Origin: Pediococcus ethanolidurans
GTDB taxonomy: Bacteria > Bacillota > Bacilli > Lactobacillales > Lactobacillaceae
Assembly (NCBI RefSeq): GCF_001437405.1
Contig: NZ_JQBY01000013.1
Location: forward strand, 1-64,000
Length of the DNA stretch: 64,000 nt
Direction of reading: 5' to 3'
The translations under genes and the position numbers were made by a program. The notes below the pieces were generated by a model. That model made no database searches, was not told the DNA's origin, and saw only the letters and a program-made list of their open reading frames with translations. Shown here piece by piece: positions 1 through 64,000 of the stretch; position 1 is the first letter of the stretch; each line of letters starts with the position of its first letter.

Positions 1-1249
1 TTATATTTCGATCTATGAATATTTCAGGATAGATAATAATTCCTAAGATGATTTCAAATAATTGCAAAACAGATCCTGTCCAACTTCCTGTCGATAACCA
101 TCCTGAAATAATCGGTGGTGTCGTCCACGGTAGTAGTACACCGTTTGTATGTGGCACCCATCCCCACGACATTACTAATCCTGAAATTAACGTGTTTACA
201 GTCGGGATAATGATAAACGGAATCGCAATAATTGGATTTAAAACGACTGGTAATCCAAAAATAATTGGTTCATTAATTCCAAAAATTCCAGGTACAATTG
301 CTAACTTTCCTAACTGACGGACACGGTTAGACTTACAAATTACCAACATGACAATCAGAAGTGAAAGTGTACTACCGCCACCACCATACGTCGTGAAAAT
401 ATCAATGAATGGTTGTGTAAAAATATGTGGTAACGGAAGATGTTTTTGAAACGCCTGTAAGTTGTCCTGAGTCAACACGAAGAAAATTGGTGACCAAACT
501 GAATTGGTGATTGTGGGGCCATTAATACCGAAACACCAAAGCAGACTGGCTAAAAAGTTATATAGAAGTACAGACGGTAAAGAATTACCCACGTTTTTAA
601 GTGGCGCTTGGAGCATTGTATAAATAAAATTGTAAACGGTATCAAAACTGGTTAAACTAAACACAATTCGAATTAAGAAAAATACTAAAATTACGAGTGC
701 ACTTGGCAATAAAGCATCAAATGATTGAGAAACAGCTGGTGGCACGCCATCTGGCATTTTGATAGTCCAATGACGTTTCAGCGCAAAACGATACAACTCA
801 ACACTAATCAAAGCAATGAAAATACCTAAGAAAATTCCGTTGGGGCCAAGATATAAGGTTTGGACTGCACTAACCGTTTGTTTGCCCACTGTTACAGATG
901 TTGGTGTCAAAATTAGAAAAGAAATAATGGCTACAGCACTAGCATTAACGGCCTGCAAACCTCGATTCTTTCCATAGGCATAAGAAATACCAAAACATCC
1001 CAATAATCCTGTAAAACTAAATACCGAGTTAGAAACTGAGCTAAACCATTCGCTCCAGTGGGAACCCAAAATACCGGTCCAAAATTCACTCCATCCTGGA
1101 ATAGGGAAATTACCGATTAACAGAAAAAATGACGTAACAATAATTAAGGGCGTAATGATCAAAAAGCCATCACGCAAGGAACGAAGCACAACGTTATTAC
1201 CTAACTTTGTAGCGACTGGCATCAAAATCTTTTCCATTTTATTTTGCAT
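1..1249 (-). CDS. PTS EIIC permease, lactose/cellobiose (CelB-like) family, 3' end outside window
   Basis: The reverse strand is open from an ATG at 1249 to the window edge, giving 416 residues without a stop. The protein is very hydrophobic, with about eight to ten membrane segments. It carries CelB-type features: an N-terminal MPVATKLGNN stretch, a GINGP motif near the middle and the GIFGINEPIIFGLPVV substrate loop. It should be the membrane channel of a phosphotransferase system importing a beta-linked sugar or sugar conjugate. GGAG lies about 9 bases before the ATG. The start is 14 bases after the stop of the GrdB-like gene, so it is the last visible gene of the GntR operon. No EIIA or EIIB is in the window. 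Substrate unknown. Confidence 0.9.
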   Translation of the reverse strand, partial: MQNKMEKILMPVATKLGNNVVLRSLRDGFLIITPLIIVTSFFLLIGNFPIPGWSEFWTGILGSHWSEWFSSVSNSVFSFTGLLGCFGISYAYGKNRGLQAVNASAVAIISFLILTPTSVTVGKQTVSAVQTLYLGPNGIFLGIFIALISVELYRFALKRHWTIKMPDGVPPAVSQSFDALLPSALVILVFFLIRIVFSLTSFDTVYNFIYTMLQAPLKNVGNSLPSVLLYNFLASLLWCFGINGPTITNSVWSPIFFVLTQDNLQAFQKHLPLPHIFTQPFIDIFTTYGGGGSTLSLLIVMLVICKSNRVRQLGKLAIVPGIFGINEPIIFGLPVVLNPIIAIPFIIIPTVNTLISGLVMSWGWVPHTNGVLLPWTTPPIISGWLSTGSWTGSVLQLFEIILGIIIYPEIFIDRNI

Positions 1250-1263
1250 GAGTCTCACTCCAT

Positions 1264-1791
1264 CTATTGATAACAGTATTGTTGTTTAAATTCAGTCATA
1301 TCCGCCTTGTCTGAAGCTAATTTACACCCCTCGACAATATGGTTTAATGAATCAGACAAACCAGTTCCACCTTTTTTTGGTACCTTAACAATGGTCAATT
1401 GTTCTTTATATTCAGCAATTAAATCCGCATTTTTTTCGATTGCTGTCGCCACAATAGCAGGAACTTTGGTATGCGTTTGAAAATGCTCAGCAATTTCACA
1501 GGCCATTGTTGAAAATTCCGGATAATCATAAGTTGGACCTAAGACAACCACATCAGCCTTCATTTTTTCTGCCATTTTGGTAAACTTAGTTTGCACCAAT
1601 TCCGAATTATTCTGATAATAATCTGTCCCACAGTAAAAGGTAGCAATAACTTCTCCTTGTTGACGTTTTAAATTTTTCTCCAAAGTCTCCGCGCTACCCA
1701 TTGCAATTCGTTTACCACCCAGCTCAGTATCAGCGCGTTCCTTACCACCAAGCCCGGATTGAATTTGATCTAAGATAACGATAACCTTCAT
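1264..1791 (-). CDS. GrdB-like protein (N-terminal domain of glycine/sarcosine/betaine reductase component B family)
   Basis: This 175-residue soluble protein resembles the amino-terminal part of GrdB: an MKVIVILDQ start, a GGKERAD stretch, an ATFYCGTDYY strand and VVLGPTYDYPEF followed by MACEIAEHF. In Clostridia, GrdB is about 430 residues long and has a selenocysteine in its C-terminal half. That half is absent here, the gene ends at a plain TAG, and no Grd partners are present, so classical glycine reduction is unlikely. GGAGG lies 7 bases before the ATG. It sits between the glycosylasparaginase pseudogene (48-base gap) and the PTS gene (14-base gap), so it probably serves the same catabolic operon. 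Family call fairly sure, function unknown. Confidence 0.65.
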   Translation of the reverse strand: MKVIVILDQIQSGLGGKERADTELGGKRIAMGSAETLEKNLKRQQGEVIATFYCGTDYYQNNSELVQTKFTKMAEKMKADVVVLGPTYDYPEFSTMACEIAEHFQTHTKVPAIVATAIEKNADLIAEYKEQLTIVKVPKKGGTGLSDSLNHIVEGCKLASDKADMTEFKQQYCYQ

Positions 1792-1839
1792 AAGATAACC
1801 TCCTCAAAAATCAGATTAATTAATATTTTTCCATTCCAC

Positions 1840-2797
1840 TTAATTGATTGGTGCTTTGATTCTTTTTTCATAAGCGTCTAACCACTCCTGCGTAATTGGT
1901 GCAATACTTGTTGTATGATCAGGTCCAGGATTGGCCATTAGAATCCGCGGAGCTTTTGTTTCATTCCCAACACTAAACGTGAATTCAACATTAGTTGCTA
2001 CTCCCCACTCACCATTATGATTCATTGCGACCAGTGAGAACTCACCCGCTTTTCCATAACGCTTTTTAAGTTTTTCAATAAACGGATAAACAGCTTGATC
2101 ACATGCTTGCTGTGGGCTCTTACCTTCTCCCATTAATCTGACAATCTCATAGGACAGACACCCCTTCATAATGTCTTCACCCAATCCAGTAGCAGCCGCA
2201 CCCCCAATCTCGCTATCTACATAAAACCCTGAACCAGATAATGGTGAATCTCCAATGCGTCCAGCTTTTTTCATAAACAAGCCCGATGTTGACGTTGCCG
2301 CTGCCATTGAACCTTGTTTATCTAGCGTAATTGCACCAACTGTGTCATGTCCATCGTATGGGTTTAGATTTTTCTCTCTCATTTCCGCTAACCGATTTAA
2401 CCAAATTTTTTTTGCCCGCAGCGTCAACATATTGACAATTTCAAAATTGTTTTGCATTGCGTATTGCGTTGCACCGGTTCCCACTCGAAAACTATTAAAA
2501 TGCTCGTGACTAAGACTACGGGCTACTGATACAGCGTGTTTGACGTTTTGAATGCCAGCTACTTACTGCACCAATCGCAAAACTATCACCATCCATATAA
2601 GCCGCATCCATCTCTACGATGCCTTGTTCATTGGGTAAACCACCATAACCCACTGATTTATAGTACGGATAAGCCTCCACTGTATTTATTAAAGTTTCGA
2701 CCGCATCACCTGCTTTACCTTGCTTTTTTAAAATATCTTGGGCTTTAATTACCCCTTCATGTGCCATTCGCCAAGTTGCAATTGTTCCGTATGTCAT
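1840..2797 (-). pseudogene. N4-(beta-N-acetylglucosaminyl)-L-asparaginase family (Ntn hydrolase), frameshifted
   Basis: The N-terminal part (from ATG 2797) reads MTYGTIATWRMAHEG through MDAAYMDGDSFAIGAV, then runs into a wrong frame and stops at 2516. The rest continues in another frame to 1840. It includes the Ntn-hydrolase nucleophile in HDTVGAI (Thr151 of the restored protein) and the binding motif GRIGDSPLSGSG. The break is a tandem duplication TACTTACT at 2560-2567. Removing four bases restores an open frame of 317 residues, the usual family length, with the junction reading AIGAVAGIQNVKHAVSVAR. The intact enzyme would cleave GlcNAc-asparagine, and it self-processes before the threonine. 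The start codon directly follows the stop of the upstream dipeptidase gene. Either a recent mutation or an assembly error. Confidence 0.85.
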
Positions 2798-4114
2798 TTA
2801 ATCATCCTCCATTTGCCCTAAAACCATCATTGATTTCATATAAATTTCCATATTTGTAAAAAGATCCTGTTCGTCCATATATTCATCCTGCTTGTGTGCG
2901 ATTCCTTTTTGACCAGGGAAAGATGGTCCAAAAGCAATAATATTTGGTACTTTGCGTGCATAAGTTGCACCCGTTGTCGTTACAGGTGTCCCATCTAAAC
3001 CAGTTACTTGTTCATAAACCTTCGACAATTGTTTAATCCAAACTGCCTCTTTTTTATGCATAACTCCTGGCATTGATCGCACAATTCTAATCGTGCTATT
3101 TGGCAAAACATGCGTCTGAATTGCTTGAGTTACTTGATTTTCAGATACCGAAACTGGATAACGAATAGCAATAGACAATATCAACTTACCTGATTTTTTT
3201 TCGAGTTGGTAAGGTGTCATAATTAGTTTTCCACTATCATGATCTTCAAATTCAATTCCTAAATTATGCCCATAATGTTCATTGTGCAGACTTGCTAACC
3301 AATGAAAATAAGCTCGCATATTTACCGATACATCTGGAATACCATCAATTTTTTTAGCTAACAAAGTAATCGCATTAACGCCTAACTCAGGCGCATTAGA
3401 AGGTGATCGTTTTCCAGTAACTTCAATCTCTTGATGTGTCAAAACTGCCTTTATGAGATCAGGCACGTGATCAGAAGATTGTGCTTTCGGATTTAGTATT
3501 TGAAAACTATCTAGTTCATCATTCGGAATTGGCGTGGTAATTTCATAACTAACAATGCCCCGCTCACCATACACGGCAGGATACTTACAATCTGGCGTAA
3601 ATCCGATATCTGGTGCTGACATATGCTTTAAATACCTTTCCATGTCAGCGCTTTCATTTTCCTCGTCAGAACCTAACACTAAACGAATTGTTTTGGCGGG
3701 CTTCATACCCATTTCTTTTAATAATTTCATTCCATACAAACAAGCCATACTGGGTCCCTTATTATCTAGAATTCCGCGGCCAAAGAATTTTTTCTCACGT
3801 TTAGTCAAATCAAACGGTGAAACAGACCAGTTGCTACCAGCAGGAACTACATCTAAATGTCCAAAAATACCAACATAATGAGTGTCGTCATCCCCCCATT
3901 GAATAGATACTGCTGAATTGTCAACAATTTCTGTTTTGAATCCATAACTTTTACCAAGTTGAGCGGCAAACTGCAACGCTTCTTTGGGGCCCTTCCCAAA
4001 AGGTGCTTCGAAAGCTGGTTCTCCTTTAACACTTTTAATTTGCAGCATTTGGCGTAAGTCATGTAAAAAATCAATTTTGGTACTATTAATTTTTACCTTT
4101 ACATCTTGCTTCAT
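2798..4114 (-). CDS. M20 family metallo-dipeptidase, PepV/Sapep type
   Basis: A 438-residue cytosolic peptidase. Metal-ligand motifs are present in order: GHLDVVPAG (His86, Asp88), GRGILDNKGP (Asp117), GSDEENES (Glu151/Glu152) and FTPD. The C-terminal GATYAR matches the second half of the catalytic domain. Family members hydrolyse dipeptides with an unblocked N-terminus using Zn2+ or Mn2+. The gene starts 17 bases after the GntR stop and its own TAA is followed at once by the next ATG, so it is the first structural gene of the operon. GGAGG directly touches the ATG; an AAGAAGG 8 bases upstream is a better-spaced ribosome site. In this operon it may trim peptides or process an asparagine conjugate (inference). 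Confidence 0.88.
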   Translation of the reverse strand: MKQDVKVKINSTKIDFLHDLRQMLQIKSVKGEPAFEAPFGKGPKEALQFAAQLGKSYGFKTEIVDNSAVSIQWGDDDTHYVGIFGHLDVVPAGSNWSVSPFDLTKREKKFFGRGILDNKGPSMACLYGMKLLKEMGMKPAKTIRLVLGSDEENESADMERYLKHMSAPDIGFTPDCKYPAVYGERGIVSYEITTPIPNDELDSFQILNPKAQSSDHVPDLIKAVLTHQEIEVTGKRSPSNAPELGVNAITLLAKKIDGIPDVSVNMRAYFHWLASLHNEHYGHNLGIEFEDHDSGKLIMTPYQLEKKSGKLILSIAIRYPVSVSENQVTQAIQTHVLPNSTIRIVRSMPGVMHKKEAVWIKQLSKVYEQVTGLDGTPVTTTGATYARKVPNIIAFGPSFPGQKGIAHKQDEYMDEQDLFTNMEIYMKSMMVLGQMEDD

Positions 4115-4131
4115 CCTCCTGACCTTCTTTC

Positions 4132-4863
4132 CTAAAGTTTGTTTCGAATCAAAGTTGTCTTAAATCGATATTTGTCCGCCCGATAATAGGAAATATCTAA
4201 AAAAATTGGTTTGGAATCCACCGTGTAGGTAACCGACCGTACTTTTAGTAATGGACCGTCGACTGGTACTTTTAGCAATTCACCCACCCGTTTGGAAGTT
4301 AACATAGCTTCAACTTCTTGTTGTGAATAGGCAATTTGTTCATGCTTTTCAATAATGGCAAATAATGAACCCGTAAAATCCTTTGCCGATAATCCCGCAA
4401 CTAAAAACTCTGGAATATAAATTTGTTCTATCGTCATCGGACTATCATCCCAATACCGTCGACGAATTAGTTCGTAAATATTTTTATTCAGATCATCTTT
4501 CATTTGCAGAGTAGTTAGAATCTCATCAGTCGGTTGTTCAACTTTTGAAAAAGATAATACTTCCGTATGACTCTTTTTTCCATATGATTCAGATGCCTCG
4601 GTAAACCCCTGAAGACCAAAACGGCCACTTTCTACTTTTGGCGTATCCATCACATAAGTACCCTTATGACGACTTTTTACAAGAATTTGAGCTTCAATCA
4701 ATACATCAATTGCTTTACGAATGGTTAAACGACTGACTTGAAACTCATCAGCTAAGTCATACTCAGAGGGTAATTTTTGTTTTGTTCCGTAACTTCCATC
4801 ATTAACACGACGCCTGATCACATTGGCAACTTGCTTAAATTTAGCTTCTTTCACGACATCCAT
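4132..4863 (-). CDS. GntR family transcriptional regulator, HutC subfamily (UTRA domain)
   Basis: A 243-residue regulator. Residues 8-72 form a winged helix-turn-helix with the GntR signature KLPSEYDLADEF followed by VSRLTIRKAIDVL. Residues 95-235 form a UTRA effector domain, with GRFGLQGFTE at its start and IEQIYIP inside. UTRA regulators usually bind a phosphorylated sugar or a small amine taken up by the system they control. The gene heads the dipeptidase/asparaginase/GrdB-like/PTS operon. Two identical 10-bp palindromes lie 12 bases in front of its start, so autoregulation is likely. A sugar phosphate such as GlcNAc-6-P would fit the operon but is a guess. Confidence 0.9.
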   Translation of the reverse strand: MDVVKEAKFKQVANVIRRRVNDGSYGTKQKLPSEYDLADEFQVSRLTIRKAIDVLIEAQILVKSRHKGTYVMDTPKVESGRFGLQGFTEASESYGKKSHTEVLSFSKVEQPTDEILTTLQMKDDLNKNIYELIRRRYWDDSPMTIEQIYIPEFLVAGLSAKDFTGSLFAIIEKHEQIAYSQQEVEAMLTSKRVGELLKVPVDGPLLKVRSVTYTVDSKPIFLDISYYRADKYRFKTTLIRNKL

Positions 4864-4875
4864 CCTTTCTTATAT

Positions 4876-4899
4876 AGTATATACTTTCTAGTATATACT
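4876..4899. promoter_or_regulatory. Double GntR operator
   Basis: The palindrome AGTATATACT occurs at 4876-4885 and again at 4890-4899, 14 bp centre to centre, just upstream of the HutC-type gntR start. Palindromes with a TATA-rich centre are usual for this subfamily. The site could autorepress the leftward operon. The ytrA-like gene on the other strand has its own separate dyad. Confidence 0.65.
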
Positions 4900-5005
4900 A
4901 TCACATTTCCATTTAAGTTAAAATTTTAAAGTTCATGAATTTTATCATGCAATCACTTTTATCTTTTAGCTTATTTTGAATCAAAAAATTATTTTAGTTA
5001 AATTC

Positions 5006-5056
5006 TTGCAAAACTTTATTTTTAGATTTATAGTGTATTAGTAAACTAAAACACTA
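5006..5056 (+). promoter_or_regulatory. Promoter and operator of the ytrA-like operon
   Basis: TTGCAA (5006-5011) and TATAGT (5029-5034) are separated by 17 bp. A 26-bp dyad with TAGTGT and ACACTA ends and inner TTAGT/ACTAA arms covers 5031-5056. It therefore overlaps the -10 and the start region, which fits autorepression by the YtrA-type GntR protein encoded from 5072. GGAGG follows at 5061-5065. Confidence 0.7.
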
Positions 5057-5071
5057 ATAAGGAGGAACAAT

Positions 5072-5449
5072 ATGAAATTCAATGATAAGATTCCTATTTA
5101 TTACCAGATCAAACAATATATTTATCGCGAAATTATCATTAATAACTTGCAACCTGGGCAAAAAGTACCCGCCGTGCGTCAATTGGCCGTCACCTTAACT
5201 GTAAATGCCAACACCATTCAGCGCGCCTTAAGGGAATTAATCAATGAAAAAGTTTTAATTTCTAGACGTGGTAAAGGCAATTTTGTTACAACTGACGCAG
5301 AAACCCTGACTAATTTGAAAAGAAATGTCGTTGAAGATCAGGTAAGCAATTTGTATGATCAATTAGCTGCCTTAAAAATAACACCAGACGAAATGTTGAA
5401 ATATCTAAATAACTACATTAATTCGCGAAAGGAAGTACACCATGACTGA
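5072..5449 (+). CDS. GntR family regulator, YtrA subfamily
   Basis: A 125-residue protein with an N-terminal winged helix (YYQIKQYIYREII, GQKVPAVRQLA, NANTIQRALREL) and only a short helical tail of about 50 residues. This is the YtrA architecture, with no separate effector domain. YtrA repressors sit at the head of ABC exporter operons and often respond to cell-wall antibiotics. Here the ATPase and permease genes follow, and the stop overlaps the ATPase start by 8 bases. A dyad operator lies across the promoter. Confidence 0.9.
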   Translation: MKFNDKIPIYYQIKQYIYREIIINNLQPGQKVPAVRQLAVTLTVNANTIQRALRELINEKVLISRRGKGNFVTTDAETLTNLKRNVVEDQVSNLYDQLAALKITPDEMLKYLNNYINSRKEVHHD

Positions 5450-6155
5450 AATATTATCGATTAACGATCTTTCTTACAAAAGGAACCTAACTAGTATCCT
5501 TAAACAAGTAAACTGTTCAGCAGAAAGTGGCAGTATTATTGGCCTTCTAGGTGCTAACGGAGCCGGTAAAACGACTCTCATGCGATTAATAAGTGGCGCA
5601 GCTAAAGGGTTTCATGGAGAAATTAGTATCAACGGCAATACCCAAGATATTGAACGCAAACAATTAGTCAGCTTTAGTCATCAACTGGATGGCGTTAACA
5701 GTCATGATCGTATGGAAAAAATTGCTGAGTTTTATCAGGCCGTTTATCCAGACTTTTCTGAGAGTGCCTTCAAAAGATTGGCAGAATTTCTTGAATTAGA
5801 TCTGCACCAACGATTAGGCAATCTCTCTAAAGGAAATCGGATGAAATTTATTATTGCTATCACACTGTCACGTCAAGTTCAGCTTTATCTATTGGATGAA
5901 CCGTTTGACGGAATTGATAGTATGAGTCGCAAAAAGATCATTGCAAGTATTCTTCAATGGAAGCCCATTGATGCCACAATCTTAATCAGTGATCATCATG
6001 TTGATGACGTGGCAAATATTTTGGATGCCGTTTTGATTATTAAAGATAAAAAAATGGTTGTTTCAGAAAAGGCCGATAAAATTCGCGAAGAATACGGTCA
6101 AAGTATTGAGGATTACTACGAAAGCATCTATACAGGGGGTAAAGACAATGACTAG
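5442..6155 (+). CDS. ABC transporter ATP-binding protein (YtrB/bacitracin-exporter type)
   Basis: A 237-residue nucleotide-binding protein. Walker A is LGANGAGKTT (about residues 35-44), the signature is LSKGNRMK (a variant of LSGGQ, common in YtrB-like ATPases), Walker B is LYLLDEPFDGID and the H-loop is SDHHVDD. It should energise the permease encoded by the next gene, with which it overlaps by 8 bases. Being tied to a YtrA repressor suggests an export or sensing role for a cell-envelope toxic compound, but the substrate is unknown. Confidence 0.9.
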   Translation: MTEILSINDLSYKRNLTSILKQVNCSAESGSIIGLLGANGAGKTTLMRLISGAAKGFHGEISINGNTQDIERKQLVSFSHQLDGVNSHDRMEKIAEFYQAVYPDFSESAFKRLAEFLELDLHQRLGNLSKGNRMKFIIAITLSRQVQLYLLDEPFDGIDSMSRKKIIASILQWKPIDATILISDHHVDDVANILDAVLIIKDKKMVVSEKADKIREEYGQSIEDYYESIYTGGKDND

Positions 6156-6909
6156 TTCAATAAAACTCATGAGAACGATGATCAGACAAAAAAGCTCAAG
6201 TGTCCACAAAGTAATTGGTCTTCAATTACTTGCCTTGGTAATTACACTAATTATTCAGTTATGGCAGCAAGGTCATATCAATGCTATGGACCCCGTTGGC
6301 TTCTTCGCATCATATGGCATGTTGGCCACCATGGTAATTTTTGTTCTGCTAGCTTTAAGAACTGAGCACATTTGGACAAACAGTGTTTTCCGCCTCATCC
6401 CGATTACAGACACGCGCTTATATATTTCTAACCTGCTTTCTACTTTTTTAAATTTTGTGTATTTCTTAATACTGGAAACTATCATTACAGGTCTTCTAGG
6501 TTCACTTGATTTAGCTGATTTTAACATGCCCAACACTAGTCATTTATTTGGTTATGTGACCAGTGGAATTGCGTTGATTTTTACCTTACTACTAGTTGGT
6601 TGGACTTTTATTAGCATGGTGCACCTTTTGGGTAAAATGATTAGTACTTTTCTACCTGAAACTAAACAAGGATTTATCCAACTTGTACTTTACATTGTCG
6701 TCTTCTTTCTCCTCTTTTTCGTTTTAAGTACCATTGATAATACAATTGGAAACTATGTAAATAATTTTTTCTCACCTGTTTACTCTATGGGTACTCTTTA
6801 TCAAATTATAGGACCCCTCTTTATTTTAAGTGGTTTCATGCTTCTCTGGGTCATCCTGTTTTCACTAATTAACATTTATTTACTTAAATATTGGATTGAA
6901 GCCAAATAA
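6148..6909 (+). CDS. ABC transporter permease
   Basis: A 253-residue membrane protein with about six hydrophobic segments, beginning MTSSIKLMRTMIRQKSSS. The frame is open further upstream, but the ATG at 6148 follows an AGGGGG Shine-Dalgarno and overlaps the end of the ATPase gene, so it is the sensible start. It forms a two-gene exporter with the preceding ATPase. I do not recognise the subfamily beyond an ABC-2-like layout. A strong terminator follows directly, so the operon is regulator-ATPase-permease only. Confidence 0.85.
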   Translation: MTSSIKLMRTMIRQKSSSVHKVIGLQLLALVITLIIQLWQQGHINAMDPVGFFASYGMLATMVIFVLLALRTEHIWTNSVFRLIPITDTRLYISNLLSTFLNFVYFLILETIITGLLGSLDLADFNMPNTSHLFGYVTSGIALIFTLLLVGWTFISMVHLLGKMISTFLPETKQGFIQLVLYIVVFFLLFFVLSTIDNTIGNYVNNFFSPVYSMGTLYQIIGPLFILSGFMLLWVILFSLINIYLLKYWIEAK

Positions 6910-6955
6910 AAAAATGAAATGAATTACTCAAACTTAGGTAATTCATTTCATTTTT
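6909..6955 (+). terminator. Rho-independent terminator of the ytrA-like ABC operon
   Basis: An 18-bp perfect stem (arms 6909-6926 and 6938-6955, core ATGAAATGAATTAC) with an 11-base loop and a terminal T-run, placed directly at the permease stop. Confidence 0.9.
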
Positions 6956-7095
6956 GTTTGCTTCCAAAATCTCACTTACATTTTGTGTCTAATCAATTTA
7001 AGTTTAAAAATATTCCTAAAATCGGACAAATGTAACAGGATAATTGCGTTACTTTTCGCTTCTTAGCAGATACGATAGAAATGGAGGAGAAAATA

Positions 7096-7779
7096 ATGAA
7101 ATTATCTGATCAATTACGAACATCCCGGAAACAATTACATTTAACTCAACAAGATTTAGCAGTCCAACTTCATGTAACTCGACAAACACTGTCACGGTGG
7201 GAAAACGATTTGAGCTATCCTAATCTAGATACTTTAGTTCAAATTAGCCATATTTTAAATCTTTCGTTAGATACGTTATTGAAAGGTGAAAAAAATCCAG
7301 TTGTCAAACAAATCAGTACTGATGTCCGTTCCAAGCAAAGGTACAAACATCTATTTGTCGCACTTGTTAGTTTATTTCTACTACTGTTAGCAGTCTTGAT
7401 TCTTTTAGGCTATGGTCGTGCTACACAAAATGCAGACATTGATCGTCTAAATCCGTTTCTTAAAACGCAAATTGGGTACACGGTTTTACCCACGCCAACT
7501 AAAAATCATCAACAAGGCACACGTGTAGATGCATTTGTTTCTGATAATGTTTTTGGCAACGGCAGTTGGTTACAGTTTTATACAGGACAATACACCGCAA
7601 AGAAACGTTGGGCTGTAGTTCAACATAAGGGTTCTTATGTTTCTAACACTCGTTTGTTGAAAAAAACACAGATTCCATTAGTCATGCGTGAACAAGCTGG
7701 CAGCATTTACACCAAATATAATTATAAAACTGAAGGTCCAAGGACTGGCAAGAAAATTTCTTGGTGGCCATTTGACTAA
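7096..7779 (+). CDS. Membrane-anchored XRE-type HTH protein
   Basis: Residues 1-60 are a lambda-repressor-like HTH (QQDLAVQLHVTRQTLSRWEN, YPNLDTLVQIS). Residues 85-108 form one transmembrane segment (LFVALVSLFLLLLAVLILL). The remaining 120 or so residues should lie outside the cell and have no recognisable fold, though length and position recall small YxeA-like domains. An in-frame ATG at 7081 exists, but GGAGG at 7084-7088 lies inside that extension, so the ATG at 7096 is the true start (227 residues). It stands alone between two ABC exporter operons. Likely a membrane-coupled sensor-regulator; the target is unknown. Confidence 0.8.
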   Translation: MKLSDQLRTSRKQLHLTQQDLAVQLHVTRQTLSRWENDLSYPNLDTLVQISHILNLSLDTLLKGEKNPVVKQISTDVRSKQRYKHLFVALVSLFLLLLAVLILLGYGRATQNADIDRLNPFLKTQIGYTVLPTPTKNHQQGTRVDAFVSDNVFGNGSWLQFYTGQYTAKKRWAVVQHKGSYVSNTRLLKKTQIPLVMREQAGSIYTKYNYKTEGPRTGKKISWWPFD

Positions 7780-7804
7780 CTTTTAATTTCAAAACTAACC
7801 ATCT

Positions 7805-7852
7805 AAAACAAAAAAAGAATTGTTATCGCATAGATAGCAATTTTTTTGTTTT
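7805..7852. terminator. Bidirectional terminator
   Basis: AATTGTTATC (7819-7828) pairs with GATAGCAATT (7833-7842) and is flanked by an A-run and a T-run that extend the stem (AAAAC.../...GTTTT). It ends the XRE gene on the plus strand and can also stop leftward transcripts from the ABC operon beyond. Confidence 0.8.
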
Positions 7853-7866
7853 AAGCCACATCCTTT

Positions 7867-8019
7867 TTAGGATCCTGAGACATCTTCGCTTTCAGTGTCT
7901 GTCATAACTCGCGATTTCATCCATGATAAGCCTTTGAATGCTAATGGTTTCATAAATAACCCACGAATAACGTAAGCAATAATAAACGAACGGACCCACA
8001 TCTGCAATAGTACTTGCAT
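7867..8019 (-). pseudogene. Small membrane-protein fragment, possibly the C-terminal end of a DUF2798-like gene
   Basis: The reverse strand encodes 50 residues from ATG 8019 to a TAA at 7867, including one hydrophobic helix (VRSFIIAYVIRGLFMKPLAF). The reading frame continues upstream without a start to a TGA near 8070, and there is no convincing ribosome site. The ending resembles the last helix of DUF2798 proteins (inner helix, then an R/K-F ending), but this is weak. I read it as a gene remnant downstream of the ABC permease. It could instead be a small expressed protein. Confidence 0.35.
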
Positions 8020-8107
8020 CGTCAAATCATTCAATCCATATCGTTTTAAAACATAGGAATAACGGTATTTTCAATGTCAGTTATTGAAGAACAGAAAAAT
8101 TCGAAAA

Positions 8108-8842
8108 TTAGAGATTTTGATGTCTAAGTTCCTGTAACGCAATAAAACCAAACACCAGAATGACAACAACTTCGACAACACTACTAAACACATTATCACC
8201 ACTTAATTGTTGTGTAAAAGAATAATCACTTGTAAACAATGTATTCACAAAAGAAGTTACCATTGCGACCAACATGTTAAAGCCAAAGTACAGTAAAATA
8301 CTCAAAGTTTTGCCTTTTACAATAATTACTGAAGTCATTAAGATAAACAAACCAGCAACGTAACTTAACACTGCATTAATACTTAATGGTACCATCTGAG
8401 GAACCATCAACATACCCATTTCCCTAAACAGTTCATCCCAACCGCCAAGATTACCTACTTGATAAATGATTGTGACAACAGGTACAACCAGCAAGACAAA
8501 ACTGACGACAATGTTAGCTAAAATCACAGCACCAATTTTGGCAAAAAATAATTTATTACGATTTACACCAGAAGCCACCATCAAAGCCAAAACACGATTT
8601 TTATAATCAATCGCAAGTAAGTGAAAGGGATAAATAATACCTAAAAATATTAAATTACTAAAGAATAACAAAATTGCTAAAACGATACTTGTAATCAGAA
8701 GTGAAGAATTCAGATGATCATAATTAACGAGTGCAATCGTTGCAATCACGTTTAAACCAAGTAAGATCAATGTAGCAATTAAATAGTATTTATCGCGTAA
8801 ATATTTAAATAATTCCATCTTAAAAATTAGTCTTGCATTCAT
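8108..8842 (-). CDS. ABC-2 type transporter permease
   Basis: A 244-residue membrane protein with six predicted hydrophobic segments and a short cytoplasmic N-terminus (MNARLIFKMELFKYLRDKYY) typical of ABC-2 permeases of the bacteriocin/antibiotic export type. The start overlaps the stop of the ATPase gene (TAATG), which shows translational coupling. It should form an exporter with that ATPase. Substrate unknown. Confidence 0.85.
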   Translation of the reverse strand: MNARLIFKMELFKYLRDKYYLIATLILLGLNVIATIALVNYDHLNSSLLITSIVLAILLFFSNLIFLGIIYPFHLLAIDYKNRVLALMVASGVNRNKLFFAKIGAVILANIVVSFVLLVVPVVTIIYQVGNLGGWDELFREMGMLMVPQMVPLSINAVLSYVAGLFILMTSVIIVKGKTLSILLYFGFNMLVAMVTSFVNTLFTSDYSFTQQLSGDNVFSSVVEVVVILVFGFIALQELRHQNL

Positions 8843-9714
8843 TAGTTAATACCTCCTTGTTGATCCAAAACCGATACCTTGGTCATAGCAGTAATCACAA
8901 TTGCGTTTTCTGCCAACTGAGGGAACACGTTTTGCCACAATTCAGAACTAATATCAATCTTGAAACCAACTTCGGTTTTAACAAACGGAATCGCTTCTGA
9001 ACTCAATAAAGTTTCAAAAGCTTCATCATTATTAGTTGTAATATGACGATAGGTTTGATGATTATCAGCAGTCAAATCCAGTGTTTTAATTATGCGCCCG
9101 TGATCAATTACAAATACCGTTTCACACAAGCTTTCCAAATCCGTTTGAACATGACTGGAAATTAACAATGTATGCTGATCTTTTCCTGTCCATTCACGCA
9201 AATAATTCTGAAACCATTTAACGGTATCTTGATCTAACCCACGGAATGGTTCGTCTAAAATTAAAACTTCTGCTGAATTCACAAGTGCAATCAGCAACAC
9301 CAATTTTTTCTGCATGCCATACGAAAAGGTCTTGACAGGACGATCAAGTACAGACAACAAGCCAATTTCATCAGCCATTTGTTCAACTTTTTTGACATCG
9401 TAATGACCCCGTAATCCGGCAAAATATTGAATATTAAACCGTGCTGTATAATCCTTATAAACAGAAAGATCATCAAGGACAATTCCCATTTTAGTCAAAA
9501 TTGCATTTTCTTTTCTTGGATTATGTCCATCAAAAATAATTTCACCAGAATAATCCGTAATAATGTTAGTTAAACACTTGAAAAATGTGGTTTTACCTGC
9601 ACCATTGGCTCCCACTAATCCATAAGTATGACCTGGTTCAATTGTTAGTTGATCGATATCTAATGCTTTAAGACTACCGTAACTCTTACCTAGATTTTTA
9701 ATCGTAATTGTCAT
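8842..9714 (-). CDS. ABC transporter ATP-binding protein
   Basis: A 290-residue ATPase. Walker A is GLVGANGAGKTTF (about residues 33-45), the signature is FSYGMQKKL, Walker B is EVLILDEPFRGLD and the H-loop is ISSHVQ. About 80 C-terminal residues follow the ATPase core, as in many antibiotic-resistance (BcrA-like) ATPases. GAGGAGATGATAGG precedes the ATG. It pairs with the overlapping permease gene. Immunity or export is likely; no lantibiotic genes are nearby to confirm it. Confidence 0.88.
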   Translation of the reverse strand: MTITIKNLGKSYGSLKALDIDQLTIEPGHTYGLVGANGAGKTTFFKCLTNIITDYSGEIIFDGHNPRKENAILTKMGIVLDDLSVYKDYTARFNIQYFAGLRGHYDVKKVEQMADEIGLLSVLDRPVKTFSYGMQKKLVLLIALVNSAEVLILDEPFRGLDQDTVKWFQNYLREWTGKDQHTLLISSHVQTDLESLCETVFVIDHGRIIKTLDLTADNHQTYRHITTNNDEAFETLLSSEAIPFVKTEVGFKIDISSELWQNVFPQLAENAIVITAMTKVSVLDQQGGIN

Positions 9715-9911
9715 CCTATCATCTCCTCGTTATGATTTTATTATATCAGAGACGGATGATCTGCACACTACTATTTAATATAAGTTTTCTATAATTAGCT
9801 ACATATTTTTAGCATTTTAAGGCTGGCTCATAAAAAATCATTACTCCACACTTTTATACTGAATAGTGGCTCTTGTTTCTAATTTTTTGAATTATTCGTT
9901 TAATTAACAAT

Positions 9912-10670
9912 TTACCACGGTAAAGTACCCGCATTCTCTGTAAATGTTCCAGTCTGCGAATCATCTAGTGGTAAACTAGCCAATTTAATAATTTGAGCTG
10001 CGCCAGTACCCACATCTTGCATACCAGCCGGTTTATCACTCGTAGTCGACCGTCCACCAAAACTAGTTGCTGTCCACCCGGGATTAACCGCATTAACAGT
10101 AATTTGATCTGCAACTAATTCCTTACTCAATAAAATTGTTGCAAAATTAGCTGCGGCCTTTGAAGCTTGATATCATAATGAACTAACCTTATAAAACCGT
10201 GAAATCGGATCCGACACAAGACCAAGTGAGCCCATATTACTAGAAACATTAATAATTTTTGCTGGTCTTCCAGCTTTCAATAACGGAATCATAGCCTGCG
10301 TTACATCAACAAGACCGAAGAAATTCACATCAAATTCTTTGCGCATCGTATCCGTACTCATTTGAGAAGCTGGTTCATGATTACCTAAAGCAATTCCTGC
10401 GTTATTAATCAGGATACTTAAATAACCAAAATCGTTTTTAATTTTTTCAGCAGCCAATTTAATTTGAGCTTTATCTGTGACATCAAGTTGAATAAAATCA
10501 GCTTTAATGCCCGCACTGCGCAGTTTTTTGACGGCTTCTTCGCCTCGTTGCTCATTTCTAGCGCCAATCAAAATATGTTGACCCTTTTGCCCTAATCCTT
10601 GAGCAGTGGCAAAACCAATTCCCTTATTAGCTCCTGTTATTAACGTAATTACTGTTTTTTTTGTTGTCAT
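9912..10670 (-). pseudogene. Short-chain dehydrogenase/reductase (SDR), interrupted by a TGA stop
   Basis: The frame is continuous over 253 codons, but codon TGA at 10173-10175 splits it. The first part has the NADP-binding TGANKGIG motif (about residues 14-21), NNAG (about 88-91) and NVSSNMGS. The stop falls one codon before the catalytic YQASK (Tyr-x-x-x-Lys), so a truncated product cannot be active. The second part continues YQASKAAANFATILLSKEL and VNAVNPGWTATSFGG in the same frame. A single base change from a sense codon such as GGA explains the break. The gene follows the TetR gene and was probably its target. Confidence 0.88.
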
Positions 10671-10707
10671 AATTTACTACCTCTAATTTTGAATATTATT
10701 GTTGAAA

Positions 10708-11262
10708 TTATAGTTGTGCCGGCAATAATCGGCGATATAAATTTAGTGCTTCTGTTTGTGGTATCAGTTTTGGGGGCGAAGCAATTTGTTCAGCAAAATT
10801 TAAAATTGCATTTCCCAAAAATTCACTAATAAACTGTTGCCGTGGTTTATCATAGTCTCGTAAAATTAAAATCTGACGAACAACACCACTAAACAGAGCC
10901 TGAATTTTTTCATGAGTTGCACTCCATTTTACTAATCTAAGCAACTCAAGATTAGCATAAATTTCAGTAATAATTACCGAACTTGCATTAGTAAAATCAA
11001 CTTGTTCCAATGCATCAATTTGCTGTTCAAAATCGGCAATCACAATTAAAAATTGTACTTCAATAATGTCGGTTAAGTCCTGATGGTGACGGTAAAAAGT
11101 TGCCCTTGAAACATTCGCCATTTCACAAAACTCTTTAACTTCGATTTGATCAAATTTAACATTGTCTTGATATTTTTGAATTAGTGCCTCAAACAACTTT
11201 GCCTGACTTCTTTGTTTTCTTCGATCGATTTTCATTTGTGAGTTTAAAAATACTTTTGCCAT
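10708..11262 (-). CDS. TetR/AcrR family transcriptional regulator
   Basis: A 184-residue protein. The DNA-binding part covers residues 10-65, with VKEFCEMANVSRATFYRHHQDL as helix-turn-helix (quoted in two parts: VKEFCEMANVS and RATFYRHHQDL). The C-terminal helical domain has no known ligand. A 24-bp dyad lies 10 bases before the chosen start. That is close, so an internal start at MKIDRRK (11235) is possible. The neighbours are the broken SDR gene downstream and a divergent broken amidohydrolase gene with a DUF2316 gene, all probably once controlled by it. Confidence 0.85.
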   Translation of the reverse strand: MAKVFLNSQMKIDRRKQRSQAKLFEALIQKYQDNVKFDQIEVKEFCEMANVSRATFYRHHQDLTDIIEVQFLIVIADFEQQIDALEQVDFTNASSVIITEIYANLELLRLVKWSATHEKIQALFSGVVRQILILRDYDKPRQQFISEFLGNAILNFAEQIASPPKLIPQTEALNLYRRLLPAQL

Positions 11263-11271
11263 CTTTATAAT

Positions 11272-11295
11272 GCGACATATATCACGTTATGTCGC
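11272..11295. promoter_or_regulatory. TetR operator in the divergent intergenic region
   Basis: GCGACATA (11272-11279) and TATGTCGC (11288-11295) form a perfect 8-bp inverted repeat around 8 bases. It lies between the TetR gene and the divergent amidohydrolase remnant, the usual place for a TetR-family site controlling both directions. Confidence 0.7.
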
Positions 11296-11387
11296 TTAAC
11301 TTCCTTTCAATTATGAATACTGCCCTTTATAATACTAATTGTTAAGTCAAAGTACAAACATTGTCTAATCTAGTAAGGAGTATCGTT

Positions 11388-11753
11388 ATGAAGATTATTA
11401 CTGTTGAAGAACATTTTGAATCTGCTTAAGCAATTAATCAGCAAATTCTTTTCTACTGAAGAAAATTGGTACCTCTCTTTCTTGAAAGATTAGATGCCTA
11501 CACTGGTTTAAAAAAACACTTTTCCGATTACTATCGACAAAATGTTTATGTGACTCCTAGTGGCATTTTGAGCAACCCACAATTAAACTTTGTCCTAGCC
11601 GAAATGGACGCTGATCACCTTATCTATTCAATTGACTATCCATATAAACAACCAAAAAACTCACGCACTTTTTTAAACAACACAAGTTTAACTTCTACCC
11701 AACTTGAAGCCTTTAGTCATGGTAATGCTGAACGTGTTTTTCACTTAAATTAA
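11388..11753 (+). pseudogene. Amidohydrolase (TIM-barrel decarboxylase-like) remnant with central deletion
   Basis: The start is intact, with AAGGAG and then an ATG reading MKIITVEEHFESA, typical of the amidohydrolase/2,3-dihydroxybenzoate decarboxylase family. A TAA at codon 14 and a TGA nine codons later follow. From 11466, in the same frame, the C-terminal end continues: VPLFLERLDAYTG, KHFSDYYRQNVYVTPSG, DHLIYSIDYPY and HGNAERVF. About 200 central residues, including most metal ligands, are missing. So a deletion removed the middle, and the flanks remain recognisable. It is divergent from the TetR gene and 20 bases before the DUF2316 gene. Confidence 0.8.
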
Positions 11754-11775
11754 TTAACTAAAAGGAGTAATCATC

Positions 11776-12087
11776 ATGTCATTAAATTCACAACAGGTAA
11801 GTAACACCATTAATGAACTACACGAGAACTTTATGCACAGCGGTTTATCAAAACAGCAGGTAGCCGATGACTTACACATTAGTTTAATCAAATTGCAGAA
11901 GCTCTTTACGCTCACTCAAAGTTCCTTAAATGATCCCTGGATTTTACGTAATTACCTCATACAAAAAGTTGAAGAAAATGGCAAAAACCCAGTAGCCTTC
12001 ACTGCCTTGGTTGGTGATTGGCATCAGTACTGGTTCTTAAATAGCCACGTGATTGATCAACGTCAAATGTCAGCAGGTGACAATTAA
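11776..12087 (+). CDS. DUF2316 family protein
   Basis: A 103-residue soluble protein. Its N-terminal half resembles an HTH-like helical bundle (SKQQVADDLHISLIKLQKLF) and its C-terminal half carries the DUF2316 hallmark DPWILRNYL followed by FTALVGDWHQYWFL. AAGGAG lies 8 bases before the ATG. The function is unknown. Members commonly lie beside TetR, SDR and amidohydrolase genes in lactobacilli, as here, which suggests a regulatory or accessory role in that cluster. It is the only intact gene on the divergent side. Confidence 0.85.
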   Translation: MSLNSQQVSNTINELHENFMHSGLSKQQVADDLHISLIKLQKLFTLTQSSLNDPWILRNYLIQKVEENGKNPVAFTALVGDWHQYWFLNSHVIDQRQMSAGDN

Positions 12088-12130
12088 AGACTGCATTCAA
12101 CTCTGTTATATAAATAATTTTTTCTAAACG

Positions 12131-12173
12131 AAAACAGGATTAAGTGAACTGAATATTCACTTGATCCTGTTTT
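12131..12173. terminator. Bidirectional terminator between convergent genes
   Basis: AAAACAGGATTAAGTGAA pairs with TTCACTTGATCCTGTTTT (one G-T pair) around a 7-base loop. A-run and T-run at the two ends make it work for both the DUF2316 gene and the leftward hydrolase gene. Confidence 0.88.
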
Positions 12174-12199
12174 AAGTCCATAGTGTATCATGTTTTAAT

Positions 12200-13228
12200 C
12201 TAAAGACGTGTGCTTAACCAATCCATTAATTTATCAGATTCTTGTTGCACATATTTTGGTACCCAATACGTTTGAATATGATGAGCACCCTTGATCAAAA
12301 ATAATTCCTTATCCATTTCACTAGTTGCTTTAGCATAGGCATCCTCTGTCAAATAAAGTGAATCGGCCGCAGAACCTGCCATCATAAGCAAAGGTACATT
12401 AATCAAATTCATATTTGCAGCCGCGTCAAATGCCGTCAATTCTTGTAAATCACTAACTGGATAAATTCCGCCTGCTTTAGGATGCGCATATTGTAAACCA
12501 TAGTATTCTGCACCCTCACGATACATATCATATGGCAAATTTTTAATTTGTTCTGGGGTCATGTCACCAATACTTGCTGACATTTCAACTTCACCACCCT
12601 GAACAGCTTTCTCACGTGCCTTTGAAGCCGCAGTCAAACGAGCTTGAATAGTATTAGCTTCAGAAACACAGAAACCATCCCGACGAACAACACCTGTATT
12701 AAATGCAGATAAAGTTGCAATTACTTTAAAACGTTTATCAGTTTGACCCGCAGCTAAGGTATAACCGCCGCCACCGCAAATTCCGAAGGCACCAAGACGA
12801 GTATAATCAACTCCAGGAAATACCGAAAGTGCATCAGCCATTCCTCGCACATCTTCAATTCGATATGCTGGTTTATCCGTTAATCGTGGTTCACCACCAG
12901 AATTTCCCTGATAAGCAGCATCGGCAGCAATCGCAATGTATCCATTTTCGGCTAATTTTTGTGCAAATAAACCTGCCACCTGTTCTTTCACACCACCATT
13001 TGGATGTGCCACAGTCAAAGCCGGATACTTTTTATTGGGATCATAATTTGCGGGTGTATAAATATTAGCATCCACCGTTACATGATTACACAAATAGCTA
13101 ACGGGGTGGATATTCACCTGACCATCAACGTTTTCAGTGATGGCACCATCATAAACTAATCCCCACTGATTGCCCTTAACTGTCACTCTGTCATTAATTG
13201 AAACTGAATTTAAAACAAACTTTGCCAT
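12200..13228 (-). CDS. Alpha/beta hydrolase with atypical nucleophile elbow
   Basis: A 342-residue protein of the YcjY/dienelactone-hydrolase-like group. The oxyanion strand reads AHPNGGVKEQ, the elbow GICGGGGYTLAA, and the late histidine is in KGAHHIQTYW. Relatives usually have GICASGGY, where Ser is the nucleophile. Here that position is Gly, leaving the Cys two residues before as the only candidate nucleophile, as in dienelactone hydrolases. The substrate is unknown. The gene follows a MerR regulator by 80 bases, and that gap holds a MerR-type promoter with a 19-bp spacer. Fold call sure, activity uncertain. Confidence 0.8.
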   Translation of the reverse strand: MAKFVLNSVSINDRVTVKGNQWGLVYDGAITENVDGQVNIHPVSYLCNHVTVDANIYTPANYDPNKKYPALTVAHPNGGVKEQVAGLFAQKLAENGYIAIAADAAYQGNSGGEPRLTDKPAYRIEDVRGMADALSVFPGVDYTRLGAFGICGGGGYTLAAGQTDKRFKVIATLSAFNTGVVRRDGFCVSEANTIQARLTAASKAREKAVQGGEVEMSASIGDMTPEQIKNLPYDMYREGAEYYGLQYAHPKAGGIYPVSDLQELTAFDAAANMNLINVPLLMMAGSAADSLYLTEDAYAKATSEMDKELFLIKGAHHIQTYWVPKYVQQESDKLMDWLSTRL

Positions 13229-13258
13229 AATTTGACCTCCATTGATTTAATTGTCCTC

Positions 13259-13289
13259 ATCATACGCCCTGTAGTGTGCTACAAGGCAA
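13259..13289 (-). promoter_or_regulatory. MerR-type promoter of the hydrolase gene
   Basis: Reading leftward: TTGCCT (13289-13284), a 19-bp spacer, then TATGAT (13264-13259). The spacer holds the dyad CTTGTAG-CACA-CTACAGG with one mismatch. A 19-bp spacer with a central dyad is the hallmark of promoters that MerR proteins untwist for activation. Confidence 0.75.
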
Positions 13290-13308
13290 CAATAAAGATT
13301 TTTGAATT

Positions 13309-13728
13309 TCAATCTAGGTTAAAATTAGGATTTTCCCACATTTTTTCAGGTGTTGGGTGTTCTTTATCATTGGCCAAACCTAAGTGATAATCAAAAGTTT
13401 CAATTTTGTACTTCAGCATTGCTTTACTTTCTTGCAAAGCAATTATTTTTTGATCAACCTCTGCAAGTTGATTATTGAGAAACTGTTTTTCTTCTTCACG
13501 ATGATCTTCTGGGGATACTAACATGTCAGTGAATCTTTTTATTGAGGCAACTGAAAAACCAGTTTGACGAAATCGTTTTACCATAAATAACCAATTCAAA
13601 TCACTTGTTTGATAATCACGATAACCACTTTTGTCACGCCCAACTTTTGGAATGATTCCGGCACGCTCATAGTAATAGATTGTTTCAGTTGGAATACCAA
13701 TTAATTTTGCTGCATCTTTGATTTTCAT
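13309..13728 (-). CDS. MerR family transcriptional regulator
   Basis: A 139-residue protein. Residues 1-70 are the MerR HTH (MKIKDAAKLIGIPTETIYYY and RDYQTSDLNWLFMVKRFRQTG in part), followed by a dimerisation coiled coil at 75-115. The short C-terminal tail has no cysteine cluster, so it is not a metal sensor of the classical kind. GAGG precedes the ATG. Downstream lies the alpha/beta hydrolase behind a MerR-type promoter, so activation of that gene is the likely role. It resembles the aldehyde/stress-responsive MerR group (inference). Confidence 0.88.
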   Translation of the reverse strand: MKIKDAAKLIGIPTETIYYYERAGIIPKVGRDKSGYRDYQTSDLNWLFMVKRFRQTGFSVASIKRFTDMLVSPEDHREEEKQFLNNQLAEVDQKIIALQESKAMLKYKIETFDYHLGLANDKEHPTPEKMWENPNFNLD

Positions 13729-13776
13729 TGCTTAACCTCGCCTTACGAATACTAGTCATTTTACAAGTATATCAAT

Positions 13777-13805
13777 GGTATACTCTGGAGCGTACTATAG
13801 GTCAA
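13777..13805 (-). promoter_or_regulatory. Promoter of the MerR gene with partial dyad
   Basis: Leftward TTGACC (13805-13800) and TATACC (13782-13777) are 17 bp apart. An imperfect dyad centred on CTCTGGAGC lies in the spacer, consistent with autoregulation. Confidence 0.5.
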
Positions 13806-13934
13806 GTGAAACTACTATAAATAAATTTTTGCCAACTTAAACAGCGCTTTGTTTAAATATTGTTTCAGAAAGAAAACGTTAAATTCAATTTTTGGATGTT
13901 TGCCGTGAGAATGCTGTTTTTCTAATTTTCAAAA

Positions 13935-13988
13935 AACAAAAAAGCCGCTATCCCTGTTTTTACGCTGGATAACAACTTTACTTTATTG
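13935..13988 (-). repeat. Repeat copy A: duplicated tRNA-Asn terminator
   Basis: This sequence is nearly identical to 14819-14873, the terminator of the tRNA-Asn gene, with one base indel in the A-run and one substitution. It has the same GTTATCC/GGATAGC stem and T-run. Next to it, GGCTCTGGTTG resembles the tRNA acceptor/T-arm end TGCTCCGGCTGG, suggesting a lost or partial tRNA 3' end. Confidence 0.75.
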
Positions 13989-14045
13989 GGCTCTGGTTGA
14001 AAAAAATAAAATACTCACTAATACATACGTAACCTCATTTATAAA

Positions 14046-14459
14046 TTACCTAAAAGCTTTTTTAACATAATGAACGGCTAATATTAACACCGCTACTAAG
14101 TATGTTAAAAGATATATAAAAAATTGTACGATTACCTCAAACAAAAAATCATTACCACCATGTGAACTCCAGGCGGGCGCATATTGCATTTGCGCAAAAC
14201 TCTCACCATTTTTTTCAAAAGCTTTTCGCATATTACTTTTATCTTTATGAATAGTGTGGGTTTGTTTGTAGTGTTCATTAACAATCAAATAAGCTTTGGG
14301 AAATAAAAACAAATAATTCAAAAGATTAAGTACATCATATTGACTAATTTTGTAACTAATACCACTAACTTTGCCTACGTGAATAAACAAGAAAACAATT
14401 CCAAAATAAACTGCTCCCAAAACTATTGGGATTAAATATTTTTTCAATATTTTTCTCAT
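14046..14459 (-). CDS. Hypothetical small membrane protein
   Basis: From ATG 14459 the protein is 137 residues long, beginning MRKILKKYLIPIVLGAVYFG. It has two or three hydrophobic segments near the N-terminus (IPIVLGAVYFGIVFLFI, VLNLLNYLFLFPKAYLIV) and one or two at the C-terminus (FLFEVIVQFFIYLL, LVAVLILAVHYV). The frame is open up to 14543, but a TATAAT (-10) at 14534-14529 lies inside that extension, so I prefer the downstream start. The Shine-Dalgarno is weak. I do not recognise the family. It lies between the two terminator repeat copies, so it may be imported or a leftover. Confidence 0.55.
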   Translation of the reverse strand: MRKILKKYLIPIVLGAVYFGIVFLFIHVGKVSGISYKISQYDVLNLLNYLFLFPKAYLIVNEHYKQTHTIHKDKSNMRKAFEKNGESFAQMQYAPAWSSHGGNDFLFEVIVQFFIYLLTYLVAVLILAVHYVKKAFR

Positions 14460-14818
14460 ACATTTACCTATTCTTTCAAGTACGTTGCATTGGTTAAAGC
14501 ATGATTTCCAAATCTTCCATTTGAAGTCATTATAACATGACATTTATATTTAATTAAGAAAATAGTAATGTGAAATCGCAAAAACGTATTTATAAACATT
14601 TGCCCGCGAATAGAAAAATATTTTTATATATCAGGCAAACATCATTGCAAAATCTTTGTGTTAAACCAGTACTAATATTTAGTAATTACTATCCTTTGTG
14701 CTTTAAATCAAAGTTTTGACTTTTAGCGTATCAAATTTGGTTAAATGTTTTTACCAGTTTGAATAAAAGTTACAGGATCAAGTTGCGAACTTGAAAAAAC
14801 TCTTTCCTTAACTTTCAG
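14460..14818. other. Intergenic AT-rich region
   Basis: No gene is seen. A putative -10 (TATAAT, 14534-14529) serves the small membrane-protein gene. A short palindrome CAAGTT-GCG-AACTTG lies at 14780-14794. The rest is unstructured AT-rich DNA, consistent with decayed sequence between the two repeat copies. Confidence 0.5.
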
Positions 14819-14873
14819 AACAAAAAAAGCCGCTATCCCTGTTTTTACGCTGGATAACAACTTTACTCTATTG
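14819..14873 (-). terminator. Terminator of tRNA-Asn (repeat copy B)
   Basis: Immediately after the tRNA 3' end, leftward: GTTATCC pairs with GGATAGC around AGCGTAAAAACA, then GGC and seven T. Copy A of the same sequence lies 884 bp further left. Confidence 0.8.
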
Positions 14874-14876
14874 ATA

Positions 14877-14948
14877 CTGCTCCGGCTGGGTTCGAACCAG
14901 CGACCTCTTGATTAACAGTCAATTATTCTACCACTGAACTACGGAGCA
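14877..14948 (-). tRNA. tRNA-Asn (anticodon GTT)
   Basis: A 72-base cloverleaf on the minus strand. The acceptor pairs TGCTCCG with CGGAGCA, with G as discriminator. The D-arm contains AGTGGTAG, the anticodon loop CTGTTAA gives GTT, and the T-arm reads GCTGG-TTCGAAC-CCAGC. No CCA is encoded. It stands alone, and a strong terminator follows. Confidence 0.93.
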
Positions 14949-15047
14949 ATTACTACGTTTATATTTATATCATAGAATTCACAGACTTGTCAACTAAATT
15001 TTAATATTCATTGTTTTATAGCTGCTTTTAAATTCTGCGTTTATCTT

Positions 15048-15353
15048 CTATGAGATATGATTTTCTTTCAACACTGCATTGAAATCGATCATGATTTTAT
15101 CGTCTTTTTCCCAAACTTCCCAATGATCCATATCTTCGCCAGGAACAGTGTATCGTTTATTGATATAGTCCTCATAATTAACCACATGGGCAGAATGAGG
15201 AATATTCAACTGTAAAATGCGAACCTCTTTAATAAAGTCGCGTTCAGCTGCTAATTCAGCCCTGCCATTCATCATCATGTTTGCAATTTCCTTATACTTT
15301 GAACCATCGTTAAGGGTAATTTCTTCAATTAAGGTAAAAGTTTGTTGTCCCAT
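15048..15353 (-). CDS. Hypothetical protein, 101 residues
   Basis: A soluble, acidic protein beginning MGQQTFTLIEEITLNDGSKY and ending NAVLKENHIS, without membrane segments or cysteine motifs. An in-frame ATG 18 bases earlier contains GGAGG directly after it, so translation most likely starts at the ATG at 15353. I do not recognise a family. It lies alone between the tRNA-Asn and two terminators of the wall hydrolase gene. Confidence 0.6.
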   Translation of the reverse strand: MGQQTFTLIEEITLNDGSKYKEIANMMMNGRAELAAERDFIKEVRILQLNIPHSAHVVNYEDYINKRYTVPGEDMDHWEVWEKDDKIMIDFNAVLKENHIS

Positions 15354-15430
15354 TACTAATCGTACCTCCATCTACTTAGTATAGAGGACTGTCCCGTTAT
15401 GAAGCAAGTCATTTTTAGATTAATAAAAAA

Positions 15431-15462
15431 AGAATGTTCCGAATTATAATTCGGAACACACT
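15431..15462. terminator. Strong hairpin terminator
   Basis: TGTTCCGAATTATAATTCGG is the start of a perfect palindrome (15435-15458, ending AACA) flanked by AAAAAAAGAA and CACTTTTT. It can stop transcription in both directions. Confidence 0.8.
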
Positions 15463-15596
15463 TTTTGGCATAAGAGAGAAAGAGAATTGATTAAAGGTAG
15501 AGGAGATGCACTACTACCTTTCACCAATAATCATACCTTTTTATGTAAGCGGTGTCAAACTATTTTTTGATTTTTATTTCTTGGGTTTTTAAACGT

Positions 15597-15631
15597 AAAA
15601 AAAGAGAATCGAAATAAAATTCCGATTCTCT
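15597..15631 (-). terminator. Terminator of the wall hydrolase gene
   Basis: Leftward AGAGAATCG pairs with CGATTCTCT, followed by a run of seven T. Confidence 0.8.
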
Positions 15632-15784
15632 ACCATCTGATGTATACACCATAGAGATGTCCCTCAACTGTGTTCATTTGGGGTAAACAGGAAGAGGAAG
15701 TAAATAAATGGTACTTACAATATACCCCATTTTCTCATTTTAGTCTATGATATTTTAATTTTTATTCATAAAATTTTAATGTTG

Positions 15785-17092
15785 CTAGTTGGTCAAAGCA
15801 CCACCATAAATCCAGCCAAGCATCTTTCCATTATAATAACAACGATAATACGGTGTTTTGATGCCTTCAATAATTCCTGTCATATCAACCTGAACAGCCT
15901 TACCAGCATATGATTTTCCAGAATATCTAAGCTTATAGCCATAGCTACTCTTAGGAATATGCGTAAAGAAATCGTGTCCTGGCACAGATTTAACCTTTTT
16001 AGTCATTGACTGACTGGTATACACAGTATTTAAATAGCGCACGTTAGTAAGTGCGCCACCATAAATCCAACCAATTAACTTACCATTTACATAACAGCGA
16101 TAATACGGCGTTTTAGTACCTGCTCGTTGTGCTTGATCATTAATCGTTACATTTTGCCCTCGATAGGTGGTTCCATAGTGTAATCGTTTTGTTGCGTATA
16201 CACTATACGTCAAATGATTGTAAAAATCGTTTTTTGGAGCCGTACTTACCTGCGCTACTTTATAAGTTGTTGTATAGGTAGCTACCTGGACAACCGCTGT
16301 CGAGTAAATCCAACCAATTAACTTACCATTGTAATAACAACGGTAGTATGGCGTTTTAGCTCCCTGTTTGACACCTTGATCATCAATGGTAATCGTCTTA
16401 CCCTTATAGGTCGTACCATAATGTTTTCGTTTAGAGCTGTAAGTACTTCCGGGAATGTGATTATAGAAATCGTGACCCGGTTTAAGCTTAACCTGCATCT
16501 TTAAATTCTTTTTGGTATATTTAACAGCTGTCCCATCAAGCAAATTATGTAAATTATAGCCCTTAATAATACTAATCAAGGATTTTGCATATGAAGGCGC
16601 AGTTGCATAACGGCCCGTTAGATAATTTGCGGCCGCTTCTGGAGTGGAGGCATTCTCTTTCCATGTACCTTTATAATAAGAATGATTCCAATTCAAGCCA
16701 TTACGCAATACACTACCATTATCGTCCAACGAAGCCTTAACGTTAGGATACTTTCGAAAAGCCGCATTAATATAGTAAAGTTTTCCGCCTGGGGTATACT
16801 CAGCTGTCCGCATTGTAACTGACTTACCCTTATATGTACCTTTGATCCCAAAATAATTATTGCCTTGAACGGCTAATTGACTTTGCCCCCAAGCACTTTC
16901 ACAAGCTGCTTGTGCCATCATCAATGAACCATATAAATTATACTTGGCTGAAACACTTTTTACATCAGGCGTTAACCGCGAAATAAACGCCTGGGGTGAG
17001 TCAGCGTGAACTGTTTGTGGACGTAATCCCAAAACAGTTACTGTTGAAAGTAATATTAAAAATGAAACAAATGTTATCCATCGTTTATACAT
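15785..17092 (-). CDS. Secreted GH73 endo-beta-N-acetylglucosaminidase with three GW/SH3-like repeats
   Basis: A 435-residue autolysin. Residues 1-30 are a signal peptide (WITFVSFLILLSTVTVLGL, cut after VHA). Residues 33-185 are a glucosaminidase domain with the catalytic glutamate in AQAACESAWGQS and NNYFGIKG. Three repeats of about 80 residues follow (about 200-275, 280-350 and 360-435), each ending in TPYYRCY-NGK-GWIY. Such GW modules bind teichoic acids, so the enzyme should stay non-covalently on the wall and cut glycan during separation or turnover. The gene is monocistronic, with GGGGGAAG before the ATG and two terminators behind. Confidence 0.92.
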   Translation of the reverse strand: MYKRWITFVSFLILLSTVTVLGLRPQTVHADSPQAFISRLTPDVKSVSAKYNLYGSLMMAQAACESAWGQSQLAVQGNNYFGIKGTYKGKSVTMRTAEYTPGGKLYYINAAFRKYPNVKASLDDNGSVLRNGLNWNHSYYKGTWKENASTPEAAANYLTGRYATAPSYAKSLISIIKGYNLHNLLDGTAVKYTKKNLKMQVKLKPGHDFYNHIPGSTYSSKRKHYGTTYKGKTITIDDQGVKQGAKTPYYRCYYNGKLIGWIYSTAVVQVATYTTTYKVAQVSTAPKNDFYNHLTYSVYATKRLHYGTTYRGQNVTINDQAQRAGTKTPYYRCYVNGKLIGWIYGGALTNVRYLNTVYTSQSMTKKVKSVPGHDFFTHIPKSSYGYKLRYSGKSYAGKAVQVDMTGIIEGIKTPYYRCYYNGKMLGWIYGGALTN

Positions 17093-17284
17093 ACTGCTTC
17101 CCCCGTATCTTAGTCATCTTACGTATAAGTATATAACTTAATTTTTTAAAATTTAATGGCTTTAATTGTTTTGAAATATTCACGAATTATGTTTATCCAG
17201 TGAATCGCTTCAAATCAAGCTTTTTCAACCTTCTTCAAATGATTGTAACTAAAACTTAATAATTAAAAATTCTGTTTTTATACA

Positions 17285-17312
17285 AAAAGAGTGTGGAATA
17301 ACCACACTCTTA
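17285..17312 (-). terminator. Terminator of glmS
   Basis: AGAGTGTGG pairs with CCACACTCT around a 5-base loop. On the minus strand it ends in TTTTT. Confidence 0.85.
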
Positions 17313-17390
17313 GACTAGTTTAGTTTTTTTCTGATTTTTTTAAATGAGATAATTGTTTGAGAAATTCAAGTTAAATTTATTAAACGAAAC

Positions 17391-17497
17391 GTGCTAAAAG
17401 CAATTTTTTCAGCTTAATTCAACTTGTCCAACGATTTAAATAGTGAGTCATTGAATAAGTCGTGTTAATGCTCAAAAATCATTCGTCTTTTTAGCAC
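17391..17497. repeat. Long imperfect palindrome abutting the glmS 3' end
   Basis: GTGCTAAAAG (17391-17400) pairs with CTTTTTAGCAC (17487-17497). Inside are AACGATT and GTCATT and the string TAATGCTCAAAA. The opening GAAACGTG, the inner TAATGCTCAAAA and the closing ACTCT recur in the element beside murB (23589-23699), so both belong to one repeat family. Confidence 0.7.
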
Positions 17498-17502
17498 TCT
17501 TT

Positions 17503-19323
17503 TTATTCCACCGTTACACTCTTTGCTAAGTTTCTTGGCTGATCCACATCATAACCTCGTTCCAAACTTGCATAGTAAGCCAACAATTGTGCCGGCACCA
17601 CACTCATCAATGGCATCAACAACTCTGAAATTGTCGGAATCACAATGCGATCCTCTTTCTTTGCCAACGCTTCCGACACAATCGTCAAAACCTGGGCACC
17701 ACGTGACTTTACTTCTTGAATATTGCTTCGTGTATGTCCTGCCGTCTTAGCCTGCGTTATCAGCGCAATAACTGGCGTATGATCTTCAATCAACGCAATC
17801 GTTCCATGTTTTAACTCACCCGAAGCAAAGCCTTCCGCCTGGATATATGAAATCTCCTTAAGCTTCAGTGCCGCCTCTAATGCCACAAAATAATCGACGC
17901 CACGGCCAATATAAAAAGCATTGCGTGTTTTAGCCAAATCCTGATGGGCAATTTTTTTAAGTTTATCTTTTTCATCAACAATGGATTGAATTCCATTTGC
18001 TGCCAAACTCAATTCTCTGCGTACATCGAACTTTTGAGCAAATTCAATTTCTTTGACTTCACCCAACGCCTTAGCCACAACTGCTTCCACCGCAATCTGT
18101 GCTGTATAAGCTTTAGTTGAAGCCACCGCAATTTCTGGACCCGCATTCAATAACAATTGATAAGTTGCCTCACGATACAAAGTTGAATTTTCAACATTCG
18201 TAATCGTTAAACTTGGTGCATGCCATTCGTTATTCACACGTACCAAAACTTGACGACTATCTGCCGTCTCGCCACTTTGAGTCAAGAAAATAAAAAATGG
18301 ACGTTGTGATAACATTGGATCCGCATACGCAAATTCAGATGCAACAACCACTTCTGTAGGTATTTGAGTTAATTTTTCAAATAATTGTTTACCAACTAAT
18401 CCCGCATGATAACTTGTTCCTGCACCAACGATATACAAACGATCTGCGTGCTTCATCGCTGTCAATAATTCTGTAGAAATAGCCGGTTTATCTGTATTTT
18501 CCAGATAGGCTTTTTGAATGCGATGCAAAACAGCCGGTTGTTCATCAATTTCTTTTAACATGTAATACGGGTAAGCTCCCCGGTCTGTCTCCTTAGGATC
18601 AAGATCCACATGAAATGCTTCTCGTTGAACCTTTTTTCCTGCCTGATCGGTAATTTCAACTGTTTGTGGTGTTACCACAACCATTTCACCATCATGTAAT
18701 TCCAGAAAGTTCTTAGTCACATGTAGCATCGCCAGTGCATCACTACATACCACGTTAAAGTTTTTGCCTAGCCCAATCAATAATGGACTTTTGTTTTTAG
18801 CCACATATAACGTATCAGGTTGATCGCGATCCATTAATAAAAAGGCATAAGACGATCCTTTTAATAAGCTTAAAGTTTTTTTGAAGGCTTGCTTGGTATT
18901 CATATTTTCATGAACAACAAAATAATCGACCAATTGAACCACTACTTCAGTATCTGTTTGACTTACGAATTTAACATTATTTAAATACTGTGCTTTTAAT
19001 TCTTCATAATTTTCAATGACACCATTGTGAACTAAATAAAAACGATTATCTGTAGAAAATTGTGGATGGGCATTTTCAACGCTTGGTACACCATTCGTCG
19101 CCCACCTAGTATGTCCTATTCCAGTGGTTCCCTTAATTTGGGAAGTTATTTTACGTTTTAAATCTGCAATTTTTCCTCTAGTTTTAACCAAATGATCTTG
19201 TTTTTCACTATTATTTACATAAATTCCAGCTGAATCATAGCCACGATACTCTAATTTTTCTAATCCTGAAACTAAAATTTCAACTGTATCTGTTCTTCCT
19301 GTTACACCGACAATTCCACACAT
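17503..19323 (-). CDS. glmS: Glutamine--fructose-6-phosphate aminotransferase
   Basis: A 606-residue cytosolic enzyme making glucosamine-6-phosphate for peptidoglycan. The start MCGIVGV puts the glutaminase nucleophile Cys at position 2; the frame is open three codons further, but that Met-Cys is obligatory. EYRGYDSAGI and TRWATNG mark the glutaminase domain. Two SIS domains (GTSYHAG near 300, SQSGETADS near 350) bind the sugar, and the C-terminal DQPRNLAKSVTVE is conserved. It follows glmM behind a terminator, so it has its own promoter. No glmS ribozyme is visible upstream. Repeated TTGGTA motifs there may be regulator half-sites. Confidence 0.97.
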   Translation of the reverse strand: MCGIVGVTGRTDTVEILVSGLEKLEYRGYDSAGIYVNNSEKQDHLVKTRGKIADLKRKITSQIKGTTGIGHTRWATNGVPSVENAHPQFSTDNRFYLVHNGVIENYEELKAQYLNNVKFVSQTDTEVVVQLVDYFVVHENMNTKQAFKKTLSLLKGSSYAFLLMDRDQPDTLYVAKNKSPLLIGLGKNFNVVCSDALAMLHVTKNFLELHDGEMVVVTPQTVEITDQAGKKVQREAFHVDLDPKETDRGAYPYYMLKEIDEQPAVLHRIQKAYLENTDKPAISTELLTAMKHADRLYIVGAGTSYHAGLVGKQLFEKLTQIPTEVVVASEFAYADPMLSQRPFFIFLTQSGETADSRQVLVRVNNEWHAPSLTITNVENSTLYREATYQLLLNAGPEIAVASTKAYTAQIAVEAVVAKALGEVKEIEFAQKFDVRRELSLAANGIQSIVDEKDKLKKIAHQDLAKTRNAFYIGRGVDYFVALEAALKLKEISYIQAEGFASGELKHGTIALIEDHTPVIALITQAKTAGHTRSNIQEVKSRGAQVLTIVSEALAKKEDRIVIPTISELLMPLMSVVPAQLLAYYASLERGYDVDQPRNLAKSVTVE

Positions 19324-19350
19324 AGCTAACATCCTTTACAAATAAGTTAT

Positions 19351-19471
19351 AATTGGTATATATAGATATCAAAAATTGGTACGTTTGAAACATCTACTAA
19401 TTTATCCCTATTTATAAGGAATGTCAACATATTTTCTTATTTTGGTACTGTTTATTTAAATAATTGGTATA
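19351..19471. promoter_or_regulatory. glmS upstream region with four TTGGTA motifs
   Basis: (A/T)TTGGTA occurs with TTGG at 19353, 19376, 19442 and 19464. The motifs form two pairs spaced 23 and 22 bp, about two helical turns. On the glmS strand they read TACCAA(T/A). They recall half-sites of NagR-type GntR regulators, but no full palindrome is present. Confidence 0.4.
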
Positions 19472-19491
19472 ACTAAATAAAACGATAAATA

Positions 19492-19537
19492 AAATAACCG
19501 TTGTGATCAACATTCATTCTGATCGCAACGGTTATTT
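19492..19537 (-). terminator. Terminator of the cdaA-cdaR-glmM operon
   Basis: AAATAACCGTTG-GATCA pairs with TGATC-CAACGGTTATTT, 10 bases after the glmM stop on the minus strand. It is a strong stem of about 17 pairs. Confidence 0.85.
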
Positions 19538-19546
19538 AAACGGCTC

Positions 19547-20905
19547 TTAAATACCAACTTCTGTTTTTACAACTTCAACAATTCGATCAACATAAGCGGA
19601 AACTTCTTCCTTAGTTGCAGCTTCAGCCATTACCCGTAATAAATCTTCTGTTCCACTAGGACGAACAAGTACGCGTCCCTCACCATTCATTTCAGTTTCA
19701 ACAGTTTTAATAATTGCTTTAACTTTTTCATTATTTAAAGCTGCTTTTTTGTCTTGTACTTTTACGTTAACTAACTTTTGTGGATAAGTCTTCACTTCTG
19801 AAGCTAATTCGGATAATTTCTTACCTGTCTGTTTAACAATGTGCATTAATTGTAAAGCCGTTAACATTCCGTCACCTGTGGTATTAAAATCAAGAAAGAC
19901 CACATGGCCAGATTGTTCGCCACCCACGTTATACCCATTCTTTAACATTTCTTCAACAACGTAGCGGTCACCAACTTGAGTTTGTACAGAATGCAGATCA
20001 TTTGCTTCCAATGCTTTATACAAACCAAGATTACTCATAACAGTTGTAACGACCGTATCTTTCTTTAAGCGACCACGTTTGCTAAGATATTTACCACAAA
20101 TATACATAATTTTGTCGCCATCAACGATGTTGCCCTTTTCGTCAACTGCGATACAACGATCGCCATCCCCGTCAAAGGCCACACCAAGATCAGCACCTTC
20201 TTCCACAACAAACTTTTGTAATTGTTCTGGGTGTGTTGAGCCTACATTGGCATTAATATTTAAACCATTTGGCGATGTTGCCATCGTATCAAAATCAGTT
20301 TTTAAGTCAGCAAAAATTTGGGACACAAAACCACTAGTTGCGCCATTAGCAGAATCAACACAGATGTGTAGTCCTTCCAAATCATCTGGAATAGTTTGTT
20401 CCAAGAATTGAGTATATTTTAATGCTCCTTCTGGATAATCGTTTTCAGTTCCCAAACCTTCTGCAGATGGTCGTGGTAATTCATCTGTTTCTTTATCCAA
20501 AAGAACTTCAATTTCACCTTCAAGTTCATCCGAAAGTTTGTAACCATCTGAACCAAAGAATTTAATTCCATTATCCTGAACGGGATTATGTGAAGCCGTG
20601 ATCATTACACCAGCATCAGCTTCTTGTTTACGAACCAAATAGGCAACTCCGGGAGTTGTGACCACACCCATATTCAAAACTTCAATCCCCACAGACAAAA
20701 GTCCAGAGATTAATGCAGATTCTAGTAATTGTCCTGAAATACGAGTATCGCGAGAAACCAGTACCCGTGGTTGTTCATTTTTATTTTCAGCATGTTGTGT
20801 TAAAACATAACCACCAGTTCTTCCGAGTTGAAAAGCCATCTCAGGAGTTAAACTTTCGTTTGCGATTCCTCGTACACCATCTGTTCCAAAATATTTTAAT
20901 GCCAT
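19547..20905 (-). CDS. glmM: Phosphoglucosamine mutase
   Basis: A 452-residue enzyme converting glucosamine-6-P to glucosamine-1-P. It has the active-site serine in [12 protein letters not shown] (Ser105), the magnesium site DGDGDR, the sugar-binding GEQSGH and the phosphate-binding [12 protein letters not shown]. The frame is open four codons earlier, but GAGGAAAATC places the start at ATG 20905 ([10 protein letters not shown]). It is the third gene of the conserved cdaA-cdaR-glmM operon, in which CdaA activity is known to be modulated by GlmM and CdaR. Confidence 0.97.
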
Positions 20906-20939
20906 GATTTTCCTCATTCCTATTTTTTAAAAATTTTAA

Positions 20940-21815
20940 TTAACTATTTTTAGAGCTTGAACTACTTGATGAGCTCGAAGATTTTGAACTAGACGAACTT
21001 GATGATTTCGTCGAGCTTGATGAACTTGAACTCGTTGTCTTTTGATTATCAGTCTGTGCACTTGTTGATTCATTGCTACTTGAACTACTACTTGACGAAG
21101 AAGAACTCGTTGATTTTTGAACCGGAACGGTTACACTAACCGTTTGAGGACTCAAAATAACGTTAACCGTATCGCCCTGATTATCCAGTGCTTGTAATAA
21201 GACTTGACTTGTAACATCTTGTTTTGTGTTATTTGGTAAATTAACCTTTGCAACCACTTGTGTAATACGATTAATTTCGGTCACAGAACCTGTTGCCGAA
21301 ACTGTTTGAGAACGCAAAATGGCTGCTTTGCTTTCATACCCCTTAGCAATTGCATCTTGATTAACTTCCGGTTGAATGGCAAACGTCTTTGTTCGCCGAT
21401 TAGCAATCGTAACATTGATGCTTTCAGGCTCAAAGCTGTACGAAAGTTCTTTGTTAAGGCCCTCTTCTTTAATACGGACCTTATGTTTACCAAGACCTAA
21501 TTTACGCAATGAAACATATGCTTTAAAGTTTTGCGTATTGGTAGTTGTCGTCACCAGTGCACTAGGCCCGGTAATTTTAATTTTGACTTTTGACGGGTAG
21601 CCACTTACTAAATACTTACTACTGTTTACATCCAATTCAAGTGGTACAGTAAGTGTTTTTGATTTGTTGGCCATTAATGCAGTGTCACTAGAGTTTCCGC
21701 CAGTAGACACATTGCCAGAATTCATACGATCTGATTTAACATACGTAAACAGCAGAATAGCTAAAACCAAAGCTAAAATTCGGTAAACCCAACGTTCTTT
21801 CCAAAAGCTTTTCAT
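20940..21815 (-). CDS. cdaR: CdaA regulatory protein CdaR (YbbR domains) with serine-rich tail
   Basis: A 291-residue protein with one N-terminal membrane anchor (VYRILALVLAILLFTYV, residues 10-26) and extracytoplasmic YbbR domains over about 40-235. The last 55 residues are almost pure serine with scattered Lys and Thr. CdaR binds CdaA and tunes c-di-AMP synthesis. The Ser tail uses mixed codons (AGT, AGC, TCA, TCG, TCT), so it is maintained as protein rather than as a DNA slippage tract. It may span or bind the wall (inference). The start overlaps the cdaA stop by four bases. Confidence 0.92.
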   Translation of the reverse strand: MKSFWKERWVYRILALVLAILLFTYVKSDRMNSGNVSTGGNSSDTALMANKSKTLTVPLELDVNSSKYLVSGYPSKVKIKITGPSALVTTTTNTQNFKAYVSLRKLGLGKHKVRIKEEGLNKELSYSFEPESINVTIANRRTKTFAIQPEVNQDAIAKGYESKAAILRSQTVSATGSVTEINRITQVVAKVNLPNNTKQDVTSQVLLQALDNQGDTVNVILSPQTVSVTVPVQKSTSSSSSSSSSSSNESTSAQTDNQKTTSSSSSSSTKSSSSSSSKSSSSSSSSSSKNS

Positions 21816-22663
21816 TTCTTTGGACCTCCTTTAAAGAAGGAAGTAACACCCTCCAAGAAGTCTTGAATAATATTATGATTTTCTGGTACTTCATCACTAA
21901 GGAATTGATCGCGGAAATAACGTAAGTAATCTTCTTGCGTCATATTACGCAACAATTCATTATCTTTAGTGATGGACACTTCACCAGTTTCTTCAGAAAC
22001 CACAACCGTGACGGCATCAGTTACCTCACTGATTCCAACCGCTGCACGATGTCTTGTTCCTAGTTCTTTAGGAATCATGGTGCTTTGTGACAAAGGCAGG
22101 TAAGCCGCCGCGACGGCTATTTTATTATCTTTAATAATTACTGCCCCATCATGTAATGGTGTATTTGGAATGAAAATATTAATCAACAATTCACCGGTAA
22201 TATCTGCATCTAGTGCAATTCCAGTTTCAATATAATCTTCCAAACCAGTATCCATTTGAATAGTAATAAGTGCCCCAATTCGGCGTTTGGACATGTATTG
22301 AATTGCCTTATCCAAGCCCTCAATCATATGTGTCTCTGCTTCATTTTGTGTCTTGTTTTTGACAAACATTGAGCCACGACCCAAATGCTCCAAGCCACGA
22401 CGAATTTCGGGTTGAAAAATGACCACCATGGCAATAACGCCCCAGTTGATCACTTGATCCATAATCCACGAAACAGTACTTAACCCAAGCAGAACACTTA
22501 CCACTTTAATCAGAATAATTACAATTATTCCACGAAAAAGTTGAACGGCTTTTGTCCCCCGCAACAACATGATCAATTCATAAATGACGAACCAAACCAC
22601 AAGGATGTCGATTAGGTTCATAAAATTATGTAAAGTAATCAGTCGATCCCAAGCAAAATTCAT
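21812..22663 (-). CDS. cdaA: Diadenylate cyclase CdaA
   Basis: A 283-residue enzyme making c-di-AMP from two ATP. Three N-terminal membrane helices (to about residue 80) are followed by a DAC domain with the catalytic DGAVIIKDN and the ATP-binding GTRHRAAVGISE. It heads the cdaA-cdaR-glmM operon and overlaps cdaR by ATGA. c-di-AMP controls potassium and osmolyte transport and wall homeostasis in Firmicutes. The start MNFAWDRL follows GGAGGAAAA. Confidence 0.96.
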   Translation of the reverse strand: MNFAWDRLITLHNFMNLIDILVVWFVIYELIMLLRGTKAVQLFRGIIVIILIKVVSVLLGLSTVSWIMDQVINWGVIAMVVIFQPEIRRGLEHLGRGSMFVKNKTQNEAETHMIEGLDKAIQYMSKRRIGALITIQMDTGLEDYIETGIALDADITGELLINIFIPNTPLHDGAVIIKDNKIAVAAAYLPLSQSTMIPKELGTRHRAAVGISEVTDAVTVVVSEETGEVSITKDNELLRNMTQEDYLRYFRDQFLSDEVPENHNIIQDFLEGVTSFFKGGPKK

Positions 22664-22793
22664 TTATTTTTCCTCCAAACCAATACAAAAATAATTATAG
22701 CACAGAGCACCTTAATAAAAACTTCGTAATCCAGTCATTTTATAGCAAAATATTCGTTTGATCTGCTACAATTAAATTAGCGAGGAAAACACT

Positions 22794-23438
22794 ATGACAA
22801 CAAAGACAAAATGGATCATTCGACTTTGCTATGGCCTGGGATTACTTTACATTGCACTATTTGTGCACCCACCATATCATTTTTTACTTCTTAATACATT
22901 TTTAGCCTATATACCAATTGAAATTGCTTTTCATGTTGGTGAAAAACGGCCAAAAAATTCACTAGTTTTTTGGTTGACCATTTTAGTTTGGCTGCTTTTT
23001 TATCCAAACGCACCATACTTACTTACAGATCTTTTTCACCTTAGTCTTTTGCATCCCTATGGCAACACTGGATTGATCAGATTGTCCATCTCAATGTGGA
23101 TTTATTATATCTATATGTTACTGGCAGTTATTCCCAGTGTTATGCTTGGTATGTGGAGTATGACTCAAGTCACGCGATCAATTGTGAAAAGATATCATAT
23201 CCACCATAAAATTGTCGAAATGGGAATTGTTGGCATCTTCACTACCTTATCCTCAATCGGGATTTTCATTGGCAGATTTTTACGGTTGCACACCATTTAC
23301 CTGTTAATTAGCCCCGAATGGGTTTTAAAACCCATTTTTAACATGTGGTCGTTACAAATGTTGGCATTCGTTATTTTAATGACGCTCCTTCAAAGTACAA
23401 TCTATGTTGTCTTACGGGTCATTCGAAATACTAATTAA
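22794..23438 (+). CDS. DUF1361 family membrane protein
   Basis: A 214-residue integral membrane protein with six or seven helices. It has the DUF1361 hallmarks: WLLFYPNAPYLLTDLFHL in the third helix region, then WIYYIYML and GIFIGRFLRLH. Its function is unknown. It is divergent from cdaA and is followed by a terminator, so it is expressed alone. Confidence 0.88.
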   Translation: MTTKTKWIIRLCYGLGLLYIALFVHPPYHFLLLNTFLAYIPIEIAFHVGEKRPKNSLVFWLTILVWLLFYPNAPYLLTDLFHLSLLHPYGNTGLIRLSISMWIYYIYMLLAVIPSVMLGMWSMTQVTRSIVKRYHIHHKIVEMGIVGIFTTLSSIGIFIGRFLRLHTIYLLISPEWVLKPIFNMWSLQMLAFVILMTLLQSTIYVVLRVIRNTN

Positions 23439-23449
23439 AAAATATAAAT

Positions 23450-23487
23450 AAAGAGGTCGGAAATTAATTTTTCCCGAGACCTCTTTT
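23450..23487 (+). terminator. Terminator of the DUF1361 gene
   Basis: AAAGAGGTC (23450-23458) pairs with GACCTCTTT (23478-23486), followed by T residues. Confidence 0.8.
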
Positions 23488-23513
23488 AATTTGCTTAAAT
23501 TTATGGATTAAAT

Positions 23514-23567
23514 GTGTTTAACTGGGAGCTTCCGGCAACGATTCCTAACCTGAATCATTCTTTGCCT
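23514..23567. repeat. Truncated copy of the murB-type palindromic repeat
   Basis: GTGTTTAA, GGGAGCTT and ACGATTCCTAACC, then GAATCATTC match the left half of the full element at 23589-23699 in the same order. It forms only a small hairpin, GGCAA...TTGCC. Confidence 0.6.
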
Positions 23568-23588
23568 TTTTACGTTTATAGCCGAAAC

Positions 23589-23699
23589 GTGTTTAAAAGG
23601 GCAGCTTTTTCCGCTTAGCTACGGTGATTAAACGATTCCTAACCCGAATCATTCAACCACCTAGGCTAATGCTCAAAAGCTAAACGCCCTTTTAAACAC
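23589..23699. repeat. Long palindromic repeat abutting the murB 3' end
   Basis: The outer arms GTGTTTAAAAGGGC (23589-23602) and GCCCTTTTAAACAC (23686-23699) are perfect. Inner pairs include AGCTTTT/AAAAGCT, GCTTAGC/GGCTAATGC (imperfect) and GGTGATT-AACGATTC against GAATCATT-AACCACC. The element ends one base before the murB stop codon, as the glmS element ends beside glmS. Confidence 0.8.
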
Positions 23700-23700
23700 T

Positions 23701-24600
23701 CTACTTTTCTCCAATTATCCTAACCTCAGTCTGCAAATGCACACCGAACTTTTCGAAAACCGTCTCCTGCACATGATGGATCACATTCAAATAATCCGTT
23801 GCCGTCGCACCACCCACGTTAATAATGAAACCCGCATGTTTTCTTGAAACCTGTGCACCACCAATCTGAAATCCCTGAAGCCCCGACTCGTGAATCAACT
23901 TACCCGTAAAATAACCCGTCGGTCGCTTAAACACACTCCCACACGACGGATACTCCAACGGTTGCTTTGAAGCCCTCAATCGATTTAACTCGTCCATCCG
24001 AGCCCGAATCTTACCCGCATTTCCGGGTTGCAAATTGAATGTTGCTGACAACACGATATCATCATAATCCTGAATGCTACTGTGACGATAGCCGAAATCT
24101 AGCTCGTGGTTTGTCAACGTTCGAATTTCTCCCTGTCGCGTTAAAATCTGTACCTTACTAACCACTTCACTAATTTCGCCACCATATGCACCCGCGTTCA
24201 TGAAAACAGCACCACCAACACTACCTGGGATTCCGGCCGCAAATTCAACTCCCGTCAAACTAGCTTGATAAGCCACTTCAGTTGTTTCAATCAGCGCTGC
24301 ACCAGCTTCTGCAGTAACTTGATTTCCAGAAACCTGAATTTCTTTCATTTTAGTCAAAATGACTGTTAAACCACGAATACCGCCATCGCGGACAATCAAA
24401 TTGCTAGCATTGCCCACCACCGTTAAGGCCATGTCCTGTTGATCAGCCCAGCTTAATAACTGACTAACCTGATCAACAGTTTTAGGAAACGCTAAATAAT
24501 CAGCAGGTCCGCCAGTTTTGGTATTTGTATATTTCGACAGTGGCTCGTGTTCTAATATTTGAATGTCTGGAAATGTTTCGGTTATCGTTTGCAAAATCAT
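23701..24600 (-). CDS. murB: UDP-N-acetylenolpyruvoylglucosamine reductase
   Basis: A 299-residue FAD enzyme reducing UDP-GlcNAc-enolpyruvate to UDP-MurNAc. The FAD domain has [10 protein letters not shown] (about 26-35) and [33 protein letters not shown] binds FAD (quoted as GIPGSVGG and NAGAYGGE), [10 protein letters not shown] contains the catalytic serine region and [12 protein letters not shown] the C-terminal motif. It is the short type (type IIa length). It lies downstream of an oxidoreductase gene on the same strand, with a 27-base gap. Confidence 0.97.
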
Positions 24601-24627
24601 CTGAGTCCTTTCAATTACAATTAATTT

Positions 24628-25542
24628 CTATTTTAACACTTCAATCTGACGAACGGCATCTCGGCAAATACGGTGACTTTCAATTGCCGATTCTGGTGAA
24701 ACTGGATTAGACTGTTTACCAGTTATTGCCGCCAAAAACTGACGTATCAGCGGATCAAAACCACGCGTTACTAAAGTTGGTTGCCAATCTGGCGCTACTA
24801 TTTTTTGCTGTCCCTGCGGCGTATTCAAGGTAAAGGTCTGACAATTTTCAACATTTGCTAAACCATTTTTGGTTTCAATAGCGGCCGTTTCCTCATTTGC
24901 ACCACCGACTAAATTAATTTCAGCAGTTGCCAAACTATGTTTAGTTTCAAGCGTCACAATTGCTTGATTCAGATTGCCATTAGTTGTAAACAGCTTCAAT
25001 CTTTGTTCTTCAATGGGTTCATCAAGAAGAAAATTAATCGTATCTACCACATGAATCAGCAAATCATAAATTGCAAATTTAGCTTCTTGCACGCCATTTT
25101 CACGTATTTTAGCGCTACGTATGACTTGTTTGTCTGGTAAAGCCTTTAATTTCTGATACAGCGGTACAAAGCGGCGATTGAAACCACAAGTCAAGATTAA
25201 ATCGTGCTTTTTGGCTAATTCATAAAGTTCTGTCACCTGTTCAAAATTTTCTGAAACAGGTTTATCAACGTATACATTAATATCATGTTCTAATAAACTT
25301 TTGATGATTTGATAGTGCGTGAAAGTTGGTGTATGTACAAACACGGCCAACGGCTTTTGAGCAATCAATTCTTCAAGATTCGCTTCACCGTGTGTCACCC
25401 CATACTGTTGCATCAATTTAGCTCTTTTATCCGCATTACGCGTACAAAAATGCCATTCAAATTCATCTTGTAATGATGTAATTACTGGTAAATAAGCCTT
25501 TTGGGCAATATTACCTAATCCCATAACCCCAATTTTTTTCAT
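24628..25542 (-). CDS. Gfo/Idh/MocA family oxidoreductase
   Basis: A 304-residue NAD(P)-dependent enzyme with an N-terminal Rossmann fold (GVMGLGNIAQKAYLP), the sugar-dehydrogenase EKP-like motif as VDKPVSENF (residue about 92) and the C-terminal alpha/beta domain with LLIHVVDTINFLL containing the usual catalytic His. The substrate is not predictable. It precedes murB with a short gap, so they may be co-transcribed. Confidence 0.9.
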   Translation of the reverse strand: MKKIGVMGLGNIAQKAYLPVITSLQDEFEWHFCTRNADKRAKLMQQYGVTHGEANLEELIAQKPLAVFVHTPTFTHYQIIKSLLEHDINVYVDKPVSENFEQVTELYELAKKHDLILTCGFNRRFVPLYQKLKALPDKQVIRSAKIRENGVQEAKFAIYDLLIHVVDTINFLLDEPIEEQRLKLFTTNGNLNQAIVTLETKHSLATAEINLVGGANEETAAIETKNGLANVENCQTFTLNTPQGQQKIVAPDWQPTLVTRGFDPLIRQFLAAITGKQSNPVSPESAIESHRICRDAVRQIEVLK

Positions 25543-25710
25543 ATTTCTATCTCCCGTTATTTTTACACTCAGGTTCCTGCATAGTTAATACTATCTTTAT
25601 CAATTGCTTCAGATTATAATAAAACCACTAGAAATTTTTTACTAAGATTAATTACTTAGCTCAATTTTCTCAAATAACCTCAACTGACTAATTTTGAAAG
25701 GATTTTTGTT

Positions 25711-26247
25711 ATGAATTTTGTTGCAATGGATTTTGAAACAGCCTCCGCCAAACGATATAGTGCTTGCTCTTTAGCTCTGACAATTGTGCGCAATAATCAG
25801 GTTGCTGATGAATTTTATTCACTCATCAAACCAGATACTGAATTTAACTGGCGCAATGTCCAGATACATGGTATTCATGAAGCAGACGTTGCAGATGCAC
25901 CAACTTTTCCGCAGATCTGGCAAGTCATTAATCCTCTTTTTCAAACCAACCAATTGATCGTGGCACACAATGCACCTTTTGATAATGGCGTTTTAAAGAG
26001 TTGTCTTGAACATTATGACCTTCAACGAACACACTATTTAACTCTAGATACCGTTCGTTCTAGTCGTAAATTTTTCCCGGAATTTGAAAATCATAAATTA
26101 GACACCGTTTGTAATCATCTAGGTATTGAACTTAATCATCACCATAATGCCCTCGATGATAGCTTGGCTTGTGCAAATATTCTATTATACGAAGCTAATA
26201 ATTTTGGTGCCGAACAATTAAAACCATTTGTTCGCATGATTAACTAA
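25711..26247 (+). CDS. DEDDh 3'-5' exonuclease (DnaQ/PolC-epsilon like)
   Basis: A 178-residue exonuclease domain protein. Exo I is AMDFETAS (Asp and Glu), Exo II is VAHNAPFDNGVL and Exo III is HHNALDDSLA, with His and Asp as in the DEDDh group. There is no polymerase part, so it is a stand-alone exonuclease, perhaps for repair or RNA/DNA end processing. It converges with and overlaps the end of the GNAT gene by 8 bases. Confidence 0.9.
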   Translation: MNFVAMDFETASAKRYSACSLALTIVRNNQVADEFYSLIKPDTEFNWRNVQIHGIHEADVADAPTFPQIWQVINPLFQTNQLIVAHNAPFDNGVLKSCLEHYDLQRTHYLTLDTVRSSRKFFPEFENHKLDTVCNHLGIELNHHHNALDDSLACANILLYEANNFGAEQLKPFVRMIN

Positions 26248-26749
26248 ATTGCAATTGCATATCTACCGTGGCATAAAAGATTCCATTTTTATCTTGGAAT
26301 CCTTTTTTATTGGATTGAATTTCTTCAAATCCTAGTTTTTTATAAATATGTCTGGCACCCTGATTTCGTTTCTGAACAGTTAGCATTAATCCAGGTAACC
26401 AGCTAAAGCTTTTTCCCCAAGTGATCGTCTCTTCAACCAATGCTGTTCCAAGTCCTTGATTCCAGAAAGATTTCAAAACCGCCACGCCAACTTCTCCTAA
26501 TTTATGAGTTTCATCTTTCATCACCGTTGCCAGCCCAATTGCTTGATTTTGATATTTTGCCAATAACACCAAGTTTTCGTGGCTTTGCTGAATCAGTTCA
26601 AGTTGACATGCTTCAATGTCCACAGTTAATTTTGTCAAATCATCTTCCACGGTAAAGGTTTCCGTTTCCTCATCCAATTGTTTTAAAAGTGTCAAAACTG
26701 CACTGGCATCTTCACGAGTGGCTTCTGTAATCGTAACCTCTTCGCTCAT
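26240..26749 (-). CDS. GNAT family N-acetyltransferase
   Basis: A 169-residue acetyltransferase. The acetyl-CoA site reads VAVLKSFWNQGLGTALVEE (about residues 96-114) and a YKKLGF-type ending RHIYKKLGFEE follows. It overlaps tsaE by four bases, forming ung-tsaE-GNAT. RimI-like neighbours of tsaE acetylate ribosomal S18, but this protein is not obviously RimI and the substrate is unknown. Confidence 0.85.
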   Translation of the reverse strand: MSEEVTITEATREDASAVLTLLKQLDEETETFTVEDDLTKLTVDIEACQLELIQQSHENLVLLAKYQNQAIGLATVMKDETHKLGEVGVAVLKSFWNQGLGTALVEETITWGKSFSWLPGLMLTVQKRNQGARHIYKKLGFEEIQSNKKGFQDKNGIFYATVDMQLQFS

Positions 26750-27216
26750 TGAATAACCTCTTTTAACTGATCAACCAACTCTTCATAACGCTTGCCTTGT
26801 GGTTCAAAAGTTAGAATGCGTTGATTGTCATCCTTTTCATTACGAGCAATCTTTACTTTTAGAAAAGTATCTGGCAAATAATCACGAATAAATTGGGACC
26901 ATTCAATGACAGAAACACCGCCACCAAAGAAGTACTCATCCCATCCAAGATCATCACCACCACCATCTTCCAGGCGATAGACATCCATATGAAAAAGTGG
27001 CATTCGTCCTTCATGGTATTCGTGAATAATTGTAAAAGTTGGACTCTTTACATACCGTTTAATTCCTAAACCTTTAGCCAAACCTTTGGTAAAAGTAGTT
27101 TTACCGGCACCTAGATCGCCATCTAATAAAAGCACATCATTGGGATTGAGCATAGGAGCTAATTGCATCCCAATTTTTTCAGTTTGCTGTGCATCATTTG
27201 TTTTGATTGTAAACAT
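26746..27216 (-). CDS. tsaE: tRNA threonylcarbamoyladenosine biosynthesis ATPase TsaE
   Basis: A 156-residue ATPase of the TsaBDE complex that makes t6A at position 37 of ANN-decoding tRNAs. Walker A is GDLGAGKTTF (about 33-42), followed by SPTFTIIHEY and FHMDVYRL, with the Walker B-like VIEWSQF. It lies 3 bases after ung and overlaps the GNAT gene. Confidence 0.95.
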   Translation of the reverse strand: MFTIKTNDAQQTEKIGMQLAPMLNPNDVLLLDGDLGAGKTTFTKGLAKGLGIKRYVKSPTFTIIHEYHEGRMPLFHMDVYRLEDGGGDDLGWDEYFFGGGVSVIEWSQFIRDYLPDTFLKVKIARNEKDDNQRILTFEPQGKRYEELVDQLKEVIQ

Positions 27217-27219
27217 GAG

Positions 27220-27942
27220 CTACCTCGTTTGTTGATAATTATGTTTTGCATCGTCCGAAAGTTCCACATGTTCTGGTAATTGCCAATCAATTGGTTTTTC
27301 TCCTAAAGCTGTCAAGGCTGCATTCGTTTTTGAAAATGGATGCGAACCAAAAAAACCATGATATGCAGAAAATGGGCTTGGATGAGCAGACTTAATAATA
27401 ATATTCCGTTTAGTGTCAATTAGTGAAATTTTTGCCTGAGCTGCTTTTCCCCACAGAATGAAAACCACAGGCGTTTCCCGTTCTGAAAGTCTTTGAATGG
27501 CAACATCTGTCAGTTGTTCCCAACCTTTGCCTTTGTGTGAGAAGGCTTGACCATTTCGGACAGTCAAAACTGTATTTAACATCAGCACTCCTTGTTTGGC
27601 CCACTTTTCTAAATAGCCATGAGAAACTGGTTTAATTCCTAGATCATCTTGCAATTCTTTATAAATATTTTGTAAGGAAGGTGGAATTCGTACGCCAGGC
27701 AAAACTGAAAAACTCAATCCGTGCGCCTGATGAGGTTCATGATAAGGATCTTGTCCTAAAATCACAACTTTAACCTGACTAAATGGTGTCCATTCAAATG
27801 CTTCAAAAATATGAAACATGTCTGGATGAATCAGTTGCGTACGATATTCTGTTTTTAAAAAATCATGTAAATCTTTATAATAGGCCTTCTCAAATTCGGG
27901 TCCTAAAACCTCTTGCCAATCATTATGAATAAACGTTTTCAT
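27220..27942 (-). CDS. ung: Uracil-DNA glycosylase, family 1
   Basis: A 240-residue base-excision repair enzyme removing uracil from DNA. The water-activating motif [18 protein letters not shown] contains the catalytic Asp65. The C-terminal [14 protein letters not shown] loop carries the catalytic His and minor-groove wedge. It heads the ung-tsaE-GNAT cluster. Confidence 0.97.
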
Positions 27943-28075
27943 TTTTACACCTCACCTCCATATTTTAGCATAGCCATAATTGTTTTAATAACATTAAATC
28001 CAATGAGTTTTGACTAAAAAAAAACAGGGGTTCATGTTAAACTGAAGATATAAAACCTAGTGAGGACGTGAAAAT

Positions 28076-28948
28076 ATGATTTCAATAATTGCTTCTGATA
28101 TGGATGGAACGTTACTGAATGAAAAAATGGAAGTATCAAGCGAAAACGCTGCTGCCATCAAACAAGCACAAAGTGAAGGCGTCCATTTCATTGTCGCAAC
28201 CGGACGTCAACGCTCTGAGGCTAAACCTTTAATTGAACAGTTTGGCATTCAAGCACCCATGATTACCTTAAATGGTGCTGCTGTTTATGATGTTGACGGT
28301 AAAGCTTTAGATATGGTACCCCTTCATCGCGCTGCAGTTACTCAAATTATGCGTGAACTAAATTTGGCTGACCTCTACTATGAAGTCGTGACAGGTGATG
28401 GCGTAGTTTCTAATAGTCGTACTATGCATATTCAAAATCTTGCTCAACTGTTAAGTAATCTTAATCCAGATACGCCTTTCAAACTGGCTGTGTCACTTGC
28501 ATCAGCACGAGTGGAGTTAATGGATATTTCATACGTTGATAGTTATCAAGAACTAATTGATGATCACAATGTAAGAATTCTAAAGATTATTGCCTTTTCA
28601 AATGATGGTCCTAAAAAATTGAAACCCGTTTCTGAAAAAATTAACCAAAAAGTTGAAGTTGCCATAACGTCATCTTCACGAACTAATATTGAAATTAATA
28701 ATATTCGTGCACAAAAAGGAATTGCTTTACAACATTATGCCGATGAACTAAACATCCCCATGTCACAGGTTATGGCAATTGGTGATAATTTAAATGATGC
28801 GTCCATGCTAAAAATTGCGGACACAAGTTATGCCATGGGAAATGCAATTCCAGAAATCAAACAGTTAGCCAATCATCTAACCGTTTCTAACAACGAAAAC
28901 GGAGTTGGAAAAGCCATTTTGGAACAACTCAAAACCAACCGTCAATAA
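28076..28948 (+). CDS. Cof-type HAD-superfamily phosphatase
   Basis: A 290-residue phosphatase with HAD motif I ASDMDGTLLN (Asp nucleophile at about 8), motif II ATGRQR and motif IV AIGDNLNDASML. The large C2 cap between residues about 85 and 195 places it in the Cof/YidA group acting on sugar phosphates or flavin nucleotides. GTGAGGACGTGAAAAT leads into the ATG. A LURP-one protein gene follows after 26 bases. Confidence 0.92.
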   Translation: MISIIASDMDGTLLNEKMEVSSENAAAIKQAQSEGVHFIVATGRQRSEAKPLIEQFGIQAPMITLNGAAVYDVDGKALDMVPLHRAAVTQIMRELNLADLYYEVVTGDGVVSNSRTMHIQNLAQLLSNLNPDTPFKLAVSLASARVELMDISYVDSYQELIDDHNVRILKIIAFSNDGPKKLKPVSEKINQKVEVAITSSSRTNIEINNIRAQKGIALQHYADELNIPMSQVMAIGDNLNDASMLKIADTSYAMGNAIPEIKQLANHLTVSNNENGVGKAILEQLKTNRQ

Positions 28949-28974
28949 CGGCTTTGTTATGGGGGTAAACACAT

Positions 28975-29559
28975 ATGCGCAAGCTTTATGTACGGAACCA
29001 GGATGCAACCAATAAGGGAGCTACCGTTGTTCGCGATGACCATAATAATTCGTGCTATTTATTGGTTGGTAAATGGGGAATTCGCCACGATGCTCTATCT
29101 GTTTATGATATTCAGGGACATCTCTTAGCTGAAATCAAACAAACTTCAGTGGGCATTTTCCCTAAATTTGATCTGTTCTTTAATGGTAAAAAAATTGGTT
29201 CGATTTCTAAGACTTTTGGTGTTTTTCACGAATTCATGTATGTAAATAAATTAAAATGGTTTATTACTGGAAGCTTACGAACCGGTTTACATCATGTCTA
29301 TAGTGGCCGTAAACGCATTATGACAGTCACACCTGTCATTTTATACGGGGCTGGCTATAATGAACTGTTGATTACTTCTAAGGCTACAGAACCCGTTTGT
29401 ATTTGTTTAGCTGCCATTCTTGATCATTGGACTCGCAAAGGATCCAAGTCTGATATCAAAAAAGGAGCTGCTCTGCCTGGCTGGCAGCTTTCAAACGGAG
29501 AAACTAGTTTTAATAACATGCATAAACACAAAAAAGATAAAAATAAACTTACTGAATAA
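28975..29559 (+). CDS. LURP-one-related (YxjI/Tubby-like) protein
   Basis: A 194-residue protein rich in beta strands, with the LURP-one pattern: MRKLYVRNQ, CYLLVGKWGIRHDALSVYD in the first sheet, then KFDLFFNGKKIGSISK, and a single central hydrophobic helix near the C-terminus (NELLITSKATEPVCICLAAI). Members may bind membrane or nucleic acid; the role here is unknown. The tail is strongly basic (MHKHKKDKNK). It sits between the HAD gene and a GNAT gene on the same strand. Confidence 0.75.
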   Translation: MRKLYVRNQDATNKGATVVRDDHNNSCYLLVGKWGIRHDALSVYDIQGHLLAEIKQTSVGIFPKFDLFFNGKKIGSISKTFGVFHEFMYVNKLKWFITGSLRTGLHHVYSGRKRIMTVTPVILYGAGYNELLITSKATEPVCICLAAILDHWTRKGSKSDIKKGAALPGWQLSNGETSFNNMHKHKKDKNKLTE

Positions 29560-29572
29560 ACGGAGGTTTGCT

Positions 29573-30139
29573 TTGCAAATTCAAGCAGCACAACTTAAAG
29601 ATGTTCCACAAATTGTTAAATTAATAAAAGTTATTCTTGAAGAAATGGAACTACCTGCTCTTCATGAATTATCGAATACACAACTTACACAGCTCTTCGA
29701 AAAGACTTTTGCTTCTCCAGAATATCAGGGTCAACTTGCTAACTTAATTGTTGCCAAGGATCAAGATGAGGTTTTAGGTGTTATGTTTGGTTACATTGGT
29801 CAAAATGAACAGGCACTATTTGATGTATTTAAACGTTACTATTCTGAGTTATCAATTCCCAAAACAACCGTAATCTTTTCAGACGCAGAAGCCGACAAAG
29901 ACGAATGGTATCTAAACTCACTTTGTGTTTCCGAAGCACACCGAGGTCAAGGTATTGGTACGCAATTACTTAATTACTTACCAACTATCGGTGAACAGGC
30001 GCATACACACGAGATTGGACTTCTAGTTGACTTTGAGAATCCACAGGCCGCCAAACTTTATCAACGCGTCGGCTTTAAAAACGAACGTGTTCAAGTCGTT
30101 GCTGGTCATCATTACTATCACTTAAAAAAACAAGTTTAA
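29573..30139 (+). CDS. GNAT family N-acetyltransferase
   Basis: A 188-residue protein starting with TTG at 29573, chosen because CGGAGG ends 7 bases before it; the frame is open further upstream inside the previous gene but without a ribosome site. The acetyl-CoA motif is SLCVSEAHRGQGIGTQLLNY (about 120-139), and the C-terminal ENPQAAKLYQRVGFKNE is typical of GNATs. Substrate unknown. It forms the end of the HAD-LURP-GNAT run. Confidence 0.85.
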   Translation: MQIQAAQLKDVPQIVKLIKVILEEMELPALHELSNTQLTQLFEKTFASPEYQGQLANLIVAKDQDEVLGVMFGYIGQNEQALFDVFKRYYSELSIPKTTVIFSDAEADKDEWYLNSLCVSEAHRGQGIGTQLLNYLPTIGEQAHTHEIGLLVDFENPQAAKLYQRVGFKNERVQVVAGHHYYHLKKQV

Positions 30140-30168
30140 CTATTAAAAAATCGAATCCGAACCACCTT

Positions 30169-30210
30169 AAAAAACTTGGGGCAAAAAATTAATTTTTGCT
30201 TCAAGTTTTT
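30169..30210 (+). terminator. Terminator after the GNAT gene
   Basis: AAAAACTTG...GCAAAAA pairs with TTTTTGC...CAAGTTTTT around a short AT loop, 30 bases after the stop. Confidence 0.8.
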
Positions 30211-30270
30211 GTAGCATTTTGGATTTAATCTATGCTAAAATTAAATGATTTTTGAGATGGGATTTGGAAT

Positions 30271-31698
30271 ATGAAAAAAACAAAATACATTAGCTGGCCA
30301 GTCTTAGGACTCATGGCCTTCGTCAATGTCATTGGCTTTGACGATATTATTTATAATTTTAAGAACCAGGGCTTGGGTGTCATCACAACATGGATCTTTT
30401 TATTTGCCTTATACGTAATTCCCTATGGCTTAATGGTCGGTCAATTAGGTTCAACGTTCAGTCAATCTGGCGGCGGATTGAGTTCATGGGTGCGTGCTAC
30501 GAGTGGTGACACCCTAGGCTACCTCACTGCTTGGACTTACTGGGCCGCGTCAATACCTTATGTCGTTGATACGGCTAATTCAGTTGTTGTCGCCTTTGGT
30601 TGGTTAATCAATGGTAATAATTCCATGGAACAACATATGTCAAACGCTATGTTTGCATTGTTGACCTTCTTAGTTTTTATCATTTTTATTTTTCTACAAA
30701 ATCATATAAAAAATTCGCTTCAGCTTTTAAACGCGTTGGGTGGTGGTGCCATGTTTATTATGACCATCCTTTTCGTTATCTTGACCGTAGTCAATTTGAT
30801 GCATGGTGCACACATCGCTTCTGCACCATTGCATGTATCCAACTTTACACCAAAAATTGATTTACATTTCTTCTCAACTTTAGGACTGTTAATTTATGCA
30901 ACTAGTGGTTCAGAGCTGGTCGCTCCGTATGTAACGAGAATGCGTCATCCCAAACGTGATTTTCCTAAATCAATCATTATGTTAACTGTGATGGCCGGTT
31001 TCCTTACAATTTTCGGTTCATTTTCACTTGGTGTTTTCTTCAATGATCATCATTTACCAGCTGATTTGAAAATGAACGGCAGTTATTATGCATTTGATTT
31101 TGTTGGTCGTCACATTGGTCTGGGACACTCCATGATGTTTCTATTCTCTATAGCTCAGTTACTCTATATGTTTGCACTATTGGCACTTTTACTAGATGCC
31201 ATGACCCGCATGTTGATCCTCGATACTGGTAAACGTTTTATGCCGCGTCAACTATTAAAACTAAATCGAAACGGACGACCGATTAATGGCTATCTGCTAA
31301 CTTCTGGCCTTTCCGCGGCAATTCTTCTAATGGGTGTATTTTTACCCGATATGAATGAAATTTTTAACTGGCTATTGAATTTAAACGGAATCGTTTCGCC
31401 TTATGTCACTTGTTGGATCTTTTTTGCCTTTATGCAGGTACGGAAAAATTCACAGAAGTTTCACTCTGACTACGTATTCATCAAAAACGACCGTGTCGCC
31501 TATCTGGTAGCTCTGTGGTGTTTTATGATTACCTTTATAGCTGCAACCTTTGGTATTTTGCCACAGGATGTCCCACCAAGCTCCTTTACTTACTGGCAAG
31601 AGTTAGTGATGAATATCGTCACACCCGCAATTCTTCTTGCTTTAGGTTTAATCATGCCAACTATCGCTCGCATTCAACGTGAAAAAGCAGAAAAATAA
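30271..31698 (+). CDS. APC family amino acid permease
   Basis: A 475-residue membrane protein with about twelve helices. The first reads VLGLMAFVNVIGFDDIIYNF, with the APC pattern of a broken helix 1 (the GFDD region), and FSQSGGGLSSWVRATSG fits helix 2. It resembles the YjeM/glutamate:GABA-type antiporter branch, but substrate specificity cannot be read off. It is monocistronic, with a terminator behind. Confidence 0.88.
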   Translation: MKKTKYISWPVLGLMAFVNVIGFDDIIYNFKNQGLGVITTWIFLFALYVIPYGLMVGQLGSTFSQSGGGLSSWVRATSGDTLGYLTAWTYWAASIPYVVDTANSVVVAFGWLINGNNSMEQHMSNAMFALLTFLVFIIFIFLQNHIKNSLQLLNALGGGAMFIMTILFVILTVVNLMHGAHIASAPLHVSNFTPKIDLHFFSTLGLLIYATSGSELVAPYVTRMRHPKRDFPKSIIMLTVMAGFLTIFGSFSLGVFFNDHHLPADLKMNGSYYAFDFVGRHIGLGHSMMFLFSIAQLLYMFALLALLLDAMTRMLILDTGKRFMPRQLLKLNRNGRPINGYLLTSGLSAAILLMGVFLPDMNEIFNWLLNLNGIVSPYVTCWIFFAFMQVRKNSQKFHSDYVFIKNDRVAYLVALWCFMITFIAATFGILPQDVPPSSFTYWQELVMNIVTPAILLALGLIMPTIARIQREKAEK

Positions 31699-31704
31699 TT
31701 GTCA

Positions 31705-31750
31705 TTAAAAAAAGCAACTGGGAAAAGTTAATTTTCTCAATTGCTTTTTT
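31705..31750. terminator. Bidirectional terminator between the permease gene and smpB
   Basis: AAAAAAGCAA...GAAAA pairs with TTTTC...TTGCTTTTTT, with A and T runs on both sides. Confidence 0.85.
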
Positions 31751-31810
31751 GCTTCATTTTGAATTATAAACTCAAAATTCTGTTTTCATTTTAAGCTACC
31801 TAAACTATTT

Positions 31811-32284
31811 TTATCGATAACGTTTAACTGCCTTTGCAATTTCACGCTCCTGATCACGACGTTTAATTGTTTCTCGTTTGTCGTACTCGTGCTTACCTTT
31901 TGCAACTCCAATTAAAACTTTCGCAAATCCATGTTTAATATAAACTTTTAAAGGAACAATTGTAATTCCCTTATTCTGAGTTTGTTCAGCCAATTCGGCA
32001 ATCTGCTTTTTGTGTAAAAGCAGTTTACGATTACGCAAAGGATCATGGTTAAACTGATTTCCTTCTGTATACTCACTAATGTGAATATTCATTAAAATTG
32101 CCTCACCATTACGAATTTGAACATAACCATCTTTAAGATTAATTCGGCTAGCTCGAACTGATTTAATTTCAGTTCCAGTTAACACCATCCCGGCCTCATA
32201 CGTTTGCGAAATTAAATAATCGTGGCGTGCTTTTTTGTTTTGCGCTAAGGCCGAATTTTGAGTTTTCTTTTTAGCCTTTGCCAT
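31811..32284 (-). CDS. smpB: SsrA-binding protein
   Basis: A 157-residue partner of tmRNA in ribosome rescue. Motifs include [24 protein letters not shown] and [12 protein letters not shown]; the basic tail [20 protein letters not shown] is typical. It follows rnr by 11 bases, as usual in Firmicutes. No tmRNA gene is in the window. Confidence 0.97.
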
Positions 32285-32295
32285 TTACATCACTC

Positions 32296-34665
32296 CTACT
32301 TTTTACGATCGTAAGTTTTTGAAGTTGACGTAGCCTTGTGAGAATTAGTTGAATGAAATTTCTTAGCAGAATTATTTCGATAAGTACTGGTTGATTTTTT
32401 ATGGAAATTTTTATTACGACTTCCCTGTCGATTACCTGATTTGAAATTTCCACTGTTTCTAAATTGACGTGGTGGTAACTGAATTTCACTTGTTGGTGTT
32501 TTTTCTGGATGCAACAACGCAAAATCAACTTCGCTTTGATCTTTGTCCACTCGAATTAGTTTAACTTCAAGTTCCTGACCAATTTGATAAGTACGGTGCG
32601 TATTGCGACCAACCAAAGCCAATTGATTTTCCACATATTCATAATAGTCATCTTTCATCTGACTAATATGAACAAGTCCTTCAACCGTATTGTCCAATTC
32701 CACAAATAATCCAAATTTCATAACAGAACTAACAACCGCTTTGAATTCTTCACCGATATGGTCGCCCATATACTCGGCTTTCTTCATACCATCTACATCA
32801 CGTTCAGTGTCAATTCCGCGTCGTTCTAATTTGGAAGTATGTTCAGCAACTTCTGGAATTCGATCCACATATTGCGCCTTGGATTCTTCACCAATGCCAT
32901 CTTGTGCGTAATGACGAATCAATCGATGAACAAACATATCTGGATAACGACGAATTGGTGAGGTGAAATGTGTATAATACTGAGCAGCCAACCCAAAATG
33001 ACCAAGAGAATCTTCCGAATATTTTGCCTGTTTCATACTTCGTAACATCATCACCGAAATCATTGTTTCTTCTTTACTACCGGCAACCTGTTTCAAAACA
33101 CTCTGCAACATCTTAGGTTTAATATTTTTAGAACTACCCTTCACAGAATAACCAAAGTTGGTTAAGAATTCAAAGAAACTCAACATACGTTCACTATCGG
33201 GTGTTTCATGCACACGGTATAAGAAAGGCACTTTTAGTTCAGAATAGTGTTGCGCAACCGTTTCATTGGCTGCCAACATAAAGGATTCAATCATTCGTTC
33301 TGAAGTTCCTCGTACACGTACCTTAATATCAATTGGGTGACCAGTTTCGTCAACAATGATTTCTGCTTCGTTATCATCAAACTCGATAGCACCACGTCGC
33401 TTACGACGTTTCAACAAAATCTTGTGCAATTCAGCCATTGTTTCAAACATTGGTACTAAATCAGCGTAACGCGCCCGTGTATTTTCATCATGAGCTTCAA
33501 GAATCTTATTGACATCAGAATACGTCATTCGTGCATCAGATTTGATTACACTTGGATAAATCTTATGTTGAACAACTTTACCCTCTTCATCCATTTCCAT
33601 TTCACAAGTCATCGTTAACCGTTCTACGTTGGGATTCAATGAACAAATTCCATTGGATAACTTTCTAGGTAACATTGGTACAACACGATCCGTCAAGTAA
33701 ACACTGGTACTTCGGCGATAAGCTTCGTGATCTAATGGTGAACCTTCTTTAACATAGTGACTGACATCAGCAATATTAACACTCAAATGATAATGTCCGT
33801 TTGCCATCTTATACACGCCAACTGCATCATCAAAATCTTTCGAGTCATCCCCATCAATTGTGACCACCGTTTCAGAAGTTAAGTCTTTACGGCCAGCTTT
33901 TTCAGCGTCCGTCACTGTCTCAGGAATTGATTTAATTTCTTCTTTAACATCATCAGGAAATTCATAAGGTACTTCATGTTGGTAAATCACCTGAAGAATG
34001 TCAACACCAGGATCATCTTTAAAACCAATTGTTTCGACTGCCAGTCCAGCCATTAATTTAGGATGCTTTAAGTTAGGATACTGCGTAACTTCAGCAGTAA
34101 TCACCGCACCGTTTTGAGGCTTGATTCCAGAAGCTAACACATCAAAATGATAAGATGCTAATTTCTTATCTTTTAATTCAATTTCGCCAATAACACCATT
34201 TTCAGGATCAGCTGCGGCCTGGAAAACACCCACTGCCTGAGTAAAATGACGATCAGTTACTTTAGTTACGACTCCTTCTGGCCCTTTGTCATCACCTGGC
34301 TTTGCTGCTCGTGTAATTCGAACGTCAACTTCATCTTGATTGAGCGCAAATGCTGTATGGTCTTCACTGATATAAATATCAGGAACCTCAGGGTCAACTG
34401 CAACGAATCCAAAACCACGATCGTTAGCATGAAAAACACCATGTACTAATTGTTGATTAGACTGGATTGGTAATGTAAATTTACCTTGTTCCGTAATATG
34501 CACTCGATTTGAACGTTCCATAATTGCCAGCTCTTTTACCAAAATATTAAAAACGCTGGCTCCTTCTAAATTTAATTGTTGAAAAATTTCTTCAGCAGTA
34601 AAACTATCTTTTGGATGTTGATTTAAAAAGCTGCTTACTGAAGCTTGTAGTTTATTTGTTTCCAT
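32296..34665 (-). CDS. rnr: Ribonuclease R
   Basis: A 789-residue 3'-5' exoribonuclease. It has an N-terminal HTH-like domain (1-65), cold-shock domains (about 70-230), an RNB catalytic domain with TIDGDDSKDFDDAV (about 270) holding the metal-binding aspartates, an S1 domain (about 640-720) and a long basic Ser/Lys/Asn-rich tail that helps with structured RNA. It works with SmpB/tmRNA in mRNA quality control, consistent with the gene order secG-rnr-smpB. Confidence 0.97.
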   Translation of the reverse strand: METNKLQASVSSFLNQHPKDSFTAEEIFQQLNLEGASVFNILVKELAIMERSNRVHITEQGKFTLPIQSNQQLVHGVFHANDRGFGFVAVDPEVPDIYISEDHTAFALNQDEVDVRITRAAKPGDDKGPEGVVTKVTDRHFTQAVGVFQAAADPENGVIGEIELKDKKLASYHFDVLASGIKPQNGAVITAEVTQYPNLKHPKLMAGLAVETIGFKDDPGVDILQVIYQHEVPYEFPDDVKEEIKSIPETVTDAEKAGRKDLTSETVVTIDGDDSKDFDDAVGVYKMANGHYHLSVNIADVSHYVKEGSPLDHEAYRRSTSVYLTDRVVPMLPRKLSNGICSLNPNVERLTMTCEMEMDEEGKVVQHKIYPSVIKSDARMTYSDVNKILEAHDENTRARYADLVPMFETMAELHKILLKRRKRRGAIEFDDNEAEIIVDETGHPIDIKVRVRGTSERMIESFMLAANETVAQHYSELKVPFLYRVHETPDSERMLSFFEFLTNFGYSVKGSSKNIKPKMLQSVLKQVAGSKEETMISVMMLRSMKQAKYSEDSLGHFGLAAQYYTHFTSPIRRYPDMFVHRLIRHYAQDGIGEESKAQYVDRIPEVAEHTSKLERRGIDTERDVDGMKKAEYMGDHIGEEFKAVVSSVMKFGLFVELDNTVEGLVHISQMKDDYYEYVENQLALVGRNTHRTYQIGQELEVKLIRVDKDQSEVDFALLHPEKTPTSEIQLPPRQFRNSGNFKSGNRQGSRNKNFHKKSTSTYRNNSAKKFHSTNSHKATSTSKTYDRKK

Positions 34666-34705
34666 ACTTTACCTCAAATTTTATATTGTTTTAAACCTTA
34701 ATTAA

Positions 34706-34732
34706 AAGCCTCCTGCAAAACACAGGAGGCTT
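34706..34732 (-). terminator. Hairpin between secG and rnr
   Basis: AAGCCTCCTG pairs with CAGGAGGCTT around a 7-base loop. The T-run behind is short (TTTTAATT), so partial read-through into rnr is likely. Confidence 0.7.
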
Positions 34733-34737
34733 AATCG

Positions 34738-34974
34738 TTAGTGTGATGAAACGTAGACCATTGCGATCGCAACCGCAAAGAACACAATTCCGAGAACTAA
34801 CGTGACTTTTTGCATAAACGCTTCGAATCCACGTGGCTTTGATTGGGCAAAAAGGTCATCCGCACCACCCGTAAGAGATGATAACGCATTATCAGTTTTT
34901 GCTGGTTGCATCATAACCGAAATGATAATCAAAACGGAAACAATCAATAATATTGTCATTAATAAATTATACAA
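34738..34974 (-). CDS. secG: Protein translocase subunit SecG
   Basis: A 78-residue membrane protein with two helices (NLLMTILLIVSVLIIISVMM and VTLVLGIVFFAVAIAMVYV) linked by the conserved loop LSSLTGGADDLFAQSKPRGFE. It stimulates protein export through SecYEG. It is the first gene of the secG-rnr-smpB group. GGAGG precedes the ATG. Confidence 0.97.
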   Translation of the reverse strand: MYNLLMTILLIVSVLIIISVMMQPAKTDNALSSLTGGADDLFAQSKPRGFEAFMQKVTLVLGIVFFAVAIAMVYVSSH

Positions 34975-35071
34975 GTAGCGACCTCCTACCTAAACTTGTA
35001 GTATATCCTCTATATTTTATCATAGTTTAGCTTTTTTTCCAGTCTTATGGCTAATTTTCCATAATTCAAGC

Positions 35072-36628
35072 CTACTTTGTTTGAACCGGAAGACGATCTA
35101 ATAAATGCAAAAGATTTCCCCGATTACGATGACCAGTTGTGACTACCAAAGTATCACCTGCAATTAACAATGTATCACCATGAGGAATAATTTCGCGTTC
35201 ACCACGGCGGATCGCAATTAATAAACTATTCTGTGGCCATTGAAAATCACGAACTTGATGACCAACCATGTAAGAACCTACAAACAGTGGGAATTCTACC
35301 CGATCCAATTTTCCACCTGCATGTGGCATCGTTGGTTGCACTATTTTATGTAGTAATGATTCATAAATTGGTGCACCGCCCAATATATCAACTACGATAT
35401 ACGCAGTAATTGAAACCACCGCTAACGGCATTAAATGATGAAGCGTTCCTACCATCTCTGTAATTAAAAGAATCGCAGTAAAAGGAGCCTTTCCGATTCC
35501 AGCGAAATATCCAGCCATAGCAATAATAATAAAATTGACTAAATAAGCTGATGGCATTAATCCTAACTGAATCATCGTTTTCCCATAAATTGCACCCAAA
35601 ATGGCACCCAATGATAGAATCGGTAAGAAAATTCCTCCTGGTAAACCAGATCCATATGAAATCATAGAAAATATAAATCTTAAAGCAAAAATACCAATCA
35701 ATACAATCAATGTTGGTGAATGCGCAGCAATTGCTAAAATGATGTTATTTCCACCACCCATTAATTGAGGAATGAAAAGGCCAATGGGAATAATCAAAAT
35801 AAAAGGTACGATGCCAAATAACCAATTTGGTAACCTTGTTAAGTAAGTGTACCAATCATTCATTTTCAATAAAATTCGTTGGTAAAAGAATCCCATTCCG
35901 CCAAGAAAAATCCCCAGTAATAACAGATGCGGATACATGGTAAGTGGCAAAGTCCGAGCATAAACAATATGTAAAACAGGAGTCAATCCAAAAAAGACTG
36001 TAGAAACAAAGTTTGAAACAATTGCACTAGCTAATGCTGTTGTCCATATTAATGGTGAAAAATTGTGATAAACTTCTTCAAGCACAAATAATGTACTTGC
36101 AATGGGCGCATTAAAGGCAGCAGACAATCCTGCTGCTGCCCCACTGGCAATAAGAACTCGCCGTTTCAATTCCGTTTGATGAGTTGCTTGTGCATAACCT
36201 TGTGCAACCGTTGCGCCTAATTGAATTGAGGGCCCTTCACGACCTAAGAACAATCCAGAACCAATTGACAGGATGCCGCCAACAAATTTTCGCCATAGTA
36301 CTGGCCACCAAGCATACTCCAAGTTTCCAGATAATTGTCCTTCTACTTGAGGAATTCCGGATCCTTTTATTTCAGGATACTGCCGACCCATGTAACCAAC
36401 CACAATAGCGACAAGAAGCATTAGCAGTAACCAAACCGGAATTAATGCAGGAGTCATCAAAAGGTACTTATAAACCACTAACATTAATTTCAATCCATTC
36501 ACAATACTTAAACGAAAAATACTGACCACTAATCCAGCAATGGCACCTGTAAGGCATCCCTGTAAAATATAAGTTAAACGTGTTCGATCAGGACTTTGTT
36601 TTTTAGTCGGTTGTGCTTGCCACTGCAT
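35072..36628 (-). CDS. ClC family chloride channel/antiporter with C-terminal TrkA-C domain
   Basis: A 518-residue membrane protein. The anion-binding motifs are in order: KGSGIPQVEG, GLFLGREGPSIQLG with the gating glutamate present, and GIGKAPFTAILLITEM. The gating glutamate indicates an H+/Cl- exchanger of the EriC type rather than a plain channel. About 75 C-terminal residues form a TrkA-C (RCK-C) domain with HGDTLLIAGDTLVV. Likely role: acid resistance or ion balance. The Shine-Dalgarno is weak. Confidence 0.92.
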   Translation of the reverse strand: MQWQAQPTKKQSPDRTRLTYILQGCLTGAIAGLVVSIFRLSIVNGLKLMLVVYKYLLMTPALIPVWLLLMLLVAIVVGYMGRQYPEIKGSGIPQVEGQLSGNLEYAWWPVLWRKFVGGILSIGSGLFLGREGPSIQLGATVAQGYAQATHQTELKRRVLIASGAAAGLSAAFNAPIASTLFVLEEVYHNFSPLIWTTALASAIVSNFVSTVFFGLTPVLHIVYARTLPLTMYPHLLLLGIFLGGMGFFYQRILLKMNDWYTYLTRLPNWLFGIVPFILIIPIGLFIPQLMGGGNNIILAIAAHSPTLIVLIGIFALRFIFSMISYGSGLPGGIFLPILSLGAILGAIYGKTMIQLGLMPSAYLVNFIIIAMAGYFAGIGKAPFTAILLITEMVGTLHHLMPLAVVSITAYIVVDILGGAPIYESLLHKIVQPTMPHAGGKLDRVEFPLFVGSYMVGHQVRDFQWPQNSLLIAIRRGEREIIPHGDTLLIAGDTLVVTTGHRNRGNLLHLLDRLPVQTK

Positions 36629-36790
36629 ATTTTTTCACTTCTCATTTTATAATTTTTAGAACATTACTATTTAGTTTAGCACGAAACTAAATCGCTCGGT
36701 AATTTTCTAAAATTAAAGAACAGCTAACCATTTCAATATTAGGTCAGTAAAAACACAGACAAACTAGGGCTCAACAGAATATGGTAAACA

Positions 36791-39089
<2,299 letters not shown>

Positions 39090-39150
39090 ATCAAACACCT
39101 ACTTTGAAGAGTTTGTTTCTATTCTACACTTTTTTACTTTTAACAAACAC

Positions 39151-39187
39151 AAAAAAAGAGCTCTTCGAAAAAATCCGAAAAGCTCCT
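39151..39187 (-). terminator. Terminator of the glycolytic operon
   Basis: Leftward GAGCTTTTCGG pairs imperfectly with CGAAGAGCTC, followed by seven T, just after the eno stop. Confidence 0.85.
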
Positions 39188-39211
39188 TCTAAAACACATT
39201 TTTAAATGAAA

Positions 39212-40567
<1,356 letters not shown>

Positions 40568-40602
40568 TTACAAATCAATTGTATTACAAAACTGCTCTAA
40601 AA

Positions 40603-41358
40603 TTAAGCGTTAAACTTAACTAATTCTAAGAATGATTCTGGAACAAGACTTGCACCACCGACTAAGCCACCATCGATGTCATCTTTACCCATTAATTCTT
40701 TAACATTAGCAGGCTTTACACTACCACCGTATTGAATACGAACTTTGTCCGCTGTTGTCTGGTCATACAACTTAGCAACAGTTTCACGAAGAACATGACA
40801 AACTTCTTGAGCTTGATCACTTGAAGCAGTCTTGCCAGTTCCAATTGCCCAGATTGGTTCATATGCAATTACAAGTGAAGCAACTTGTTCTGCAGATAAG
40901 CCTTTAAGTGCATTGGTGATTTGGCCAGAAACCCAGTCATTGGTTTGACCAGCTTCACGTTGTTCAAGAGTTTCACCACAGCAAATAATTGGTAACATAT
41001 TGTTAGCAAAAATTGCTTTAGCCTTTTTGTTAATATCTTCATCAGTTTCTTTGAAATATTGACGACGTTCTGAATGACCAATAATGACGTAATCAACACC
41101 CATTTCAGAAAGAACTTTAGGTGAAGTTTCACCAGTAAAAGCACCTTCGTCTTCAAAGTAACAGTTTTCTGCAGCAACTTTTAATTCAGAGCCCTTTGCA
41201 GCATCTAATAAGGCTTGTAAGTCAACAGCAGGTGCACCGATAACAGATTCAACTTTGCTACTTGCAGGTAAGTCAGCCTTAACTGCATTTACAAACTCAG
41301 TTGTTTCCTTAGGGTTCTTATTCATTTTCCAATTTCCAGCAATAATTGGTGTACGCAC
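40603..41358 (-). CDS. tpiA: Triose-phosphate isomerase
   Basis: A 251-residue TIM-barrel enzyme. Motifs: AGNWKMNKN (Lys at about 13), IIGHSERR (catalytic His) and [11 protein letters not shown] (catalytic Glu), with the phosphate loop GGLVGGASL. An upstream ATG exists, but AAGGAAG and the family alignment point to the GTG at 41358, read as Met-Arg-Thr-Pro. Fourth gene of the glycolytic operon. Confidence 0.97.
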
Positions 41359-41440
41359 AATAATACTTCCTTTCATTAATAACAGATTTCAGTTATGTAA
41401 CAGCAAAGAGCCTGAAATGTTTTTCAAGCTCACTGTTAAC

Positions 41441-42643
41441 TTATTTGTCTGAAATAGCTGCAATTCCTGGTAAAGTTTTACCTTCAAGGTACTCAAGTGA
41501 AGCACCACCACCAGTAGAAATATGAGTCAACTTATCGCCAACGCCAAGTTGTTTAACAGCAGCAGTTGAATCACCACCACCAACAATTGTAGTTGCATCT
41601 GATAATGTGCCTAAGAACTTACCAACTTCAAGAGTTCCTTTAGCATAGTTACTCATTTCGAATACACCCATTGGGCCATTCCAAACAACAGTTTTAGCAT
41701 CTTTCAAAACATCTTCAAATGCTTTGATTGATTTGGGTCCGATATCAAGTGCCATGTAGCCATCAGGAATATCTCCCTCAACAACTTTGCTTGGCACATC
41801 GTTATCAAATTTTTCAGCAACAACATTGTCAGTAGGAAGCACGATCTTGTCGCCAGCTTTAGCTAAAATTTGTTTTGCTAAATCAATCTTGTCTTTTTCA
41901 ACAAGTGAGTTACCAATTTTAAGGCCTTTAGCTGCATAGAAAGTATATGTCATACCACCACCGATAATAACTTTGTCAGCTTTATCAAGTAAGTGATCAA
42001 TGACACCGATCTTATCAGAAACCTTAGCACCACCCAGAATAGCAACAAATGGATGCTTTGGATTATCAACAGCATTACCTAAGAACTTGATTTCCTTTTC
42101 CATTAAGAAACCAGCAGCAACTGGCTTGTTAGCAGCTTTCATAGCTGTTGCAATACCAACGTTTGAGGCATGCTCACGATGAGCTGTACCAAATGCATCA
42201 TTGACGAATTCATCGCCAAGTGAAGCCCAGTATTGACCCAATTCAGCATTATTGCCGCTTTCTTTCTTACCATCAAGATCTTCAAAACGAGTGTTTTCGA
42301 ATAACAAAACATCGCCGTCTTTCATATCAGCAATGGCATCCTCTAATTGTTTGCCACGTGTTGCTGGTACAAATGTTACAGGTTTGCCCAAAAGATCTGA
42401 CAAACGTTGTGCAACTGGACGCATGGTTAAGGCTTTCTTGTCATCCTCAGTCTTAACACGGCCAAGATGTGAGAATAAGATTGCTTTACCATCATGTTCA
42501 ATAATATATTTAATGGTTGGTAATGCAGCCACGATACGGTTATCATCACCGATGACACCATCTTTTACAGGGACGTTAAAATCAACACGCATTAAAACTT
42601 TTTTGTCTTTAACGTCTAAATCTGAAACTGTTAATTTAGCCAA
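41441..42643 (-). CDS. pgk: Phosphoglycerate kinase
   Basis: A 400-residue kinase making ATP from 1,3-bisphosphoglycerate. [11 protein letters not shown] and HLGRVK mark the substrate half, [14 protein letters not shown] the hinge and [13 protein letters not shown] the nucleotide half. It starts with TTG at 42643 behind GGAGG (8 bases), a weak codon that may lower its rate. An intrinsic hairpin lies between gap and this gene. Confidence 0.98.
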
Positions 42644-42689
42644 AGTTTATTCCTCCTGTTTAAGAAATTTCATGTATTTTTAAATTAAA

Positions 42690-42722
42690 AAAGGCGGAGG
42701 AAGTTTGCCTCCCTCCGCCTTA
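42690..42722 (-). terminator. Intrinsic terminator/attenuator between gap and pgk
   Basis: Leftward AAGGCGGAGG pairs with CCTCCGCCTT around a short loop, followed by TTTTTT. Since pgk, tpiA and eno lack an obvious other promoter, it probably gives partial read-through and more gap than pgk mRNA. Confidence 0.75.
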
Positions 42723-42770
42723 AACCGTTAGACGGTTTTGAAATCTGCAAACTTAAAGATTAATTAAATC

Positions 42771-43793
42771 CTAGAGAGTAGCAAACTTCAATAAAGTACG
42801 TACCATTTGGCAAGTGAAGCCGTATTCGTTGTCGTACCAAGCAACAGTCTTAACTAATTGTTTGTCTCCAGCGGTTGTAACTTCAGTTTGTGTTGGGTCA
42901 AAGATTGAACCGAAAGTAGTTCCGATAACGTCACTAGATACGATTTCATCTTCGTTGTAACCAAATGATTCGTTGTTTTCAGTATGTTTCTTAATTGCAG
43001 CATTAACTTCGTCAGCTGTAACGTTCTTACCTAAGATAGATACTAATTCAGTCAATGAACCATCAACAACACCAACACGTTGTGCATGTCCTTGTAATTT
43101 ACCATTCAATTCTGGGATTACAAGACCAATAGCCTTTGCAGCACCAGTTGAATGAGGAATTGTGTTAACACCGGCAGCACGAGCAGCACGTAAGTTTCCA
43201 CCACGAACTGGGCCATCAAGTAACATTTGTGTACTTGTGTAAGCATGGATTGTTGTCATTGTACCTACTTCAATACCAAATTCTTGGTTTAAGAAGTAAG
43301 CCATAGGTGCTAAACAGTTTGTTGTACATGAACCAGCAGAAACAATCTTGTCATCTGCAGTCAAAACGTCATCATTAACGTTGTAAACAACAGTCTTAAG
43401 GTCGTTACCAGCAGGAGCAGAAATCAGAACACGTTTTGCGCCAGCATCCAAATGAGCTTGTGATTTTGCCTTTGATGTATAGAAACCTGTACATTCAAGA
43501 ACAAAGTCAACACCGTCAGCTTTAACCCATGGAATATCTTGTGCTTTAGGTTCTGCGTAAACACGGTATTTCTTGCCATCAACGATGATGGAGTCTTCTG
43601 TTGCGCTAACCTCACCAGGGAAAGTACCATGTGTTGAGTCATACTTCAATAAGTGTGCCAACATTGCTGGACTTGTCAAATCATTGATAGCCACAACTTC
43701 GATATCATTTGACTTTGCGCCTAATTCATAAATACGACGGAAAGCTAAACGACCGATACGTCCAAAACCATTAATACCAATCTTTACAGTCAT
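42771..43793 (-). CDS. gap: Glyceraldehyde-3-phosphate dehydrogenase, type I
   Basis: A 340-residue NAD-dependent glycolytic dehydrogenase. [13 protein letters not shown] binds [15 protein letters not shown] carries the catalytic Cys156, and HAYTSTQ and [12 protein letters not shown] complete the site. It lies 72 bases after cggR and is followed by a terminator-like hairpin before pgk. Confidence 0.98.
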
Positions 43794-43864
43794 ACTAAGA
43801 TTTCCTCCTTTAGGAATCCAAAAAATAATTTTTTATTTTAAAAAGTGATATTTGTAAACAAACA

Positions 43865-44893
43865 TTACTTTTTTAAAATCAAGTTTGCGGCACCTTCGTC
43901 AGTAATTAAATAAGTCTGATGAGGTGCTAAATTCATGTATGAGCGAATTGCTTGGGCCTTTGTATGACCACCTGCAATCGCAAAAACATGATCGATAGAT
44001 TGAATACGCTCTAATTGTAAACCAATTCGAGGTACTCGGTAGACGATTTCGCCTTGCTGATTATAAAAGCATCCAAATGCTTCTCCGACCGCTTTTTTTT
44101 GTTCAAGAAGTTGAAGAATGTTAGGATCAACTTCTCTTCTTTCGGCCATTTCATCAGCTCGTCCAATGCCGTGAATCACAACATTGCTTTGTTCAATTAG
44201 TTGAAGAACTAGTTGAACACTTGGCTCCTCTAATAACGGTTGATAACTTTTCTCACTTAGCTTTTCTGGTACGTACATGGATTGGCTTTCGCCATGCGTG
44301 CGTTGTGCCATAATTGAGCAAACTGTATTAGCTTGCATTGCTAATGATTGTCCCATACCGCCACGTCCAGGAACAAACGTAAGCCGCCGTTTGGTGGATA
44401 ATTCTGGTGAGAACTCCTTGGCAACTTGTGCCATGGTGTTACCACCCATAACCACTATTACATTATTACCCTCTGGCAAGATTTTTGCAAGTGTATCGTT
44501 TAGAATTCCTCCCAAACTAGCAAATACCCGATCTTGCGCATCGCAATCACCAGAAACGATAAAACAACGATCGATATTAAGCAATCGTGCCAAGTCTCTT
44601 TCAGACTGCTGTAAGCCAAGCATGTCATTAACCATATCACCTAAGCCATCCAAAACTGAACGGCCTTCCTTAGTTAATGTCATTCCTGCCGGTGAGGATT
44701 GAATCAAGTCCAGTTGCCTAAGCATATCCGTGTGAGTTCTTAACCCTCGCTCGCTCATATCAAGATGAACTGCCAATCCTCGTCTACCAATGGGAGCCAT
44801 TAAAGCGATCGTCCGTAGAACCGAAAAACGCTTTAAAAACACATCTACCATATCTGGTGCGATGGCTTCCAGCCATTTCAACTCATTTTGCAT
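43865..44893 (-). CDS. cggR: Central glycolytic genes regulator CggR (SorC/DeoR family)
   Basis: A 342-residue repressor of the gap operon. The N-terminal HTH reads GRRGLAVHLDMSERGLRTHT (about 36-55). The C-terminal SorC-like sugar-phosphate domain (about 90-340) has VVMGGNTMAQVA and FVPGRGGMGQS, which bind fructose-1,6-bisphosphate in the Bacillus homologue. The start is ATG 44893 because GGGAGC lies 7 bases before it; a TTG five codons earlier has no site. It is first in the operon behind a strong promoter and a dyad. Confidence 0.95.
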   Translation of the reverse strand: MQNELKWLEAIAPDMVDVFLKRFSVLRTIALMAPIGRRGLAVHLDMSERGLRTHTDMLRQLDLIQSSPAGMTLTKEGRSVLDGLGDMVNDMLGLQQSERDLARLLNIDRCFIVSGDCDAQDRVFASLGGILNDTLAKILPEGNNVIVVMGGNTMAQVAKEFSPELSTKRRLTFVPGRGGMGQSLAMQANTVCSIMAQRTHGESQSMYVPEKLSEKSYQPLLEEPSVQLVLQLIEQSNVVIHGIGRADEMAERREVDPNILQLLEQKKAVGEAFGCFYNQQGEIVYRVPRIGLQLERIQSIDHVFAIAGGHTKAQAIRSYMNLAPHQTYLITDEGAANLILKK

Positions 44894-44911
44894 GATCTTT
44901 GCTCCCAATTG

Positions 44912-44942
44912 GGACGTCTAGCGTCCATACGTGTCAACTGAC
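44912..44942. promoter_or_regulatory. Putative CggR operator
   Basis: GGACG-TCTAG-CGTCC (44912-44926) is a perfect inverted repeat, and GTCA-AC-TGAC (44933-44942) follows. Their centres are about 18 bp apart, between the cggR promoter and its start codon, where CggR roadblocks transcription in Bacillus. Confidence 0.6.
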
Positions 44943-45017
44943 GACCCAACAGATTCAAAATAAATGGCATACAGACCTGAACTTCTTCAGTTGTATACCC
45001 CTTTACTTACATATTGA

Positions 45018-45046
45018 ATTATATCAGGAGCCACCTTGTATTGCAA
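45018..45046 (-). promoter_or_regulatory. Promoter of the cggR-gap-pgk-tpiA-eno operon
   Basis: Leftward TTGCAA (45046-45041), a 17-bp spacer and TATAAT (45023-45018): near-consensus sigma-A. It lies about 125 bases before cggR, leaving room for the operator. Confidence 0.85.
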
Positions 45047-45088
45047 CTCAAACCCTTAGATTATCTATTGCTAATTCTTGCAAAATCT

Positions 45089-46417
45089 CTATTCATAGCG
45101 TTTGCGTGCACTGGAAGATCCTATGTTTAAACTCTCTCGATATTTTGCCACCGTTCTTCTGGATACCACAATATCTTTTTCTGCTAATTTTTTTACAATT
45201 TTAGCATCAGATAAAGGTTTGCTTTTATCTTCTTCATGAATAAATTTCTGCAAGAGTTTTTTTACTGAGTCAACTGATAATCCTTCAGGAGAAGCGTCCG
45301 TTTTGGCAACAGCGCTACTAAAAAATGATTTTAATTCATAAGTACCAAACCGCGTTTGCAGATACTTTCCATTAACTGAACGACTAATTGTGGACTCATG
45401 TAAACCAAGTTTTAAGGCCACGTCTTGTAGTAAAAGTGGCCGTAATTCTTTAGTTTTTTCTAAAAAGAAGTCTTGTTGATAATTCAGTAAAACTTTGCCT
45501 ACACGGAGAATTGTACTTTCTCGTTGTTCCAAACTACGTGAAATCCAATCAAATTCACGTTTCTTTTCTTTTACATAATCTGTAACCTCTGTATCTTTTC
45601 GCTGCAACATTTTTTGAAAATATTGTCTTTGAAAATGAACTTTAGGTTTAGCTGCTCTCGATGTATAAATACTTAATTTTCCAGCCTCGTTTTTTACAAT
45701 TAAATCCGGAAAAATATACTGAGATCCTTCAGAGTTAAAGAGTGCTCCTGGTTTTGGTGTCAATGTACGGACGTAATCAAAAACTGTTTGAATTTCTTCA
45801 AGCGTTACATTTTGTTTTTTTACAATGTTTTGCCATTTTCGATTAGCCAATTCATCAAAACAATTTTTTAGAATATCCACTGCTGCTTGCGGTGCCCAGT
45901 CATCATTTTCTGCTTGTAACAATAAACACTCTTGCAGATCCTTAGCCCCGACACCTGGTGGATCCAGTTGCTGAATAAGTGTAATTGCATCAACAATTTC
46001 AACCTTATTAGCACCTGTTTTAGTCATAGCATCTTGAACAGACATCTTAAGATAGCCATTGTGATCAATTGATTCTAATAGAAACAAAACCAAGTTACGT
46101 AGAGGCGTATCCCGCATTGTTAAATGTACTTGATCTAATAGGTACTCAAATAGTGATTGATGGGTATCATCTGGAATTTGATTCATATAGTTTTCATCTA
46201 CGGACTGACCAGATGAGGTCTTCCTGGCCCCACTAACAAATTCTTCATGAGTGGTGGCCACAGTAATCAACGGGTTTTCAAGTGCTTTTTGATCTAAAAA
46301 TTTCTGTAATTCTTCAACGTTATATTGAAGTATTTGAATCGATTGTTGCAACGTTTGCGTCATTGCTAAACGTTGTACTTGTTTTTGCCTTTGATGTAGG
46401 CCTTGTTGAAGCGCCAA
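45089..46417 (-). CDS. rpoN: RNA polymerase sigma-54 factor
   Basis: A 442-residue alternative sigma factor. The N-terminal glutamine-rich region I reads MTQTLQQSIQILQYN, the core-binding part covers 80-250, and the RpoN box near the C-terminus reads VVSRRTVAKYRESLNI. The open frame extends 12 codons upstream, but GAGGTG fits a TTG start at 46417 (LALQQGLHQRQ). In lactobacilli sigma-54 drives mannose-class PTS operons with LevR-type activators, none of which is in this window. It lies upstream of cggR, as in Lactiplantibacillus. Confidence 0.95.
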   Translation of the reverse strand: MALQQGLHQRQKQVQRLAMTQTLQQSIQILQYNVEELQKFLDQKALENPLITVATTHEEFVSGARKTSSGQSVDENYMNQIPDDTHQSLFEYLLDQVHLTMRDTPLRNLVLFLLESIDHNGYLKMSVQDAMTKTGANKVEIVDAITLIQQLDPPGVGAKDLQECLLLQAENDDWAPQAAVDILKNCFDELANRKWQNIVKKQNVTLEEIQTVFDYVRTLTPKPGALFNSEGSQYIFPDLIVKNEAGKLSIYTSRAAKPKVHFQRQYFQKMLQRKDTEVTDYVKEKKREFDWISRSLEQRESTILRVGKVLLNYQQDFFLEKTKELRPLLLQDVALKLGLHESTISRSVNGKYLQTRFGTYELKSFFSSAVAKTDASPEGLSVDSVKKLLQKFIHEEDKSKPLSDAKIVKKLAEKDIVVSRRTVAKYRESLNIGSSSARKRYE

Positions 46418-46483
46418 ACAAATCACCTCGTTTAAATAAACTTGTGTTTTCAATATTAATAAAGTAAAATTAATAAGTAATTT

Positions 46484-46555
46484 GCGCCGTTAGTGTAGTG
46501 GATCGCACGTGAGATTCCGGTTCTCGAAACGCGGGTTCGACTCCCGCATGGCGCA
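46484..46555 (+). tRNA. tRNA-Arg (anticodon CCG)
   Basis: A 72-base cloverleaf. The acceptor pairs GCGCCGT with ATGGCGC (one G-T), with discriminator A. The anticodon stem GAGA/TCTC encloses TTCCGGT, giving CCG, and the T-arm reads GCGGG-TTCGACT-CCCGC. A T-run follows directly and may serve as terminator. It reads the CGG codon. Confidence 0.92.
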
Positions 46556-46926
46556 TTTTTTTATACCCTAAAACTTACTAAAAACTAAATTTCTAAATCA
46601 TATACTGAATTTTTAAATGAATACCTGTACCTCTTCCAATAGTTTCAAACTGAAGTTCTAATCTCATATGAAAAGGTATTCATTAGTTATTCAATTATTT
46701 AACACCTGTGGGCATAAGTCAACCAAAACCATTTATAAGTGATAAGTTTCATTACCATAACTAATTTGAATCGGCCTATTTTTTAACTAGGTTTGTTGTT
46801 AAATTATGAACCTTTAATCAGATGAGTTAAATTGTTTGACCTTTTTTGACCATAGAGGTAAGCTGTAAACATATTAGCGATGAACTAATAAAATTAATGT
46901 GAATTTTAAAGGGAGGCTACTAAGTT
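46556..46926. other. Intergenic region upstream of clpP
   Basis: No gene is seen. It contains a T-run after the tRNA, a wide inverted repeat (AATGAATACCT at 46616-46626, AGGTATTCATT at 46674-46684) and the CtsR box with the clpP promoter. The 46690-46830 stretch has no clear signal. Confidence 0.6.
46835..46875 (+). promoter_or_regulatory. CtsR box and clpP promoter
   Basis: TTTGACC-TTT-TTTGACC (46835-46851) is, on the other strand, two perfect GGTCAAA heptads spaced by 3, the CtsR consensus. The second TTGACC doubles as the -35, with CATATT (46870-46875) a fair -10 at 18 bp. CtsR should repress clpP until heat or protein stress. Confidence 0.9.
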
Positions 46927-47520
46927 ATGAACTTGGTTCCAACAGTTATTGAACAATCATCACGTGGCGAACGCGCTTATGATATTTATTCCCGCTTATT
47001 AAAAGACCGTATCATTATGCTTTCCGGCCCAATTGATGATGATGTTGCAAACTCAATCATTGCACAACTCTTATTCCTAGATGCTCAGGATTCTGATAAA
47101 GATATTTATCTTTACATCAACTCTCCAGGTGGTGTTGTGACTGCCGGACTTGCCATTTATGACACTATGCGTTTCATCAAATCTGATGTACAAACTATTG
47201 TCATGGGTATGGCAGCATCGATGGCCAGCGTCTTGGCTTCTTCTGGTACAAAGGGTAAACGATTTGCATTACCTCATTCAGAAGTATTGATTCATCAACC
47301 TTCTGGCGGTGCTCAAGGACAACAAACTGAAATTGAAATTGCAGCAACCGAAATTTTGAAGACTCGTAAAGAATTAAACCAAATTTTGGCAGATAATTCT
47401 GGACAACCTCTGAAGAATATCAACCGTGATACTGAACGTGATCATTACTTCACAGCTCAAGAGGCCGTTGATTACGGTTTGATTGACGCTATTATGCAAA
47501 ACAATTCAGACTTAAAGTAA
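46927..47520 (+). CDS. clpP: ATP-dependent Clp protease proteolytic subunit
   Basis: A 197-residue serine protease that forms the 14-mer chamber served by ClpC, ClpE or ClpX. The triad is visible: Ser98 in [11 protein letters not shown], His123 in [11 protein letters not shown] and an Asp near 172 in [16 protein letters not shown] lies before the ATG. It is controlled by a perfect CtsR box and ends at a terminator. Confidence 0.98.
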
Positions 47521-47528
47521 TTGAGTAA

Positions 47529-47570
47529 TTAAAAATGAGATTAGGATATTTTTCCTAACCTCATTTTTTG
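47529..47570 (+). terminator. Terminator of clpP
   Basis: AAAAATGAG-TTAGG pairs with CCTAA-CTCATTTTTT around 10 bases. Confidence 0.88.
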
Positions 47571-47589
47571 TTAACTTTTAAGCTGCTCG

Positions 47590-47690
47590 GAGTAACAAGC
47601 ATCCAAAAATAAGCACATTCCTACTGCGGGATTTCTTCCGCCTACGGAACGTGCCTTTTCTATTCTTTACTTGTTAAACTTCAGGACGGC
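47590..47690. repeat. Degenerate copy of the whiA-side palindrome
   Basis: GAGTAACAAG-ATCCAAAAATAAGCAC (broken here for length), ATTCCTACTGCGGGA and CCGCCTACGGAACGTGC match the perfect element starting at 47694, in tandem, 104 bp apart. The right arm has decayed (CCTTTTCTATTC instead of TTATTTTTGGAT). Confidence 0.75.
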
Positions 47691-47693
47691 TCA

Positions 47694-47784
47694 GAGTAAC
47701 AAGTATCCAAAAATAAGCACATTCCTACTGCGGGAATTCTCCCGCCTACGGAACGTGCTTATTTTTGGATACTTATCGTTACTC
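47694..47784. repeat. Long near-perfect palindrome between clpP and whiA
   Basis: Outer arms are GAGTAAC (47694-47700) and GTTACTC (47778-47784). The main arms are perfect 20-mers, AAGTATCCAAAAATAAGCAC (47701-47720) and GTGCTTATTTTTGGATACTT (47755-47774). The core is ATTCC...GGAA and GCGGGA-ATTC-TCCCGC. It ends 13 bases from the whiA stop. Confidence 0.85.
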
Positions 47785-47797
47785 TTCGCCCACTCTT

Positions 47798-48727
47798 TTA
47801 TGCCCTTAACTTTTCCGCATACTCATTTAATTTACGCAAGCGATGATTAATTCCTGACTTTGAAATGGCCCCACTCGGTATCAACTCACCCAGTTCCTTC
47901 AAACTCACTTCCTGGTTAGCCAACCTTGCTTCCGCCACCTCTTGAAGCTTGGGCGGCAAACTACCAATACCCACAACCTCATCAATATACTTAATATTAT
48001 TAATTTGCTTGCTGGACGCATTCGCAACCTTTGACAAATTAGCATTCTCGCAATTAACCAACCGATTTACCGAATTGCGCATATCTCTTAATATTCGAAT
48101 ATCTTCAAATTTAAGCATCGAATTCGTTGCCCCAATCAAAGATAAAAAGTTAGCAATTTGTTCTGCTTCCTTCAAATAAACAATGTATCCACTTCGTCTT
48201 ACCGTCGAGCGTGCATTTAAATCATAGCGATTCATCCAATCCATAATCATCGCATTGTGTGTTTCATAAAGAGAATAGATCTCTAAATGATAGCGACTTG
48301 TTTCCGGATTATTGACCGACCCTCCTGCTAAAAACGCGCCTCGTAAATAAGAACGAATTTCGCCTTCGGTCGTTAATAGATCATCTGGAACCTTCTCATT
48401 AATTTGATAACCGTTCGTTAAAATCGACAAATCAGTTAAAATTGCCTCCGACTTTGTCATCAAACGTACAATGTACAAATTGTTTTTCTTTAATTTCATT
48501 TTGCGTCGAACAATCAATTCACCCTCAACAGAATAAAAATCTTTTAAAAGTGCATAGATTCTTCGTGCAATGGCAGGGTTTTCGGTTTGAACGCTTAAAA
48601 CTAACTGATGATGCGCCAAATTAATCGACCCATTCATTCGAATCAAAGCCATCAATTCAGCCTTTGCGTTTTCCTGATGAACTTTAATTCCGGTTAGTTC
48701 TTTTTTTACTTCACTGGCATACGACAC
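47798..48727 (-). CDS. whiA: Sporulation/cell-division regulator WhiA
   Basis: A 309-residue DNA-binding protein. Its N-terminal LAGLIDADG-like fold (about 10-210) has [15 protein letters not shown] and its C-terminal HTH reads [20 protein letters not shown]. It starts at GTG 48727 ([11 protein letters not shown]) because AAAGGAGGG lies 6 bases before it. In Gram-positives it links nutrient state to division. Third gene of the rapZ-yvcK-whiA operon. Confidence 0.95.
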
Positions 48728-48751
48728 GAAAATCCCTCCTTTCACAAGCTA

Positions 48752-49762
48752 TTAATCACAAGTTTTAGGATTTCCTGCAACATTAAAAAGTTCTTCTGCG
48801 ACACGATCACCATCATGAAAGGCCCCATGATCACGTAAACAAAGAAAATCATCAGAAACTACCCGACAATTTTGTGCCCGTAATCCCTTAAAATCTGAAC
48901 GAACCTGGGTTGAATATTCATCATAACGATTGTAATCCATATAATTATCCGGAACCTTTGCTGTGTTCACTAGTACGGTGTCCACAAAGTTTTGACCTAA
49001 ATGACGGTTTAAAACAGCCACATGATCTGAATCAGTGAAATTGTCAGTTTCACCCTTTTGAGTCATGATGTTACAGATATAAACCACCTCCGCCTTAGTT
49101 TTCAAAACTGCATCCCCAATATTGGAGATCATCAGGTTAGGCAAAATACTTGTGAATAAACTTCCGGGTCCAAGAACAATTTCATCGGCCGCCAAAATGG
49201 CATCAATGGCTTCTTGCACTGCATGGGGTTTTTCGTTGGCATTCCAAGACGTTGGTTCTACCCAAACACGTTTAATTGTTTTATGAGCAGCTGTAATTTC
49301 TGATTCTCCAGCTAACTGGGTGCCATCTGTAAATTCTGCATGAAGCACTAAAGGTTCATTAGATGCCGGATAAATATGTCCGTCTACTTTCATCATTTCA
49401 GAAAGTTCTTGTACCGCTGTAAAAATGCCTGACTTCATCTCTGACAAGGCTGCGATAATTAAATTACCAATCGCGTGTCCAGACAAGAAACTGTCATCAC
49501 TTTTGAAACGATATTGAAAAATATCCAGTTCCAGTTTAGGCAGATCCGAAAGCGCAGCAATCACATTACGAATATCACCAGGCGGCACAACATTCACATA
49601 ATTTCGAATAACGCCAGATGAACCACCATCATCGGCAACCGTTACTACTGCCGTAATATCGGCATTTTGTTTTTTTAAACTTTTTAAAATAACAGGTAAT
49701 CCTGTTCCTCCGCCAATTACAACGAACTTTGGACGGTTTTTTGCTGCTTGTTTCTTTGTCAT
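48752..49762 (-). CDS. yvcK: Gluconeogenesis factor YvcK (CofD/UPF0052 family)
   Basis: A 336-residue protein with the nucleotide-sugar binding [18 protein letters not shown] near the N-terminus and [13 protein letters not shown] at about 50. It is known to sustain growth on gluconeogenic carbon and wall precursor allocation. The frame is open 42 codons upstream, but the real ATG overlaps the rapZ stop (ATGA). It lies between rapZ and whiA. Confidence 0.95.
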
Positions 49763-50652
49763 GACCGGTTCACAGTTTCCTTTCGTTTGTTCACGTCGCG
49801 ATGTTGGACGTGAACGGTATAATCGGCGTTTAAATCGTCGGCGATTCTTTGTGCAATCGCAACTGATCGGTGTTGTCCACCAGTACACCCAATCGCAATT
49901 GTGACGGTGGATTTACCCTCTTTTTGATAACCGGGCATCACATAACGTAACAAAGAAATAAAATGACTATAAAACTTTTCTGTTACGGGCTGATTCATTA
50001 CAAAATCATAGACTGGTTTATCCAAACCCGTTTTATTTTTTAGTTTTGGAACGTAATATGGATTAGGTAAAAAACGAACATCCATTACAATATCAGCATC
50101 AATTGGTAAACCGTATTTGAAACCAAATGAAACAACTTCAATATGAAAGTTACCAGTTGCGCCTTCCGTACCAAAGGTTTCAAAGATTTGTTCGCGTAAT
50201 TCACGTGGTGTCATGCTAGTCGTATCAATGACATACTGTGCATTCGACCGAATGGGTGCTAATAATTCCCGTTCTTTTCGAACACCATCAACAACACGGC
50301 CTTCCATGGCTAATGGATGTGATCTTCTGGTTTCCTTGTAACGAGATACTAGTTCTTTATCAGACGTATCTAAAAATAGAATTTGTGAAGCAATTGCTGG
50401 TGACCCTTCATCTTCATCAGTGAGCATGTGTAAGATTTGATCATAAAATGCTCGCGAACGTAAATCAATGACTAAAGCCACTTTATTAATTTTTCCAGAT
50501 TCTTTTACAAGTTCCCAAAATTTAGGCAATAAAGCTGGCGGCATATTATCTACACAAAAGAAGCCCAAATCTTCAAAGCTTTGCATAGCTACTGTTTTGC
50601 CGGCACCACTCATTCCAGTAACAATTACTAATTGCATTTTTTCATCCGTCAT
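49759..50652 (-). CDS. rapZ: RNase adapter protein RapZ (YvcJ)
   Basis: A 297-residue nucleotide-binding protein. Walker A is [13 protein letters not shown] (about 10-22), and the C-terminal half holds the conserved [12 protein letters not shown] with [11 protein letters not shown] at the end. In Gram-positives it binds UDP-GlcNAc or nucleotides and modulates cell metabolism; the sRNA-adapter role is enterobacterial. Operon with yvcK and whiA. A palindrome sits on its promoter. Confidence 0.95.
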
Positions 50653-50678
50653 TATAAATCCCCCGATCGTGATTACTA

Positions 50679-50699
50679 ATTATAGCACACCGGGTGTGC
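50679..50699 (-). promoter_or_regulatory. Extended -10 promoter of rapZ with a perfect palindrome
   Basis: Leftward TGC-TATAAT (50687-50679) is an extended -10. Directly upstream lies GCACACC-G-GGTGTGC (50685-50699), a perfect 7-bp inverted repeat overlapping the TG element. I do not know the regulator. Confidence 0.65.
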
Positions 50700-50741
50700 C
50701 ATTTTAAACGAAACTAGTCATGTTTACCAAATTAATAAAAA

Positions 50742-50775
50742 ATTCGAAGTTATCCTCAATCAGATAACCTCGAAT
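50742..50775 (-). terminator. Terminator after the DUF308 gene
   Basis: ATTCGA-GTTATC pairs with GATAAC-TCGAAT around 8 bases, 9 bases from the stop, with T-run on the minus strand (AATTTTTTATT). Confidence 0.8.
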
Positions 50776-50783
50776 CTATTTTT

Positions 50784-51323
50784 TTACTTGTTTCTCCGTG
50801 CAAACGCAATTATTATTGCGTTTATTCCAAAAATCACTAAATAAAATCCAACGATGGCATTTAAAGTCAATATCGTCAACATTGGTCGGAATAATAACAT
50901 AATGGCCACAATCAGTAAAAGTAAATCGATGATGACTGATAACCAATAGATGCCATTACCAAAGACTTTCAAATGACTGCTAACAACTAAACGCTCAATT
51001 ACATCCATGAGGAACCAAAAAGCAAATAAATAACTTAAAACTGTCACAGCACTCGGAATATCAAAAATAAATATTGCACCTACCACAATATCAAGAATAC
51101 CTAATACAAGCACAATATTAGCTCTCATTCCGGTAGCTCTTTTTAGTCGATGATAACCCCCAATTGTGGTGATCCCACGCACAATTGCCGCGATTCCAAA
51201 AACAATTGCTAAACTCGTTATGGCAACTTGAGGTAGTCGAAAAACAAAATAACCTGCAATTAAGAAAATGACGCCAGTAATTAATTCAGACCAGTCAAAT
51301 CCCCATTCATTTTCACGTTTCAT
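50784..51323 (-). CDS. HdeD/DUF308 family membrane protein
   Basis: A 179-residue membrane protein of six helices with the HdeD pattern: GVIFLIAGYFVFRLPQVA, then LGILDIVVGAIFIFDIP. HdeD proteins are linked to acid resistance in enterobacteria; here the function is only by similarity. It is 19 bases after uvrA, so it belongs to the uvrBA transcript. Confidence 0.85.
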   Translation of the reverse strand: MKRENEWGFDWSELITGVIFLIAGYFVFRLPQVAITSLAIVFGIAAIVRGITTIGGYHRLKRATGMRANIVLVLGILDIVVGAIFIFDIPSAVTVLSYLFAFWFLMDVIERLVVSSHLKVFGNGIYWLSVIIDLLLLIVAIMLLFRPMLTILTLNAIVGFYLVIFGINAIIIAFARRNK

Positions 51324-51342
51324 TTGCCTCCACCTTCCTTAA

Positions 51343-54216
51343 TTAACCCAATTTATCTGCTTTAGTTTCTGAAAGTTCTCTAGTACGTTTTTTATCGCGT
51401 TCCAAGATTGGTTTTAAATACTGACCTGTGTAACTTTCTTTTACTTCTGCTACTTGTTCCGGTGTTCCTGTAGCTACAATCGAGCCACCGCCAGCACCAC
51501 CTTCTGGTCCAAGGTCAATCAAATAATCAGCTGTCTTAATAACATCCAAATTATGTTCAATAACTAACACTGTGTTGCCCTTATCGACCAATCGTTGTAG
51601 GACTTCCAATAAGCGTTTGATATCATCCGTATGCAATCCAGTTGTTGGTTCATCGAGAATATAAAAACTTTTTCCAGCAGATTGTTTGTGTAACTCGGAA
51701 GCCAATTTCATTCGTTGCGCTTCACCACCAGACAAAGTTGTAGCGGCTTGCCCTAATTGAACATAACCCAAACCAACATCAACAATTGTCTGTAGCTTTC
51801 GACGAATCTTAGGAATTGGTGCAAAGAAAGCTAGTGCCTCTTCAACTGTCATCTCTAAAACATCCGCAATATTTTTGCCCTTATACTTAACTTCAAGTGT
51901 TTCAGAGTTATACCGTTTTCCTTTACATACTTCGCAAGGCACGTAAACGTCAGGCAAAAAGTTCATTTCAATCTTTAAAATTCCGTCACCTTTGCAGGCT
52001 TCACAACGACCACCCTTAATATTAAAACTGAATCGGCCCTTGTGATAACCACGCAACTTAGCTTCATTCGTCTGAGCAAACAGTCCCCTGACATCGTCAA
52101 AAACACTGGTGTATGTTGCTGGATTACTTCTTGGTGTCCGTCCAATTGGACTTTGATCAATATTAATTACTTTTTCAATATTTTTTACGCCGGCAACTGA
52201 ACGATACTTGCCTGGTTTCTCAGAATTGCGATTTAGTTTTTGTGCCAAGACTCGTTTTAAAATCATATTAACTAACGTTGATTTTCCTGATCCAGAAACA
52301 CCAGTAACGGCAATAAACTTTCCAAGTGGAAAATCGACGTTGATTTTCTTGAGGTTGTTTTCGGCAGCACCTTTAATCGTGATTTTTTTGCCGTTTCCTT
52401 TGCGCCGATTCAACGGCACTGGAATAAATTTCTTTCCCGCCAAATATTGCCCAGTCAAAGAAGTTGATACTTTCTCAACTTCAGCTGGTGTTCCGGCAGC
52501 CATTACCTTACCACCATTGTCACCAGCACCTGGCCCAATGTCAATCAAATAATCTGCTGCTCGCATGGTATCTTCATCATGTTCTACAATGATCAATGTA
52601 TTACCTAGATCACGCATCTTTTTTAAAGAACCAATCAACCGATCATTATCACGCTGATGCAGCCCAATTGAAGGTTCATCCAAAATGTACAACACACCTG
52701 ATAAATTCGAACCAATTTGTGTCGCTAATCGAATTCTTTGAGCTTCGCCACCAGATAAAGTCCGGGAAGCCCGACTCAGCGTCAGGTACTCAAGACCAAC
52801 GTTTCTAAGAAATGATAATCGATCACGAATTTCTTTCAAAATCGGTTTGGCAATGGCACTTTCTTGTTCAGATAATTCAACATGATTAAAGAATTTAATC
52901 GCATCATCAATTGGAAGAGCCGACACTTGACCAATATGATCACCCATTACTTTGACACTAAGCGCTTTGCGATTAAGTCGATAGCCATGACACGTTTGAC
53001 AAGTTAACTCACGCATATATCCACGCATTACATCACGGGTAAAGTCACTGTTAGTTTCACGATAGCGCCGGTCAACGTTTTCAATAACACCCTCAAAAGC
53101 AACATCAACATCACGAACACCACCAAAATCATTTTCATAATGAAAGTGAAATGGTTTACCATTTGATCCATGTAAAACTGTTTTTTTATCCGCATTACTT
53201 AACTCTTCAAATGGGGTATCCATGTCAATATTAAATGCTTTGCACGCTTGCTCTAACATACTTGGATAATATTGTGAGCTAATCGGATTCCAAGGTGCTA
53301 GTGCACCCTCACGCAAGGTTTTAGTTTGATCAGGAATAACCAGGTCCATATCAACTTCCAGTTTAACGCCCAACCCGTCACAGTCTGGACAAGCCCCAAA
53401 TGGTGCATTAAATGAGAATAACCGTGGTTCCAACTCACCAACTGTAAAGCCACAAAGAGGACATGAATAATGCTCAGAAAACAATAATGGTTCTCCACCA
53501 ATGACATCGGCCGTTGCGTAACCACCACTTAACCGTAAAGCCGCTTCAAAGGAATCAAATAAACGAGAACGAATTCCCTTTTTAACTACAATTCGATCAA
53601 TCACGATTTCAATCGTGTGCATTTTACTTTTATTTAAGTCTAATTCTTCTTCAATGTCATGAATTTCGCCATCCACACGCACCCGTACAAAACCTTCGCG
53701 TTTAATTTTTTCAAAGATTTTTTTATGCTGTCCTTTTTTTGCACGAACAATTGGGGACATTATTTGTAGTTTAGTGCGTTCTGGCAACTCTAATACTCGA
53801 TCCACCATTTGTTCTACCGACTGACTTGTAATTTCAGTACCGTCATTAGGACAAATCGGATGACCAACCCGCGCCCATAAGAGACGTAAGTAATCATTAA
53901 TTTCTGTAACCGTTCCTACTGTAGAACGTGGATTTTTGGAGGTTGTTTTTTGATCAATCGAAATAGCCGGACTCAATCCATCAATTGAATCAACGTCTGG
54001 TTTATCCATTTGACCTAAAAATTGACGAGCATAGGCAGACAGACTTTCTACGTAACGTCTTTGTCCTTCTGCATACAATGTATCAAATGCTAAAGAACTC
54101 TTACCAGATCCAGAAAGTCCGGTAATCACAACCATTTTATTTTTTGGAATTGTGACATCAATATCTTTTAAATTATGTGCTCTAGCTCCATGAATGACAA
54201 TTTTGTCGTTTGCCAA
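51343..54216 (-). CDS. uvrA: Excinuclease ABC subunit A
   Basis: A 957-residue damage-recognition ATPase. It has two ABC-type nucleotide sites: [12 protein letters not shown] near residue 32 and [12 protein letters not shown] in the second half. Zinc-binding CPLCGF and CEACKGDG are visible, as are both [12 protein letters not shown] and [12 protein letters not shown] signatures. Twelve bases behind uvrB. Works with UvrB and UvrC; uvrC is not in the window. Confidence 0.98.
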
Positions 54217-54228
54217 ATCAATACCCCC

Positions 54229-56232
54229 TTAACCCATTTCGGTTTTTAATTCCATTATTGTATCACGTAGTGTGGCAGCTGTTTCGAAGTCTAACTTCTT
54301 GGCAGCTGAACGCATTTGTTCAGTTAGATTATCAATCATTTGTTTCTGATCTTTTTTAGACATATCATCAAAATCAGTTTCTAAGAAATCATCTTTTTTA
54401 CCAGTATCCGCAGTCTCTTTTGTTGGTGCAATTAAATCACGAATCGATTTCTTAATTGTGTGTGGCGTAATGTGATGTTTCTCATTATAGGCTTCCTGAA
54501 TCTTTCGACGTCGTGCGGTTTCATCAATTGTTTCTTGCATTGATTGCGTGACACTATCCGCATACATAATAACTCGGCCATGTTCATTTCGGGCCGCTCG
54601 ACCAGAAACCTGGATCAAGGAACGTGTATTACGCAAGAAGCCTTCCTTATCTGCATCTAAAATCGCCACAAGGGATACTTCCGGTACATCAATGCCCTCA
54701 CGAAGCAAGTTAATTCCAACCAACACATCATATTTACCCGTTCGCAGATCTCGAATAATTCGCGTTCGTTCAAGCGTTTTAATGTCACTGTGGAGATAAG
54801 CAACCTTAATACCCAATTCCTTCAGGTAGTCAGTTAGATCCTCAGCCATTTTTTTAGTTAATGTGGTCACAAATACCCGCTCATTTAAGTCGGCACGCTT
54901 GTTAATCTCACCAACTAAATCGTCCATCTGTCCCATAATTGGTCGAACTTCAATTTCTGGATCAAGCAAACCGGTTGGTCGAATAATTTGCTCAACCACA
55001 TGATTAGTTTGTTCCTCTTCATAAGGTCCTGGTGTTGCGGACATATAAACAATTTGATTCACATGTTGCTCAAATTCCTTCAAAGTTAAAGGACGGTTAT
55101 CTAGTGCACTTGGCAAACGAAATCCATAATCAATTAATTGTTGCTTTCGTGCCTTATCACCATTGTACATGCCACGAACCTGCGGCATAGTTACGTGTGA
55201 TTCATCGACTACCATTAAGAAATCCTTAGGGAAAAAGTCTAGCAATGTATAAGGTGGCTCTCCCGGTTTACGACCGTCCATAAAACGAGAGTAATTTTCA
55301 ATTCCGTTGGTATATCCCATTTCACGAAGCATTTCAACATCGTAAGTTGTGCGTTGTTTAAGGCGCTGTGCTTCTAATAATTTACCTTCAGATTCTAAAA
55401 CTTTCAATCGATCTTTTAGCTCTGCTTCAATTCCTTGAATGGCCACTTCCATTTGATCTTCGTTAGTCATAAAATGGGTCGCCGGAAAAATGGCCACATG
55501 CTCACGATCACCAACAACCTCACCTGTTAAGGCATCTACTTCTCGAATTCGATCAATTTCATCCCCGAAAAATTCCACTCGCAGCGCATGTTCATCATGT
55601 GACGCCGGAAAGATTTCCACAACATCTCCGTGGACACGAAAACGACCCCGTTGAAAATCAATATCATTACGTTCAAACTGAATATCAACTAATTTTCGTA
55701 ATAATTGATTGCGCTCAATCTCCTGTCCAACTCGCAACGATACAGTATGATTTTTATATTCAGTTGGATCACCTAATCCAAAAATACTTGAAACAGAAGC
55801 CACCACAATCACATCATTACGTTCCAACAATGAACTAGTTGCGGAATGTCGCAATTTATCAATTTCATCATTAATGGAAGAATCTTTTTCAATGTACGTA
55901 TCACTAGATGGTACGTAAGCCTCGGGTTGATAATAATCATAATAACTCACAAAATACTCGACAGCGTTATGAGGGAAAAATTGTTTAAACTCTCCATAAA
56001 GCTGACCCGCCAATGTTTTGTTATGTGACAGAATTAAGGTTGGTTTGTTAACCTGTTGAATCACATTTGAGATAGTAAAGGTTTTACCAGTACCAGTTGC
56101 CCCTAACAAAATCTGTGCCTTTTCACCTGCATCAATTCCAGAAACCAACTGCTGAATTGCCTTAGGTTGATCACCAGTTGGCTTATATTTTGAAACTAAG
56201 TCAAATTTATTGTTATCAGTACGATCTATCAT
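54229..56232 (-). CDS. uvrB: Excinuclease ABC subunit B
   Basis: A 667-residue helicase-like subunit. Walker A is [12 protein letters not shown] (about 43-54), the beta-hairpin is [20 protein letters not shown], the helicase part has DESHVT and [14 protein letters not shown], and the C-terminal UVR motif is [12 protein letters not shown]. An SOS-box-like site lies 82 bases upstream. First gene of uvrB-uvrA-DUF308. Confidence 0.98.
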
Positions 56233-56263
56233 TGAGAAGACTCCTCCATTTCGTTCACAAAAA

Positions 56264-56289
56264 AAGGAAAGCGATTGCCTTCCCTTTCA
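56264..56289 (-). terminator. Terminator of the HD-domain gene
   Basis: Leftward GGGAAGGC-AATC-GCTTTCC then TTTTTTT. It lies 51 bases after the stop of the HD gene and just before uvrB, close to the SOS-like box. Confidence 0.75.
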
Positions 56290-56313
56290 ACAATGTATTC
56301 AATTTTAACATAC

Positions 56314-56327
56314 CGAACATACTTTCG
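56314..56327. promoter_or_regulatory. LexA/DinR SOS box upstream of uvrBA
   Basis: CGAACATACTTTCG matches the Gram-positive SOS consensus CGAAC-N4-GTTCG with one mismatch. It sits 82 bases before the uvrB ATG, in the promoter region of a classical SOS operon. Confidence 0.7.
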
Positions 56328-56339
56328 CTATAATCTTGT

Positions 56340-56969
56340 TTAATTAATAATTTGGCGAGTAATTTCGCCTAGTTTAGCCTGATCAGTAAATTTTTCTCGC
56401 AGCAAATCTGGTAACACTTCGTTCAAAAAGTATTGTACGGAAGCTAACTTTTTAAACTTCACAATCGTACTCAAACTTTCTTTATAAATCTCTTCATAAG
56501 TTGTTTCCGGATTTCCTTTTTGAATTTCGCCAAAGGATTCATACAATAAATCGACTTTATCAGCCACCGATAAAATTTGTCCTTCTAAAGTGTCATCCTT
56601 GCCTTCAGAAAGGCGACGACGATAAGCAGTTCGAAACTCTTCTGGAATTTCAGTATTGACAAAACTTTCTGATAAAGAATCTTCAACATCTGCTAACATC
56701 GCACGTAATTTTGGTGTTGCATACTTTACTGGTGTCTTAATATCCCCAATAAACCGCTCGTTGTAATCATGATTCAAAGCTTTTTCATAAAGTGATTTCC
56801 AATCAACTTTCTTTCCTGCATTTTCTTCCACATCACCCAAGAATTGCGCAATTTGAGTAACTTTAAAGGAATGTTCTGCAACTGAATGCTTTTGATATTT
56901 GAAAATCCCAGGTGCACGCACTAACGTTTCTAGATTGCTTAAACTTTTAATATATTGGTGAATTCCCAT
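56340..56969 (-). CDS. HD-domain hydrolase (YfbR-like)
   Basis: A 209-residue metal-dependent phosphohydrolase. HSVAEHSFKV (about 28-37), HDYNERFIGD and the later DKVDLLYE supply the HD metal ligands. YfbR is a 5'-deoxynucleotidase; similarity is only of pattern, so substrate remains open. It lies 38 bases after pgcA on the same strand and is followed by a terminator. Confidence 0.8.
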   Translation of the reverse strand: MGIHQYIKSLSNLETLVRAPGIFKYQKHSVAEHSFKVTQIAQFLGDVEENAGKKVDWKSLYEKALNHDYNERFIGDIKTPVKYATPKLRAMLADVEDSLSESFVNTEIPEEFRTAYRRRLSEGKDDTLEGQILSVADKVDLLYESFGEIQKGNPETTYEEIYKESLSTIVKFKKLASVQYFLNEVLPDLLREKFTDQAKLGEITRQIIN

Positions 56970-57007
56970 CAGTGGCCTCCTAGCTATTTTTCATACCTAA
57001 TTCGGAA

Positions 57008-58735
57008 TTAGGCTTCAATAAATGCATCAAGTGCTTTTTCAAACGCCGCAATTTTTTTCTGAGCCTCTGCATTATCTGATCCCACAGTACCTACATAAAA
57101 TTTAACTTTAGGTTCTGTACCAGATGGCCGAATAGCAATCCAGGTTCCATCCTTAAGTTGATACTTTAAAACATTTGAAACAGGTAGTGCAATTTTTTTG
57201 CTTGTACCATCAGTAAAAGTTGTCACCTGCTTTTCAAAATCCTCTAAGGCAGTTACAGGTTGACCTGCAAAATCAGCTGGTCGCTCTTCACGGAATTTAG
57301 TCATTAAGTCGGCCATTTCAGTCTTACCATCTACACCAGGAAAGTCTTTTGAAATTGTTTTTTCTGCATAATAACCATATTTAGCAAAAAGATCCTGCAG
57401 GCCATCATAGAGTGTCTTGCCTTGCTTACGATAATAAGCAGCAATTTCAGCTAACATCACGATTCCTTGAATAGCATCTTTATCACGCACAAATGGTTTA
57501 ATCAAATAACCATAACTTTCTTCAAAGCCAAACATAAAGGTGTGTTCATGCGTTGTTTCATAGTTTTGAATCTGATCCGCAATAAACTTAAAACCAGTTA
57601 AAACATTGACCATTCCGACACCATGATCAGCAGCAATTTTGGTTGCTAATTCGGTTGAAACGATTGATTTTACCGCCACCGCATTTTTTGGTAACGTGCC
57701 ATTTTCTTGACGTGCTGTCAAAATATAATTCAACATTAAAACAGCCATTTGATTTCCAGTTAATAATTGATATTCACCATCAGGTTGACGAACTGCTGCT
57801 CCCAAACGATCTGCATCTGGGTCTGTGGCTACTAACAAATCAGCCTTTTGTTTTTTACCAAGTTTAATGGCCAAGTCAAAAGTTTGTGGGAACTCAGGGT
57901 TAGGAAATGGCGTGGTAATGAACTCAGGATCCGCAGTTGCCTGTTCAGGAACCATCGTAAAGTCATTAAAACCGGCATTCTGTAGTGCACGGTTACCCAA
58001 AACTTTTCCTGTTCCATGTAATGGCGTGTAAATAAGTTTCATATCTGCACCATAATCCTTGATCAAGTCAGGATTAATTGTCACAGTTTTCACTTCAGCA
58101 AGATAAGCTTCATCAACATTTTCACCAATCAAAGTTAAAAGTCCATTTTGACGTAGCTCGTGCTCGTCTGCAACAGGAACATCAAAGATATCAGTAACCT
58201 TTCGAATGTAACTTGTAATCCTATCTGATTCAGTTGGTGGCATTTGCCCGCCATCTGGTCCGTAAATTTTATAACCATTATATTGTTTAGGGTTATGACT
58301 TGCTGTAATCATAATGCCCGCATAGGTATGTAAATGACGGACTGTAAATGAAAGTTCCGGAGTTGGACGCATATCATCAAAAACAAAACTAGGAATATGA
58401 TGTGCTCCCAAAACATGGGCAGCCTCATGCGCAAACTCTTTAGAATGGTAACGAGAATCAAAACTGATCGCAACCCCTTGTTGTTTCGTTTTTTCATCCA
58501 GTTCATCCATAAAATTAGCAAGTCCCTCAGTTGCCTGACGAACTGTATAGATATTCATGCGATTAATCCCAGGACCCATCACACCACGCATTCCTGCAGT
58601 TCCAAATTCCATTGGTGCATAGAATGCTTCCTCTAACTTTGCATCCTGCCCAGCTAGTTGTGTTAATTCTGTTTTTAATCCTGGTTCTAGATCTTCTCGT
58701 TTAATCCATGTTTGATACGTATCTTTCCAGCTCAT
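57008..58735 (-). CDS. pgcA: Phospho-sugar mutase (alpha-phosphoglucomutase)
   Basis: A 575-residue mutase interconverting glucose-6-P and glucose-1-P. GTAGMRGVMGPG near the start, ITASHNPKQYNGYK with the phosphoserine, DPDADRLG for magnesium, FGFEESYGY for the sugar and RPSGTEPKVKFY for phosphate are all present. Length fits the PgcA type. With GalU (60031) it supplies UDP-glucose. Confidence 0.95.
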   Translation of the reverse strand: MSWKDTYQTWIKREDLEPGLKTELTQLAGQDAKLEEAFYAPMEFGTAGMRGVMGPGINRMNIYTVRQATEGLANFMDELDEKTKQQGVAISFDSRYHSKEFAHEAAHVLGAHHIPSFVFDDMRPTPELSFTVRHLHTYAGIMITASHNPKQYNGYKIYGPDGGQMPPTESDRITSYIRKVTDIFDVPVADEHELRQNGLLTLIGENVDEAYLAEVKTVTINPDLIKDYGADMKLIYTPLHGTGKVLGNRALQNAGFNDFTMVPEQATADPEFITTPFPNPEFPQTFDLAIKLGKKQKADLLVATDPDADRLGAAVRQPDGEYQLLTGNQMAVLMLNYILTARQENGTLPKNAVAVKSIVSTELATKIAADHGVGMVNVLTGFKFIADQIQNYETTHEHTFMFGFEESYGYLIKPFVRDKDAIQGIVMLAEIAAYYRKQGKTLYDGLQDLFAKYGYYAEKTISKDFPGVDGKTEMADLMTKFREERPADFAGQPVTALEDFEKQVTTFTDGTSKKIALPVSNVLKYQLKDGTWIAIRPSGTEPKVKFYVGTVGSDNAEAQKKIAAFEKALDAFIEA

Positions 58736-58870
58736 GTCTTAACCCCCAAAAAATATTGGCATTTTATTTGTTTAACAGTCTAAGTATACAACAAACTCAC
58801 TAATCAATTTAACCGTTTTCTTTGGTATAGGTCAATTTTAAGGTACATTTATACTTTTTCCTAAATTATT

Positions 58871-58909
58871 AAAAAAGTTTCGAGGAATTTAATTTCCCCG
58901 AAACTTTTT
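58871..58909 (-). terminator. Terminator of trxB
   Basis: AAAAAGTTTCG-GG pairs with CC-CGAAACTTTTT, 10 bases after the trxB stop. Confidence 0.85.
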
Positions 58910-58918
58910 ATTTTAATA

Positions 58919-59860
58919 TTATTTAGCAGTTGCTTTAGCTTTCAAATCTTGAATATATGAAAATACTTGTTGTCCAGCAATACCACCTTCGCCAACTGCA
59001 GTCGCAATTTGACGAAGATCTTTTTGACGAACATCACCAACAGCAAAAATTCCTGGCACATTGGTCTGCATATGATCATCAGTTGGGATCCAACCATTTT
59101 CATCCAAAATTGGTAAATTGTGAAGATTATCTGTCATTGGATGGTTACCAACATAGATAAACACACCAGAAGCCTCAATCATGCTATCTTCACCAGTTTT
59201 ATTATTATTAACTTTTACACCCGTAACTTTTTGATCGTCACCCAAAATCTCGGTAACGTTACTATTCCAAACAAATTCCATTTTTGGATTAGCAAAAGCA
59301 CGTTCTTGAGTAATTTTTTGTGCACGTAATTGATCACGTCGATGAATAACCGTTACTTTAGATGCTAATTGGGTCAAATAGATACCCTCTTCAATGGCAG
59401 AATCTCCACCACCGACGACAATCAGATGCATCCCTTTGAAAAAGGCCCCATCACATACTGCACAGTAGGAAACACCGCGGCCACTATAAGTATCTTCACC
59501 AGTCACACCAAGCTTCTTATACTCAGAACCAGTTCCAATCACTACCGCCTTAGTTTTAAATTCATCGGTATCGGTTTTTACAACTTTAACATCACCCTGG
59601 TCGTCAATTTCTTGAACACTACCATAGGCATACTCTGCACCAAACTGAACTGAACTATCATACATATCTTTGGCTAAGTCCGGTCCTAAAACGGATTTAA
59701 AACCAGTATAGTTCTCAATCGCAGCTGTATTGTTCATTTGACCACCATAAATACCGCGATCTAACATCAAGACAGATAAGTTAGCTCGTGAAGCATACAG
59801 GGCAGTTGTCATGCCTGCAGGACCTGCTCCAATTACAATGACATCATATTCTTTTGCCAA
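58919..59860 (-). CDS. trxB: Thioredoxin-disulfide reductase
   Basis: A 313-residue FAD/NADPH enzyme. FAD site IGAGPAGMTTALYASR, redox centre CAVCDGAF (Cys133 and Cys136), NADPH site VVGGGDSAIEEG and the C-terminal FAVGDVRQK. Reduces thioredoxin. Own promoter in the preceding gap; terminator behind. Confidence 0.97.
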   Translation of the reverse strand: MAKEYDVIVIGAGPAGMTTALYASRANLSVLMLDRGIYGGQMNNTAAIENYTGFKSVLGPDLAKDMYDSSVQFGAEYAYGSVQEIDDQGDVKVVKTDTDEFKTKAVVIGTGSEYKKLGVTGEDTYSGRGVSYCAVCDGAFFKGMHLIVVGGGDSAIEEGIYLTQLASKVTVIHRRDQLRAQKITQERAFANPKMEFVWNSNVTEILGDDQKVTGVKVNNNKTGEDSMIEASGVFIYVGNHPMTDNLHNLPILDENGWIPTDDHMQTNVPGIFAVGDVRQKDLRQIATAVGEGGIAGQQVFSYIQDLKAKATAK

Positions 59861-59964
59861 GTGTTTCCCCTTCTCTCAATAGATAATGATAATAATATAC
59901 TATCAACGCAACAAAATGTCTAATATTTTGCTTACAATTAGTTAGCTAAATTGGCGTTACTCAT

Positions 59965-60011
59965 AACGAAACTGGCAATTCCAGAAAGCTCCGGTAATTG
60001 CCAGTTTCGTT
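59965..60011 (-). terminator. Terminator of the hprK-lgt-gpsA-galU operon
   Basis: AACGAAACTGGCAATT pairs with AATTGCCAGTTTCGTT (16 bp, perfect) around 15 bases, 20 bases after the galU stop. Confidence 0.85.
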
Positions 60012-60030
60012 TACTTATTCGTTTATAGAA

Positions 60031-60939
60031 CTATTTTGCTTTTTTACTAGCTTTGTCTTCTTCAGTTAGTTTGGCACCCAACTTCTTGATGTACTCACGT
60101 AAATCATCTTTTACTTCAGGATGTTTTAACCCATATTGAATATTGGTCTGTAAGAAACCGAATTTATTACCAACATCATGACGTTCACCTGTAAAGACAT
60201 GTGCAAACACGCGTTGTGTTTTATTAAGTTCATTAATGGCATCCGTTAATTGAACTTCATTGCCCTTACCTGGTTTTTGATGTTCCAAAACATCAAAAAT
60301 TTCTGGAGTTAACAAGTAACGACCAATGATTGCATAATCACTTGGTGCTTCTTCTGGACTTGGTTTTTCAACAAAACTTTCAACGTTAAACAAGTCAGGT
60401 TTAACTTTGGCTTGAGGTTTAATAACACCATACTTTGAAACCTCTTTATGAGGAACTTGCATAACAGCTAAGGTTGAGGCATGAGTTTCCTCGTATGAAT
60501 TCATGAGCTGTTTAGTCAACGGAATTTTGTCTTCCATTAAATCATCACCAAGCATGACAACAAAGGGTTCGTCACCCACAAAGTCCTTGGCCATTAAAAC
60601 AGCATCACCTAGGCCACGTGGATGCGATTGACGAATAAAGTATAGATTAATGTCAGTTGTTTCTTCAACTAACTTTAAAAGATTATCCTTATGTTTAGCC
60701 TTTAGATTATTCTCAAGTTCTGGAACAGAATCAAAATGATCTTCAATGGCTCGTTTCCCTTTACCAGTCACGATCAAAATATCTTCAATTCCAGCTTTAC
60801 GAGCTTCTTCAACAATAAATTGAATAGTTGGTTTATCTACAATTGGCAACATTTCTTTTGGTGAAGCCTTAGTTGCGGGTAAAAATCTTGTTCCCAATCC
60901 AGCAGCTGGAATAATTGCTTTTCTAACTCTATCTGACAT
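60031..60939 (-). CDS. galU: UTP--glucose-1-phosphate uridylyltransferase
   Basis: A 302-residue nucleotidyltransferase. Motifs: [52 protein letters not shown] and VVMLGDD, with VEKP later. Makes UDP-glucose for galactose use and wall polysaccharides. Fourth gene of hprK-lgt-gpsA-galU. Confidence 0.97.
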
Positions 60940-60963
60940 AAGTAACGCTCCTTTTTAATTTAC

Positions 60964-61980
60964 TTATTCAATTTCGGGCTTGCCTTCGCGATCCATCAGT
61001 TCTTCGATGGCCGTTTTAACATCTTTACCATTGTACAAAACGTCATAGATGGCGGTTGTAATCGGCATGTCAATATGATTTTGAGCAGCCAATTCGTACG
61101 CTGCTTGTGTTGAAGGAATTCCCTCAATAACCATTCCCATGGTATCAATCACTTCTTTTAAAGGCATTCCTTGTCCCAATTCATTCCCAGCACGCCAGTT
61201 TCGTGAATGGACACTAGTTGCCGTAACGATTAAATCACCAACACCGGACAAGCCAATAAAGGTCAACGGTTTTGCTCCTAAAGCTACACCTAATCGACTA
61301 ATTTCAGCTAAGCCTCGGGTCATCAAAGCCGCTTTTGCATCGTCTCCATAACCTAAACCATGAAGAGCACCAGCGCCCAAAGCAATAATATTCTTAAGAG
61401 CTGCCCCTGTTTCTACACCGATAACATCGTCATTTGTGTAAACACGGAAGTACTTATTCATAAACAATTTTTGAATTTTTTTTGCAGCTTCCTGATTTGT
61501 GCTTGCTGCTGTTACCAAAGTGATGTCTTTTTTAGCAACTTCTTCTGCATGACTAGGACCTGACAAAACTACAATAGCTTTGCGATTGCGTTCTGGAATT
61601 TCTTCTTCAAGCACTTGAGAAAGACGTTTATGCGTTCCCTGTTCCAAGCCTTTGCTGGCATGGACAATAATTGGCTTGTTACCAGTTTTTTCCAAAACTT
61701 CAACCATTTCGTTAGCCACTAGACGCATTACCTTAGTCGGGACAACAAACAGAACTACTGCAACACCATCAAGGGCTGCTTCTAGATCATCATAAGCAAC
61801 TAACTTATCCGAATACTTAAATCCCGGAACATAATGTTCATTAGTGTGCTTCTCATTTAATTCCTTAACTTGCTCAGGCATGTTTGACCAAACTCGAACA
61901 TCATTTCCGTTCTCTGTTAACATGTTGGCCAAAATACTACCCCATGAACCAGCACCTAATACCGCAATTTTCTCAGACAT
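60964..61980 (-). CDS. gpsA: Glycerol-3-phosphate dehydrogenase [NAD(P)+]
   Basis: A 338-residue enzyme making glycerol-3-phosphate for phospholipids. [14 protein letters not shown] binds [15 protein letters not shown] the substrate loop, and [14 protein letters not shown] holds the catalytic Lys. The ATG at 61980 follows GGAG; a TTG one codon earlier is less likely. It lies between lgt and galU. Confidence 0.97.
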
Positions 61981-62049
61981 CAATATAACTCCTTATAATT
62001 AATCATTTCTTGATTTACATTTCTATTATCCAACACTCGCCGCGATTAC

Positions 62050-62901
62050 TCAACTTTTCTGCGGATTTAATTCGTTTCCATCTAAATACCATGGATTATT
62101 GGGCATCCGTTTTCGTCTAATGAGCCATAATGTAATCCCACCAACAAACAAGACGACCGACAAGACTTGCGAAACACGAATAACGTTTCCAATCATTAAA
62201 CTATCGGTTCTCATTCCCTCGATGAAAAAACGTCCGAATGAATACCAAATAACGTAACTTAGAAAAACCTCACCTCGTTTAAATAAGTTTTTCCGATGAC
62301 GAAAACTCATCAAAAGAATAAAACCTAAAATATCCCAAAGTGACTCATACAAAAAAGTGGGTTGGCGATAGGCACCGTCAATAAACATTTGTTGAATTAT
62401 AAAATGGGGAATATGTAAGTTTTGCAAAAACTGTAATGAAGTAATTCGCCCAAAAGCCTCTTGATTCATAAAGTTTCCCCATCGACCAATTCCTTGTGCC
62501 ATTAAGACGACCGGTCCTGCCACATCAAGCATTAGCCACACTGGAATCCATTTGGATCTGCAGAAGAAGTACACAACTATCCCGGCACCAATTAAGGAAC
62601 CATAGATGGCAATACCACCATCCCAAATCGCAATAATCTGATCTGGGTGTTGCGCATAATAGGACCATTCAAACACCACATAATAAGCCCGTGCTGAAAT
62701 TAGAGCCACTGGTAACGCCCAAAGAATCATATCATAAATATCATCCGGATTAATTTGTCGTTTTTTTCCCTCGCGAACAGCTAAAAATGTTGCAAGCACA
62801 ACCGCACTTGCAATGATCACACCATACCAATGAATTTCAAATGGTCCCAGTTTTAATGCAATGGGGTTTAACGCTCCTAGTAAAATTTCCACTCCCGTCA
62901 T
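62050..62901 (-). CDS. lgt: Prolipoprotein diacylglyceryl transferase
   Basis: A 283-residue, seven-helix membrane enzyme that attaches diacylglycerol to the lipobox Cys. The Lgt signature [15 protein letters not shown] is present, as are [13 protein letters not shown] and HPTFLYES-like [12 protein letters not shown]. Six bases after hprK and 69 before gpsA. Confidence 0.97.
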
Positions 62902-62907
62902 CTCCTG

Positions 62908-63849
62908 CTAATTTTTTTTGGAATTATCTTTAATCAACTCATTTAAGTTATCATCAAAGACTTTCGTAGCATCGTAGCCCATGTTTTTAGCTCTGAAGTT
63001 CATCGCTGCAGATTCAATAATGACGGCCAAGTTACGTCCTGTTCTTACAGGAATCGCAATTCTTGGGATTTCCACGTCAAAGAATTTCCGCGTTTGTTGC
63101 CCGTTACCTAAACGATCAAACTGTTTATCATCATCCCAGTTTTCCAAATGGACAATCAGGTTGATATCTGTTTCAGTACGAACCGCACCAGCCCCAAACA
63201 AATTCATCACATCAATAATACCAACCCCACGAATTTCTAGAAGGTGACGCAGGATCTTGGGAGCTTCACCAACTAAGGTTTGCTCATCTTGTTGATAAAC
63301 ATCTACGCGATCATCTGCAATTAAACGATGGCCACGTTTAACAAGTTCCAAAGCCGTCTCACTTTTACCAACCCCAGAATCACCTGTTATTAATACACCC
63401 AGACCATAAATATCAACTAGCTCACCGTGAACTGATTGCCGTTCAGCTAGCTTGCCTTCCAAAAAGTTAGTCATATTACTTAATAATCGAGAAGTTGGTA
63501 GCGCCGATCCCAAAACTGGAATATTTTTAGCTTTAGCCGCCGTTGTCAGTTCCTCTGGAATCGGTAAACCACGCGAAATAACAAAGGCAGGTGTGTCGTC
63601 ATGTGCCATTCGTTGGTAAACATCTAAGCGTTCTTCACTTGTCATACTGCCCTTTGCATATGAAATTTCGGTTCGCCCAAACAACTGAACTCGTTCATGA
63701 GGATAGAAATTAAAATACCCGGTTAACTCCAAACCGGGTCGCGAAATATCACTAACCGTAATATCTCTCTTCTTTAAGAATTCTTTTCCAGAATAAACAT
63801 CTAAGCGTGTTGATTTTACTAGATCCGCTACTTTTACACTATCTGCCAA
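62908..63849 (-). CDS. hprK: HPr kinase/phosphorylase
   Basis: A 313-residue bifunctional enzyme that phosphorylates HPr at Ser46 and removes it, controlling CcpA-based catabolite repression. Walker A is GDSGVGKSETALELVKRGH (156-174), and the C-terminal kinase signature IRGVGIIDVMNLFG is present. First of hprK-lgt-gpsA-galU. The preceding minus-strand gene ends 32 bases away. Confidence 0.97.
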   Translation of the reverse strand: MADSVKVADLVKSTRLDVYSGKEFLKKRDITVSDISRPGLELTGYFNFYPHERVQLFGRTEISYAKGSMTSEERLDVYQRMAHDDTPAFVISRGLPIPEELTTAAKAKNIPVLGSALPTSRLLSNMTNFLEGKLAERQSVHGELVDIYGLGVLITGDSGVGKSETALELVKRGHRLIADDRVDVYQQDEQTLVGEAPKILRHLLEIRGVGIIDVMNLFGAGAVRTETDINLIVHLENWDDDKQFDRLGNGQQTRKFFDVEIPRIAIPVRTGRNLAVIIESAAMNFRAKNMGYDATKVFDDNLNELIKDNSKKN

Positions 63850-63881
63850 AAATAAAACCCCCTGTGATTTTATTACTCAAA

Positions 63882-64000
63882 CTACCATCGATTAATAAAG
63901 TAATTTGAAATGATCGCGTTTAAAATGGACATCAGCAACGCAATCCACATTGTCATCCCAAATGATGAGAAATAAAAGCTTGCTGGTCCAACCAAAAAGG
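63882..64000 (-). CDS. C-terminal end of a phage-holin-like (YvlD type) membrane protein
   Basis: Only the last 38 residues are in the window (FLVGPASFYFSSFGMTM, then WIALLMSILNAIISNYF). They match the final helix of the YvlD/phage-holin superfamily, often placed before hprK in lactobacilli. The 5' part lies beyond the right edge. Confidence 0.65.
   Translation of the reverse strand, partial: FLVGPASFYFSSFGMTMWIALLMSILNAIISNYFINRW

Follow-up and report, generated by a model that had tools for sequence, protein, structure and literature searches.

The window, a stretch of 64,000 nucleotides from Pediococcus ethanolidurans (assembly GCF_001437405.1, contig NZ_JQBY01000013.1), carries long palindromes directly behind two minus-strand genes, murB and glmS. 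The features of the two loci, in gene order, are as follows.

23701 to 24600, minus strand: murB, the gene upstream of the first element (NCBIfam TIGR00179, 258 bits)
23575 to 23702, minus strand: full element unit behind murB (cmsearch, 144.4 bits; fold z = -9.15)
23514 to 23567, minus strand: probable truncated second unit of the murB array, an apical hairpin plus part of the 3' arm (BLAST, 96%; array layout elsewhere)
23457 to 23477, minus strand: separate intrinsic-terminator-like hairpin downstream of the murB element (scan: 1 found versus 0.2 expected)
17503 to 19332, minus strand: glmS, the gene upstream of the second element (NCBIfam TIGR01135, 688.9 bits)
17377 to 17500, minus strand: full, more divergent element unit behind glmS (cmsearch, 83.6 bits; fold z = -4.46)
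17287 to 17311, minus strand: separate intrinsic-terminator-like hairpin downstream of the glmS element (scan: 1 found versus 0.0 expected)

An earlier note on this DNA, which had read the plus strand, described two full palindromes that share the blocks GAAACGTG, AACGATT, TAATGCTCAAAA and ACTCT, and a truncated one. All three lie where that note placed them, and the common blocks are present in the plus orientation. We worked on the minus strand, from which glmS and murB are read; there the unit begins at AGAGTG, extends to about TATAAA and is a little longer than that note had it. The full copies do adjoin the stop codons: behind glmS, AGAGTG starts 2 bases past TAA, and behind murB, the first two bases of the element itself, AG, complete the TAG stop. 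The murB unit has an outer stem GTG...CAC, a 4-base bulge, inner stems and an apical hairpin AATGATTC/GAATCGTT, followed by GTTTCGGCTATAAA. The fold z scores given above compare the minus strand with dinucleotide shuffles; by the same comparison, the truncated copy folded alone is not significant (z = -0.69). From its sequence, this supposed third copy looks like a second unit of the murB array that has decayed, with a BLAST match at positions 23537 to 23560 (96% over 24 bases).

The unit of ∼128 bases forms one long hairpin in which the internal loops are fixed, while the stems vary freely yet pair. It is built in the order AGAGTG, outer stem, GCG, 4-base bulge, second stem, GAGCA, third stem, CCTAGG and fourth stem; the fourth stem ends in AATGATTC-loop-GAATCGTT, and the matching 3' arms then close the unit at ...CACGTTTCGGCTATAAA. 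Compensatory changes, which the earlier note had proposed as a check on the stems, do preserve them. Among 19 copies from the P. ethanolidurans genome, RNAalifold predicted 42 pairs, 26 of them with compensatory changes; in a separate alignment and fold of 23 copies drawn from six other genera, 34 of 43 pairs have such changes. Paired cells make up 96.4% of the first alignment and 97.2% of the second. In the first, covariation is 0.513, whereas shuffles give 0.200 and slid controls no more than 0.144; in the second, it is 0.685, compared with 0.196. For both alignments, 0 of 500 shuffles scored as high on any of five measures, although these counts are not probabilities because the copies are related. 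Both consensus structures leave the 4-base bulge and the internal loops unpaired, and 16 of 18 copies from this genome and 14 of 23 others retain a U-G wobble. Read in the gene sense, G-U cells are more numerous than A-C cells, at 60:12 in this genome and 62:3 in the other genera. Thus, it is one strand that folds, either as RNA or as single-stranded DNA of the gene sense.

The palindromes of the window belong to one family, as had been proposed, which matches many copies elsewhere in the genome. A BLAST search of the own genome (2.26 Mb in 66 contigs) with the murB copy as the query returned 34 matches, one of which was the antisense strand of the query. A covariance model built from the 19 copies gave 61 matches at E up to 0.01, with 15 counted as antisense shadows; by hand count there are 46 distinct sense-strand places, including partial and weak ones, and array neighbors among them overlap by a few bases. 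The earlier note would have abandoned the family had the copies that it described been the only ones in the genome and had covariation been absent; we find 46 places, and the stems covary.

Within the genus Pediococcus, all 12 genomes have matches (1 to 62 each, antisense shadows included). Across the Lactobacillaceae, matches at E up to 1e-5 occur in 118 of the 251 genomes sampled, the own genus among them, and in 19 of 40 genera; because only up to 13 candidates were scored per genome, the copy numbers are minimum values there. Of 398 genomes sampled across the class, 7 match; besides the own genome, these are one from the same order and five from a single other genus. The distant matches have similar loops and other stem sequences, and a stop codon stands at the expected position at 4 of the 8 places inspected; they may be true relatives. 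A strict core pattern, too strict to name other genera, matches Pediococcus damnosus, P. parvulus and P. cellicola, and at three of these loci, the element and its flank are the same as in the genus genomes G006, G008 and G004. With one copy as the query, no match was found in phages, and the strict core pattern had 0 matches in viral contigs. The same kind of query matched one plasmid record, from Latilactobacillus curvatus, whose copy lies about 9 bases behind a DUF2188 gene; no empty site was seen for its flanks among the 40 listed of 759 records. Many of the top records for these flanks match through an ISL3 element.

To describe placement, we asked where an open frame of at least 60 codons in the same sense ends relative to the element. 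The 137 distinct copies examined come from the own genome, the genus, the family and, in a few cases, beyond the family; they are mostly best-scoring matches and thus a nonrandom sample, but the model holds no upstream sequence. The stop codon ends within -12 to +2 of AGAGTG in 84 of the 137, compared with 4 of 137 in a mirror control and 638 of 27,400 random positions in the same loci (2.3%). Allowing frames of 40 codons gives 86 of 137, with the mirror control rising to 10 of 137. The proportions are 22 of 29 in the own genome and 17 of 23 in the six other genera. The most frequent offset is +2 (22 of 84), at which the AG of the element completes TAG; beyond it, the counts drop sharply and fade within 12 bases. 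The stops are TAA in 51 cases, TAG in 30 and TGA in 3. The 53 copies without such a stop include most of a young subfamily in the genome G001 (see below), copies with a reading frame that runs 14 to 23 bases into the element, one copy upstream of a putative guaA and the later units of arrays, for which contact with a stop is impossible. Thus, the strong tie to gene 3' ends stands, but "always at 3' ends," which the earlier note had proposed to check, is too strong for 84 of 137.

Placement at 3' ends could mean that the element is the transcription terminator of the upstream gene. Two further observations point this way: young copies stand where a sister species has a terminator-like hairpin, and some copies end in CTCTTTTT on the antisense strand. 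On the gene-sense strand, however, the outer stem of the consensus is followed by GTTTCGGCTATAAA and not by a U-tract. Downstream of each window copy there is a distinct terminator-like hairpin, and a crude scan found one downstream in 12 of 25 cases in the genome and none in 13. We therefore place the window elements between the stop codon and the terminator and reject a sense-strand terminator for them, contrary to the role in transcription ending suggested earlier; for the family, this explanation is very unlikely.

By visual reading, the units form short arrays of 1 to 5. A 104-base inner module with two predicted hairpins is present in 1 to 6 copies at 7 of the 23 sources with elements in the own genome and, where inspected, sits inside a unit; the window has none. 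Arrays differ in unit number and order between the sister species G001 and G002.

To follow individual copies, we located the 3' ends of glmS and murB in all 11 relatives within the genus. With the covariance model, no element was found behind glmS in 10 relatives (G010, in which the stretch ends 44 bases from glmS, was left out) or behind murB in 10 of 11. The GlmS C terminus, SVTVE, is found in all 8 relatives compared, and MurB ends in IIGEK, as in the window, in G006, G007 and G008, which all use TAA in place of the TAG found in the window. The murB element is missing from all four relatives with the most similar MurB (91 to 95% identity), and the window copy is therefore best read as a gain. 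The exception, G003, has an element 11 bases after TAA, which is 55% identical to the window copy and sits at another offset; it is either a second gain or an old site or remnant, with losses elsewhere.

The comparison of G001 and G002 reveals both old and young copies. At least 20 paired sites carry the element in both, which indicates that many copies are old and stable. The first units at 20 shared sites are 87 to 97% identical at 8 and 66 to 76% identical at 12; at the 12 diverged sites, up to 14 pairs are changed on both sides and 0 to 9 per site are broken. Conversely, nine young copies in G001 are 82 to 95% identical (mean, 90%), compared with a mean of 71% for 11 other G001 copies. Six of the nine align to a G002 site without the element, and the scan found a terminator-like hairpin at all six. 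At two sites (L184 and L194), this hairpin is found only on the strand opposite to the element; at a third (L185), it resembles the apical stem of the family itself and so may not be a plain terminator. Of the remaining three copies, L149 and L150 have no counterpart in the compared G002 stretches, and L159 is present in both species. A- and T-tracts flank the young copies on both sides by visual reading. At the six aligned empty sites, the hairpin is partly replaced, and no target-site duplication was seen. These young copies and lineage-specific gains support the behavior of a small nonautonomous mobile repeat, one of the roles that the earlier note had considered. We dropped the idea that all placement results from insertion into terminators because at L038, a terminator-like hairpin separates two convergent genes, each of which has its own element at its stop codon.

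In lying behind stop codons and in combining fixed loops with variable stems, the palindromes are reminiscent of REP/BIME elements and attC sites, and REPs are tied to Y1 (RAYT) transposases. This resemblance would favor a REP/BIME moved by a RAYT or an attC-like integron site. The genome offers little for either: the Y1 transposase (PF01797) has 0 matches here and is found in 1 of 12 genomes of the genus, and the integron integrase (TIGR02249) has 8 weak matches in the own genome, none over the cutoff. Both movers are thus largely refuted for this assembly, and we consider such an origin extremely improbable. A reverse transcriptase as the mover likewise finds no support, with 0 matches to PF00078 in the own genome and matches in 2 of 12 in the genus. 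The absence of mover genes is not absolute because the assembly is a draft of 66 contigs with 96.46% completeness.

We conclude that the family is probably a small modular, BOX-like, nonautonomous mobile element of Lactobacillaceae that spreads into gene 3' ends and is kept there as a folded 3' untranslated region (3'-UTR) RNA. In the transcript of the upstream gene, the hairpin would lie before the terminator and close enough for the terminating ribosome to reach it. There, by analogy with REPs near stop codons, the hairpin could block 3'-to-5' decay, slow termination or recycling, or do both. Protection of mRNA 3' ends, which the earlier note had raised, is a possible role. An enzyme acting in trans would move the element, with a preference for gene-end DNA or for hairpins. 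More tentatively, and we think rather doubtfully, the insertion machinery itself seeks the gene end, as a stop codon or a terminator hairpin in the sense orientation, and the element travels as a structure-selected RNA or a single-strand hairpin, moved by neither a RAYT, a reverse transcriptase nor an integron integrase.

Could the element instead be a domesticated, essentially immobile 3'-UTR regulatory RNA that acts in stability or termination-coupled control, is inherited with its genes and is gained or lost only over long times? The strongly kept structure, the tight placement at stop codons, the 20 or more sites occupied in both sister species and the murB element in a second member of the genus, G003, are all consistent with this possibility. 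The gains argue against it: none of the 10 relatives judged carries the glmS copy, 10 of 11 lack a murB element, and six of the nine closely similar G001 copies are missing at the aligned G002 site. We regard an immobile RNA as possible, if somewhat unlikely. A different question is whether selection on the fold is needed to explain the stems, since template switching can keep quasi-palindromes paired by mutational correction. The copies are paralogues, and at 12 of the 20 shared sites, where first units are only 66 to 76% identical, many pairs have changed on both sides, as such correction could produce. Against this, correction would tend to erase the unpaired bulge and internal loops, which persist in both alignments. 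The U-G wobble, kept in most copies of both sets, and the 62:3 strand asymmetry likewise speak for a folded strand, and correction alone is a distinctly unlikely source of the stems.

Among known repeats, the mobile element that we favor resembles BOX of Streptococcus pneumoniae in build. Both are small modular intergenic repeats with many copies and a predicted folded RNA, and in both, the outer parts pair with each other and enclose inner modules that vary in copy number (PMC3049150). Unlike BOX, the present family abuts the stop codon in the gene sense in 84 of 137 copies and spans Lactobacillaceae; the likeness is one of build. The same study reports target-site duplications for BOX and an overrepresentation between convergent genes; in the own genome, 13 of 25 cases have a convergent neighbor as the next gene. 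REPs of Escherichia coli are likewise palindromes positioned close behind stop codons. According to earlier work cited in PMC12306157, 260 of 496 REPs have a proposed role in translation, and ribosomes stall at REPs that lie no more than 15 nt from the stop; in that paper's own set, 446 of 4,072 lie within 15 nt of the stop. REPs are 20 to 40 bp long, according to PMC3733652, whereas the present unit is ∼128 nt, has fixed internal loops and resides in a genome without a Y1 match. Prokaryotic MITEs (miniature inverted-repeat transposable elements), as outlined in a 2024 review, are likewise short and palindromic, with many copies and no transposase of their own in view; the text of the review contains no occurrence of "Lactobacill-," "Pediococcus" or "stop codon" (PMC10969869). 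For the present family, no parent transposon, terminal rule or target-site duplication was identified.

Two tRNAs are all that Rfam 15 recognizes in the window at the gathering score; with the threshold relaxed to E = 5, the stretch from 17200 to 24000 gives one weak match, which is not at the elements. No description of the repeat was found in the available text of the open-licence literature, where absence is not proof. In the accessible part of a survey of 40 genomes, Lactobacillus johnsonii is the only Lactobacillus noted, and a family named Lac-1 is mentioned (PMC2267715), to which the present family may be linked. Small structured interspersed repeats are a known kind; anchoring at stop codons combined with strongly covarying stems across the family is apparently new.

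Found in 118 of 251 sampled Lactobacillaceae and anchored at stop codons in several genera, the repeat would represent a large class of 3'-UTR RNA that has apparently escaped cataloguing so far, in food bacteria of a family of economic importance. It raises the questions of how a hairpin in the footprint of the terminating ribosome affects expression and how a mobile element finds the ends of genes.

Two Pediococcus genomes other than that of the window carry element copies that stand apart, a young subfamily in G001 and a divergent element behind murB in G003:

L140:2047-2176, L148:1276-1405, L149, L150, L154-L156, L158 and L159, young element subfamily of G001
L134:5539-5664, divergent element of G003, 11 bases after murB

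Pairwise identity within the young subfamily is 82 to 95%. The 3' part is longer in some of these copies and reads like a terminator hairpin, and for six of them the corresponding site in the sister species holds a terminator-like hairpin. With 55% identity to the murB element of the window, the G003 copy is a different element in another Pediococcus species, and murB may thus have gained an element a second time there.

Outside Lactobacillaceae, the class-level matches (L110-L116) keep the GCG-TTTAG- and GAGCA-like loops on different stems. An open frame of at least 60 codons ended within -12 to +2 of the sense-strand element start AGAGTG at 4 of 8 places among the class-level matches.

In the window's own genome, each gene of a convergent pair (L038:1298-1627; G000 C8:45226-45555) has an element at its own TAG stop; the two elements face each other, with a terminator-like hairpin in between. 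In three species (L043, L060, and L073), a copy lies at the same place upstream of putative guaA and antisense to it, an exception to the placement at stop codons that all three have in common.

Three further features were observed in the window:

17287-17311, glmS terminator stem, starting AAGAGTGTGG and ending CCACACTCTT
47585-47763, 75-base repeat pair, 92% identity, starts 104 bases apart
13918-13988 and 14803-14873, 71-base repeat pair, 86% identity, starts 885 bases apart

The stem resembles the 5' end of the element and could be a remnant of one.

Open frames of several hundred codons at four places (L146, L177, L164:2639, and L055) extend 14 to 23 bases into the element and terminate at an element-internal stop, which suggests that the element supplies their C-termini.
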